Made by a program: the position numbers and the translations under genes. Positions 1 through 46,792 of a DNA stretch of 46,792 nt are shown piece after piece; within the stretch, counting starts at the first letter, position 1; every line of letters begins with the position of its first letter. Below the pieces are notes generated by a model that was not told the DNA's origin, made no database searches, and saw nothing but the letters and a program-made list of their open reading frames with translations. The stretch lies in assembly GCA_015711855.1 (NCBI GenBank), contig JACVJF010000010.1:1-46792 (forward strand), given 5' to 3'. The stretch comes from Candidatus Solincola quzhuomuensis. GTDB taxonomy: Bacteria > Actinomycetota > Geothermincolia > Geothermincolales > RBG-13-55-18.

Positions 1-68
1 CACATATCCAGGCATTCCCAGCACCCTATACATCGCTTAGCCTCGATGCGAATCTCCCGCTCGCCCAA
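1..68 (-). CDS. Partial 4Fe-4S ferredoxin-type protein (N-terminus only)
   Basis: Only the first 22 codons lie in the window. The frame opens with TTG at 68-66, just after an in-frame TAG, and reads LGEREIRIEAKRCIGCWECL, which contains the CxxCxxC core of a 4Fe-4S ferredoxin motif. A purine-rich AGGTGG lies about 10 bases upstream and can serve as ribosome binding site. It begins 27 bases after the hydrogenase-like large subunit ends, so it is probably its electron-transfer partner and part of the same operon. It could be a small ferredoxin or the start of a longer iron-sulfur protein; the rest is beyond the window edge. Confidence 0.6.
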   Translation of the reverse strand, partial: MGEREIRIEAKRCIGCWECLDM

Positions 69-95
69 CTCCTACCCCCACCTGCCCGCATACGC

Positions 96-1409
96 TCAAT
101 GGACCCCGCAAGGAATACAAGGGGCATAAGCCCTTATCACCATCTGCAGGAGATCTTCCGCCTTGCCCTCCCTCTCGGTACCCCCCAGAGCCGCGGAGAC
201 CTCGGAGAGCGACTTTTCCAGGCTACGCAGGTTGAACTGCAGAGGGGAAAAAACGGAAAGCCTCTCCACCAGACCTTCCTCGGAAACCTCCAGGATATAG
301 ACGAGGGATCCCTCGGGCGCTTCCAGCATCGCTGCCGCCCTTCCCGCCGCCGGTCTCACCTCCGCATGTATGTCCTCGAGGGGAGGTCCCTGGAGCAAAG
401 CCATCATCCTCTCCCAAGCATGGATCATCTCCAGCATCCTCAAGGCGTGACCCAGCAGGCATCTGTGCACCGGAAATCCCCATTGAGCCTTCAGCTCCTC
501 GAGCTCCTCGTCGGCCCACGGTGAACCGTACCTTCCGTTCACGTTAAGGCGGGCCAGAGGACCCACTTTCAATCGATCCACACCCTCCAGGCCGGCGTAG
601 CGAACATGGCTGGAAGGGGAGTTCTCCTCCCGCAACTTGCCGGGCAACTCCTCCATGGAAAGGAGCGCCGGATGGGGAGCCTCCGGACCTAGGAGCGCCG
701 GCGAAGCCCCTTCGATCTCCATTCCGCTTTGTCCTTTCAACGCGAGGTAGGCCGTGGGCGCGTCTCCAGCTTGGTTAACCAACTCCTCGTTTCTCCTAAG
801 GATGAGCTTCACCAGCCGCGCCGTTTCCGCGAGGAGAGGCCTGGCCCCGTTGAGCCTTTCCAACAATCCCCTCCTGACTTCTTGGGATACATCCCGGGCC
901 GCTCCTGCGGGCCGAAAGTTCATAGGATGCACGGCTGCTCCTGCCACCTCCCTAAGGACGGTGGTCCCCAGCGATTTCAACCCTAAGAGCCTCCTCACCA
1001 CCTCCTCGTCCACGCGGTATATGCTTACGAGGTTGCGCAGGCCGGGGTCGGAAGCGGGAAAGAGCAAGTCGGGCAGGCCGTGTACGAAAAGGGAAATGGC
1101 ATGCCTCTCGAAAAACTGAGCCCAAAGGGCCAGGTTGCGCAGATCGCGCAGGTTCGACGAGACCTCCAGTCCCAGGGCTTTTTCCACCGCCAGGGAGGCG
1201 GCTACTTGATGGAACAGGGAATCAACTCCACAGATGCGAGAGACCACGGGAAGAAGGTTTTCCAGATGTGCTCCGCGGACTATCCTCTCCAGTCCGCGGT
1301 ATCCGTAGGCTTGGAAGCGCACCCGGGCTCGCCCGCTCTCCTCCATATCCACCCTCAGGGATGCGTTTCCAAAGATCCTGGTAATGGGATCTATAACCAG
1401 CTCAGTCAT
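96..1409 (-). CDS. Atypical [NiFe]-hydrogenase-like large subunit
   Basis: The 437-residue protein has the overall layout of a group 3 (Mvh/Frh-like) hydrogenase large subunit, which normally holds the Ni-Fe centre. Key positions differ. The N-terminal motif usually written RIEGH reads RIFGN (residues 11-15), so the conserved proton-transfer Glu is Phe. The L1 motif RxCGxCxxxH reads RICGVDSLFH (58-67): Cys60 is kept but the second nickel-ligand Cys is Asp63, coded GAT. The L2 motif reads APCIPCGVH and keeps Cys431 and Cys434, but the usual Asp before Pro is Ala429. The stop codon follows His437 directly, so there is no C-terminal peptide for a maturation protease. The gene starts with ATG 36 bases after the small subunit. 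The family is clear from the L2 motif and the partner gene; classical H2 activity is doubtful. It may be a degenerate, sensory or repurposed enzyme. Confidence 0.85.
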   Translation of the reverse strand: MTELVIDPITRIFGNASLRVDMEESGRARVRFQAYGYRGLERIVRGAHLENLLPVVSRICGVDSLFHQVAASLAVEKALGLEVSSNLRDLRNLALWAQFFERHAISLFVHGLPDLLFPASDPGLRNLVSIYRVDEEVVRRLLGLKSLGTTVLREVAGAAVHPMNFRPAGAARDVSQEVRRGLLERLNGARPLLAETARLVKLILRRNEELVNQAGDAPTAYLALKGQSGMEIEGASPALLGPEAPHPALLSMEELPGKLREENSPSSHVRYAGLEGVDRLKVGPLARLNVNGRYGSPWADEELEELKAQWGFPVHRCLLGHALRMLEMIHAWERMMALLQGPPLEDIHAEVRPAAGRAAAMLEAPEGSLVYILEVSEEGLVERLSVFSPLQFNLRSLEKSLSEVSAALGGTEREGKAEDLLQMVIRAYAPCIPCGVH

Positions 1410-1445
1410 TTCCCACCCTGATCCTTCTCCCGACGCATTTTCCCG

Positions 1446-2354
1446 TCACCTCCCGGATCCTCTTTCCCCCAGCCGGTAGAGATAGGGTGCGGTTCCTCCC
1501 CTGCGTCGTCTGCGGAGGATGGGTTCGGCCAGGGTGAAAAGATAGTGGGTGTGAACGGGATCTTTGATGGCCGCTTTGACGTCCTCCCTCTTCGTTCCCG
1601 TGGCCCGGGAGATCCTTCTCGCCGTCTCCTCCTCCATATCGAGGGAGGGGTCCGTCAACACCCGCGAGGACGGGCCACGGCACCCTCGACAAGGCACTCC
1701 CATGGTGGAGGGGCAGAGGGCCCCGCATCCATCGCGGGTCAGGGGACCCATGCATAGGAAACCCGCATCCAGCAGGCAAATTCCCGTGGGGGGGGCGGCT
1801 TCTGTGATTCGCCGCGGCCCGGGCTGGGGTAACTGCGGTGAAACGACCGTGCATTCGGCGCAGACCGTGCTGCCCTCCCGGACGGGCGTGCTCCCGGTGA
1901 GTAAGAGCTGCAGGAAATCGCGCAGAAGCTCGGGGGAGGGTGGGCATCCCGGAAGGTAGGCATCCACCCGTATATAGGAGTCCAGGGGCAATAGGCGCCT
2001 GACCCCTTGAGGTGCCCCTTCAATGGTTTCCGTTCCGAAACGACCTTCCAGCAGGCTCTCCTCGGAGAAGCGGTTGGCCAGACCCTGCACTCCTCCAAAA
2101 CAAGCGCAGGTGCCCAGAGCCACCACGCGTTCCGCTTTCTCCCGCACCTCCCTGACCTTGAGGAAATGCCCGGCGTTTCTTGCCGTTCCTTCGACCAGGG
2201 CCAGGTCCACGTTAGGCATCTCCCGATGGTCCATGAGCAAGGGGGCGTAGGCGATCCGGTTATCCCCGATAAAGGCGTAAAAATATTCCTCCAGGTTGAG
2301 GAAGACCATCTGGCATCCCAGACAGGAGCTGAGGGAGAGTATGGCCACCTGCAT
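1446..2354 (-). CDS. [NiFe]-hydrogenase small subunit, Mvh/Frh gamma-like
   Basis: This 302-residue iron-sulfur protein is the electron-transfer subunit that pairs with the downstream large subunit. The N-terminal proximal-cluster motif is SSCLGCQ (Cys11, Cys14), followed by GTCACFGG (Cys83, Cys85) and PGCPPSPE (Cys137). A Cys-rich C-terminal half follows with CAEC (165, 168), Cys193, Cys201, GCGALCP (210, 214) and PCRGC (222, 225). This pattern is typical of the three-cluster small subunits of F420-reducing and methyl-viologen-reducing hydrogenases. No signal peptide is visible, so it should be cytoplasmic. It starts with ATG three bases after the upstream stop codon, indicating a tight operon. 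In contrast to its partner, no expected cluster ligand is obviously missing. Confidence 0.9.
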   Translation of the reverse strand: MQVAILSLSSCLGCQMVFLNLEEYFYAFIGDNRIAYAPLLMDHREMPNVDLALVEGTARNAGHFLKVREVREKAERVVALGTCACFGGVQGLANRFSEESLLEGRFGTETIEGAPQGVRRLLPLDSYIRVDAYLPGCPPSPELLRDFLQLLLTGSTPVREGSTVCAECTVVSPQLPQPGPRRITEAAPPTGICLLDAGFLCMGPLTRDGCGALCPSTMGVPCRGCRGPSSRVLTDPSLDMEEETARRISRATGTKREDVKAAIKDPVHTHYLFTLAEPILRRRRRGGTAPYLYRLGERGSGR

Positions 2355-2357
2355 AAC

Positions 2358-2846
2358 TCACTCCAAGGTCGTCCGCAGAACAACCAGGCAAGCACCGGGT
2401 CCGGCGTGCTGGGTATGGAGGTCCACCTTGCGACCGAAGATCTCCTGGAGCATGCCCGCGGCGTAGCCATGCACCGCCTGGCATGCCACTCCCCCCAGGG
2501 GTATACCGGAAACCAGACAGGATTCCCTTACCGGACACGCCTCGAAAAGCAGGCGTATAAGCATCTGCTCCGCTTCAAACACCCAATATTCCTCGTCTTC
2601 CTTGTTCTTCCACAGGGATACCTTCCACACCTCTTCCCGGCCGGGAAAGACCCATTTCAGTGCCCTTTCCAGATCGTCGGTTCGGTCGTAAGCCGCCGAT
2701 TCCCTCCTCCCCAGATCCTTTCCAGCGAAATACATGAGTTGGGAGGTGGATCGTCCGGTCACTTCCGCCCCCGCCTGATCCAGCACGGCCAGGGCCTCGC
2801 ACACGGCCTTCCATCTTTCGCGCAGGATTTCCGCATTATCAGCCAC
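2358..2846 (-). CDS. V4R-like small-molecule-binding protein, first gene of the hydrogenase-like operon
   Basis: The 162-residue soluble protein is not confidently recognised. The C-terminal half (about 95-160) runs through a helix, a Cys-containing segment (CPVRESC), a hydrophobic helix (AVHGYAAGMLQEIFGRKV) and a Cys-containing final strand (GPGACLVVL). That order resembles V4R (4-vinyl-reductase) domains, which bind hydrophobic ligands or cofactors and often sit in regulators. The N-terminal half is helical and charged. The start is GTG at 2846, preceded by GGAGGAAGGG. It is the first gene of the unit and ends three bases before the hydrogenase small subunit, so it may sense or bind a ligand for the complex or act as an assembly factor. 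The V4R call is tentative. Confidence 0.6.
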   Translation of the reverse strand: MADNAEILRERWKAVCEALAVLDQAGAEVTGRSTSQLMYFAGKDLGRRESAAYDRTDDLERALKWVFPGREEVWKVSLWKNKEDEEYWVFEAEQMLIRLLFEACPVRESCLVSGIPLGGVACQAVHGYAAGMLQEIFGRKVDLHTQHAGPGACLVVLRTTLE

Positions 2847-2988
2847 TATTCACCCTTCCTCCGCCCGGTTCCCTTCTCTCCTATTAAACATCAACGGCGA
2901 GGTCTATGCCAATGGAAGCGGTTTTTTTAGACCCTTTCGTCCGGCGGAGGTTTCTGCCAGAATATTCCTCCACTCCTCGAGGTGGGTC

Positions 2989-4200
2989 TCACTCCCCCTG
3001 CACCCGGCGCTTTACCTCCAGGAATTCGCGGTAATCGTCGGTGAAAAAGTGGCCCTTGTCTCCAGTGGCCACGTAGTAGAGGTAGTTCACGTCTGCGGGT
3101 TCCAGCGCCGCCTGGATGCTTTTAAGTCCCGGGTTGCAGATGGGGGCTGGAGGGAGCCCTTTGTGGAGGTAGGTGTTGTAAGGGGAGGGGGTCTTGAGAT
3201 CCTCATAGGTCAGTACGGGCTTCCACTCGGGCAGGGCGTACTGCACGGTGGCGTCTATCTGCAGAGGCATGTCCCTTCTCAACCGGTTGTAGATCACGGC
3301 GGCCACCAGAGGTCTCTCCTCGTCCAGCATAACCTCCCTCTCGATCAGGGAGGCCACGATGATCACTTGGTACGGGGTCACGCCGAGGTCTTCCGCCCGC
3401 GACCAGTCCAATCCCTCCGTCTCCAGTCGGAACTGCCGGAGGAGGACCTCCACCAGCTCACGAGCGGTGACGTCAGCGGCCAGCTCATAGGTCTTGGGGA
3501 AGAGAAACCCCTCCAGGTTGTGCGCCTGTTCCTCGGGTATGAAAGGAACTTGATGGTCGCCGCTTCCGGCGGCGGCCAGGAAATCCTCCCGGGGAATCCC
3601 CGTCCTCTCCGCAACGAGGTCGGCGGTCTGCTCCAGGGTCAAACCCTCCGGTATGGTCAGCCGAACCTGATAGTTGGGGCCCGCTTCCAGGAGGTCGAAC
3701 ACCTCTCCGTAGCGCATCCCGGCGAACATGAGATAATGACCCGCCTTGAATCTCCCCTGCCTGCCCTGCAACCACGCCAGTAGACGGAAAAGGGTGGCTG
3801 AGGTGACCACTCCCTCCCGGTGCAGTTTTTCGGCGATGGCGGATGCCGTCTCTCCTTCCTCCACGACCACGTGGATGGGCTTGTCCCCGCGTGTGGGCAG
3901 AAAGTAATGAGCCCAGAGCAAAGGGAGGAGCACGGTGAAAATGATAAGTATGCAGACGGCATACGTTACCTTTCTCCTCTTTTTGGAGGTAAGCCGTCTT
4001 TGTTTTCGCGAGGGGATGGGCACAGAAGACGCGGGTTTGGCGGTCAGCTCGCCTCCAGGAACGGCGCAAGGGGTTTCGCTTGGGGCTTCGTTAATCCGGA
4101 AGGAAGTTCGGTGGGCCCCCTCCCGCCCGGAGGCGGTTTCCTCCCTTCGCCTACGGCTTTTCTCCATTCTCGCCGGTACCCTTCCCGATCCTTCTGGCAT
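2989..4200 (-). CDS. mltG: Endolytic murein transglycosylase MltG
   Basis: MltG (YceG family) is an inner-membrane lytic transglycosylase that cuts nascent glycan strands and so ends peptidoglycan polymerisation. A cytosolic N-terminal region of about 78 residues rich in Arg and Lys precedes one membrane helix (about 79-97), a LysM-like region (VVVEEGETASAIA) and the YceG catalytic domain. The probable catalytic Glu is E287 in SLIEREV, followed by the family motifs YNRL, LQIDATVQYAL and PSPYNTY. The ATG at 4200 overlaps ruvX by 50 bases; an in-frame ATG at 4167 would cut this to 17 bases, and neither has a strong ribosome binding site. The order alaS-ruvX-mltG is common in Gram-positive bacteria and indicates co-transcription. 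Confidence 0.93.
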   Translation of the reverse strand: MPEGSGRVPARMEKSRRRREETASGREGAHRTSFRINEAPSETPCAVPGGELTAKPASSVPIPSRKQRRLTSKKRRKVTYAVCILIIFTVLLPLLWAHYFLPTRGDKPIHVVVEEGETASAIAEKLHREGVVTSATLFRLLAWLQGRQGRFKAGHYLMFAGMRYGEVFDLLEAGPNYQVRLTIPEGLTLEQTADLVAERTGIPREDFLAAAGSGDHQVPFIPEEQAHNLEGFLFPKTYELAADVTARELVEVLLRQFRLETEGLDWSRAEDLGVTPYQVIIVASLIEREVMLDEERPLVAAVIYNRLRRDMPLQIDATVQYALPEWKPVLTYEDLKTPSPYNTYLHKGLPPAPICNPGLKSIQAALEPADVNYLYYVATGDKGHFFTDDYREFLEVKRRVQGE

Positions 4201-4588
4201 CCAGATAGGACTGAAGTATCACCGCTGCCGCTTCCGCGTCGGCTTTCCTTCCTCGCCTCCAGCCGCCGACCTCCTTAAGCCTTTTTTCCGCCTCCACCGT
4301 GGAGAGCCTCTCGTCCCAGACGACCACCTCCAATCCCTCCACGGAACGGAGTTCCTCGGCATATTTACGTACCCTTTCCGCTTCCCTGCCCTCCCTCCCG
4401 GTCATGGTGAGAGGCAATCCCACCACGGCGGTGGTCACCCCTTCCCTTACCTTTTCCACGACGTATTCGCGCAACCGCCTGGAATCGATCCCGCGGAGGG
4501 TCTCCAGCGGGAAGGCGTATATCCCCAAGGGATCGGACAGAGCCACTCCGATGCGCTTTTCCCCTATATCCAGGCCCAGGCTACGCAT
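4151..4588 (-). CDS. ruvX: Putative pre-16S rRNA nuclease, RuvX/YqgF family
   Basis: The 145-residue protein has the RNase H-like fold signature of the YqgF family: an N-terminal GLDIGEKRIGVALSD containing the first catalytic Asp, a central VVGLPLTMTGREG, and a C-terminal VVWDERLSTVEAEKRL with conserved Asp and Glu. Members trim the 5' end of 16S rRNA, and some have Holliday-junction resolvase activity. Length is normal for the family. The ATG start overlaps the last eight bases of alaS, and the gene overlaps mltG downstream, so all three are translationally coupled. Confidence 0.93.
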   Translation of the reverse strand: MRSLGLDIGEKRIGVALSDPLGIYAFPLETLRGIDSRRLREYVVEKVREGVTTAVVGLPLTMTGREGREAERVRKYAEELRSVEGLEVVVWDERLSTVEAEKRLKEVGGWRRGRKADAEAAAVILQSYLDARRIGKGTGENGEKP

Positions 4589-7229
4589 GCGCTCCTTCCA
4601 ACGTCCGGCGTATCTCCGCGCTCACCAAGCGCAGCGCCTCCCCGGCCTTCTCCCTGCCGGAACCCCCTCCCACGGCCATGTCCGGCCTCCCACCTCCGCC
4701 TCCACCCAGAACGGCGGCCGCCTTCCTCACCAGCTCCACCGCACTGAGGCCGGCGTCCACGAGTTGTGGAGAAAGGGCCACCACCAGTCCCACTTTTTCT
4801 CCTTCGGGTGAGGCCACGGCGATGGCGGCTGCCTTTCGGCGCGCCAGGGTCCTCTCCGCGAGTTCCCTTAAGGCCTGGGCATCCAAACCGGGTACCTCGG
4901 CGTAAAGCACGGACATCCCGGCGGGTCTGTCTTCCTGCCAGCTTATTCCCCCGTCCGCCAGGGCGGCCATCCCCTCGCGTTCCTTCCTCCTGAGCTCGAC
5001 CTCCAGCTCGCGGACGCGCTGCCGCAAGCGTTCCACCCTTTGCGGGAGCCCGTCCAGATCGACCCTCAGGGCGTTCGCCATGTCCTCCAACATCTCCATG
5101 CGGCGACGGAAGTAGCGATAGGCCTCGGTCCCGGTAACCGCCTCGATGCGCCTCATGTTGGCCCCGATGCTCCCCTCGCTTACGACGGCTAAAAGACCTA
5201 TCTCGCCCGTTCTGGCCACGTGCGTCCCGCCGCACAGCTCCCTGCTTATCTCGTCCACCTCGACCACCCGCACATAATCGCCGTATTTTTCCCCGAAAAG
5301 GGCCACGGCGTTGATGCTCACCGCGTATTCATAGGTGGTCACATAGGCCCGCACCGGGTAATCCTCGATGATCAGGCGGTTGGCCAGCTCCTCCACCCGG
5401 TGGAGTTCCTCCCGGGTGAGGGGTGCGTAGTGGGTGAAGTCGAAACGCAGGCGTTGCGGTTCCACCAGGGAACCCGCCTGCTTGGCATGTTCTCCCAGTA
5501 CCTGCCGAAGGGCATAATGCAGGAGGTGGGTGGCCGTATGGTTGCGTTGAACGGCCCGCCTCCTTTCTTGGTCCACCTCCGCGTCCACCGCGTCCCCCAC
5601 GACGAGCTTTCCCCTCTCCACCCTCGCTCGATGGGATATGAGGCCTTTAGCCGGACGGTATGCGTCCAACACCCTGGCCTCGCCCGAGGGCGAGCGAACA
5701 AAACCCGTGTCGCCCACCTGTCCACCCATCTCCCCATAGAACGGGGTGCGATCCAGGAAAAGCTCTACCTCCTCGCCCTCGGAGGCCTGGGCCACGGCGC
5801 GGCCCTCCCGAACCAAAGCGACCAGCCTTCCATGGTCACTCACGGTCTCGTATCCGGTGAACTCGCTCTCACCGAAATTCTCCAGGACCTCGGCGTATAT
5901 CTCCTGGATCGGGGCGGAATATCCTTCCTCGAGGCGTGCCGCTCGGGCTCTTTCCCTCTGTTCCTCCATGAGAGCTTCGAATCCCTCCTCATCTAGGGCA
6001 AAGCCCTCCTCGCGGGCCAGTTCCCTGGTCAGCTCCAGGGGAAAACCGAGGGTGTCGTGAAGGTGAAAGGCCACCTCTCCGGGGATCGTCCTTCCCCCCT
6101 CCACTCGCAGCTTTTCCACCGCTTGCCGGAAATAGGTCAGCCCGCTCCGAAGGGTCTGGGTAAATCTCTCCTCCTCGCTGCGTACTATGGAGTTGATGAA
6201 GGCCCTGTTCTGTTGTAGCTCGGGGTAGGCCTCCCCCATGGTCTCCACCACCACGTCCACTAGTTCGGGCAGGAAGAGGCGGTCTATACCAAGAAGCCTT
6301 CCATGACGCACGGCGCGGCGGATGAGCCTGCGGAGTATATATCCCCGATCCTCGTTGGAGGGAAGGATGCCGTCTCCCACCATGAAGGTAAAAGCCCTGG
6401 AGTGGTCGGCCACTATCTTCAGGGAGACGTCGCTCTCCTCGTCCTCTCCGTATCTCACCCCCGAGAGTCGGCATACGGCCTCCAACACGGCGGCCAGATT
6501 ATCCGTCTCGAAGTTGGTGGCCACGCCTTGCAGCACGGAAGCCAGCCGTTCCAGTCCCAGCCCGGTGTCTATGTTCTTGGCCGGCAGGGGATGAAGCTCG
6601 CCCTTCTCGTCCCGGTCAAACTGCATGAATACCAGGTTCCATAGCTCGAGGTAACGATCGCAATCGCATCCCACCCGGCATTCCGGCTTTCCGCAACCGA
6701 ACTCCTGGCCCAGGTCGTAGATTATCTCCGAGCAGGGTCCGCAGGGCCCGGTGGTCCCCATGTCCCAGAAATTGTCCTCCTCTCCCAGGCGAACCAGCCG
6801 GTCTTCCGGGACGCCTACCACGTCCCTCCAGATCAGATAGGCCTCCTCGTCTTCCCGGAACACGGAACAGTACATGCGGTTCGGGTCCAACCCCATCTCC
6901 ACGGTCAGGAACTCCCATGCCCAAAGGATGGCCTCTTTTTTATAGTAATCACCGAAGCTGAAGTTCCCCAGCATCTCGAAGAAGGTGAGGTGTCGGGCGG
7001 TGCGACCCACCTTTTCGATATCCGTGGTGCGCACGCACTTCTGACAGGTGGTAGCCCGGGTGAACTCCGGCTTGACCAGACCCAAGAAATAGGGTTTGAA
7101 CTGGACCATACCCGCGTTGGTGAGAAGCAAGGTGGGATCGTCCGGGATGAGGGAAGAGCTCTTCACTACCCGGTGCCCCCTCTCCCGGAAGTATTCCAGG
7201 AACCTGGTCCTGATCTCCGCGCTCTTCAA
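4581..7229 (-). CDS. alaS: Alanyl-tRNA synthetase
   Basis: The 882-residue class II synthetase attaches alanine to tRNA-Ala. The N-terminal catalytic core (about 1-460) starts IRTRFLEYFRERGHRVV and includes SSLIPDDPTLLLTNAGM, ATTCQKCVR and GLGLERL. A Cys cluster (CGKPECRVGCDCDRY) lies near residue 180. The editing domain contains the zinc-site motifs NHTATHLLH and LCGGTHVARTG. The C-Ala domain ends in a Gly-rich stretch (GGGGGGRPDMAVGGG) expected for the family. The start codon is TTG at 7229, preceded by GAGGAGGAAGG; no better ATG is nearby. The 309-base upstream leader contains several hairpins. Confidence 0.97.
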   Translation of the reverse strand: MKSAEIRTRFLEYFRERGHRVVKSSSLIPDDPTLLLTNAGMVQFKPYFLGLVKPEFTRATTCQKCVRTTDIEKVGRTARHLTFFEMLGNFSFGDYYKKEAILWAWEFLTVEMGLDPNRMYCSVFREDEEAYLIWRDVVGVPEDRLVRLGEEDNFWDMGTTGPCGPCSEIIYDLGQEFGCGKPECRVGCDCDRYLELWNLVFMQFDRDEKGELHPLPAKNIDTGLGLERLASVLQGVATNFETDNLAAVLEAVCRLSGVRYGEDEESDVSLKIVADHSRAFTFMVGDGILPSNEDRGYILRRLIRRAVRHGRLLGIDRLFLPELVDVVVETMGEAYPELQQNRAFINSIVRSEEERFTQTLRSGLTYFRQAVEKLRVEGGRTIPGEVAFHLHDTLGFPLELTRELAREEGFALDEEGFEALMEEQRERARAARLEEGYSAPIQEIYAEVLENFGESEFTGYETVSDHGRLVALVREGRAVAQASEGEEVELFLDRTPFYGEMGGQVGDTGFVRSPSGEARVLDAYRPAKGLISHRARVERGKLVVGDAVDAEVDQERRRAVQRNHTATHLLHYALRQVLGEHAKQAGSLVEPQRLRFDFTHYAPLTREELHRVEELANRLIIEDYPVRAYVTTYEYAVSINAVALFGEKYGDYVRVVEVDEISRELCGGTHVARTGEIGLLAVVSEGSIGANMRRIEAVTGTEAYRYFRRRMEMLEDMANALRVDLDGLPQRVERLRQRVRELEVELRRKEREGMAALADGGISWQEDRPAGMSVLYAEVPGLDAQALRELAERTLARRKAAAIAVASPEGEKVGLVVALSPQLVDAGLSAVELVRKAAAVLGGGGGGRPDMAVGGGSGREKAGEALRLVSAEIRRTLEGAHA

Positions 7230-7538
7230 ATCCTTCCTCCTCGAAAAAGCTTCAACCGCGCTTCGCGGGACCGTGATTCACCGGCCCCATGATCGCTTAT
7301 TTTATCCGATGGAACACCCAGGCATGAACCCGCTCGAAGGAAACTTCCTCACACCTCGCCTTGCCAGCCCGTTCACCGGCTTCCCACAAAGCGGAATCCC
7401 TCTCGTCCCAGGTTCTTTGGACGACGCTTCCCGCATGCGAGGCGTAAGGTTCCGAAGGTGGGCGAGCCCTCGGCGATCGTTCATTACCCTTTGATCACGG
7501 AAGGCGATGCGGAGGAGGTGACCGGGGCGAGGTACCAT
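7230..7538 (-). other. alaS leader / intergenic region with several hairpins
   Basis: No credible gene is present. Inverted repeats occur at 7452-7473 (6 of 7 pairs), 7378-7399 (6 of 7 pairs), 7338-7349 (5 pairs, 2-base loop) and 7256-7268 (CCGCG, 3-base loop, CGCGG). On the minus strand the last one is followed nine bases later by TTTTT, just upstream of the alaS ribosome binding site. A T-box antiterminator consensus was looked for and not found. The region may be an untranslated leader or simply spacer. Confidence 0.4.
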
Positions 7539-7919
7539 CTATTTACCACGCTCATCGGAATCCTCGCCATCGTGCCCGGAACCGGATCCGCTCAAAGCCC
7601 TCCTTATCCCCACCCCGAAGGTCAGGAGCCTCACCAGGGGAGAGGCGACCAACTCCTGAGCCACTTTGGTCATGGAGTTGATCCTTTCGGCAAGCTTCTC
7701 CACGGTCTCGAGGACCCCGTCAACATAGCCCATTTCCCGGTTGACGTGGTCCATGGTGGTCTGGAATTTCCCCAAGAGCGGCAGGGTCTCCCGGCGAAAG
7801 TCCTCCAGAATGCGGTTGGTGGTGGACAAAGTGCGGGCCAGCTTAAAGGCCACGGCAGCCACGGCCAGCATGAAGAGAGCGAAGGAGATGGCGCATATTA
7901 GGGCCGCCGCTCCTCCCAA
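7539..7919 (-). CDS. DUF948-like membrane-anchored protein
   Basis: The 126-residue protein has one N-terminal membrane helix (about 4-26, ALICAISFALFMLAVAAVAF). A helical, coiled-coil-prone segment (about 30-95) resembles the DUF948/YtxG family of small membrane-anchored proteins of unknown function, often linked to stress or envelope roles. The tail is polar and rich in Gly, Ser, Asp and Glu. The start is TTG at 7919 with AGGGGGG upstream. It follows the iscU-like gene by nine bases, so they share a transcript. Confidence 0.75.
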   Translation of the reverse strand: MGGAAALICAISFALFMLAVAAVAFKLARTLSTTNRILEDFRRETLPLLGKFQTTMDHVNREMGYVDGVLETVEKLAERINSMTKVAQELVASPLVRLLTFGVGIRRALSGSGSGHDGEDSDERGK

Positions 7920-7928
7920 AGTGCCCCC

Positions 7929-8315
7929 CTAACCCCTTTCCTTGACCTCTCCCCGGCGAGAGAGATAGTCCTGGATGGCGGCTCTTATACCCTCAGCCGC
8001 CAGATTGGAGCAGTGCATCTTCTCCGGAGGTAAACCGTCGAGCGCCTCGGCCACCTGTTCGTTGGTTATCTGCAAGGCTTCCTCGAGGGTCTTTCCCTTG
8101 ACCATCTCCGTGCCCATGCTCCCCGAGGCTACCGCTGCCCCACAGCCGAAGGTCTTGTACTTGACGTCCACCAGGCGGCCGTTTTCCACCTTGATATAGA
8201 CCTCCATCAAGTCCCCGCACACGGGGCTTCCAACCTTTGCCATTCCGTCATAGTCGGGAATGGTGCCCACGTTGCGGGGATTCTGGAAGTGCTCGATCAC
8301 CTTATCGCTGTACAT
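7929..8315 (-). CDS. iscU: Iron-sulfur cluster assembly scaffold, IscU/NifU-N type
   Basis: The 128-residue protein is a scaffold on which 2Fe-2S or 4Fe-4S clusters are built before transfer to apo-proteins. All three scaffold cysteines are present: Cys33 in PVCGD (with the adjacent Asp35), Cys58 in FGCGAAVASGS, and Cys102 in MHCSNLA. The opening (DKVIEHFQNPRNVG) and length are typical of the NifU N-terminal/IscU family. The ATG start has a clear GGAGGAG. No cysteine desulfurase, IscR or IscA gene is adjacent, so the sulfur donor must be elsewhere. A 32-base direct repeat and a TATAAT box lie upstream. Confidence 0.93.
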   Translation of the reverse strand: MYSDKVIEHFQNPRNVGTIPDYDGMAKVGSPVCGDLMEVYIKVENGRLVDVKYKTFGCGAAVASGSMGTEMVKGKTLEEALQITNEQVAEALDGLPPEKMHCSNLAAEGIRAAIQDYLSRRGEVKERG

Positions 8316-8325
8316 GACCCTCGTA

Positions 8326-8434
8326 TCTCCTCCCGGCCGTCAGCTTTTCGAGGATATTACCTCTATCATTCCGGGTCCTCATATGATGATTATACGGTGG
8401 GGTCTCCTCCCGGCCGTCAGCTTTTCGAGGATAT
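8326..8434. repeat. Perfect 32-bp direct repeat in the iscU promoter/leader
   Basis: Two identical 32-base copies lie at 8326-8357 and 8403-8434, offset by 77 bases, in the short region between iscU and rarA. On the minus strand each copy ends in the purine-rich ribosome binding sequence GGAGGAGA; the copy nearer the gene supplies the iscU ribosome binding site. The distal copy carries CTGACG upstream of the TATAAT box. The arrangement looks like a local duplication of promoter-leader DNA or a paired binding site. Confidence 0.9.
8389..8394 (-). promoter_or_regulatory. Probable -10 box of the iscU promoter
   Basis: The minus strand reads TATAAT here, a perfect -10 hexamer, 74 bases upstream of the iscU start. 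A candidate -35 (CTGACG) lies 20 bases upstream inside the distal copy of the 32-bp repeat, slightly further than the usual 17. A transcript from here would include the second repeat copy in its leader. Confidence 0.5.
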
Positions 8435-8550
8435 CACCCGCTCATAGGGGTGTCAACGAGACTCCCTACCGGCTGATTGCCTTCTTTCGTTCGGCACCGA
8501 GGCGATCCGCCGGCGCGGATCTCGGTCCTTTCTCCGTAAAAGCACGGGCT

Positions 8551-9930
8551 TCAATCCGCTTCTCCGCCTTCCCCAGACCGCCTCTCGGCATCGTTTTCCT
8601 TGCCGCCGGCATTTCCCGTTCGCCTGCGCTTCATCCACTCCCTCGCCAGCTCGGCTTCTTCCCCTTCTCCCTTAGGTCGGTAATATCTTCTCCCCTCCAT
8701 GCCTTCCGGCAGATATACCTGTTCAACGTGAGCGCGGGGAAAGTCATGCGGATACTTGTAGCCGCTGCCGTGCCCGAGCGATGTCGCAGCGGGATAGTGC
8801 GAGTCGCGTAGGTGGAGGGGAACGGTAGGGGTACTTCCCTCAGCCACCTCCGCATCGGCAGCGGATAGGGCCAGCAGCGCCGAGTTGCTCTTGGGAGCCA
8901 GCGCCAGGTAGAGGGCGGCGTGTGCCAGGTTCAGCCGACATTCGGGCAGCCCTACGAATTCCACCGCTTGGGCGGCCGCGGTGGCCACCAGCAGGGCACG
9001 GCTGTCCGCCAGCCCCACATCCTCGGAGGCGAAGATCACCATGCGCCGGGCGATGAAACGGGGGTCCTCCCCGGCGTATAGCATGCGGGCCAGCCAGTAT
9101 ACGGCGGCATGAGGGTCGGAACCGCGCAGGGATTTTATGAAGGCGGATATGGTGTCGTAATGCGTATCTCCCCACTTATCGTAGAGCAACGCCTTCCGCT
9201 GCGCCGCCTCCTCGGCCACCCGCAGGTCCACACGCTTCCTGCCCTCCTCTCCCTCGGCCAGCAGCGCCGCCGCCTCCAGGGTATTCAATGCCACCCTGGC
9301 GTCCCCTCCGGAGATACGGGCTATGTGATCCAGGGCCCTATCCTCCACGTCCAGTTTCAAATCTGCTAGGCCCCTCTCGTTGTCGGCTAAGGCTCTTGCC
9401 ATTATCTTCCTTATCTCCTCCTCTTTCAGCGGGCGCAGCCGGAAAATCTTGGAGCGGGAAACCAGGGCCGAGTTGACTTCGAAGTAGGGGTTCTCCGTGG
9501 TGGCGCCGATGAGTATGATGGTACCGTCCTCCACCGCGGGAAGCAGCGCATCCTGCTGGGCCTTGTTGAACCTGTGGATTTCGTCTATGAAAAGGATGGT
9601 GCGTCTTCCATGCATAAAGAGGCGGTCACGGGCCTCCTGGATGAGCTTCCGCACCTCGGCTACGCCGCTGGTAACCGCGGATATCTGCTGGAAGTGGGCA
9701 CTGGTCATGTGGGCGATGATGGCCGCCAGGGTGGTCTTTCCCGATCCCGGTGGGCCCCAGAAGATGGCCGTCTGCAATTGGTCCTCCTCGATGGCCCGGC
9801 GCAGGTAGGTCCCTTCGCCCACCACTTCTTCCTGGCCCACGAACTCGTCCAGAGTGCGCGGCCGCATGCGCAGCGCGAGGGGTGCCTCGGCATTCAGCAG
9901 GTTCTCCCTGGCCAACTCGAAGAGATCCAA
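8551..9930 (-). CDS. rarA: Replication-associated recombination ATPase RarA (MgsA/WRNIP1 family)
   Basis: RarA is a clamp-loader-like AAA+ ATPase acting at stalled replication forks. The 459-residue protein has the N-terminal RPRTLDEFVGQ box, Walker A GPPGSGKTT (59-67), Walker [11 protein letters not shown] (Asp116, Glu117), sensor 1 IGATTENPYFEVNSAL, an arginine-finger region (SRSKIFRL), and the C-terminal tetramerisation part with DPHAAVYWLARML and GSGYKYPHDFP. The start is TTG at 9930, preceded by GAGAGGTGG; no in-frame ATG is nearby. The C-terminal tail after about residue 435 is charged and not conserved in the family. Confidence 0.95.
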   Translation of the reverse strand: MDLFELARENLLNAEAPLALRMRPRTLDEFVGQEEVVGEGTYLRRAIEEDQLQTAIFWGPPGSGKTTLAAIIAHMTSAHFQQISAVTSGVAEVRKLIQEARDRLFMHGRRTILFIDEIHRFNKAQQDALLPAVEDGTIILIGATTENPYFEVNSALVSRSKIFRLRPLKEEEIRKIMARALADNERGLADLKLDVEDRALDHIARISGGDARVALNTLEAAALLAEGEEGRKRVDLRVAEEAAQRKALLYDKWGDTHYDTISAFIKSLRGSDPHAAVYWLARMLYAGEDPRFIARRMVIFASEDVGLADSRALLVATAAAQAVEFVGLPECRLNLAHAALYLALAPKSNSALLALSAADAEVAEGSTPTVPLHLRDSHYPAATSLGHGSGYKYPHDFPRAHVEQVYLPEGMEGRRYYRPKGEGEEAELAREWMKRRRTGNAGGKENDAERRSGEGGEAD

Positions 9931-10466
9931 AAGCCACCTCTCGTCTCCCTCGGCTCCTCCTGCATTTAATTATAGAGGCCCAAGGCGACTTACAGCCTTC
10001 AAGCGCATCCCTCGGCCTTTTGCTCCCTTTCCCCCGGTAAGCTCGGCCGAGGCGCGCATAATTCGGCAAAGCCGCCGGGGGGATTCAGTTAAGGGGTTCG
10101 GCAGAAACACCCTGCCCCAGGAAAAGCGTCAGGGCAGAATCCGGTTTGGAGAACAAACCACACCATCGCTCTGGATCAGCTGGTGGGAAAAAGGCGAATC
10201 GGACCCCACCTTGCCGTCCGCGCCGCTATCTTGAACCTGCACCCACGCAGGTGGGTACCTACCGCAGGTCTCCGTAGTCCCCTACCCGGGTTTGGGGCAT
10301 TACGTCCACCGGCGGAAAACGGTTCCCTTTTTCGAAGTGTTGGCTCAAGGATAAACCACGGCGCATAACGCACAAGGTCGAGCCCGATAACTTCTTATAA
10401 ATATTTTATCACAGAGCTCACTCCTGGGCAGGACGAGGGGTTCTCGCGGAAATAAGCGGCGTCCCT
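9931..10466. other. 536-bp intergenic region between rarA and ispH with candidate structured RNA
   Basis: No gene is recognised. The stretch 10077-10207 can fold, as plus-strand RNA, with a closing helix (GGGG and GATTC against GAATC and CCCC) around three hairpins: 10112-10137 (6-bp stem), 10143-10159 (GGTTTG, loop GAGAA, CAAACC) and 10161-10185 (5-bp stem). Further on, 10235-10256 can form either of two overlapping perfect 6-bp hairpins. An AT-rich patch lies at 10385-10412. No match to RNase P RNA, tmRNA or SRP RNA signature sequences was seen. Confidence 0.45.
9969..9974 (-). promoter_or_regulatory. Probable -10 box of the rarA promoter
   Basis: The minus strand reads TATAAT 38 bases upstream of the rarA TTG start. 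The hexamer 17 bases further upstream (GGCTGT) is a poor -35, so the box is supported mainly by its perfect match in otherwise GC-rich DNA and by its position. Confidence 0.4.
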
Positions 10467-11354
10467 TCAGAAAGAAGCCAGCCTTTCCCTCACCATCTCC
10501 ATGATCTCCCTGGGTGTGGAGGCCCCTCCCAGGACGGCCACCTTCTCTACCCCATGGAAGTCAGAGGGATCCAGCTCCTCGGCCGCCTCCACCTTCAGGG
10601 TGGGCTTACCGGTGGAAGCACATATCTTACGAAGGAACTCGGTGTTAGAGCTGTTCCTTCCTCCCACCACCACGACCAGGTCGCTCCGCGCCGCCAGATG
10701 GAGAGCTTCCGCCTGCCTGGCCAGGGTATTCCGGCAGAGGGTGTTGATGATCTTCAGCTCCCTCACCTCTCGGAAAACTTCCGGAATCTCGTTTATCAAG
10801 CCGTCCACCAGGCTCCGGAAGGTGAACAGGTCCACGGTGGTCTGGCCGATCACCCCCACCTTCTTCACCATCCTATCCTGGCCTTCCCACCACTCCTTGA
10901 CTTCCTTGACGCCCTTGATGACCACCGCTTCCTCGTTGACGTGCCCGGTGATGGCCATCACCTCGGGATGGTCCTTGTCCCCTATTATGAAGAGCCGATA
11001 TCCCTCCCCCACCAGACGCATGGCCGCCCTCTCCGCCTTCTTCACCGTGGGACAAGTGGCATCCACGACGAGGGCTCCTTTTTTCCTCAAGATTCCCACG
11101 AGACGAGGCGGGATGCCGTGGGATCTGATGATAACCTTGGCTCCCTCCAGATTCCGATTGTCCCACTCGGAGGGATCGTCGGGAAGGACTTCCAGGCCCC
11201 GTTTCCTCAAACCCTCCACCACCTGGGGGTTGTGAATGAGAGGTCCTATGGTGTAGATGGGCCCCACTCTTTCCGCCAGAGCCTCCTCCGCCGTCCGAAT
11301 GGCCCTTTTTACTCCCGGGCAGAAACCCGCATATTTGGCCAGAATTATCTCCAT
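10467..11354 (-). CDS. ispH: 4-hydroxy-3-methylbut-2-enyl diphosphate reductase IspH
   Basis: IspH catalyses the last MEP-pathway step, reducing HMBPP to IPP and DMAPP with a 4Fe-4S cluster. The 295-residue protein has the three cluster cysteines: Cys12 in GFCPGVKRA, Cys101 in DATCPTV and Cys207 in NTLCRNT. The substrate-binding histidines are His41 (LIHNP), His79 (RSHG) and His129 (KDHPEV). Length matches the short bacterial form. The start is ATG at 11354. IspG and Dxr of the same pathway are about 30 kb away in this window. Confidence 0.97.
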   Translation of the reverse strand: MEIILAKYAGFCPGVKRAIRTAEEALAERVGPIYTIGPLIHNPQVVEGLRKRGLEVLPDDPSEWDNRNLEGAKVIIRSHGIPPRLVGILRKKGALVVDATCPTVKKAERAAMRLVGEGYRLFIIGDKDHPEVMAITGHVNEEAVVIKGVKEVKEWWEGQDRMVKKVGVIGQTTVDLFTFRSLVDGLINEIPEVFREVRELKIINTLCRNTLARQAEALHLAARSDLVVVVGGRNSSNTEFLRKICASTGKPTLKVEAAEELDPSDFHGVEKVAVLGGASTPREIMEMVRERLASF

Positions 11355-11489
11355 CGCCCCTCCATCTTCTCCCGTCGACGTGCCGCAGCCCCACCGTCTA
11401 AGCTATCGGTTCCTCCTCGTTCTCTCTAAAGTTCCCCAAGCCGCTTCCTTCAGCTCATCTTATCTTCCCACTAAGCGGTGGAGACCGTC

Positions 11490-13268
11490 TCAGACAGGAC
11501 GCAGGCGGAGTTCTCCAAGTTGTTCGGGATAGATGGCGTCCGGAGCGCCGGTGAGTGGGTCCGTCCCGGACTGGGTCTTGGGAAAAGCGATGACCTCCCT
11601 TATGGACTCCTTCCCGGCCATTATCATGACCAGACGGTCGAGACCGAAGGCTATGCCTCCGTGAGGGGGAGGTCCGTATTGGAAGGCCTCCAGGAGGAAA
11701 CCGAACTTCTCCCGCGCCTGCTCCTCGTCCAGTCCGAGGATACGGAACACGCGAGCCTGCAGTTCGGCGTCGTGTATACGGATGCTGCCTCCCCCGAGCT
11801 CCACCCCGTTGAGCACCAGGTCATAAGATTCCGAGGTGACTTGAGAGGGATTTTCTTCCAGAAAATCCAGGCACTCCCTGGAAGGAGAGGTAAAGGGGTG
11901 GTGGTTGCTCTTATACCGCTTCTCCTCCTCGTCCCAGTCGAAGAGCGGGAAGTCGGTTATCCAGACGAAAGAGTATTGTTCCCGGGGCCGGGTAAAGTAC
12001 CGTCTTGCGCAGTAATCCCGCAGGCCGGAGAGCACTTCGCCGACCTCCTCTCCCCCGGCGGCCAGGACCAGGACCTCCCCTTCTCCCAGACCGGACTCTC
12101 GCAGGGTTCCCTCAACCTCCTGAGCGGAAAGGAACTTGGCGGCCGGCGACCTCAGGTCCTCCCCCTCGCGCACCATCCAGACCAGACCCTGGGCCCCCAG
12201 GCGGTGCGCCTCCTCCACAAGTTCATCCAATTCGCGACGGGAGGGAGAACGTAAACCCTGGACCCGGAAGCCCCTAATCCTTCCGCCCACCTCCAGCGCG
12301 GACCGGAAGACCCGGAACTCGCTGTCACGATACAACCCGGAGAAATCCCTTATCTCCATGCCCCAACGGGGGTCGGGTCGATCGGTGCCGTAGCGTTCCA
12401 TGGCCTGGCGCCAGGTGAGGCGGGGAAAGGGTCGGTAAAGCTCCACCCCCAGGACCTCCCGGAAAAGGTGGACGAACATCTCGTCCATGAGGGACATGAC
12501 GTCCTCGGGGTCCACGAAGGACATCTCCAGGTCGATCTGGGTGAATTCCGGTTGACGGTCCGCCCGTAGATCCTCGTCGCGGAAACATCTGGCGATCTGA
12601 TAGTAACGGTCGAAGCCCGCCACCATGAGCAGCTGCTTGAAAAGCTGGGGGGATTGGGGTAGGGCATAGAACTTTCCCGGCTGTAGGCGTGAGGGGACCA
12701 CGAAATCCCGTGCTCCCTCCGGCGTGCTCTTAGTGAGGATGGGGGTCTCGATCTCCAGGAAACCGCGGGAGGAGAGGAACTCCCGGACCTCACGGGTCAC
12801 CCGACTGCGCAGGACGAGGGCTTCCTTCAATTCTGGCCTCCGCAGGTCGAGGTACCGGTAACGGAGCCTGAGGTTCTCGTCCACTTCCCTGCCTTCCTCT
12901 ATCTCGAAGGGCGGCGTCCGCGAAGGATTGATCACCGTCACCCTCTCCGCCATGACCTCTACCTCTCCGGTGGACAAGCGGGGATTGACGGCCTCGGCCG
13001 GCCTCTCCCTGACCACTCCCCGGCAGGAAAGCACGTATTCGCTGCGTACCGAGCGGGCCGAGGAATGGGCTTCCCGGCTAAACTCGGGGTTGCACACCAC
13101 CTGCACGATCCCGGTGATGTCCCGCAGATCGAGAAAGATCACCCCTCCATGGTCCCGCCTGGTCTGGACCCACCCGTTGAGGACCACCTCACGGCCCGCA
13201 TCCTCCTTCCTGAGGGTACCGCAGTAGCGGGTCCTCTTTTCCCAATCTCGACCGCCGCTTGCCGCCAT
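11490..13268 (-). CDS. aspS: Aspartyl-tRNA synthetase
   Basis: This is a bacterial-type class IIb AspRS of 592 residues. It has an N-terminal OB-fold anticodon-binding domain (LNGWVQTRRDHGGVIFLDLRD), catalytic motif 2 region (FRDEDLRADRQPEFTQIDLEMSF is the family block; key residues FRDEDLRADR), an inserted GAD domain in the middle, and motif 3 (GLDRLVMIMAG) near the C-terminus. The ATG at 13268 is chosen because GGAGGAGG lies at ideal spacing; a longer frame reaching 13313 lacks this. It follows hisS by about 110 bases, a common bacterial pairing. Whether it also charges tRNA-Asn cannot be told here. Confidence 0.96.
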   Translation of the reverse strand: MAASGGRDWEKRTRYCGTLRKEDAGREVVLNGWVQTRRDHGGVIFLDLRDITGIVQVVCNPEFSREAHSSARSVRSEYVLSCRGVVRERPAEAVNPRLSTGEVEVMAERVTVINPSRTPPFEIEEGREVDENLRLRYRYLDLRRPELKEALVLRSRVTREVREFLSSRGFLEIETPILTKSTPEGARDFVVPSRLQPGKFYALPQSPQLFKQLLMVAGFDRYYQIARCFRDEDLRADRQPEFTQIDLEMSFVDPEDVMSLMDEMFVHLFREVLGVELYRPFPRLTWRQAMERYGTDRPDPRWGMEIRDFSGLYRDSEFRVFRSALEVGGRIRGFRVQGLRSPSRRELDELVEEAHRLGAQGLVWMVREGEDLRSPAAKFLSAQEVEGTLRESGLGEGEVLVLAAGGEEVGEVLSGLRDYCARRYFTRPREQYSFVWITDFPLFDWDEEEKRYKSNHHPFTSPSRECLDFLEENPSQVTSESYDLVLNGVELGGGSIRIHDAELQARVFRILGLDEEQAREKFGFLLEAFQYGPPPHGGIAFGLDRLVMIMAGKESIREVIAFPKTQSGTDPLTGAPDAIYPEQLGELRLRPV

Positions 13269-13378
13269 GTTCCTCCTCCGTCCGCAGGGATCTCCAGGGT
13301 CCTCACCGGCCAATCCCCGGAGCCTATCGTCCTCCTACCGAAAGTTCCTCATAATAAATTGCGTCGAAAAAGACACCG

Positions 13379-14641
13379 CTAGCCACCGTTCCCTCGTGCC
13401 GGGAGGCCACCGATCCTCTCCAACCACCCATCTTCTCCCAGCCTCTCCTGGGTGCCCTCGACCAGGTCGCGAAGGCTATAGTATCCTCCGGTCAGCTCCT
13501 CCTCTCCCAGGATGAGGCAGTAACGGTAACCCTGTCGATCGGCCTCCCTCATCTGGGCCTTGGGGCTTCTATCCATGTGGTCCAGGTCGCATCGCACCCC
13601 TAGGGCACGGATCTTAAAAGCCACGGAAAAGGCCTTTCTGCGGGCATCATCCCCGATGGCCACCACGTAGACCCCGTCCCTCTCACCGCCGTCAACCGGG
13701 GGCAGGGCCTTCAAGACCCTCTCCAGTCCAATGGAAAATCCCACCGCCGGCGTGGGCTCCCCTCCCATCTCCTCGACCAAGTGGTCGTACCTTCCGCCCG
13801 CAGCCAAGGCGTTCTGGGCTCCCAGCTCCGGATCTTGGAACTCGAAGACGGTGCGGGTATAGTAGTCCAGGCCCCGAACCAGCCGCTCCTCTCGCACGAA
13901 ATCTACCCCCGCCTCCTTAAGAAGCTCTTCCACTTTCCGATAATGATCCCGACATCCCGAACAGAGATAAGCCTCCAGGCCCGGGGCCTCACGCAGGACA
14001 TCACGGCACCTTTCGTCCTTGCAGTCCAGCACCCGCAAGGTGTTTTCCTCCGCTCTCCTCCGACAATCCGCGCACAACTCCCTTGTCCTCTCCTCCAGGA
14101 ACGAACGCAGATCGCGCAGGTAGGCGGGGCGGCAGGCGTCATCTCCCACGCTGTTCAAGACCAGTTTGGCGGAAAGGCCCAGTCCAATTAAGAATTCCCG
14201 GCATAGGAGTATCACCTCTGCATCGGCGGAGGGGTGAGGGGATCCCAGGAGCTCCACCCCCATCTGGTGGAACTGGCGGTAACGGCCAGCTTGGGGTCTT
14301 TCGTGGCGGAACATGGGCCCCCAGTAATAGAGCTTCACCGGCAGACCGGACTTTCCCAAGTGGTGCTCCACGAATGCGCGGGCCACGCCCGCGGTGGCTT
14401 CCGGGCGCAGGGTGAGACTGCGTCCCCCCTTGTCCAGGAAGGAGAACATCTCCTTGCGCACTATGTCCGTGCCTTCGCCGATTCCCCGGGCGAAGACCTC
14501 CGTATATTCCAAGACAGGGAGGATTATCTCCCGGTACCCGTAAGCCCGGAACAGCAAGACGCCCTTTTCCACGACCTCCCGCCAGCGCTCGCTCTCGGGC
14601 GGCAGGACGTCCATCATCCCCTTGGGGGCTTTCCATCTCAT
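13379..14641 (-). CDS. hisS: Histidyl-tRNA synthetase
   Basis: The 420-residue class II synthetase opens with the HisRS block KGMMDVLPPESERW, followed by motif 1 (YREIILPVLEYTEVFARG), motif 2 (MFRHERPQAGRYRQFHQMG), the histidine-specific GLDYYTRTVFEF, and motif 3 (PAVGFSIGLERVL). A Cys-rich insert in the middle (CADC, CKDERC, CSGC) is found in several bacterial HisRS. The C-terminal anticodon-binding domain follows. The start is ATG at 14641. It is the gene before aspS in the same orientation. Confidence 0.96.
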   Translation of the reverse strand: MRWKAPKGMMDVLPPESERWREVVEKGVLLFRAYGYREIILPVLEYTEVFARGIGEGTDIVRKEMFSFLDKGGRSLTLRPEATAGVARAFVEHHLGKSGLPVKLYYWGPMFRHERPQAGRYRQFHQMGVELLGSPHPSADAEVILLCREFLIGLGLSAKLVLNSVGDDACRPAYLRDLRSFLEERTRELCADCRRRAEENTLRVLDCKDERCRDVLREAPGLEAYLCSGCRDHYRKVEELLKEAGVDFVREERLVRGLDYYTRTVFEFQDPELGAQNALAAGGRYDHLVEEMGGEPTPAVGFSIGLERVLKALPPVDGGERDGVYVVAIGDDARRKAFSVAFKIRALGVRCDLDHMDRSPKAQMREADRQGYRYCLILGEEELTGGYYSLRDLVEGTQERLGEDGWLERIGGLPARGNGG

Positions 14642-14872
14642 CCCACTCGTTCCCTTTCTGCCGGCTCTCCTTTTTGCTCGGGCCGACGTTCCATTCCTCC
14701 GCCGCGCTCGATTGCTATTCCTTGTACAGGAAATCCATCCCCTCGGTCAATTACGAACGCGGATCGGCGGCGGGCGATCGCCTTACCGCCGGCCGTTACT
14801 TCTTCCCCCTTACCATCTCGCCCCGTTTGCCCTCCCATCCCCAAACAAGCGTCGACAGACCTTTACTCCCCG

Positions 14873-15505
14873 TCACCTCAGGCCCATGAGAAAGGGGTTG
14901 TGCGCCTTTTCCTCCGCCAGCGTGGTCGCCGGTCCGTGCCCCGGCATTATGTGGGTTTCCTCGGGGAGATCCCAAATCTTTTCCCGCACCGAGCGCAAGA
15001 GGGTCTGGAGGGATCCCCCCCGAAGATCGGTGCGTCCGATGGAACCCTGGAAGATGAGGTCGCCGCAAAAGAGGTATCCCGGCAGATAGAAACTCAGACC
15101 TCCCGGGCTGTGACCCGGTGTGTGCAGGACCTCCAGGGTGAGGTCCCCCACTTCCACCGTATCCCCGTCCTCAAGGTAACGGACCTGGTGGGGTCGGGTG
15201 ACCATTACCCCGCCGGCTAAACCCATCAGCCTGGTGCGCGGGCTGGCAAGCGCTCCCGCATCCGCCCGATGTATGTACACCGGAGCTCCCACCGCGTCGC
15301 TCAGGGGTCCGGCTCCGGCCACATGATCCACGTGTCCGTGAGTGCAGAGGATGGCTACACATTCCAGTTCCGTCCGGTTAAGACGGGAGAGTATGGTCTT
15401 TATCTCTCCCGCCGGGTCGATGACCGCGGCTGGAGACCTCGCTCCGGCGGCCAGCAGGTAACAGTTGGTGGCCAGCATCCCCAAGGTCAAGACCTCCAGG
15501 TACAT
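14873..15505 (-). CDS. Metallo-beta-lactamase fold hydrolase (glyoxalase II-like)
   Basis: The 210-residue protein has the metal-binding pattern of the MBL superfamily: THGHVDH (55-61), HTPGHSPGG with the third metal His, CGDLIFQGSIGRTDL with the bridging Asp, and the final MPGHGP. It matches the small glyoxalase II-like hydrolases often found beside hisS and rel in Gram-positive bacteria; the substrate is unknown and may be a thioester. The start is ATG at 15505. A TATGAT at 15551-15556 on the minus strand could be a weak -10 box. Confidence 0.9.
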   Translation of the reverse strand: MYLEVLTLGMLATNCYLLAAGARSPAAVIDPAGEIKTILSRLNRTELECVAILCTHGHVDHVAGAGPLSDAVGAPVYIHRADAGALASPRTRLMGLAGGVMVTRPHQVRYLEDGDTVEVGDLTLEVLHTPGHSPGGLSFYLPGYLFCGDLIFQGSIGRTDLRGGSLQTLLRSVREKIWDLPEETHIMPGHGPATTLAEEKAHNPFLMGLR

Positions 15506-15695
15506 GTTCCCTCCGTAGTTTTGTCCATCAAGAACGCTTTAGATCCTAAAATCATAACCGAAAAACCACCATCGCGGACGAGGAACAAACGCTTCCCGGC
15601 AATTCGCGCCTTAATCCGGTTCCGCCTCGGTGAGGAGCGTTCGCCGTCGGATTTTTCCTTTCCTGCCGATCCTGTGACCAGGGTCCGGAGAGACC

Positions 15696-16145
15696 TTAAG
15701 ACCTCGTCGGAGACTCGACGAGCAGGGTAACGGGGCCGTCGTTCACCAACTCCACTTCCATGCGGGCCCCGAAAACACCCAGCGCGGGCGGAAAACCGGC
15801 GGCGTCGAAGGCCCGGCAGGTCTCCCGGTAAAGCGCCTCCGCGACCTCCGGAGGCGCCGCCTCCGTATAGCTGGGACGTCGCCCCTTGCGCGCGTCTCCG
15901 TAGAGAGTGAACTGGGAAACCACCATCAACTCTCCCCCCACGTCGACCAAGGAGAGGTTCAATCTTCCCTCCCGGTCGTCGAAAACGCGCAGGTTCACGA
16001 CCTTCTGGACTATGTAATCGATGTCCTCCCGACCGTCGCGCACGGAAATGCCCAGAAACACCAGCAGGCCCGGCCCTATGCGGGAAACGACCTTGCCGTC
16101 CACACGAACCGAACATCGTGATACTCTCTGCACAAGCGCCCTCAT
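15696..16145 (-). CDS. dtd: D-aminoacyl-tRNA deacylase
   Basis: Dtd hydrolyses D-amino acids, and Gly mischarged on tRNA-Ala, from tRNA. The 149-residue protein has the start MRALVQRVSRCSV, the substrate-site motif SQFTLYGD followed by KGRRPSYTEA, and the C-terminal NDGPVTLL containing the cross-subunit Gly-Pro region (here DGPVT). Length is normal. It follows rel closely (42 bases), a conserved gene pair in many Gram-positive bacteria. Confidence 0.96.
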   Translation of the reverse strand: MRALVQRVSRCSVRVDGKVVSRIGPGLLVFLGISVRDGREDIDYIVQKVVNLRVFDDREGRLNLSLVDVGGELMVVSQFTLYGDARKGRRPSYTEAAPPEVAEALYRETCRAFDAAGFPPALGVFGARMEVELVNDGPVTLLVESPTRS

Positions 16146-16187
16146 TTCCGGTCCCCCTTTCGGCGTGGACCATTATATCCGGCGGGC

Positions 16188-18353
16188 TCAGGCTCTGGGC
16201 AACACCCTATAGGCGTTGAAAACCGAGTCCACCTTGCGGATGTTGCGGAGAATGTCCTCGAGGTGGGTGATGTTGGCCAGCTCGAAGACGAAGCGGCTCA
16301 CGGCCACGTTCTCCCGGTTTATGTTCATGGTGGCGGACAGTATGTTGACGTGGAACTCACCCAAAACGGTGGTGATGTCCCGAAGAAGGCGGGGGCGATC
16401 AAGGGCCTCCACGCAGATCTCCACCTGGAAACTGGTGGGCTGCCTGGTATCCCAGCTGACCTCTATGCTCCGATACCCGGTATCGCGCATGTGTCTCGCG
16501 TTGGGACAGTCCGAACGGTGCACGCTTACCCCTCTTCCTCGAGTGACAAACCCGGAGATGGGATCATAGGGCACGGGGTTGCAGCAATGAGCTATGCGCA
16601 CCAGGACGTTGTCCACCCCCTCCACCCGGACGCCTTTGGTATAGGCGGGCGGCTTGCGTCGGCGGCGTACGGGCGGCTTCGCCTCCTCCGCCTCCTCGCT
16701 CAAACCCAGGCGGCTCTGGATGTGGTTCACAACCTGCTGGGGCGAAGTCTTCCCCGCCCCTATGCTCGCGTAAAGGTCTTCCAGGGATGCGAAACCGTAT
16801 TCCTGGGAAGCAATCTCCTCAAGCATGTGCGACCCCATTATCTTCTGAACCGGCAGGCGGGCCTTGCGCATGTTCTTGACCAGCACTTCCCTTCCCTCCT
16901 GGGCGTCTTCCAGGCGCCTTTCCTTGGAGAAAAACTGGCGAATCTTGGTCTTGGCCCGCACCGTCCTCACGATGTTCAGCCAGTCCTTGGAAGGGCCGGG
17001 AGAGGTCTTGGAGGTGATGATGGTCACGATGTCCCCGTTGCGCAGGTTGTATTCCAGGGGCACCAGGCGGTCGTTGACCTTGGCTCCCACGCAGTGGTGC
17101 CCCACCTCCGTGTGGATGGTATAAGCGAAATCTATGGGTGTGGAGCCCTGGGGCAAAGCGATGACGTCGCCCTTGGGGGTGAAGACGAAGACCTCGTCCT
17201 GGAAGAGATCGGTCTTCAGGTTTTCCAGGAACTCCCTGGGGTCGGTGAGTCCCCACTGCCATTCTACGATGCGCTTGATCCAGGCCAGGCTCTCCTTCAT
17301 GCGGTCCTGGGACCGACGTGTCTCCTTGTACCTCCAGTGGGCGGCGATGCCGTATTCCGCGGTGCGGTGCATCTCGTGGGTGCGTATCTGTATCTCCAGG
17401 GGTCTCCCTCGGGGGCCGATCACCGTGGTGTGCAGACTCTGGTAGATGCCGAAGCGGGGCTGGGCTATGTAGTCCTTGATGCGGCCCGGAATCGGCTGCC
17501 ACAGCGAATGGACGATACCCAGCACCGTGTAGCATTCCTCCTTGGTGTTGACCAGCACCCTCACGGCGAAGAGGTCGTATATCTCGTCGAACTGCTTGCC
17601 CCTCTCCTTCATCTTGGTGTAAATGCTGTAGTAGTGCTTGACCCGTCCTCCGACCTCCGCCCTTATGTGCGCCTGGCGCAGGTGGGCCTGCAGCTCGCTT
17701 TCCACCTGCTTGATGTACTCCTCACGCTCCGTGCTGCGCTCGTTGACCATCTGTACGATCTCCTGGAAACGGAGGGGGTAGAGGGTGGCGAAGGCCAAGT
17801 CCTCCAATTGCCACTTGAGCTGGGAGATCCCCAGACGATGGGCCAGAGGAGCATATATATCCAAGGTCTCACGAGCCTTTTCCTTCTGCTTCTCCTCGGA
17901 AAGGTGCCCGATGGTCCTCATGTTGTCCAGGCGGTCGGCAAGCTTGATGATCACCACGCGTATGTCCTGGGCCATGGCCACGAACATCTTGCGGAAGTTC
18001 TCCGCCTTTTCCTCCTCTCGATTGCGGAAGGAGATGCGGTCCAGCTTGGTGACCCCGTCGATAATCTCCGCTATCTCCGGCCCGAACTTTCCCTTGATGT
18101 CCTCCAGGGTTATCTCGGTGTCCTCCACCACGTCGTGCAGGAGCGCCGCCGCCAGGGTGGTCTCGTCCATCTGTAGGTCGGCCAAAATACTGGCCACCCC
18201 CAGAGGATGGAGGATGAACTCCTCCCCGCTTATTCTGGTCTGGTCGGCGTGGTGAGTGCGCGCGAAATCATAGGCCTCCCGAATGAGTCTGGTGTCGCCC
18301 CTGCTGTTGTAGGACTTGACCTTCTGGATCAGTTGATCTATGGACTGCGACAA
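16188..18353 (-). CDS. rel: Bifunctional (p)ppGpp synthetase/hydrolase Rel
   Basis: Rel makes and degrades the stringent-response alarmone (p)ppGpp. The 721-residue protein has the full order: HD hydrolase domain (about 30-180; FILHP and LLHDVVED with His73-Asp74), synthetase domain (about 235-350; DEIYDLFAVRV, GRIKDYIAQP, YQSLHTTV, EIQIRT), TGS domain (about 385-450; DVIALPQGSTPIDFAY), a zinc-finger-like segment (HCCNPVPYDPI) and a C-terminal ACT domain (about 645-721). The synthetase carries RIKD, the RxKD form typical of bifunctional enzymes, and the hydrolase motif is intact. The start is TTG at 18353, preceded by GGGGAGG. A strong inverted repeat lies in the leader. Confidence 0.97.
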   Translation of the reverse strand: MSQSIDQLIQKVKSYNSRGDTRLIREAYDFARTHHADQTRISGEEFILHPLGVASILADLQMDETTLAAALLHDVVEDTEITLEDIKGKFGPEIAEIIDGVTKLDRISFRNREEEKAENFRKMFVAMAQDIRVVIIKLADRLDNMRTIGHLSEEKQKEKARETLDIYAPLAHRLGISQLKWQLEDLAFATLYPLRFQEIVQMVNERSTEREEYIKQVESELQAHLRQAHIRAEVGGRVKHYYSIYTKMKERGKQFDEIYDLFAVRVLVNTKEECYTVLGIVHSLWQPIPGRIKDYIAQPRFGIYQSLHTTVIGPRGRPLEIQIRTHEMHRTAEYGIAAHWRYKETRRSQDRMKESLAWIKRIVEWQWGLTDPREFLENLKTDLFQDEVFVFTPKGDVIALPQGSTPIDFAYTIHTEVGHHCVGAKVNDRLVPLEYNLRNGDIVTIITSKTSPGPSKDWLNIVRTVRAKTKIRQFFSKERRLEDAQEGREVLVKNMRKARLPVQKIMGSHMLEEIASQEYGFASLEDLYASIGAGKTSPQQVVNHIQSRLGLSEEAEEAKPPVRRRRKPPAYTKGVRVEGVDNVLVRIAHCCNPVPYDPISGFVTRGRGVSVHRSDCPNARHMRDTGYRSIEVSWDTRQPTSFQVEICVEALDRPRLLRDITTVLGEFHVNILSATMNINRENVAVSRFVFELANITHLEDILRNIRKVDSVFNAYRVLPRA

Positions 18354-18416
18354 TCCTTTTCCTCCCCGACCGGCGGCTTCTTACCTTTATTTCCTTATCC
18401 GCTTTCGGGAGATGTT

Positions 18417-18465
18417 GCGCCGACGATAAGGCTTATGCCCGATGAACGCCTGGGACCGTCGGCGC
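18417..18465. repeat. Perfect 9-bp inverted repeat in the rel leader
   Basis: GCGCCGACG at 18417-18425 is matched by CGTCGGCGC at 18457-18465, with 31 bases between, containing the small palindrome ATAAGGCTTAT. It lies 64-112 bases upstream of the rel TTG start, in the 241-bp secF-rel spacer. It could form a leader stem-loop or be a protein site. No U-run follows, so it is not a simple terminator. Confidence 0.6.
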
Positions 18466-18594
18466 CAACACCCTCCGACTTGATAGTGCCACACCGGCGA
18501 GGCGTCTGAAAAGAAGGCCGTCGGAGGACACCTTCCTTCCGAGGTGGATGCGACCAGACGCGTGGGGAGTTAGGATCACGACGATCGATGCTTG

Positions 18595-19809
18595 CTACTT
18601 CCTTTTTTTCTTTTTCTTCTTCTTGCCCGCTCCCGGACCCTTGGTGGTGGGCCTTTTACGCTGAGCTGACGGCGAGGGCTTGGAGGCCGCCGTCCTTCCC
18701 ACCGGGGGCCGTCCTTCCCGAGCTCCGGCGACCGCCTTCCCGCCGGGAGCCCGCTCCCCGGACGAGGCCGCTTCTTTCCCACCCGCGTTGGCCCGGATGG
18801 GGACTGACGAGGCCGCAGGCTTGGTTATGAGGATGGCCTCCCTGGCCCCCCTTTGGCTCAGCTTCTCCCTCACGGCGGCGTAGCGCGGCTCCCTCTCCTT
18901 CCAAAGGGTCAGGAGGGGGGAAGCCACGAAGATCGAGGAGTATACACCGAGGAGAACGCCCATAAAGAGGGCGAAAGCGAAGTCCTTGAGGGTCTCTCCT
19001 CCGAAGATAAGGATGGTTATTATGGGAAGCAGGGTGGTCAGGGTGGTCCCTATGGAACGCATCAAGGTCTGGTTGACGCTCTCGTTGACGATGCCCGCAT
19101 AGGTCAGACGTCCGGACCGGGCCATGAGGTTGGTGTTCTCCTCCACGCGGTCGAAGACGACGATGGTGTCGTAGAGCGAATATCCCAGGATGGTCAGAAA
19201 GGCTATGACCGTTACCGGGGTCACCTGCCTGCGGGTGAGGGCATAGACGCCCACGGTGATCACAGTGTCATGGATGAGTGCGGCGATGGCCGTGACCGCC
19301 ATCTTGAACTCCAGGCGGAAGGTTATGTAGATGAGGATGACCACCAGGAAGACGGCCAAGGCGATGACGGCCTTGCGGCTCACCTCCCTCCCCCACTCCG
19401 ACCCCACCTGCTCTTCCTGGAGGATCTCCTCAATCCCGTACTTCTCCTCCAGCGCACCCTTAACGGCCCGCATGGTCTCCTCGCGGACCTGCGGATCCTG
19501 GATATAGGGCATGCGCATGGTGAGGACGCGGTTACCCTCGGACACCTGTATTATGCTCTTTTCCAGGCCCTTTTCCCCTTGTGCTCCCAGGATCTCCCTG
19601 ACTTCCGCCACTTCAACCGGTCTTTCCGCCCGCAGCTTGATCAAATATCCTCCCTTGAACTCTATCCCCCAGTTGAGCCCCAATACCGCCATGGAGATCA
19701 CGGCGATCAAGATGAGGGTGACGGAAAAGGCGAACCAATATATGTTGGGGGGAGAGAAAGGCCTGGAGCCGATGAGGTTGTACTTGAACTCCTTTCCGCG
19801 GATGTACAT
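18595..19809 (-). CDS. secF: Protein translocase subunit SecF with a long basic C-terminal tail
   Basis: SecF works with SecD to drive late steps of Sec-dependent export using the proton gradient. The 404-residue protein has the N-terminal helix (about 28-48), a periplasmic domain with GGYLIKLRAERP, and the five-helix block including YDTIVVFDRVEEN and SVNQTLMRSIGTTLTTL. After about residue 320 comes a non-conserved tail of about 80 residues rich in Ala, Gly, Pro, Arg and Lys, ending in GKKKKKKKRK. The tail is presumably cytosolic. The ATG overlaps the secD stop by one base (TGATG), giving translational coupling. Confidence 0.96.
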   Translation of the reverse strand: MYIRGKEFKYNLIGSRPFSPPNIYWFAFSVTLILIAVISMAVLGLNWGIEFKGGYLIKLRAERPVEVAEVREILGAQGEKGLEKSIIQVSEGNRVLTMRMPYIQDPQVREETMRAVKGALEEKYGIEEILQEEQVGSEWGREVSRKAVIALAVFLVVILIYITFRLEFKMAVTAIAALIHDTVITVGVYALTRRQVTPVTVIAFLTILGYSLYDTIVVFDRVEENTNLMARSGRLTYAGIVNESVNQTLMRSIGTTLTTLLPIITILIFGGETLKDFAFALFMGVLLGVYSSIFVASPLLTLWKEREPRYAAVREKLSQRGAREAILITKPAASSVPIRANAGGKEAASSGERAPGGKAVAGAREGRPPVGRTAASKPSPSAQRKRPTTKGPGAGKKKKKKKRK

Positions 19810-21197
19810 CAGGCCTCACCTCCGAGGGCCTCCCGCCCCACTCCGACCAGGCGCGGCTTGTTGAAGGCCTTCAGGCGCGAGAGCAGAGAGGCCGCATTGC
19901 GGGTGAAGAAAAAGAAGATGAACACGTCCAGCAGGGTGGCGATACCCAAAGTGAAGGCGAAGCCCTTCACCGACCCCATGGCCAGTACCCAGAGGATAAA
20001 AGCGGTTATGAAGGTGGCTGCGTCGGCGGCGATGATGGTCCGGAACGCGGACTTATAGGCCCGCTCCACCGAGGAGCGCACCGTCTTGCCTTCCCGCACC
20101 TCTTCCTTGAGCCTCTCGAAAAAGACCACGCTGGAGTCCGCGGATATGCCTATGGACACCACCACGCCGGCGATCCCGGCCATGGTCAGCGACCAGTGGA
20201 GGAATTGGCCCAAAAGGACGATTATCCCGAACATGAGCAGACCGAAGATCCCTAAGGCCAGGCAGGTGACGATCCCCAGCAAGCGGTAGACCACGAGCAT
20301 GTAGACGGCCACCAACACCAGGCCCACCAACCCGGCGATGAGCCCACGGCGCAGGGAATCCCGCCCCAGACTGGCGCTGACGTTCTCCACCAAGGGGTTG
20401 GGGTCGAACTCCACGGGGAGAGCCCCCATCTTTAAGACCAAGGCCAGGTCGCGTGCCTCCTCGCGGGAGAAATTTCCGGTTATCTCCCCGCGTCCGTCGG
20501 CTATCTGTTCCTGAACGGTGGGAAAGGATTTCAGCTCGTAATCCAGGACTATGGCCAGCTGCTTGCCCTTGAGTTCCGCGGTGAGCTCGGAGAACTTGGG
20601 AGCGGCCTCGGGGGTCAGGGTGAAGTTTATCTTGTAACCACCACGTTGCTCGTCCACGGTGGCGTCGGCGGTCTTGATGATATCGCCGGTCAGGCGGGTG
20701 GGCCCCAGACGCAGCTTCAGGACCTGCCCCTCGTCCATGGTCTTGGTGAGCACGATCTCCTGGCTTTCCAGGGCCTTATAGGCCTCCGGGTCCTCGTAGT
20801 TGACCCGGGTAACCTCCGTCTGCTGGTAGTTCTCGTTTTCCGGGTAGATTATCTCCAGGACCTCACGGAACTGTAGCTGGGCGGTGCTGCCGATGATCTT
20901 CTTCACCCTGTCGGGGTCCTGTTCTCCGGGGATTTGAACCAACACGCGATTGCTTCCCTGCGCAGCCACCACCGGCTCGGTGAGCCCCAGGGCGTTCACC
21001 CGGTTGCGTACTATCTCCGCCGCCTTCTCCATCTTGTCCGTCCCGCCTTCCCCCAGGGCCTGCAGGGTCACACTTATCCCACCCTCCAGGTCCAGACCCA
21101 TGCGGGGCTTGTAACCCTTGAGGAAAATGGGGACATATATACCCAGAAGGACCACCGCCACCAGGATCAGCATCCCCACCGACCTTCCGGTTCTCAC
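19809..21197 (-). CDS. secD: Protein translocase subunit SecD
   Basis: The 462-residue protein has a first membrane helix (about 8-28), a large extracytoplasmic P1-like domain (GLDLEGGISVTLQAL, VNALGLTEPVV, VLVQIPG) and a C-terminal helix bundle with the RND-type signatures LRRGLIAGLVGLVLVAVYM and ISADSSVVFFERLKEE. It is shorter than the E. coli protein in the periplasmic region, as in many Gram-positive bacteria. The start is GTG at 21197 with AGGAGGT upstream. It sits between yajC and secF. Confidence 0.97.
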   Translation of the reverse strand: MRTGRSVGMLILVAVVLLGIYVPIFLKGYKPRMGLDLEGGISVTLQALGEGGTDKMEKAAEIVRNRVNALGLTEPVVAAQGSNRVLVQIPGEQDPDRVKKIIGSTAQLQFREVLEIIYPENENYQQTEVTRVNYEDPEAYKALESQEIVLTKTMDEGQVLKLRLGPTRLTGDIIKTADATVDEQRGGYKINFTLTPEAAPKFSELTAELKGKQLAIVLDYELKSFPTVQEQIADGRGEITGNFSREEARDLALVLKMGALPVEFDPNPLVENVSASLGRDSLRRGLIAGLVGLVLVAVYMLVVYRLLGIVTCLALGIFGLLMFGIIVLLGQFLHWSLTMAGIAGVVVSIGISADSSVVFFERLKEEVREGKTVRSSVERAYKSAFRTIIAADAATFITAFILWVLAMGSVKGFAFTLGIATLLDVFIFFFFTRNAASLLSRLKAFNKPRLVGVGREALGGEA

Positions 21198-21415
21198 TCC
21201 CTACCTCCTATTTTCCGCGCTGTTATCTGGACAGCGGGGAGACCTTGCCTCAAATCCACGTTCTCGCCCCTTTGACTCCGCTTCGGAAGGTATACGAGGC
21301 GAATCCCGAAAACATCCGAAAACCTTTGCCTTCCGACCAAAAGACCGCCGAGATCCGAGCGCCAGCGAAGAGGTGTGGAAGCCCTGCGAAACTCCGCCTC
21401 CGTCTCGGCTGTCTC

Positions 21416-21847
21416 CTATTCCCGGCTTTCCCCCGAGTTCTCCTCCTCCGCTTGGGTGCTTTCGGAGCTCTGGCCTTCCGCCGTGTCCTTTTCCTCTTCC
21501 TCCTCCGCCTCTCGGGGGGTGAATATCTTTACTATGGCGCTCTTGGCCACCCTGATGTCCACGTCCTCCGCCACCTCCAGGAGCACGGTGTCCTCCTCGA
21601 CCTCGCTAATGGTCCCGTAGATGCCCGCCGAGGTCATGACGTCATCTCCCACGCGCAGACTCTTCATGAGCTCCATCTGCTGGCGCATGCGCCTCTGCTG
21701 CGGCCGTATGAGCATGAAGTAGAAGAGCACAATGAGGGCTACGATGAAGAGTATGGAAATCCACTGACTGGAACCACTGTTCTGGGCCAAGGGAGGGGCG
21801 AACAACCAAGCGATTTTCATCTCCATCATCCTTCCGCTTATTTCCAT
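21416..21847 (-). CDS. yajC: Preprotein translocase subunit YajC
   Basis: YajC is a single-pass partner of SecDF. The 143-residue protein has one membrane helix (about 29-47, WISILFIVALIVLFYFMLI) followed by the family hallmark RPQQRRMRQ, a small domain (SLRVGDDVMTSAGIYGTI) and an unusually acidic Glu- and Ser-rich tail of about 35 residues. The ATG at 21847 has AAAGGT six bases upstream; ATG codons at residues 7, 8 and 10 are alternatives. It starts 10 bases after tgt ends. Confidence 0.94.
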   Translation of the reverse strand: MEISGRMMEMKIAWLFAPPLAQNSGSSQWISILFIVALIVLFYFMLIRPQQRRMRQQMELMKSLRVGDDVMTSAGIYGTISEVEEDTVLLEVAEDVDIRVAKSAIVKIFTPREAEEEEEKDTAEGQSSESTQAEEENSGESRE

Positions 21848-21857
21848 ATTTTACCTT

Positions 21858-22973
21858 TCAACGACCGGGAGACCGCTCTCCCCAGCCTCTCCATTCCCGG
21901 ATTAACTCAACCATTCTACCAGCCCTTATCGCCCGCCTGCAATCGAGGAAGAGGCGATGCATGAAGGTGAGGTTGTGCCAAGTGAGCATGCGATGGGCGA
22001 GGATCTCGTTGACTCCGTACAGATGGCGGAGATAGGCGCGGGTGAACCGGGCGCATGCCGGGCAGGGACAATCCTCCTCCAGGGGACGTAAGTCTCGTGC
22101 GTATCGCGCATGGCGCAGGTTCAACTTGCCCTCCCGGGCCAAGGCCACTCCGGTGCGGGCCATCCGGGTGGGCAGCACGCAGTCGAAGAGATCCACCCCC
22201 AGCGCCACCGATTCCAATACGCCCTCCGGATCCCCAATGCCCAGAAGGTGCCGCGGTCTGTCCTGGGGTAGGATGCTCGTCTGCACTTCCAGGCAGCGGA
22301 GCATCGTCTCTCTGGGTTCTCCCACCGATAGGCCTCCAATTCCGTACCCGGGAAAAGCGAGGGAGGCGGTCACCTCCGCGCTCCTCGCCCGCAGTTCAGG
22401 GTAGGTCCCGCCTTGGACGATGCCGAAGAGGGCCTGGTCGCTCTTCCGGTGGACCGCCAGGGACCTCTCCGCCCAGCGCAAGGTGGTCTCCACCGATTTC
22501 TCCACCTCCTCGCGCGAGGAAGGATAAGCCACGCAGTGGTCCAGGATCATGGCGATGTCCGAGCCCAGCTCCTCCTGGATCCGGACCACGTCCTCCGGGG
22601 ACAGGAAATGCTCGCTGCCGTCGTATACGGAACGGAAGCGCACTCCCTCCTCCTCTACCTCGCAGGTGGAAGAGAGGGAAAAGACCTGGAAACCCCCGCT
22701 ATCGGTGAGTATGGGTCCCCGCCAGCCCATGAAGGCGTGCAGACCGCCGGCGTCCCTCACGACTCCCACACCGGGACGGAGATAGAGGTGATAGGTGTTG
22801 GCGAGGATCATCCGGTATCCGATACCCGCTATTTCCCAAGGAGCCATGGCCTTCACCGCCCCTCGGGTCCCCACGGGCAGGAAAGCGGGAGTGGTCACCT
22901 CACCCCGGGATGTGGTCAGTACCCCCACCCGGGCCAGGGTTTGCGGGTCCCGGAAAAGGATCCGGAAAAGCAA
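21858..22973 (-). CDS. tgt: Queuine/preQ1 tRNA-ribosyltransferase
   Basis: Tgt swaps guanine-34 of certain tRNAs for preQ1 on the way to queuosine. The 371-residue protein has TPAFLPVGTRGAVKAM, the active-site ILTDSGGFQVFSL with the conserved Asp, GIVQGG, GGLSVGE, LGIGDPEGVL, the nucleophile Asp region GVDLFDCVLPTR, and the zinc site CPCPACARF with His further on (LTWHN). The start is TTG at 22973, supported by GGAGG nine bases upstream; no ATG fits. It lies between queA and yajC, a widespread arrangement. Confidence 0.96.
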   Translation of the reverse strand: MLFRILFRDPQTLARVGVLTTSRGEVTTPAFLPVGTRGAVKAMAPWEIAGIGYRMILANTYHLYLRPGVGVVRDAGGLHAFMGWRGPILTDSGGFQVFSLSSTCEVEEEGVRFRSVYDGSEHFLSPEDVVRIQEELGSDIAMILDHCVAYPSSREEVEKSVETTLRWAERSLAVHRKSDQALFGIVQGGTYPELRARSAEVTASLAFPGYGIGGLSVGEPRETMLRCLEVQTSILPQDRPRHLLGIGDPEGVLESVALGVDLFDCVLPTRMARTGVALAREGKLNLRHARYARDLRPLEEDCPCPACARFTRAYLRHLYGVNEILAHRMLTWHNLTFMHRLFLDCRRAIRAGRMVELIREWRGWGERSPGR

Positions 22974-23152
22974 CGAGCCTCCTTGATGCGCTTCGCCTAT
23001 CTCGGTCTCCGTCCGCTAGTCGCATTATCAAATAAATATAATCGGTCTTCGACCGTCGCCCTTCCTAAGCCGTCCCCACCTGGCCACCATCGGGTTCTTA
23101 TCACTCAAGGGTAATGCGTGGCCCGCGTACAGGAGGCCTTCTTTCCCGACGA

Positions 23153-24214
23153 TCAGCTACAGCGAGGTGGACGCCAACCGTGGGGGTAGTGGAAATAGCA
23201 GGCGTCCCCAAAGCTCAGGAACCTATAACCGCGTTCCACGGCTTGGCGGTAGGCCTCGAGAACCAGCTCCCGCCCGGCGAAGGCGCATACCATCACGAGC
23301 AAGCTGGACCGGGGTAGATGGAAGTTGGTTAAAAGGCAGTCCACGGTGTGAAAACGGTATCCGGGGTAGATGTAGAGGTCCGTTTCCCCCTTCAGAGGTC
23401 TCAGTTCGCCGAGGCGAGCTGCGCTCTCCAGCGCCCTGACCACGGTGGTGCCCACGGCCACGATCCTCCCTCCCTCCCTCCGGGCAGCGATCACCTGGCG
23501 GCACACGTCCTCCCCCACCTCCAGCGTCTCCCGGTGCATGACGTGCTCCTCGATCTCCCCACAGGCGATGGGCCGGAAGGTGTCCAGGCTCACGTCCAGG
23601 CGCAGATAAGCGAGGCGAACGCCCTTTCGGCGGAGGGCCTCCAAGGTGGCCTGGCCGAAATGCAGGCCGGCGGTGGGCGCCGCCGACGAGCCCAGTCGGC
23701 CGGCGAAAACGGTTTGATACCTCTCGGGGTCTTCCAGTCTCTCCCTGATGTAAGGGGGCAGCGGGACCTCGCCCACCCTCTCCACGGCCTCCTCGACCCC
23801 CAAAGGAAGGTCGGTATCCAGCCATACCCTCACCAGTCCTTCCTCTCCTTTTTCCCTCACCTCGGCCCTCAGTTCTCCCGATCCCATGATGATTCGGTCG
23901 CCTGCCCTCAACCGGCGAAAAGGGCGGGCCAACGCTTCCCAGGTGGCGTTGCCCACCGGGCGCAGGAGGAGGAGTTCCACCTTGCCGCCGCTCCGTTCCT
24001 TGATTCCCCTCAGACGAGCCCGCCTAACTCGGGTATTGTTGAAGACCATGCAATCCCCTCTGCTCACCAGGTGAGGAAGGTCGCGGAACGCGCGGTGTTC
24101 CATGGAACCCGACTCGCAGTCGACGACCAAAAGCCGCGAGGCCTCGCGTTCCTCAAGCGGACGCTGGGCGACGAGTTCCGGAGGCAGGTGGTAATCGAAG
24201 AGGTCTAAGCGCAT
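23153..24214 (-). CDS. queA: S-adenosylmethionine:tRNA ribosyltransferase-isomerase QueA
   Basis: QueA transfers and rearranges the ribosyl group of SAM onto preQ1-tRNA, giving epoxyqueuosine. The 353-residue protein shows the family blocks LFDYHLPPELVAQRPLEER, NNTRVRRARL, PLPPYI, YQTVFAG, SSAAPTAGLHF, VSLDTFRPI and FHLPRSSLLVMVCAF. Length is normal. It starts with ATG, 101 bases after queH. Confidence 0.97.
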   Translation of the reverse strand: MRLDLFDYHLPPELVAQRPLEEREASRLLVVDCESGSMEHRAFRDLPHLVSRGDCMVFNNTRVRRARLRGIKERSGGKVELLLLRPVGNATWEALARPFRRLRAGDRIIMGSGELRAEVREKGEEGLVRVWLDTDLPLGVEEAVERVGEVPLPPYIRERLEDPERYQTVFAGRLGSSAAPTAGLHFGQATLEALRRKGVRLAYLRLDVSLDTFRPIACGEIEEHVMHRETLEVGEDVCRQVIAARREGGRIVAVGTTVVRALESAARLGELRPLKGETDLYIYPGYRFHTVDCLLTNFHLPRSSLLVMVCAFAGRELVLEAYRQAVERGYRFLSFGDACYFHYPHGWRPPRCS

Positions 24215-24315
24215 CTTTTCCCGCCGTAGTTCAACTCGTTTATACAGGACTTATATAGGCCTCCCGGGTTTCACGTCCACTCGACCCGTCGACGCCGAAG
24301 GTAGGCGGCCGTAGA

Positions 24316-24927
24316 TCATTCCCGCCCTTTGCCTGGAGCCCTCTCCTCGTCTTGCCCTCGCGAGGTTTCCCCACTCCTCCGCGAAGTCCGGTCGTACCTC
24401 TCCCGCTCGCTCAGGAGACAACCACAGTAGGGTTGGGTATAAATTCCCCTCTCCCGGGCCTCGGATATCGTCTCCCGATAATAAGCCCTGCCGTCCCAGA
24501 TCACGAACTCCAATCCCCGGCTGCGGGCAATGGAGGTCCCGAGCAGTTCCAGGAGTCCGTGGTCCTGGTATGGGCTGGCGAAGAGGGTGGTGGACATGGC
24601 CTCTATACCTTCCTCGAGTGCGAAATCCGCCGCCCGCCTCAACCGTAGGCGGTAGCATATCTCACAGCGGCTCTCCTCACGGAAGGCCACCGCCCTTATC
24701 CACTCCTCCGGCTCGTAGGCCAGTACGGTATATTCGCCACGCGTAGCGGTCATGAGCCTCTCGAAGGCCTCCAGGCGAAGCCTGTATTCACGATAGGGAT
24801 GGACGTTGGGATTGTAGAAAAGAAAGTGAAGGGAACGGTTTTCGGAACCCAGCGAGCGCTGCGCCACCAGGGCACAGGGACCGCAACACGTGTCCAGGAG
24901 CAATTTCCCTTCAAGCATGGGATTCAT
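24316..24927 (-). CDS. queH: Epoxyqueuosine reductase QueH
   Basis: QueH (formerly DUF208) reduces epoxyqueuosine to queuosine with a 4Fe-4S cluster and no cobalamin, the last step of the pathway. The 203-residue protein has DTCCGPC (Cys14, 15, 18), CEICYRLRL (Cys88, 91) and YCGC (Cys168, 170), the cysteine layout of the family. The C-terminal 25 residues are charged and probably disordered. The ATG start is five bases after ruvB, so it is part of the ruv transcript; queA and tgt follow. Confidence 0.94.
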   Translation of the reverse strand: MNPMLEGKLLLDTCCGPCALVAQRSLGSENRSLHFLFYNPNVHPYREYRLRLEAFERLMTATRGEYTVLAYEPEEWIRAVAFREESRCEICYRLRLRRAADFALEEGIEAMSTTLFASPYQDHGLLELLGTSIARSRGLEFVIWDGRAYYRETISEARERGIYTQPYCGCLLSERERYDRTSRRSGETSRGQDEERAPGKGRE

Positions 24928-24932
24928 TGCCC

Positions 24933-25988
24933 TCAGAAAAGGGTGTCGCCGCGTCGGGCATCCAGCCCCAGGTGGCGGTAGGCGTGCTCGGTGGCCACTC
25001 TGCCCCGTGGGGTGCGCTGCATGAAACCGATCTGCATGAGGTACGGCTCATAGACCTCCTCGATGGTGTCGATCTCTTCCCCCACGGAAACGGCCAGTGT
25101 GTTCACTCCCACCGGACCCCCGTTGAACTTCTCGATTATCGTGGTGAGGATGAGCTTGTCCACCTTGTCCAAACCCATCTCGTCCACCTCGAAGAGGGCC
25201 AGGGCCCGGCAGCTCACCTCGTAGGTTATGCTTCCCTCCGCCCGGACTTGTGCGTAATCGCGCACCCTTCGCAGGAGCCGGTTGGCTATGCGCGGCGTTC
25301 CCCGCGAACGGCGAGCCAATTCGTAGGCACCCTCTTCATCTATCTCTACCTCCAGGATGCGCGCCGAGCGCAGCACGATGGCCTTCAATTCCTCCACGCT
25401 GTAGTAGTCCAGGCGGCACTGCACACCGAAACGATCCCGCAGGGGGGAGGTGATAAGGCCGGAACGGGTGGTGGCTCCCACCAGGGTGAAGGGCGGAAGG
25501 TCCAGCCGGATGGAGCGCGCCGCGGGGCCTTTCCCTATGACTATGTCCAGCTGGAAGTCCTCCATGGCCGGATAGAGCACCTCCTCCACGGCGCGATTGA
25601 GGCGATGGATCTCGTCTATGAAAAGCACGTCCCCCGGTTCGAGGTTGGTCAGGATGGACGCCAGGTCACCGGCTCTCTCCAGGGCCGGGCCCGAGGTCTG
25701 CCGGAAAGCCACCCCCATCTCGTTGGCGATGATTCCGGCCAGGGTGGTTTTACCCAGACCGGGAGGTCCGGACAGAAGAACGTGGTCCAGGGGTTCCTTC
25801 CTCTCCCTGGCCGCGCTTATAAAGATCTCCAAATGCTCCCGGATGCGGTCCTGCCCCACGAACTCGCTAATCCAGCGCGGGCGAAGGGTGAGGTCCAGCT
25901 CCTGTTCGTCGGCGCGCCGCTCCGGGTCCAGCAGTCGCTCCTCCTCGCGTTCCCTATCCTCGCCGGGCAGGTCGTTAGCGTCCTTCAT
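24933..25988 (-). CDS. ruvB: Holliday junction branch migration ATPase RuvB
   Basis: RuvB is the hexameric AAA+ motor that drives branch migration with RuvA. The 351-residue protein has [14 protein letters not shown], Walker [10 protein letters not shown], Walker [12 protein letters not shown], sensor 1 [10 protein letters not shown], the arginine-finger region LRDRFG, sensor 2 [12 protein letters not shown], and the C-terminal winged-helix DNA-binding domain ([30 protein letters not shown]). It lies 151 bases after ruvA in the same direction. Confidence 0.98.
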
Positions 25989-26139
25989 ATACCCCGATCC
26001 TCCGCTATCGTCTCGGCTACGTCTATTTGTCCGGGAATCGTCCGACCCCCACGCTTCGCCTACATGGTCCTGGGCCAGCTACGCCTCTTTGCCTGACCGT
26101 GGTCGCGGAACCCTGGGGCCTCCGCGCCGTCATCTCGCC

Positions 26140-26739
26140 TCAAGACTTCCCCCCTCCCAGGCGCCGGAGGGCGTACTTGATCATATCCTCCACCCTGGGT
26201 TCCTCCGAACGGTAACCCTCCAAAGCCCGGTTGGCCTCGGCGACCGTATAACCCAGCCCTTTGAGCGCCTCCCGTGCCTCCCGCAGCAGGTCGCCGCCGT
26301 CCGCCCCCGCTCCCGACGCGGAGAGGTCTCTTGCCAGGGGAGCCAGCTTGTCCTTGAGCTCGACGATGATGCGCTGCCCGCTCTTCTTGCCCACACCGGA
26401 CACTGCGGTGATGGCCTCCAGGTCCTCGGTAGCCACCAGGCGGATGAAGGTGTCCGGATCGTAGGCGGAGAGGAGGGCCATGGCCGCCCTTGGGCCTACG
26501 CCGGTCACCCCTATCAGGCGACGGAACATCTCCCTCTCCCGGCGGTCGCGGAAGCCGAAGAGCTGGAGCACGTCCTCCTTGAGGTAAAGATGTCCGTAAA
26601 GCCGCACCTTCCGACCCACCGGGGGGAGTCCCCGGAGGGTGTTGGCGGAAAGGAATACGGCCAGACCAACACCGCCCACGCTCACCACCGCGCGGTCCTC
26701 GGCCTTCTCCACCAGCGTCCCTTCCAGAAAATCTATCAT
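26140..26739 (-). CDS. ruvA: Holliday junction branch migration subunit RuvA
   Basis: RuvA binds the four-way junction and loads RuvB. The 199-residue protein has the N-terminal OB fold (MIDFLEGTLVEK), two helix-hairpin-helix segments (LIGVTGVGPRAAM and ITAVSGVGKKSGQRI), and the C-terminal domain III that contacts RuvB (ALKGLGYTVAEANRAL). The ATG at 26739 is chosen over the preceding GTG because it overlaps the ruvC stop as TGATG and gives the usual family start. Confidence 0.97.
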   Translation of the reverse strand: MIDFLEGTLVEKAEDRAVVSVGGVGLAVFLSANTLRGLPPVGRKVRLYGHLYLKEDVLQLFGFRDRREREMFRRLIGVTGVGPRAAMALLSAYDPDTFIRLVATEDLEAITAVSGVGKKSGQRIIVELKDKLAPLARDLSASGAGADGGDLLREAREALKGLGYTVAEANRALEGYRSEEPRVEDMIKYALRRLGGGKS

Positions 26740-27296
26740 CACGCTCCACCGTTCCCAGGGGGCTTCTTGACCCTGGATCTCTTACCGCTTCCCTCTCCGC
26801 CGGACGCCTCCTCCAAACGGTCCCTCATCTTTTCCCGATGAGCATGACAGATGGCCAGGGCCAGGGCATCGCTGGCGTGGGTGGAACCGATGTCCCTCTC
26901 CAGGGAGAGGATGGCCTTGACCATGTATTCCACCTGCCTCTTGTCCGCCCGGCCGTGACCGACCAAAGCCTGTTTCACTTGGAGCGGAGTATATTCCTCG
27001 ACACCCACTCCGCAGTGGGTCGCAGCCAGGATCACACCGCCCCTGGCCTCACCAACCACCATGGCGCTACGTGCGTTGGTGTTGAAAAAGATCTCCTCCA
27101 CCACCACCAGGTCCGGCTTGTAGGACTCGATGAGTTTCTTAACCTCACGATAAATCTTATCCAGCCGTGATGACAGGTTCTCTTTGGTGGAGGTGGTGAT
27201 GCCCCCGAACCCCAGGGCTCGGAGTCGGTCTCCTCTCTTCTCGATAACCCCGTAGCCGGTGAAGGTCAAACCGGGGTCTATGCCCATGATGATCAT
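26739..27296 (-). CDS. ruvC: Crossover junction endodeoxyribonuclease RuvC
   Basis: RuvC resolves Holliday junctions by paired nicks. The 185-residue protein has the catalytic acidic residues in IIMGIDPGL (Asp7), VVVEEIFF and the C-terminal HASDALALAICH. The C-terminal 25 residues are basic and Gly-rich. The ATG at 27296 or 27287 may be used. The stop overlaps the ruvA start, and the gene is 12 bases after yebC. Confidence 0.97.
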   Translation of the reverse strand: MIIMGIDPGLTFTGYGVIEKRGDRLRALGFGGITTSTKENLSSRLDKIYREVKKLIESYKPDLVVVEEIFFNTNARSAMVVGEARGGVILAATHCGVGVEEYTPLQVKQALVGHGRADKRQVEYMVKAILSLERDIGSTHASDALALAICHAHREKMRDRLEEASGGEGSGKRSRVKKPPGNGGA

Positions 27297-27308
27297 GTAT
27301 AGCCGGCC

Positions 27309-28064
27309 TCATTCCTCGGCTATTTCCGCCAAGATGTCGTCCGGGATGTCGAAATTGGCGTAGACCTCCTGAACGTCCTCGTATTCCTCCAGGGCATCCA
27401 CCAACTTGAGGACCTTCTTGGCCGCCTCCTTGTCCAGCTTCACCGTGGTCTTGGGCAACATGGTTACCTGGGCGGAGGCGATCTCTATCCCCGCCTTTTC
27501 CAGGGCTTCCACCACCCCGCGGAAGGACTCCACGTCGGTTACAATCTCGTAATGGTCGTCCTCGGAAGTCATGTCCTCGGCACCCGCCTCCAGCGCCGTC
27601 TCCAGAAGGGTATCCTCATCCACGCCGGTGTCCTTGTTGACGATGATGTTGCCTTTCTTCTCGAACATCCAGGCCACGCAACCCGTGGTACCCAGGCTTC
27701 CCCCGGTGCGGTTGAAAATGCGCCGGATGTCCGAGGCCGCCCGGTTTCGGTTGTCGGTCATGACGTCCACCATGATGGCCACTCCGTTGGCCCCATAACC
27801 CTCGTAGGTTATCTTCTCGAACTCCTCGGCGGAGCCCTCCCCCGTACCCCGCTTTATGGCCCGCTCTATGTTCTCCTTGGGCATGGAGTAACTCTTGGCC
27901 TTCTCTATGGCGTTGGCCAACGCTATGTTGGTCTCCGGATTGCCCCCTCCCTCGCGGGCGGCTACGATGATGGCCCTGGAGAGCTTGCTGAAAAGCTGGC
28001 CCCGCTTGGCGTCTTCCGCCGCTTTCTTATGTTTTATGGTCGACCATTTGGAATGTCCGGACAT
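27309..28064 (-). CDS. yebC: YebC/PmpR (TACO1) family protein
   Basis: The 251-residue protein begins with the family hallmark MSGHSKWSTIKHKK, followed by SKLSRAI, NPETNIALANAIEKAK, MPKENIERAI and the acidic C-terminal domains. Members were described as DNA-binding regulators, and more recent work links them to translation, including relief of proline-related stalling. The start is ATG directly after GGAGGAG. The order pdxS-pdxT-yebC-ruvC is common in actinobacteria and other Gram-positive bacteria. Confidence 0.96.
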   Translation of the reverse strand: MSGHSKWSTIKHKKAAEDAKRGQLFSKLSRAIIVAAREGGGNPETNIALANAIEKAKSYSMPKENIERAIKRGTGEGSAEEFEKITYEGYGANGVAIMVDVMTDNRNRAASDIRRIFNRTGGSLGTTGCVAWMFEKKGNIIVNKDTGVDEDTLLETALEAGAEDMTSEDDHYEIVTDVESFRGVVEALEKAGIEIASAQVTMLPKTTVKLDKEAAKKVLKLVDALEEYEDVQEVYANFDIPDDILAEIAEE

Positions 28065-28087
28065 CTCCTCCTCCTATCCCGGGAAAA

Positions 28088-28684
28088 TCAACCCGCCACT
28101 TTTTCCTCCACCATGCGCAGGAAGAAGCGATGGATCCTGTCATCCCCGGTGAGCTCGGGGTGAAAAGCGGAAACCAGTAGCCGTCCTTGAACGGCCATCA
28201 CCGCCCGGCCGTCGAACTCCGCCAAGACCCTCACCCGGGGATCCACCCATTCTATCCATGGTGCGCGGATGAAGACCGCGCGGAAGGGCTTCTCCTCATC
28301 GGTTATCTCCCGCACGAGAAGGTCGGCCTCGAAACTGTCCACCTGTCGCCCGAAAGCGTTGCGCCGGACGGTTATGTCCATGAGTCCCAGTATGGGCTGG
28401 TCGCCTTCCACCAAGCGCTTGGCCATCATGATCAGCCCGGCGCAGGTACCGAAGACGGGCATGCCCGCCTCCACCAGCGACCTTATTTCCTCCGGGAAAC
28501 CGTAGGTGGTCATGAGCTTTCCTATGGTGGTGCTCTCCCCTCCGGGAATTATCAGTCCCTGGCAAAGATGGAGCTCGGGGGGATATTTCACCGGAATCCC
28601 TCGAGCTCCGCATCTCTCGATCATCTGCAGGTGCTCGCGCACCGCGCCCTGCAGCGCTATTACTCCGATGGTCGGTTTTTTCAT
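28088..28684 (-). CDS. pdxT: Glutaminase subunit PdxT of PLP synthase
   Basis: PdxT releases ammonia from glutamine and channels it to PdxS for pyridoxal 5'-phosphate synthesis. The 198-residue class I glutamine amidotransferase has IGVIALQGAVREH, LIIPGGESTT, the nucleophile Cys81 in FGTCAGL, and the His-Glu pair in AFHPELTGD. It lies 58 bases after pdxS, in the normal pairing. Confidence 0.97.
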   Translation of the reverse strand: MKKPTIGVIALQGAVREHLQMIERCGARGIPVKYPPELHLCQGLIIPGGESTTIGKLMTTYGFPEEIRSLVEAGMPVFGTCAGLIMMAKRLVEGDQPILGLMDITVRRNAFGRQVDSFEADLLVREITDEEKPFRAVFIRAPWIEWVDPRVRVLAEFDGRAVMAVQGRLLVSAFHPELTGDDRIHRFFLRMVEEKVAG

Positions 28685-28742
28685 CCCGCCCCAGTTACTC
28701 CTTTCTGGACTACGCCTTTTGGGTCCTCGTACAGCCGATATG

Positions 28743-29627
28743 CTACCAACCCCGGAACTGGATGAGGTTCTCCCGGCCGATCTCGGATATCTCCTTTCCC
28801 GCCATGGCCTTCCCCAGCCCCCTGGAAACCTCGGCCAATATCTTGGCGTCGTTAAAATGGGTGGTGGCCAGGACTATGGCTCGAGCCCTCGCTGCCGGGT
28901 CCTCGGACTTGAATATGCCCGAACCCACGAAGACGCCGTCCGCCCCTAGCTGCATCATGAGGGCGGCGTCGGCGGGCGTGGCGATGCCCCCCGCGGAGAA
29001 ATTGACCACCGGAAGCCTCCCGTTTTCCGCCACCCAGCAAACCAGGTCGTAGGGAGCCCCCATCTCCTTGGCCACGGACATGAGCTCCTCCTTGGGAGTG
29101 ACAGTGAGGCGCCTGATCTCCTCGTTGATGGTCCGCATATGGCGCACGGCCTCCACCACGTTGCCCGTACCCGCCTCACCCTTGGTACGTATCATGGCCG
29201 CGCCCTCCCCTATCCGGCGAAGAGCCTCACCGAGGTTTATGGCCCCGCACACGAAGGGCACGTTGAACTGCCACTTGTCGATGTGGTGCTTTTCGTCGGC
29301 CGGGGTGAGCACCTCGCTCTCGTCTATGTAGTCCACCCCCAGAGCCTCCAGTATCTGCGCCTCCACGAAATGGCCTATGCGCACCTTGGCCATCACCGGG
29401 ATGGTCACCGCCTCCATGATGGCCTCGATGACGCTGGGATCGGCCATGCGGGCCACACCTCCGGCGGCCCGGATGTCGGCGGGTACCCTCTCCAGGGCCA
29501 TGACCGCCACGGCTCCCGCCTCCTCGGCGATCTTGGCCTGCTCCGGGGTGGTCACGTCCATGATCACCCCGCCCTTGAGCATCTCCGCCAGGCCGGTCTT
29601 CACGCGTAAGGTTCCCTTTTCCACCAT
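28743..29627 (-). CDS. pdxS: PLP synthase subunit PdxS
   Basis: PdxS is the (beta/alpha)8 subunit that builds pyridoxal 5'-phosphate from ribose 5-phosphate, glyceraldehyde 3-phosphate and ammonia. The 294-residue protein has [13 protein letters not shown] with Asp24, the Schiff-base Lys81 in [17 protein letters not shown], and the second active Lys in [10 protein letters not shown]. It shows the deoxyxylulose-independent route. The ATG at 29627 is preceded by GGAGGGACC; a TATATT box lies 67 bases upstream. Confidence 0.98.
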
Positions 29628-29693
29628 CTTTCAGGTCCCTCCAGACCAGGTTATTCCCAGAGCCCCCTCCGGGTTCGTCCTTCTCACGATTTA

Positions 29694-29699
29694 AATATA
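29694..29699 (-). promoter_or_regulatory. Candidate -10 box of the pdxS promoter
   Basis: The minus strand reads TATATT within an AT-rich patch that stands out from the GC-rich surroundings, 67 bases upstream of the pdxS start. The hexamer 17 bases further upstream (TTCGGA) matches the -35 consensus at only three of six positions. Confidence 0.4.
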
Positions 29700-29880
29700 A
29701 ACCATGCGCGAGGCCATCCGAAAGGAGGCCACAAGGGAGGGGAGGAATGGAAGCGGCGGCATGGGCCACGAATCTGAGCGCAGCTTACAGGCGAGGCCTC
29801 GCCCAACGGGGATAGCGAACGGGGATAGTCCTCATCGTCTCCTCTCGCCGCCGGAAGGGTTGACGATCTCTCCTCGCCGT

Positions 29881-29921
29881 CCCTCCCCACGGTGAGGCGG
29901 ATAATCCCTCACCACGGAGGG
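29881..29921. repeat. Two-part hairpin, 6-bp plus 7-bp stems
   Basis: CCCTCC (29881-29886) pairs with GGAGGG (29916-29921), and GGTGAGG (29891-29897) pairs with CCTCACC (29907-29913) around a 9-base loop, with a small internal loop between the stems. No U-run follows on either strand. Confidence 0.65.
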
Positions 29922-29964
29922 GTGGATAAGGTATAGCCCTCCCGAACTCGCCTTTCCCCCGCCT

Positions 29965-30012
29965 TTTAAGCCGGGCGCAGGAGTGGCTCCGGTCCTGTAC
30001 CGCCGGCTTAAA
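29965..30012. repeat. Perfect 10-bp inverted repeat with inner stem
   Basis: TTTAAGCCGG (29965-29974) is matched by CCGGCTTAAA (30003-30012). Inside, CAGGA (29978-29982) pairs with TCCTG (29993-29997). On the plus strand TCCCTTTTG follows, too weak for a clear terminator. Confidence 0.7.
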
Positions 30013-30282
30013 TCCCTTTTGTGGAGCTCTCGCAACTCCTCCGTGCATCATCCAAGACCAGGAGCGAAAACCTCATGAACCCGACACCGGAAAGCCCTCA
30101 TGCTTGCCCATCCCCTCAAGTCCCCGTCGATGTGGTGATGTAATTCAGGATATATATTTTCAGATACCAAGTCCTTAGGCCTATACCACGGCGACCCCGA
30201 GTTGAGACGGGACCCGGTTCGGCAGGCATTTCCGGGGCTCCAACCGAAACCCTCGTAAGGACGCCTCTTTGTCGCCCTTTTC

Positions 30283-30305
30283 CTCGGCTTTAACCACAAG
30301 CCGAG
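30283..30305. repeat. 8-bp hairpin downstream of the lipoprotein gene
   Basis: CTCGGCTT (30283-30290) and AAGCCGAG (30298-30305) form a perfect stem with a 7-base loop. On the minus strand it lies 91-113 bases past the lipoprotein stop and could stabilise or end that transcript, but an A- and G-rich rather than T-rich tail follows. Confidence 0.5.
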
Positions 30306-30395
30306 CTTGGACGCACCCGGTTTCTCCTCGAGCCTGAACGCGTGAGCAGAACGCCGAGCCTGGGCGTGTGAGTGGAGCGGGATCCCGCTGGGAGG

Positions 30396-31106
30396 TCAGT
30401 ATTTCATGATGTCCACCATGATTCGCATTGGGTGAGTCTGGTAGCGTAGGCGATGCGGGCGGGAGGAGACCCCCGGATGGGCGGGACTATAGGTGCATTT
30501 CACCAGGAAGACCACGCTCTCCGTATCCGCTGTGGGCGTCCTCTCCATGGTCTGGACGATTGGGTTCCCCAGGCTAATCGGTACGCCCTCGGCGGCAAAG
30601 GTGGGGGCCTTCATGTCCTCGAGGATGATATCGCTCAGGACGATATATATTTTCCAATACTCCTCGTTTCCCGGCGTCCCACCGTAAAAGGTACTCAAGT
30701 TAGGTACGGAGGTCGGCTCTCCTCCGTCATCTGTGTGATATTCAAAGGCGATGCGCAAGAAGTCGCCATGGTCCTGCCAGTAGATGTCCGTGAGTTGAAT
30801 TCCGGTGATGAAGGAGCCCGAACCGATGCTCTGGTTCTGAAGCTTGAACTCCGTGGCTCCCCCCGATTCCAGAAGCTCGCTCGCCTCCTCCGCGGTGGTC
30901 TCCGGCTTCACCTCCTCCCCGTCCTCCACCGGCTTTTCCTCCACCGCCTCTTCCTCCGTGGCCGCCTCCTCCCTTCCTCTGCATCCCCCCAGGGGGAGAG
31001 CGGCGCTGCACAGGAGGATCGACGTGCATACGAGAAATACCCATGCCGGAATCGACCCTCCTCTCCTCCCGCCGGCCGACGTGAGACCCCTGCGTTTTCC
31101 CCTCAT
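30396..31106 (-). CDS. Lipoprotein with AMIN-like domain
   Basis: The 236-residue protein has a basic N-terminus, a hydrophobic stretch (about 20-37) and a lipobox LGGC with Cys42 as the lipidated residue, so it should be anchored to the outer face of the membrane. An acidic linker rich in Glu (about 45-80) leads to a beta-rich domain (about 95-236; DFLRIAFEY, YWKIYIVLSDI, PMRIMVDIMKY) resembling the AMIN-like domains of actinobacterial secreted proteins; this match is by eye. The ATG at 31106 is preferred over a TTG two codons upstream because AGGAGGTT sits at correct spacing. It is monocistronic between two gene-poor regions. No enzymatic residues are evident. Confidence 0.8.
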   Translation of the reverse strand: MRGKRRGLTSAGGRRGGSIPAWVFLVCTSILLCSAALPLGGCRGREEAATEEEAVEEKPVEDGEEVKPETTAEEASELLESGGATEFKLQNQSIGSGSFITGIQLTDIYWQDHGDFLRIAFEYHTDDGGEPTSVPNLSTFYGGTPGNEEYWKIYIVLSDIILEDMKAPTFAAEGVPISLGNPIVQTMERTPTADTESVVFLVKCTYSPAHPGVSSRPHRLRYQTHPMRIMVDIMKY

Positions 31107-31503
31107 GTCCAACCTCCTTGCTTCTCCTCCCTCGCCCGGATGCCCCGGGAGCCCTCAACCCCACTCTATCCTTTCCGACCGCCTCCGACTCGCAACATCC
31201 GAGTGACCGAGCGGCCCACGCACGGCCGAAAAGGTGGTTCGGGAAACGTGAAGCGCAATGGCCTACGTCCTTCCACCACCCCGCTAACGCTGCACCTCGG
31301 TATATCGAAACGTCACATCTCCCCGGAGCATACGAATCGGCCGTAAAGGACCGAGCGCGCTTCCGCACGCCCCTTTCTTCCTTAAATCGGGATCCACGAC
31401 TTTCCGAGAGCCTCCCTCAACGCCGGCATCCTCGCTGAAGGAAAAACTTATCCTTTTCGGGTGTCCATTAAACGCCACGCGCCCTGCTTCGCCGCTATCG
31501 CAT

Positions 31504-31567
31504 CCCGGAGCCCCGTTTTGAGTGGCCCCGCATGAGTGCGATGAGAGCGAATCTCGCTCGCTCCGGG
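31504..31567. repeat. Compact three-stem inverted-repeat element
   Basis: CCCGGAGC (31504-31511) pairs perfectly with GCTCCGGG (31560-31567). Inside are hairpins CGCA-TGAG-TGCG (31529-31540) and GAGCGA-ATC-TCGCTC (31545-31559); the second abuts the closing stem directly. The three-way-junction layout recalls a tRNA in size, but no D-arm, anticodon arm or T-loop consensus is present. Confidence 0.6.
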
Positions 31568-31844
31568 TCTTGAACACAAAACAAGATTGGAATAAATACG
31601 ATGCCGGAAAAGCCACTCCTTTCTTAATGTCGCCGAACCCGGAGCCCTTTCGTACGTCGGTCTTTTCGTACATTATATTCCCACGCGAAAAATTTTTTCT
31701 TTTGCGATCTCATGCGATGCCCGAACCATCGTCTCCCCCTCCCGCTTGCCCAAACCCTCGCTCAACGACAGCGGGATCCGCCTCCCGCGAAGATCCCTTC
31801 TCCGTACATCGAGCCCCCGTCAACCATCATCTGCGCGGCGTGCC

Positions 31845-31880
31845 GCGAACATCTCTATGAATGCGAACATCTCTATGAAT
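31845..31880. repeat. Perfect 18-bp tandem duplication
   Basis: The unit GCGAACATCTCTATGAAT occurs twice back to back at 31845-31862 and 31863-31880 with no mismatch, in noncoding DNA. Confidence 0.9.
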
Positions 31881-32234
31881 GGTTTAAACACCCGGACGGA
31901 CGATCTCCTCGAAGGGGGATCCACTTCGATCGAGGCCGGCTCGCCGAGGCAAGCGGACCCTCATCCGCTTCTCCATGAAGGAGGCGGGGATGCCTTTCAC
32001 CATCCCCCAAAAGAACCCGGGGGATATACCGGGGGAATGCACCACCCGGGATCCGCCGCAGCTCCCCAAACCTTATCCACGGACGATGTCGGGTAAAATA
32101 TTGGCGATGGATCGGAAGGCATGTGCTAGTGGTCGGTTCACGAGAACAATCCACCTCATCGGCCCCTTGCCCGATCCGTGACGACGGGCGGCCGACGCCG
32201 GACAAACTGTGGGAAGACGACGGGAGGACAGGGT

Positions 32235-32810
32235 ATGCTCATTTTCTTAGGCGTGACCTTTATCCTGTTCGTTTACGGGATCTACAAGAGCGCGAGGGAT
32301 AAAGACCTCTCTTTCTTCCGCCTTTTGGGAGGGATGCTCCACTATACGCTATTCAGGGGGAACAAGATAGTTTCCGCGCTCCTCTGGACCACGGTGGGAT
32401 GCAGCGTTTTCCTGTCCAACCTCCTGGGAGCGAGAGACATAAACCTCACCGTCTTCAACCCACTCTCCCATTTCCTCTTCGGCTATCTCTCCCGCGAGCT
32501 CTTGACCCTTTCCAACCAATATTATCCCTACCTGGACAGGCTAGCCGAAAGGCTACCCGAAAAGGTGGGTAAACATGTGAACCCCACCACGGCGGCCTTC
32601 GTCCTATGCATGGGGAACGGGATCCAGGAGGAGATACAGAAACTGATTCCCGGGTTGAGATCGCTGGTTTGGACCAACCTCAAGGACCAGGTCACCGACG
32701 CCTTCATGGACACGGGGGGGATCATCTTTTCCGCTTGGCGGACCCGCTCCCGCGCCACGGCAGTGAAGAGGGAAGCGGCTCGGGAGGACGAGGTGAGAGA
32801 CACCGCCTGA
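32235..32810 (+). CDS. Hypothetical membrane protein, only plus-strand gene in the window
   Basis: The 191-residue protein is not recognised. It starts with a membrane helix (MLIFLGVTFILFVYGIY, 1-17), has a second hydrophobic segment (about 40-60, IVSALLWTTVGCSVFLSNLL) and probably a third around PLSHFLFGYLSRELL (about 76-90), followed by a polar C-terminal half ending in a charged tail. The ATG at 32235 has GGGAGG upstream; a longer frame from 32178 is less likely. A weak promoter may lie near 32094-32130. Regular length and start support a real gene, but no family can be given. Confidence 0.75.
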   Translation: MLIFLGVTFILFVYGIYKSARDKDLSFFRLLGGMLHYTLFRGNKIVSALLWTTVGCSVFLSNLLGARDINLTVFNPLSHFLFGYLSRELLTLSNQYYPYLDRLAERLPEKVGKHVNPTTAAFVLCMGNGIQEEIQKLIPGLRSLVWTNLKDQVTDAFMDTGGIIFSAWRTRSRATAVKREAAREDEVRDTA

Positions 32811-32996
32811 CCTCATCGCCGGCAGGTCTTCCCGTCATCACGATATGCGCTCCGGTCACCGGAAGGGCGTCGCACTCACCTTGGGATTAGTCCACCCGAG
32901 ATGGGCGAAAGGGGTACCTATGACCACCCTCGCGGGGAGCGTCACCGCAGGGCGCAATAGAGGTGCGCATGAGTAACCCTTCCCCCACGGAGGCGA

Positions 32997-33016
32997 GGGT
33001 CTCAAGCTTGAGACCC
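32997..33016. repeat. Perfect 20-bp palindrome across the htpX stop codon
   Basis: The sequence from 32997 to 33016 is its own reverse complement, centred on AAGCTT. It includes the htpX stop codon (33002-33004) and lies between the converging htpX and plus-strand gene ends. It could act as a bidirectional transcript-end hairpin, although no T-run follows on either strand. Confidence 0.7.
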
Positions 33017-33988
33017 CATCTGGGCCTGAGTATACATGCCCTCCATCCCGGCCATGGCGCGCAGGCGCCGGATGCGCTCCTCCACGGGCGGGTGGGTGTC
33101 CCAGATGCTGGACCGGCGGTGGATACGCTCCCCGCCCTGCTTGCGGAAGGGCTGGACGATGAAAAGGTGAGCGGTGGCCTTGCTTGCCCGCGGGAAGGGT
33201 TTGGCCTCTAGGGTCAGCTTCTCCAGGGCGCTGGCCAGCCCCTCCGGATAGCGGGTGAGCATGGCCCCGTTGGCGTCGGCCAGGAACTCACGGCGGCGAG
33301 AGATGGCCAGCTGCAGGAGCTGGGCTATTATGGGTGAGAGGATTAGGAATATGAGTCCCAGGAGCATGAGCGCAAGGTAGATCACCCCGGCTCCCTCACC
33401 CTCACCCCCTCCCTCGCGCCTCCTTCCGCCTCCCCCAAACAGGAACATGCGGAAGAGGATCTCGGAGAAGATGACCACTAAACCCACCAGGACCACAACC
33501 ATGCTCATGAGACGGATGTCGTAGTTCTTGATGTGGGACATCTCGTGGGCGATGACTCCCTCCAGCTCCAGGCGGTTGCATCTCTCCAGGAGCCCGGTGG
33601 TCACCGCTATGGCCGCGTGTTCCGGATCCCGGCCGGTGGCGAAGGCGTTCAGGGCTGGTGTCTCTATGATGTAGGTCCGGGGCATGGGAAGGCCGGCGGC
33701 TATGGCCAGGCCTTCCACGGTGTTCACGTAATAGGGATATTCCTCCTTGGTCACCGGCCTGGCCCCGGCGGAAGCGAGGGCGATCTTGTCGCTATGATAA
33801 TAGCTGGTGAAAGCCATCGCGGTGGCTATCACCGTAGCCAGGATCAGACCGACCAGCGCCCGCTCCGGACCCCATATATACCCCACGAAGAATCCGAGGA
33901 GTAGGATGAAGGCGATGAAGGCGGAGACCAGCAATGCCGACTTCCATTTGTTCTTGGTTATCTGGTCGTAGAAGGTCAATCCCATCAC
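33002..33988 (-). CDS. htpX: Membrane zinc metalloprotease HtpX
   Basis: HtpX degrades damaged membrane proteins. The 328-residue M48 protease has two N-terminal membrane helices (about 16-36 and 43-62), the zinc motif HEMSH (148-152), a second helix pair (about 162-180 and 205-228) separated by a Gly-rich loop, and the third zinc ligand Glu in RREFLADANGA. The C-terminal DTHPPVEERIRRL is typical. It follows lemA, and lemA-htpX is a recurrent pair. Confidence 0.95.
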   Translation of the reverse strand: MMGLTFYDQITKNKWKSALLVSAFIAFILLLGFFVGYIWGPERALVGLILATVIATAMAFTSYYHSDKIALASAGARPVTKEEYPYYVNTVEGLAIAAGLPMPRTYIIETPALNAFATGRDPEHAAIAVTTGLLERCNRLELEGVIAHEMSHIKNYDIRLMSMVVVLVGLVVIFSEILFRMFLFGGGGRRREGGGEGEGAGVIYLALMLLGLIFLILSPIIAQLLQLAISRRREFLADANGAMLTRYPEGLASALEKLTLEAKPFPRASKATAHLFIVQPFRKQGGERIHRRSSIWDTHPPVEERIRRLRAMAGMEGMYTQAQMGSQA

Positions 33989-34166
33989 CTCGAAACGTCT
34001 TCCTCGCTTTGCCGTCTCGGTGCTCGGCCATCCCCAACCTCTTCGCTTTCGTCATCCCCAGCGGGTAGGAGGACTGGAGAACCAGCCCCGCCCGCCCGCT
34101 TCCCGAGACAATCGCGGCTTTCCCGACACGCGCAGGGAAAACGCCCGCCCCGCTCGGATGCCCGGA

Positions 34167-34730
34167 TCAGAACTGTACCTTGGGGGCCTCGCGCTCCGCC
34201 GCCATCTCTATCTCGAAGTACTCCCTCGGGGTGAAGGTGCCGGAGAACATGCCGGCTATTATGTTGCCGGGGAATCTCTGGCGGGCGGTGTCGTAGGCCA
34301 TGACGCTGTCGTTGTAGAACTGGCGGGCGAAGGCTATCTTGGATTCCGTGCCGGCCAGCTCTTCCTGAAGCAGGAGAAAGTTCTGGTTGGCCTTGAGGTC
34401 CGGATAGTTCTCCGCCACGGCGAAGAGCGTCTTCAGGGCTTGGGTTATGGCGTTCTCCGCCTGGGCCTGCTCGCCCACCGTGCGGGCGTTAATGCCCATG
34501 GCCCGAGCCTGGGTCACCTTCTCGAAGACCTCCTTCTCGTGGGCGGCATATCCTTTGACCGTCTCCACCAGGTTGGGGATGAGGTCGTACCTCCTCTTCA
34601 GTTGCACGTCGATCTGGTGCCAGGCGTTGTCCACCCGGTTGCGGTCTCGGATCAACTTGTTGTAGTAATAGACGATCCATACGATCACCAGAAAGGCGAC
34701 CACCGCGATGGTTATGAGGGCTGCAGCCAT
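34167..34730 (-). CDS. lemA: LemA family protein
   Basis: The 187-residue protein has one N-terminal membrane helix (about 3-22) and the LemA core [20 protein letters not shown], followed by [31 protein letters not shown], and the C-terminal [11 protein letters not shown] and [10 protein letters not shown]. Its role is not settled; it is often beside htpX. The ATG at 34730 is chosen because AGGAGGTT lies seven bases upstream; the frame extends further to 34763 without one. Confidence 0.95.
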
Positions 34731-34828
34731 GTCAACCTCCTTTCTTCGAACCAATTCTAACATGCCGCACGGACAAAGGTATCTGTCTTTTTACAGGCGC
34801 GGGCCGGATGCCACCTCCCCGCGGAACG

Positions 34829-35464
34829 TCAGACGAGGTGTGCCAACCCGTCACCGGCGAACCTGGCCCCCAGGACGATGAGGAAGGTTCCGCAGCCCAG
34901 GATGACGTAATTGTAAACGCGGTCGGAGAGGAACCTCTTCCCCGTGACCACCAGAAAGGATACCAGAAAATACCATAGGACGTCGGCCATGACGTGTCCG
35001 GTGTAGAAGGAGAGCACCCCCGGAACTCCGCGCTCCAGCGAGCGCAGAAGCCAGCTCAGCCCGAAGGTGGCCCACCAGAGGAACCAGTAGGGGTTGGACA
35101 GGCTGGTGGTCAGGCCGGCCAGAAAGGGGCCCAGCCGCGCCGTGTCGCGGTCTTGCAGGTCCAGCTGAAGCCTTCCGTCCCGCACGTCCAAGGCCATCCG
35201 CATGCCCATGGAGAACAGGAAGGCCCCTCCGGCCATGCCCACCACCCCGAAGAAGACGTCGTTCCCTACGACCCTGTCCAGACCCAGGACCAGCAAAACG
35301 ACCAGGCTGCCTTCCAGTACGGCATGTCCCGCCACTAAAAGGGGGCCGGCGATGAAACCCCGCTTGTAGGACTCGTTGATGGTCACCGTGAGCAGCGGGC
35401 CCGGCATCAAAGCTCCGGATAGGCCCACTCCCAGGGAGAGGAAGAATATGGAGACGAGGCTCAT
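34829..35464 (-). CDS. LysE family transporter
   Basis: The 211-residue membrane protein has six predicted helices and the LysE-family signatures LGVGLSGALMPGPLLTVTI near the N-terminus and SLSNPYWFLWWATFG in the centre. Members export amino acids or related small molecules; the substrate here is unknown. The ATG at 35464 is preceded by GAGGTGG and lies seven bases after the phosphatase-like gene, so it belongs to that operon. A longer frame to 35503 would overlap the upstream gene. Confidence 0.88.
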   Translation of the reverse strand: MSLVSIFFLSLGVGLSGALMPGPLLTVTINESYKRGFIAGPLLVAGHAVLEGSLVVLLVLGLDRVVGNDVFFGVVGMAGGAFLFSMGMRMALDVRDGRLQLDLQDRDTARLGPFLAGLTTSLSNPYWFLWWATFGLSWLLRSLERGVPGVLSFYTGHVMADVLWYFLVSFLVVTGKRFLSDRVYNYVILGCGTFLIVLGARFAGDGLAHLV

Positions 35465-35471
35465 GACCACC

Positions 35472-36434
35472 TCACCAGCCGTAATGAGTACGCATTCGCA
35501 CAAGTCCGCGGTCCACGGATTCGATTATGGCCCGGTGCAGCTCGGGGGTCACCGCGGCCACGCAGGAAAGCTGTCCGGCGCGCCCCGAGGAGAGCAAGGG
35601 GTACTTTTCCAGAGGATCACCGAAGGCGTCGCTTATGCAAAGACCAGCTTCTCGGGCTATGAGGTTGGCCGCGGCCAGATCGTAGGAGGAGTTGTTGAGC
35701 ACGTGACCGTGCCCGGTGCGCAGGAAGAACTCCTCCAGCGGAGGGACCTCGCGCAGCATGCGGTCCCCCACGTCCACATAGGCGTCCAGCTGTCCGGTGA
35801 GGAGCCGGGTGATGCAGAAGGTGGCGCTGCCCAAGTCGAAGAGCCCCCCGTCCACGCTGGATATGTCTATCAACTCCTCCAGGACCAGCACGGTGGGCAA
35901 AGCGGGTCGTCCCCGGAATCCGAGGGTCCAGAAAAGGGTGGATAGGTCGTAATGGGGGTGGATTATTATCTCCTTTTCCTCTCCCTCAGAGAACATGCGG
36001 GCTCCCGAACCCCGAAAGGCCTCGAAACAGGCCTCGTTCTTTATCTCGAGTATATGCCCGTAGACCACATCTCCCAGGGTGTGTTGGTCCCTCCTCGCCG
36101 GGTCGAAAGCGGCCACGGCCACGGAAACGCAGCAGGCCTCCAGCCCCGCCGCGGCGGGGCGCGTGCCGTCTATGGGGTCCACCACCAGAACCCAGTTCGA
36201 GCCCTCCCCGCCCACAAGACCCCGGTCCTCGGAAAAGAAGGCCACCTCGGGGAGGTCCTGAACGCGCTCCTCCACCAACCTTTCGGCCACCTCGTCGATG
36301 GCGAAGGTGGAATCCCCGCTCGATCCCCTCCCCTCCATGCGCCTGGCCGCCTTCTTCCCCAGGTGGGGCCTAACCAGTTCCCTAACTTCCCGGGAGAGCT
36401 CCCGGCAGAATTCCGCCAATTCCTCGAGCACCAC
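35472..36434 (-). CDS. Inositol monophosphatase-like phosphatase
   Basis: The 320-residue protein has the lithium-sensitive phosphatase signatures: Glu69 in FFSEDRG, and Asp86 and Asp89 in VVDPIDGT. The residues after the metal-binding motif are RPAAAG rather than the more common NF, which marks a subgroup. The position next to phosphatidylinositol and PimA genes suggests a role in inositol metabolism, as dephosphorylation of inositol 1-phosphate is needed for inositol lipids; fructose 1,6-bisphosphate or another sugar phosphate is possible. The start is GTG at 36434, with a second GTG next to it and AGGAG slightly distant. Confidence 0.85.
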   Translation of the reverse strand: MVLEELAEFCRELSREVRELVRPHLGKKAARRMEGRGSSGDSTFAIDEVAERLVEERVQDLPEVAFFSEDRGLVGGEGSNWVLVVDPIDGTRPAAAGLEACCVSVAVAAFDPARRDQHTLGDVVYGHILEIKNEACFEAFRGSGARMFSEGEEKEIIIHPHYDLSTLFWTLGFRGRPALPTVLVLEELIDISSVDGGLFDLGSATFCITRLLTGQLDAYVDVGDRMLREVPPLEEFFLRTGHGHVLNNSSYDLAAANLIAREAGLCISDAFGDPLEKYPLLSSGRAGQLSCVAAVTPELHRAIIESVDRGLVRMRTHYGW

Positions 36435-36538
36435 CGCTTACTCACCGCTCCTTTCTACCCTGCCCGAACATCCACCGGTATCCGAACTGCTCCGAGGATA
36501 TCAGGCGGGAACATCGCATACAACGGCGTAGAAACGGG

Positions 36539-37693
36539 CTACCGCGCCTTCTTAACCCTTAAGGCCTCTTCGTAGGCCTCCTCCACCTCTATTACCAGTT
36601 TATCCCAGGAAAATTCCCGCGCCCTTTCCAAAGCGGCTGCGGACATCTCGCTCCTCTTCTCCGCGTCTCCCAGCAGGTCCATGACCGCTCGGGCCAGCCT
36701 TGGGGCATCGCCGGGAGGAACCAGCAGCCCTTGCACGCCGTTCTCCACCACCCATCCGTATCCGGGTATATCCGAGGCCACCACCGGGAGCCCGCAGGCC
36801 ATGGCCTCCAGGAGCACGATCCCGAAGCTCTCCCAACCGAGGGCGGGGGCCACCAGGAGGGCGGCGGAACGGTAGGCGGCCGGCAGCATTTCGTCGGGCA
36901 ACCTGCCCAGCCATACCACTCCCTCCATCCTTCTGCCCGTATCCTCGGAGCCCACCACGAGAAGTCGCGTCCCGGGAAAGCCGCGCCTTATCTCCGGAAG
37001 CGCCTCCAATAGGACGTGAAGGCCCTTACGGGGCTCCTCCCTTCCCACGAAGATCAGGTCCATTTTCCGCCGGCCCCTTAGGGCTTCGATCCCGTTTTCC
37101 CTTGCGCCGCCGGCGGACGCGGGATCTCCGGACCACTCTCCTCGGACCCCCTCGAGGTCCGGTCCCCAAGGGTTGAAGACGCGAAGGTCCACTCCGTTGG
37201 GCAGGAGGCGATATTCGCCGGGAAAGTAGCGCCCCACCAATTCCCATGCCGCCGGGCTCACCGCGGCTTTTACGTGTAGTCTCCGGGCCAAGGGCCTCAA
37301 CACGGGGCCGGCCAGTCGGTATCCCAGGCTCCCTCCCTCCCGGGCGGCGTGAAAGGTCCCCACGTTGGCCGACCGGGAAAAGATCAGGGCCAGCAGGGAA
37401 ACGCTGGGCACAAGGGGCTCGTGGGCATGGATGACGTCGAAGGCGTTATCCCTCAGGATGCGCCTGACCCTGGTCGCCGTTCCCGGATCGAAGGCGATGT
37501 TGGCCACCGACCGGTTGGCACGTACCGGGAATGAACGACCGGCGGAAAGGAAGCCCTCTCCGGATTCCCCTCCCGGAGCGATGACCGTCACTAGGTGTCC
37601 TCGGCCCCGTAGATAGCGCGCCAGCTGCTCCACGTGCCGGTTCACTCCCCCGGGGACGTCCCAGGAATACGGCGAAACCAGCGCCACGCGCAT
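36539..37693 (-). CDS. pimA: GT4 glycosyltransferase, probable phosphatidyl-myo-inositol mannosyltransferase PimA
   Basis: The 384-residue GT-B enzyme opens MRVALVSPYSWDVPGGVNRHV, the usual PimA start with the Gly-Gly loop. It continues HAHEPLVPSVSLLAL, LPNGVDLRVF, FVGREEPRKGLHVLLEALP and the C-terminal E(x7)E-type motif ESFGIVLLEAMACGLPVV. PimA adds the first mannose to phosphatidylinositol on the cytoplasmic face. A polar insertion of about 30 residues (GDPASAGGARENG region) precedes the second Rossmann domain. The ATG at 37693 has GAGAGGT upstream and follows the acyltransferase by 11 bases. Confidence 0.88.
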   Translation of the reverse strand: MRVALVSPYSWDVPGGVNRHVEQLARYLRGRGHLVTVIAPGGESGEGFLSAGRSFPVRANRSVANIAFDPGTATRVRRILRDNAFDVIHAHEPLVPSVSLLALIFSRSANVGTFHAAREGGSLGYRLAGPVLRPLARRLHVKAAVSPAAWELVGRYFPGEYRLLPNGVDLRVFNPWGPDLEGVRGEWSGDPASAGGARENGIEALRGRRKMDLIFVGREEPRKGLHVLLEALPEIRRGFPGTRLLVVGSEDTGRRMEGVVWLGRLPDEMLPAAYRSAALLVAPALGWESFGIVLLEAMACGLPVVASDIPGYGWVVENGVQGLLVPPGDAPRLARAVMDLLGDAEKRSEMSAAALERAREFSWDKLVIEVEEAYEEALRVKKAR

Positions 37694-37704
37694 GAGCGGA
37701 CCTC

Positions 37705-38619
37705 TCACGCTTCCGGAGGTCTTCCGAAAATCGGCTGGAACATATGCCACTGAGTTGGATCCCGGCGGATGAAGTCCTCGAAGACCCTGGCCAGCTTCTG
37801 GGTGTTCACCTGCACGTCCCGGCGGGTGTCCCCGGTAACCTCCACGTCCAGCGGAGGTCCCACATACCCGTGGTACTTACCGCCCTCCCGGATAATCTGG
37901 CAGGGGACGACTGCCGTCCCCAGCTTGACCCCCAAAAGGGCGGGACCTATGGGCATGAGGACCCTTTCCCCGAAGAACTCCACCTCCACCCCGCTGCCGG
38001 CGATGACCCGGTCGGAAAGAAGGGCCACGAACTCGTTTCTCAGGAGGACCTCGATGACCTTCTCCACCGTGTTCTCCCCCAGGGGTATGATCTTGATGCC
38101 CATGCGCCGCCGCAGCTCGGTGTGGAACTGGTACATGGGCCGCGGCCTGAGCTGTTCGGCAACCGCCCAAAAAGGATACTGGTGTCCCACCCAGCCGCCT
38201 ATCATGTCCCAGCTGCCGTAGTGAGGAAGGGCGAGGACCACGCCCCTGCCCTTGGCCCTGCAACGGTCGAACCACTCCACTCCATGGGGCACGACCAGGT
38301 CGTAGAATATCTCCTCGAAGGTCAGGTAATAACAGCGCAGGAAATCCACCCAATAACGGGCGTACTCCCGGAAACATCCCCTGGCCAGCCGGTGCCATTC
38401 CGCAGGCCCCCCCTCGGGCTTAACCCTCCGCATGTTTTCGTAGACCACCTCTCTCTTCTTGCGGGACAAACGATAGACGATCTCCCCCGCGGCCGTGGCT
38501 ACCGCATGAGAAACCTCGGCAGGAAAGACGCCCACCAGTCCGCAGGCACCCCGGAAAAGAAAATACTTCACATAACCGGGCAGTTCCTCTCGCCATTCCC
38601 GTGCCCATTCCCCTACCAT
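37705..38619 (-). CDS. patA: LpxL/PatA-type acyltransferase, probable PIM acyltransferase
   Basis: The 304-residue protein belongs to the lysophospholipid acyltransferase family, with the catalytic HxxxxD at His133-Asp138 in LPHYGSWD, followed by LLSDR and GPALLGVKLGTAVVP. Its place between a phosphatidylinositol-phosphate synthase and a PimA-like enzyme matches mycobacterial Rv2611c, which acylates mannose of PIM. The substrate assignment rests on context. The start is ATG at 38619. Confidence 0.86.
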   Translation of the reverse strand: MVGEWAREWREELPGYVKYFLFRGACGLVGVFPAEVSHAVATAAGEIVYRLSRKKREVVYENMRRVKPEGGPAEWHRLARGCFREYARYWVDFLRCYYLTFEEIFYDLVVPHGVEWFDRCRAKGRGVVLALPHYGSWDMIGGWVGHQYPFWAVAEQLRPRPMYQFHTELRRRMGIKIIPLGENTVEKVIEVLLRNEFVALLSDRVIAGSGVEVEFFGERVLMPIGPALLGVKLGTAVVPCQIIREGGKYHGYVGPPLDVEVTGDTRRDVQVNTQKLARVFEDFIRRDPTQWHMFQPIFGRPPEA

Positions 38620-38798
38620 CTTCGATCAGCAACCTCCCCTCCTCTTTCGGTCGGACCAGGCGAGAAGCTCGGGGTCGGGGCCGGTCTCGCCGTCCAAACG
38701 GAACCTATTTCGCCCGGACCAAACCGACGGACGGCGCTCGCCGTTCGCTCTGTACCTCGCCTCCTTCCCTTGTCTCCCTTGAGCATCCCCGGAATCCG

Positions 38799-39434
38799 TC
38801 AATCCCGCGACGCGAGCAGGTCCCTATCCCGAGCCCCGCGATATATCACCAGCACGCGGTGGAAGAGGGTCTCCACGCTCAAGGTCAAAACCAGGTAGAG
38901 CGATCCGCGGAAGGTCCACAGGTTCCCGGTAAATCCATAGACGAAAAGAGGTATACCGAAGAGCAGCATGCGCAGCGGACGGGCCAGTAGCCCCACGCTG
39001 CAGGACAGGCCCAGTCCCTCGGCTCGGGCCTTGACGTAACTGATGAGAGAGGAAAGGACCATGTAGGCCACCACCATGAAGGCCACGTCGAATACGCGCG
39101 TCACCGTGAAGAAATAGAGAGCCCCCAGGGAGTAGAGGAAGTCGGCCACGCGGTCGGCGGTGGAATCGTAGAAGGACCCGAAGGTGGTCACCCTGCCGGT
39201 GAGCTTGGCCACCTGACCGTCCCAGATGTCGAACAAACCAGCCAGGAACATAAGCCAGGCCCCCAAAAAGAACCGTCCCCGGGCGAAAAAATAGCCCACG
39301 GCCACGGAGGTAAGCACGGAGCAGGTGGTTAGAAGGTTGGGGGATAGCACTCGCCCCAAAAGCCAACCCAAGGGGTGAAAAACGGCGCTGGAGAAACGCC
39401 GCAGCCCCGCGTCAACGCTCCAGGACCTTCCCAT
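38799..39434 (-). CDS. pgsA: CDP-alcohol phosphatidyltransferase, probable phosphatidylinositol-phosphate synthase
   Basis: The 211-residue membrane enzyme has the CDP-alcohol motif with Asp69, Asp72-Gly73, Gly86, Asp90 and Asp94 (DIWDGQVAK and GSFYDSTADR); the usual Arg after Ala is Lys77. The later segment KARAEGLGLSCSVG resembles actinobacterial phosphatidylinositol-phosphate synthases rather than phosphatidylglycerophosphate synthases. It supplies the lipid that the next two genes acylate and mannosylate. The ATG at 39434 has GGAGG nine bases upstream. Confidence 0.86.
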   Translation of the reverse strand: MGRSWSVDAGLRRFSSAVFHPLGWLLGRVLSPNLLTTCSVLTSVAVGYFFARGRFFLGAWLMFLAGLFDIWDGQVAKLTGRVTTFGSFYDSTADRVADFLYSLGALYFFTVTRVFDVAFMVVAYMVLSSLISYVKARAEGLGLSCSVGLLARPLRMLLFGIPLFVYGFTGNLWTFRGSLYLVLTLSVETLFHRVLVIYRGARDRDLLASRD

Positions 39435-39527
39435 ATAGCCTCCGTTCCTCAAAGCCGCCTTCGACAATGGCCGGTGAAATTCGGTTCCCCACCTCAAGAT
39501 TGATCTGGACCGTCCCTTAGCGCGGCC

Positions 39528-39869
39528 TCACCTGAGGGGACCGTAGAAGACGCTTATTATGGTGCATCCCTCTTCTCCGGCCGAGAAGGGACCGTGACGG
39601 AGGCCGGCGGGAAGGAAGACGAAGTGTCCCTTGCGGAACACCTCCTCCCTGCCCTCCTCATCCCTCTGCCGAAGCTCCCCCTCCAGCACGAAAGCCGCCT
39701 CGTCGGAAGCAGCGTGAGCGTGCTCCGGCATCTCGCAATGGGGTTCGAAGCGGACCAGCAGAATCTGGCCTCCCCCCCGAGGGTCCATGTACAGGACCTT
39801 CATCTGGGCCCGCGGGAAATCGGCGGGCACCCATTCCAGGTTCTCCTCGTGGACCACGAACCTTTCCAT
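39528..39869 (-). CDS. Small cupin-domain protein
   Basis: The 113-residue protein is a single cupin barrel. The first cupin motif is PEHAHAASDEAAFVLEGE with His50, His52 and Glu57; the second is LPAGLRHGPF with the fourth metal His. It resembles the ChrR-like or generic metal-binding cupins; substrate or effector is unknown. The ATG at 39869 has GAGGT upstream. It lies between proS and the PIM cluster, transcribed the same way. Confidence 0.8.
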   Translation of the reverse strand: MERFVVHEENLEWVPADFPRAQMKVLYMDPRGGGQILLVRFEPHCEMPEHAHAASDEAAFVLEGELRQRDEEGREEVFRKGHFVFLPAGLRHGPFSAGEEGCTIISVFYGPLR

Positions 39870-39939
39870 GACCTCTTTCTCCCGTCCTAGTGGCGTACAC
39901 CTCGTGCGTAAGCCGTGCTCGGTTCCCCAGCCGATACGA

Positions 39940-41670
39940 TCAACCCCCACCGCCTCCGGCCGTAACCTCCAGGGTATCTAAGGTATCCTGGAGGTGAGCC
40001 AGCAGGGTTTCCCGGTCCATCCTGAATCGCCGGCTAGTGGCTCTTTCCTGCAACTCCAAGCTTCCGTCCTCATCGTACCCCTTGCCGATAACCGCCCTGA
40101 ACGGTATGCCCAGCAAGTCGGCATCGGCGAACTTGACCCCGGCGCTCTCCTCGCGGTCGTCCAATAGGACCTCCCAACCCCTCTCCATGCAAGCGCGGTA
40201 CAGGTCCTCCGCCGCCCTCCTCCGCTCCTCTCTCTGGTAATCGAGGGCCAGGATGTGTAGGATCGCCGGGGCCACCGAGGGGGGCCAGATTATGCCTCGA
40301 TCGTCGTGATGCTGTTCCACCACCGCCGCCATGAGGCGGGTGACCCCTATGCCGTAACAGCCCATGTACATGGGGCGCGCCACCCCCTCCTCGTCGTGGT
40401 AGTAACAGCGCATGGCCTCCGAATATTTCAGTCCCAACTGAAAGACCTGGCCCACCTCTATCCCCGCCTCCACCCGTAGAGTCTCGCCGCAGCGCGGACA
40501 GGCGTCCCCGGTACGCGCGGAAGTCACGTCGGCGAAACGGTGGACTCGGAAGTCCCGTCCCTCCTCCACGTTCACCAGGTGGTAATCGGCCTGGTTGGCG
40601 CCGCAAGCCAGACCGCCTGCTCCGCGCAGGTATTCGTCGGCTATGATCTCCACCGAATCCAAGCCGACGGGCCCCACGAAACCCTGCAGTAGCTGGGGAT
40701 GATCCCGCCAGTCCGCCTCGTTGAACAGGCGGAACTCGTCGGTTTCCAGCACACGGGCCAGTTTTACCTCGTTGGCCTCCCGGTCTCCGGGCACGAGGAC
40801 GGCCACCGGCCTCCCCTCCACCAGGTACATCAGGCACTTGACCAACCGCGATGGTTCCAAGCCCAGGAACTCTCCCACCTCTTCAATGGTGCGCCGGTCG
40901 GGAGTGAAGACCTTTTCCAAAGCTTTACCCTCCCCGCGAGGAGTCTCATGACGTCGATAGGTAGCCAGCTCCACGTTGGCGGCATAGGAGCATGCGTCGC
41001 AGAGGGCCACCTGGTCCTCTCCGACCTCGGCGGGGACCATGAACTCGTGGGAGACGTCACCCCCTATGAGACCGGTGGCCGCTTCCACCGCCCTCCAGGT
41101 GCACCCGCAGCGGGTGAATATGCGCCCGTAGGCGTCATACATGGTCTGGTAAGACAAGCGCATGCCCTCTTCGTCCCGGTCGAAGCTATAGGCGTCCTTC
41201 ATGAGGAATTCCCTGGCCCGCAGCAGTCCGAAGCGGGGGCGTACCTCGTCCCGGAACTTGCTTCCGATCTGATATAGGTTGAGGGGGAGCTCCCGGTAAG
41301 AGGAGACGTTCTTGCGCACCAAATCGGTGATGACCTCTTCGTGGGTGGGACCCAGGCCGAATTCGCGCCCGGCACGGTCCTTGAGGCGCATCATCTCCGG
41401 CCCGTACTTGGACCAGCGACCGCTCTCCTCCCAGAGCTCCCGGGGTTGCATGATGGGAAGCATTATCTCCTGGGCACCCGCCGCGTTCATCTCCTCGCGT
41501 ATTATCCGGCTAATCTTGTGGACTACCCGGGTTCCCAGAGGCAGGAACTCGTATATCCCCGAAGCGACCTTGCGCAGGAAACCTGCGCGCACCAGCAACC
41601 GATGGCTGGCGATCTCCGCGTCGGCGGGACTCTCCCGCAAGGTGGGTATGAAGGTTCTCGACTGCCTCAT
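39940..41670 (-). CDS. proS: Prolyl-tRNA synthetase (bacterial type with editing domain)
   Basis: The 576-residue class II enzyme has the bacterial ProRS start (TLRESPADAEIASHRLLVRAG), motif 1 region EIMLPIMQP, motif 2 (FRDEVRPRFGLLRAREFLMKD), an inserted YbaK-like editing domain (about 225-385; LVKCLMYLV, GDREANEVKL), motif 3 region GCYGIGVTRLM and the anticodon-binding domain (VLLDDREESAGVKFADADL). It lies 92 bases after ispG. Confidence 0.97.
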   Translation of the reverse strand: MRQSRTFIPTLRESPADAEIASHRLLVRAGFLRKVASGIYEFLPLGTRVVHKISRIIREEMNAAGAQEIMLPIMQPRELWEESGRWSKYGPEMMRLKDRAGREFGLGPTHEEVITDLVRKNVSSYRELPLNLYQIGSKFRDEVRPRFGLLRAREFLMKDAYSFDRDEEGMRLSYQTMYDAYGRIFTRCGCTWRAVEAATGLIGGDVSHEFMVPAEVGEDQVALCDACSYAANVELATYRRHETPRGEGKALEKVFTPDRRTIEEVGEFLGLEPSRLVKCLMYLVEGRPVAVLVPGDREANEVKLARVLETDEFRLFNEADWRDHPQLLQGFVGPVGLDSVEIIADEYLRGAGGLACGANQADYHLVNVEEGRDFRVHRFADVTSARTGDACPRCGETLRVEAGIEVGQVFQLGLKYSEAMRCYYHDEEGVARPMYMGCYGIGVTRLMAAVVEQHHDDRGIIWPPSVAPAILHILALDYQREERRRAAEDLYRACMERGWEVLLDDREESAGVKFADADLLGIPFRAVIGKGYDEDGSLELQERATSRRFRMDRETLLAHLQDTLDTLEVTAGGGGG

Positions 41671-41762
41671 CCTCTTCCCGCCTCGATCACGCTCTTAAAC
41701 TTGCCTCGAAATAATTATGGTAAATATTCCATAAAACCTATAACTACCCGCCGATCGCCTTC

Positions 41763-42893
41763 CTATTTATCCTTTTCGTATACGCGAGCGCCCTCGCTTG
41801 CCTCCCTTTCGGAGGTCTCGCCGCTGATCCTCTCCACTTCCCGGAGGAGCACGTTCAAAAGTTCCTCTTTGGGGTACCATCCTACCGGTTTCCCGTGCCT
41901 GAAGAGAAGACCGCGCTCCCTCCCGCCGGCTATCCCCACGTCCGCTTCCCGGGCTTCCCCCGGGCCGTTAACCGCACAACCCATGACCGCGATACGGAGG
42001 GGCGCTTCCATGCTCTGTAGCCTCCTCTCCAATTCAGTGGCGATGCCGGCAACGTCGATGCGGCAACGCGCGCAAGTGGGACAGGCCACGATTTCCGGTC
42101 CTCTCTTCACCAGCTCTAGGGCCCTGAGGATGGCCAATCCCACCCGCACTTCCTCCACCGGGTCGCCAGCCAGGGAGACACGGATGGTGTCCCCGATGCC
42201 CTCGGCCAGCAGGGCCCCGATGCCCACAGCGGACCGGATGGTACCCGTCCATGGAGGACCGGCCTCGCTCACCCCCAGATGAAGAGGGTAATCCACGGCC
42301 TCCGAGAGCATGCGGTAGGCCTGGACGGTTACGGGGACCGAGGAAGCCTTCACGGAAACCTTTATATCATAAAAACCTTGCCTTTCCAGAACCGCTATCT
42401 CCTCCAGGGCGGTCTCCACCAGGGCCTCGGCCGTGGGGTGACCGTGCCTGGCCAGCACCTCCCGGGGAAGGGAGCCGGCGTTCACCCCTACCCGGATGGG
42501 TATCCCTCGCCGACCCGCGGCCCGGGCCACACTGGCCACCCGCTCCTCGCCCCCTATGTTGCCCGGATTGATGCGCAGCCCGTGCACGCCCGCCTCCATG
42601 GCTTGGAGCGCCAGTCGGTAATCGAAGTGCACGTCGGCAACCACGGGTAGGGGAGATTCCTCCACGATACGCCGTAGGGATGACATCAGTTTCTGCCTCC
42701 TCTCCCCCTTCAGGTTGGGAAGGGCTACGCGCACTATCTGGCATCCTGCCCAGTGCAACAGATTAATCTGCCGCAGGGTGGCCTCGGCATCCTCGGTGGG
42801 GGTGTTGGTCATGGACTGTACGGAAATCGGGGCTCCGCCCCCTACCGGGACTCCTCCTACCATCACCCTGCGGGTCAGTTTGCGCACGCTCAT
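41763..42893 (-). CDS. ispG: (E)-4-hydroxy-3-methylbut-2-enyl-diphosphate synthase IspG
   Basis: IspG converts methylerythritol cyclodiphosphate to HMBPP using a 4Fe-4S cluster. The 376-residue protein begins MSVRKLTRRVMVGGVPVGGG and has ISVQSMTNTPTED, the cluster cysteines in ACPTCARC and MGCAVNGPGEA, and DVGIAGG. The ATG at 42893 overlaps the rseP stop as ATGA, giving the normal family length; the open frame continues upstream through rseP but that part is antisense-free shadow. It is the compact bacterial form without the extra domain. Confidence 0.97.
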   Translation of the reverse strand: MSVRKLTRRVMVGGVPVGGGAPISVQSMTNTPTEDAEATLRQINLLHWAGCQIVRVALPNLKGERRQKLMSSLRRIVEESPLPVVADVHFDYRLALQAMEAGVHGLRINPGNIGGEERVASVARAAGRRGIPIRVGVNAGSLPREVLARHGHPTAEALVETALEEIAVLERQGFYDIKVSVKASSVPVTVQAYRMLSEAVDYPLHLGVSEAGPPWTGTIRSAVGIGALLAEGIGDTIRVSLAGDPVEEVRVGLAILRALELVKRGPEIVACPTCARCRIDVAGIATELERRLQSMEAPLRIAVMGCAVNGPGEAREADVGIAGGRERGLLFRHGKPVGWYPKEELLNVLLREVERISGETSEREASEGARVYEKDK

Positions 42894-43987
42894 GGCAACC
42901 TTATGGGATTGGTTATGTCCAGGCGGAGGGTCAAGAAGAAAAGAAGGGCGAAGAACACCAGCACGGCCGTCGCCACCGGATAAAGCCGGCGTAGGTCGAT
43001 CTCCTTGCCGGTAACTCTTTCCAGCAAGAGGACCAGGATATGCCCTCCGTCCAAAGGGGGCAACGGGAGCAGGTTGACGTAGGCCAAGAACAACAGGATA
43101 AAGGCTATAAAATTGAAGAAGTAGTACATCCCCTGACCGGCAAGCTGGCCGGCCACCCGGGTGATACCCACCACGGTCATGGGACGTTCCTCGGTGGGCG
43201 GGGATATCCCCAAAAGTTGTTTGAAGGTGGACAGGTTGAAAACTCGATATATGCTGTACCCCACCCCCCAGGAATACTCCAGGAACCATCTCCCGGTCTC
43301 CCCGAAGGAGGACAGGAAGGAGTGGCGTTCCGTGCCGGGCTGGGGGCTTATGCCCAGGAAACCGCGTCCGCTCTCCGTTCCCGCCAGGCGTACGCTGAGG
43401 TAAAGGCGCTCTCCCGCTCGAACAACTTCCATGACCACCTCTTCCTCCGCATGACCGGCGATGAATTTGCGCAGTTCCTCCCAGTTCCCGGTGGGCTGAC
43501 CGTTTATGGAGAGGATGGTATCCCCGGGTTGCAGGCCGGCCCGGACGGCCGGCGTCTCCTCCCCCGTCTCCTCCATGACCTCGGCCACTTGTCCCACGGT
43601 ATTGGTGAGGATCGGATTGCCGATAAGCCAGATGACCAGGAAGGCGATGATCAGAGCCAGGATCACGTGGACCAAAGACCCGGAGACGATTATAAGTAGC
43701 CTTCTCCAGCGGGACACTCCCTTATAGGAGTGCGGCCAATCCTCTGGGGTCACGTTCTCCTCGGGATCCATGCCCAGGATCTTCACGTAACCGCCGACCA
43801 GTATCCATTTTATCCCGTATTCCGTACCGCCTTTCCTGGTGCTCCAGATGCGCGGCCCGAAGCCCACGAAGAACTCGGTGGCCCTGACGCCGACCATGCG
43901 GGCGGCAAGGAAGTGACCCAGCTCGTGGGTGATGACCATGAGGATCACCGCCGCCAGGGCGCCGAGGACGTAGTAAACCGCCGTCAA
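42890..43987 (-). CDS. rseP: Site-2 membrane metalloprotease RseP/RasP family
   Basis: The 365-residue intramembrane protease has the zinc motif HELGH (21-25) in the first helix, a PDZ domain (about 125-210; GDTILSINGQPTGNWEEL) and the C-terminal NLLPLPPLDGGHIL that completes the active site. Family members cut anti-sigma factors and signal peptides within the membrane. The start is TTG at 43987, preceded by GAGGAGG. The order dxr-rseP-ispG is a classical bacterial arrangement. Confidence 0.95.
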   Translation of the reverse strand: MTAVYYVLGALAAVILMVITHELGHFLAARMVGVRATEFFVGFGPRIWSTRKGGTEYGIKWILVGGYVKILGMDPEENVTPEDWPHSYKGVSRWRRLLIIVSGSLVHVILALIIAFLVIWLIGNPILTNTVGQVAEVMEETGEETPAVRAGLQPGDTILSINGQPTGNWEELRKFIAGHAEEEVVMEVVRAGERLYLSVRLAGTESGRGFLGISPQPGTERHSFLSSFGETGRWFLEYSWGVGYSIYRVFNLSTFKQLLGISPPTEERPMTVVGITRVAGQLAGQGMYYFFNFIAFILLFLAYVNLLPLPPLDGGHILVLLLERVTGKEIDLRRLYPVATAVLVFFALLFFLTLRLDITNPIRLP

Positions 43988-44054
43988 GCGACTTTACCTC
44001 CTCGCCTGAAGCAGCGAGCGCTGGATGGTCTGCCCAGCATATGTCTCTCGGGTC

Positions 44055-45233
44055 TCACCCTCCAACTACCTCCCCTATGGCCTCTTCCGCCCGGGCGCGG
44101 GCCCAGCTCTCCGCCTCCATAACGTCTCGTAGGTCCTGGAGCGGCCGGGGGGAGAAGGCCTCCAGGGTCCGGGCTATGACCTCCTCGATGCCCAGGAAGG
44201 GAAGCTTTCCAACCAAGAAGGCCTCCACCGCCACCTCGTTGGCGGCGTTGAGGACCGCAGGGGTCAATCCCCCTTCTTCACCGGCGCGGTAGGCCAGGTC
44301 CAAACACCCGAAGGTCTTCCGATCCACATCCTCGAAGGTCAGGTTCCCCAGCCTGCTCAGCTCCGTCCTGACGAAAGGAGGGCCCCACCTCTCCGGGTAG
44401 GAGAGGGCCAGGGATATGGGCAAGCGCATATCCGGAAGACTCAACTGGGCGGATAAGGACCCGTCCACGAACTCCACGAGGGAATGGATAACGCTCTGGG
44501 GATGGAGCACAACCCTTATCCGTGAGTAGGGCAGACCGAATAGAAAGTGGGCTTCGATGACCTCCAGGCCCTTGTTCATCAGGGTGGCGGAGTCCACGGT
44601 TATCTTGCGTCCCATCTTCCAGGTGGGGTGGGCCAGGGCTTCCCGCACGGTAACCGAGGCCAGCTCCTCACGGGTTTTTCCTCGGAAAGGGCCACCGGAT
44701 GCGGTGAGCACGATGCTCTCCACATATCGAGGGTCTTCCCCGCGGAGGCAATGAAAGATGGCTCCGTGCTCGGAATCCACGGGTATTATCTCCCCCCCGT
44801 CGCGCAAGGCCTTGAGCACCAGCTCGCCCCCCGCCACCATGCTCTCCTTGTTGGCCAGCGCCAGCCTCTTTCCCGCACCGAGTGCCGCCAAGGTGGGCGC
44901 AAGTCCGGCCGACCCCACCACGGCGTTGAGAACAACTTCCGCTTCCGGGTGAACCGCCGCTTCCAGAAGGCACTCCCTTCCCCCCACCACCTTGATGCCC
45001 GTCCCCGCCAGCCTCTTTCGCATCTCGCGTGCGGCTTTCTCGGAGACCAGCCCCACCAGAAGGGGACGAAACCTTCTGGCCTGTTCCTCCAAAAGGTCCA
45101 CGTTGCCGCGAGCGGTGAGGGCCACGACTCGAAGACGGTGGTAGTGGGCCTCCACCACCTCCAGCGCCTGGGTACCGATGGAGCCCGTGGACCCCAGCAC
45201 GGCCAGGCCGCGTCTTTCGCCTCTTGTCTCCAT
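44055..45233 (-). CDS. dxr: 1-deoxy-D-xylulose 5-phosphate reductoisomerase Dxr (IspC)
   Basis: Dxr commits deoxyxylulose phosphate to the MEP pathway with NADPH. The 392-residue protein has the nucleotide motif GSTGSIG (14-20), ALANKESMVAGG, the metal/substrate motif VDSEHGAIFHCL, TASGGPFRG, HPTWKMGRKITVDSATLMNKG and PQSVIHSLVEF. The ATG at 45233 fits the family start; the open frame runs further to 45389 without homology. No Shine-Dalgarno sequence precedes the ATG; instead TATAAT lies six bases upstream, implying leaderless transcription. Confidence 0.97.
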   Translation of the reverse strand: METRGERRGLAVLGSTGSIGTQALEVVEAHYHRLRVVALTARGNVDLLEEQARRFRPLLVGLVSEKAAREMRKRLAGTGIKVVGGRECLLEAAVHPEAEVVLNAVVGSAGLAPTLAALGAGKRLALANKESMVAGGELVLKALRDGGEIIPVDSEHGAIFHCLRGEDPRYVESIVLTASGGPFRGKTREELASVTVREALAHPTWKMGRKITVDSATLMNKGLEVIEAHFLFGLPYSRIRVVLHPQSVIHSLVEFVDGSLSAQLSLPDMRLPISLALSYPERWGPPFVRTELSRLGNLTFEDVDRKTFGCLDLAYRAGEEGGLTPAVLNAANEVAVEAFLVGKLPFLGIEEVIARTLEAFSPRPLQDLRDVMEAESWARARAEEAIGEVVGG

Positions 45234-45747
45234 ACGAACATTATAAGGGTTGCTCGGGGTGGAATTACGACCACGTACCATACCCCTTCCGAGGCCTTGA
45301 GGAAAAACGCGAGACGAAATCGGTGATCGGAGAAAAGGGTGGGCGCCCCGACGCTTACTCGCGTAATATCCCTTCCTTACCTCGGCCAACCAGTAGGCGT
45401 TTAGGCCAGTTCATGCTCGGATTTAAAGGTCCGCCAACAATATGTGAGTCGTGATCCGAGGGCGGGGACATGTTCAATACGTGTCCGGCCCTTCTTCTAC
45501 AGGACCGAAAAAGAAATCTTTCGAGGTTAGTAAACGGTTATGCGGTCCGAGCCCATCGTTGGCCCGCAGACCTTGCCGGTTATCTACTGGATAAATCTTT
45601 TTTCCTATCCCCATACGTCCCTGTGGAGACCGCCCCCGGCCCTTCCGGCGTACTGCCGGAAACGAAAGGGATCTGAACCCGGACCTTGCGGATACGCCAA
45701 CGGGGAGCCGGCAGGAAAAGGCTTGACCCCGGCTGCGTCTTTCGGCC
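45234..45747. other. 514-bp spacer upstream of dxr
   Basis: No intact gene is visible. It includes the dxr -10 box at its left end and a perfect 7-bp hairpin at 45643-45661 (TTCCGGC, 5-base loop, GCCGGAA) about 90 bases beyond the end of the acyl-CoA synthetase remnant on the minus strand, perhaps the former transcript end. The cdsA gene usually found beside dxr is absent. Confidence 0.5.
45240..45245 (-). promoter_or_regulatory. Perfect -10 box for leaderless dxr transcript
   Basis: The minus strand reads TATAAT, and the A of the dxr ATG is the seventh base after it, the normal distance to a transcription start. The -35 region is weak. Leaderless genes with this spacing are common in actinobacteria. 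Confidence 0.6.
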
Positions 45748-46740
45748 GGCCAGTCCTCTTTTGACGTAGCACGTTCCTTAATGACCTTGCCCTAAGGGTT
45801 GGTAAGGAGGGTGTCCGTGAACTCCCATATCCTGGTAACCTTTGATTGGCCCGGATTGCCCAAGCAGAACTCGCGGGATTCCTTTGGGGCGGCTCAGGTG
45901 TCCGGCTTGAGGACCGCCAAGGCTTTGACCGTCTCCCCATAGATGTGGTAAGTTGCCCCCATTACGGTCTCGTCGGCCACCTTGGGGTGGGGGAGCGGGA
46001 CTTATCCATTGTTACCTCTCCACGGAAGTTATCATATTCTTCTTGCGGTTCACAGTGGTCACGCTACCCTCCTGGTCCACCGAGGCCAATTCACCGCTCC
46101 TGACCCCTCCTTCGGGGGTGAGGGTCTCCGCGGTGGCCTTGGGGTTTCTGTAATAATGGAGCATATTGCTCTCGCAGCGGACCAGCCACTCGCCCACCTT
46201 GCTGACGGCCACGTCTTCCTCAGCCTCGTTGACCCCGCGGGATTCGCAGTCGACCGCGGGGAAGCCGCCCGCACCCGCCTCCCTCACCTGGTCCTCGGGG
46301 CGCAGGCGCACCTCCACCGGCCCTCCTTCGGTGAAGCCGCAAAGGTTGCATAAGCGGTCGTTTTTGGACATCTCGATGGCCTTGGTACCTGCTCCCGGGG
46401 TATAGTAGCCACCCCGCAGGACCAACAAAACACGGAGCTCAGGTCGTATTTATCGAAGTCCGGCAACTGCATCACGAGGAGGTGCATGGCGGGCGCGACG
46501 AAGAGGGCTGTTTTCTCCCGCTAGACCATCAGCAGGGTCTGGTCGAGGACGGAGAACCTCATGACCACGTGGGTCCTTCCCACGAAGGTCCCCGGACACG
46601 GAAAGCGGCGGAGTTCGGCGGAGCGGAAGAGGGACTCCACATGGAGTATCATGTCCGATTGACCCAACGCTCTCTCGGCCAAAAAGCGAGCATGTCTACG
46701 ATTAACCCGACGACAATAGCCGGATCTACACTCCTTTGAG
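45748..46740 (-). pseudogene. Decayed acyl-CoA synthetase (AMP-binding family) remnant
   Basis: Reading the minus strand while changing frame recovers the ordered blocks of an AMP-forming acyl-CoA synthetase. These are DMILHVESLFRSAEL, THVVMR, REKTALFVAPAMHLLVMQLP, DFDKYDLSSV, GFTEGGPVEVRLRPEDQ, KVGEWLV, MLHYYRNPKATAET, RSGELASVDQEG, VNRKKNMI, HPKVADETVMGATYHIYG, KALAVLKPD, WEFTDTLLTNP and GKVIKE. The last one includes the position of the catalytic Lys. The frame is broken by a TAG at 46521-46523, a frameshift near 46440, a stop at 46012, a further shift before about 45990, a TGA near 45897 and a TAG at 45792-45794. No start region is preserved. Many lesions mean an old inactivation rather than sequencing error. 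Confidence 0.85.
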
Positions 46741-46792
46741 AAGTCGGTTTCTAAAGCCGACTTTCCTGTATTCCCGCTTAGAGGGATTATTA

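Follow-up and report, generated by a model that had tools for sequence, protein, structure and literature searches.

Introduction

Complex I is taken to descend from a hydrogenase whose metal centre was lost and whose cavity found a new use. Ehr complexes are hydrogenase homologs that lack the NiFe ligands, and the regulatory hydrogenases have no C-terminal tail and pass H2 signals to a kinase. In the MBS complex of Pyrococcus, polysulfide is reduced by the proximal cluster inside a hydrophobic cavity that arose when the NiFe site was lost; in complex I, the substrate is quinone (PMC7684303). For hydrogenases of actinobacterial clades that possibly include the present one, a survey lists groups 1, 3b, 3c and 3d, and its accessible part makes no mention of such a family (PMC7325909); a literature search of partial coverage found no description of it.

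The family is represented in a window of 46,792 nucleotides (the whole stretch of DNA that was analysed, contig C9) from Candidatus Solincola quzhuomuensis, whose genome assembly comprises 2.69 Mb in 187 contigs and is 96% complete. A cassette located at the end of this contig encodes, in this order, a V4R-fold protein, a hydrogenase-like small subunit, a hydrogenase-like large subunit and a 2[4Fe-4S] ferredoxin; in related genomes, the four genes follow one another at short distances wherever the contig extends far enough.

Comparison with described systems

Both subunits find their best match, in sequence as in fold, in group 3c MvhAG/VhuAG, and the small subunit retains its 12 cluster cysteines. 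Unlike in MvhAG/VhuAG, all catalytic and several ligand residues of the large subunit are lost, there is no tail, and the V4R-fold protein and the ferredoxin stand in place of MvhD/HdrABC, which are absent from the neighbourhood of the cassette loci examined. MBS (MbsL/MbsJ), likewise related to hydrogenases, has no proton-gate Glu and only some of the NiFe cysteines; its reaction takes place in the emptied cavity, at the proximal cluster (PMC7684303). MBS, however, is membrane-bound and ion-pumping, with a site-differentiated proximal cluster held by three Cys and an Mrp-like membrane arm, whereas the cassette contains no genes for membrane subunits and retains four Cys at the proximal cluster: the CxxC with its spacing and two further Cys. 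With complex I (NuoD/NuoB), the cassette proteins would share a lost NiFe site, a kept Fe-S wire and a reused pocket; in contrast to complex I, the cassette is soluble, has no Nuo membrane genes and still encodes most of the former NiFe cysteines. The large subunit scores only 28.8 bits with the NuoD model (cut-off 360 bits, E 5e-7), and the small subunit matches NuoB at E 2e-6. Ehr complexes differ in being membrane-bound and group 4-like, whereas the cassette is soluble and group 3-like. Group 2b regulatory hydrogenases (HupUV/HoxBC) resemble the present large subunit in having neither a C-terminal tail nor protease processing, but their NiFe site is complete and they require Hyp proteins, which this clade does not.

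The large subunit

A preliminary description of the window had placed a hydrogenase-like large subunit at 96-1409 without stating its strand. The coordinates hold, and the gene lies on the minus strand: it encodes 437 amino acids, starts with ATG and stops with the TGA at 98-96. Pfam assigns the product to NiFeSe_Hases. The best NCBIfam match is VhuA, with 159 bits against a cut-off of 800, well short of the score expected for group 3c MvhA/VhuA. MvhA and other group 3 large subunits are the closest solved proteins, and the predicted model (pLDDT 90, pTM 0.92) matches MvhA (5odc_F) over its whole length with a TM score of 0.94 and an rmsd of 2.2. Judged by this model, the overall fold of the large subunit is preserved.

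The active-site region deviates from that of [NiFe] hydrogenases at several positions, all on the minus strand. Phe13 (codon TTT, 1371-1373) replaces the proton-gate Glu of the RIEGH motif, which reads RIFGN. The L1 motif reads RICGVDSLFH: the first cysteine, Cys60 (TGT, 1230-1232), is invariant across the clade, and the second, bridging one is replaced by Asp63 (GAT, 1221-1223), whose codon is two changes away from TGT. Glu366 (312-314) turns APRG into APEG and thereby substitutes for the Arg that is positioned over the NiFe site. What remains of the L2 motif, APCIPCGVH, comprises Cys431 (117-119), Cys434 (108-110) and His437 (99-101) in the arrangement Cys-x-x-Cys-x-x-His (99-119), with Ala429 at the Asp position of DPCxxC; the stop codon follows directly after the His, and the protein thus ends without a C-terminal extension. 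These codons were read off the DNA and bear out, one by one, what the preliminary description had reported for RIFGN, Asp63 in L1, the Ala before PCIPC and the end at the final His. Its statement that the other three Cys and a small subunit with all its cluster cysteines are present holds as well. The Arg-to-Glu change, the V4R partner and the ferredoxin partner had been overlooked.

Distribution and phylogeny

Relatives were sought in 31 genomes of the class Ca. Geothermincolia and are present in families f1, f2, f4 and f6. In a profile search over 397 Actinomycetota genomes, full-length clade members scored at least 526 bits, with contig-end fragments below this value, and the best match outside the class reached 341 bits; the seven best matches outside the class are conventional hydrogenases. 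A single-sequence scan of 84,980 species genomes returned two close relatives only, both of them from Actinomycetota.

The members were aligned with a conventional comparison set of 29 loci (one entered twice) and MvhA, and every conventional relative compared has E, C, C, R, D, C, C at the active-site positions. In contrast, 22/22 clade members have neither the Glu of RIEGH nor the Asp of DPC. The Glu is replaced by F, N, Y, G, M, S, Q or P. The missing tail, whose conservation the preliminary description had proposed to examine, extends to all 22 members. In the window's family, 14/14 members, those of the divergent genus g3 among them, have Asp at the second L1 Cys, one of the four NiFe cysteines of the L1 and L2 CxxC motifs; f2, f4 and f6 have Cys. 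Glu in place of the APRG Arg is found in the same 14 members and in one f2 member, and most of f4 keeps Arg. The last Cys and the His of L2 are lost in f6 (L028; G012), and g3 has no L2 His; the cassettes are otherwise intact in both. In a tree computed without the motif columns, the 22 members form one branch (support 99/97) within the group 3 radiation, where the branches below it are supported at only 89/74 and 86/45. Alignment and tree together indicate that the residue changes mark a clade. Substitutions unique to one sequence are ruled out by the aligned homologs that share them, and close homologs with the standard motifs, which the preliminary description had named as the finding that would turn the changes into errors, did not emerge.

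Two sequences outside the clade deserve mention. A large subunit from outside the class (L082, G336:C89), on a long branch and with a very short tail, reads DICVSCATH with Ile for the DPC Pro and retains Glu, Arg and all four Cys; it possibly represents an early step of a similar change. On the Acaryochloris plasmid pMB02, a Ni/Fe hydrogenase alpha subunit (L137) with approximately 26% identity to the query lies between an upstream CBS-domain gene and a downstream HypC.

The large-subunit frame is open in every clade member, and dN/dS between related species amounts to 0.09-0.25. In two pairs from genomes that lack HypD (L018/L019 and L022/L026), synonymous change is near saturation and amino-acid identity is 50-53%, with all frames intact. 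These values indicate that the large subunit is under purifying selection; orthologs in independent assemblies, together with dN/dS, rule out decay, a pseudogene or a sequencing error. The earlier judgement that the gene looks selected rather than decayed thus finds support in the open frames, in dN/dS and in the pattern common to the closest homologs, which chance could by no means account for.

Cassette partners

The small subunit (1446-2354, minus strand, 302 amino acids) resembles VhuG and carries 12 cysteines for three [4Fe-4S] clusters, all of which are invariant in every cassette examined. It matches the Pfam family Oxidored_q6 (8e-26) and has the proximal CxxC, with its spacing, two further Cys at this cluster and the cysteines of the medial and distal clusters.

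The first cassette gene (2358-2846, minus strand) encodes a protein of 162 amino acids, the fold of which was predicted with a pLDDT of 88. The top Foldseek matches are the phenol-sensor domains of PoxR/MopR/DmpR and the TRAPP Bet3 proteins, the PoxR match having an E-value of 2e-5 and a probability of 1.0, which places the protein in the V4R/Bet3 fold. By sequence, the assignment is less apparent: the score with Pfam V4R is 13.3 bits, below the gathering score of 31, a weak match is found in 6 of 14 members, and a sequence profile searched against the PDB gave chance matches only. Unlike the phenol sensors, the partner is a stand-alone protein with neither an AAA+ nor a DNA-binding domain, and identity is about 15%. 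Cys104, Cys122, His147 and Cys153 are conserved and may form a metal site, presumably akin to the zinc site of the phenol sensors. The V4R family is present in 23/397 genomes, every one of which has the hydrogenase-like pair; in the 24th pair-bearing genome (G005), the large-subunit match starts at a contig end.

The 5' end of the 2[4Fe-4S] ferredoxin gene (1-68, minus strand; EREIRIEAKRCIGCWECLDM) is cut by the contig end. The gene is complete in relatives and lies downstream of the large subunit wherever the contig continues. From gene order and co-occurrence, we infer that the pair forms a complex with the V4R protein and the ferredoxin.

Genomic neighbourhood

The cassette is positioned between mltG and Roadblock/LC7 genes. 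Directly downstream, most genomes encode Roadblock/LC7 proteins, a DUF4388 protein and a small GTPase, followed by aroE and PilB/PilT-type ATPases. This conserved run (L036-L053, for example L052:11011-18996), with its two or three Roadblock/LC7 proteins, resembles a type IV pilus control cluster of the MglA/MglB type. In four genomes without the cassette (G006, G010, G011 and G013), the Roadblock genes occupy the same place after alaS-ruvX-mltG; hence they are no obligate partners, which weakens a Roadblock-GTPase-pilus link as the main explanation of the cassette. G021 and G007, whose contigs stop at mltG or within it, were not counted as cassette-free. The neighbouring genes yield no pathway.

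Maturation genes

HypD and HypC form the scaffold on which the Fe(CN)2CO part of the NiFe cofactor is built (PMC6886295). HypD is absent from five genomes in which the cassette is intact: G023 (97% complete, from the window's family), G014 (99%), G015 (82%), G001 (99%) and G002 (95%). HypF above the cut-off is missing from the same five, and so is HypE, for which ten genomes were tested, including G000, whose hyp operon is interrupted by a contig end. Conventional large subunits are present in 24/24 genomes with HypD and in 0/7 without it (Fisher p 4e-7), whereas cassette presence shows no association with HypD (p 0.64). The Hyp dependence of [NiFe] hydrogenases, judged on HypD, HypF and HypE, is thus not seen in the five cassette genomes, which, lacking all three, cannot make an Fe(CN)2CO centre. 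As far as gene content can tell, the NiFe(CN)2CO centre is probably absent rather than altered, at least in these five. The preliminary description had envisaged a sensor, an enzyme for some other substrate or a novel class of hydrogenase-like proteins whose metal ligation is altered; our data support this range, except that 'altered metal ligation' is probably too weak for hosts of this kind. HypD is present in 19/24 cassette genomes, among them that of the window, which also has HypF, and is matched there by a conventional enzyme; with HypD retained, NiFe insertion is formally conceivable in these 19.

The HypA gene occupies a conserved position separate from the hyp operon (G000:C21:24640-24975 and seven further loci, L138-L145), with a HypB-like gene adjoining it in most loci examined. 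Almost every genome retains HypA, cassette-free ones and those that lack HypD, HypE and HypF among them. Two genomes with HypA (G006 and G010) have neither the cassette nor conventional hydrogenases, and every genome encodes a Ni-CODH, a likely client of HypA. HypA therefore says little about the large subunit, and a Ni-only site proposed on its strength is weakened.

Possible functions

The large subunit is most likely not a hydrogenase, a conclusion drawn from gene content: five cassette genomes, four of them at least 95% complete, lack HypD, HypF and HypE. That it might nevertheless be an unusual, working H2 enzyme with an altered NiFe site is very improbable. Its fold and the small subunit are intact and the window's own genome encodes HypD and HypF, but none of the proton-gate Glu, the bridging Cys, the APRG Arg and the Asp of DPC has survived, and the genes persist in related genomes from which HypD, HypF and HypE are missing. 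An origin as pseudogene, sequencing error or assembly artefact, to which the fragmented assembly and the contig-end position of the cassette might point, is hardly credible, given that the same residues recur in independent assemblies with open frames everywhere, low dN/dS and conserved synteny. We lean, by a modest degree, towards a soluble redox module that is derived from a hydrogenase and no longer uses hydrogen, is linked to ferredoxin and offers its vacated pocket to another ligand, with MBS and complex I as precedents. Evolution kept the fold, the wire of three clusters, the V4R protein and the ferredoxin constant while the H2 chemistry drifted, and a ferredoxin-linked module is the simplest reading of this pattern. 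Such a module could operate in the following manner: the large subunit would contain no NiFe(CN)2CO centre and would not require its maturation; the small subunit would serve as an electron wire of three [4Fe-4S] clusters to the dedicated 2[4Fe-4S] ferredoxin; the former metal pocket beside the proximal cluster would accommodate a different ligand with redox activity, probably a small compound, hydrophobic or sulfur-containing, that is bound with, or delivered by, the V4R-fold partner; and this ligand would be reduced or oxidised using ferredoxin electrons. That the proteins form a complex, that electrons pass to ferredoxin and that a ligand is turned over in the pocket is deduced from the genes and their arrangement.

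The main alternative to the redox module, although on balance unlikely, is a sensor of redox state or of a ligand, in which the pair together with the V4R protein would detect a small molecule or the redox state of ferredoxin and signal, perhaps, to the Roadblock/LC7-GTPase and type IV pilus genes. The V4R fold being nearest to phenol-sensing domains, the tail missing as in regulatory hydrogenases and the Roadblock/LC7, DUF4388, small-GTPase, aroE and PilB/PilT-type genes directly downstream in most genomes would all suit a sensor; yet the link to the Roadblock genes is not obligate, as the four cassette-free genomes demonstrate, the cassette has no kinase, PAS or DNA-binding output gene, and a dedicated ferredoxin suggests electron flow. 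A mononuclear metal in the pocket is compatible with the redox module and would specify what the pocket contains. Three or four of the former nickel ligands are conserved in most members and would not be needed by an empty pocket, so a different metal may be bound. Ni, Fe or Zn, without Fe(CN)2CO, would be held by Cys60, Asp63, Cys431, Cys434 and His437 (Cys4 in other families). The strong conservation of the ligand positions in f1, f2 and f4 speaks for such an enzyme, as does HypA, retained with its HypB-like neighbour where HypD, HypE and HypF are missing. Its probability is nonetheless rather low: HypA is also present in G006 and G010, every genome has Ni-CODH as its likely client, and the cassettes of G012, lacking the last Cys and the His of L2, and of g3, lacking the His, are otherwise intact.

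Implications

A complex-I-like step seems to have been taken separately here, in a soluble enzyme. As a tentative scenario, to which we give somewhat less credence than to the redox module as such, a group 3 lineage of Ca. Geothermincolia would have independently repurposed the [NiFe] fold, losing NiFe and acquiring a new ferredoxin-linked reaction, a ligand handled by the V4R protein and possibly a replacement metal (Cys3Asp in the window's family). Apparent intermediates survive: members with four cysteines and no Glu, members in which Cys has become Asp, and one family with a broken L2 motif. They provide a natural series for testing how a hydrogenase is converted into something else, in which some hosts lack the machinery for the metal centre. 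Genomes annotated with group 3c hydrogenases may, as a warning, not use H2 through them. The long inheritance of the pair together with two partner proteins in an uncultured, heat-loving actinobacterial class points to a new redox job.
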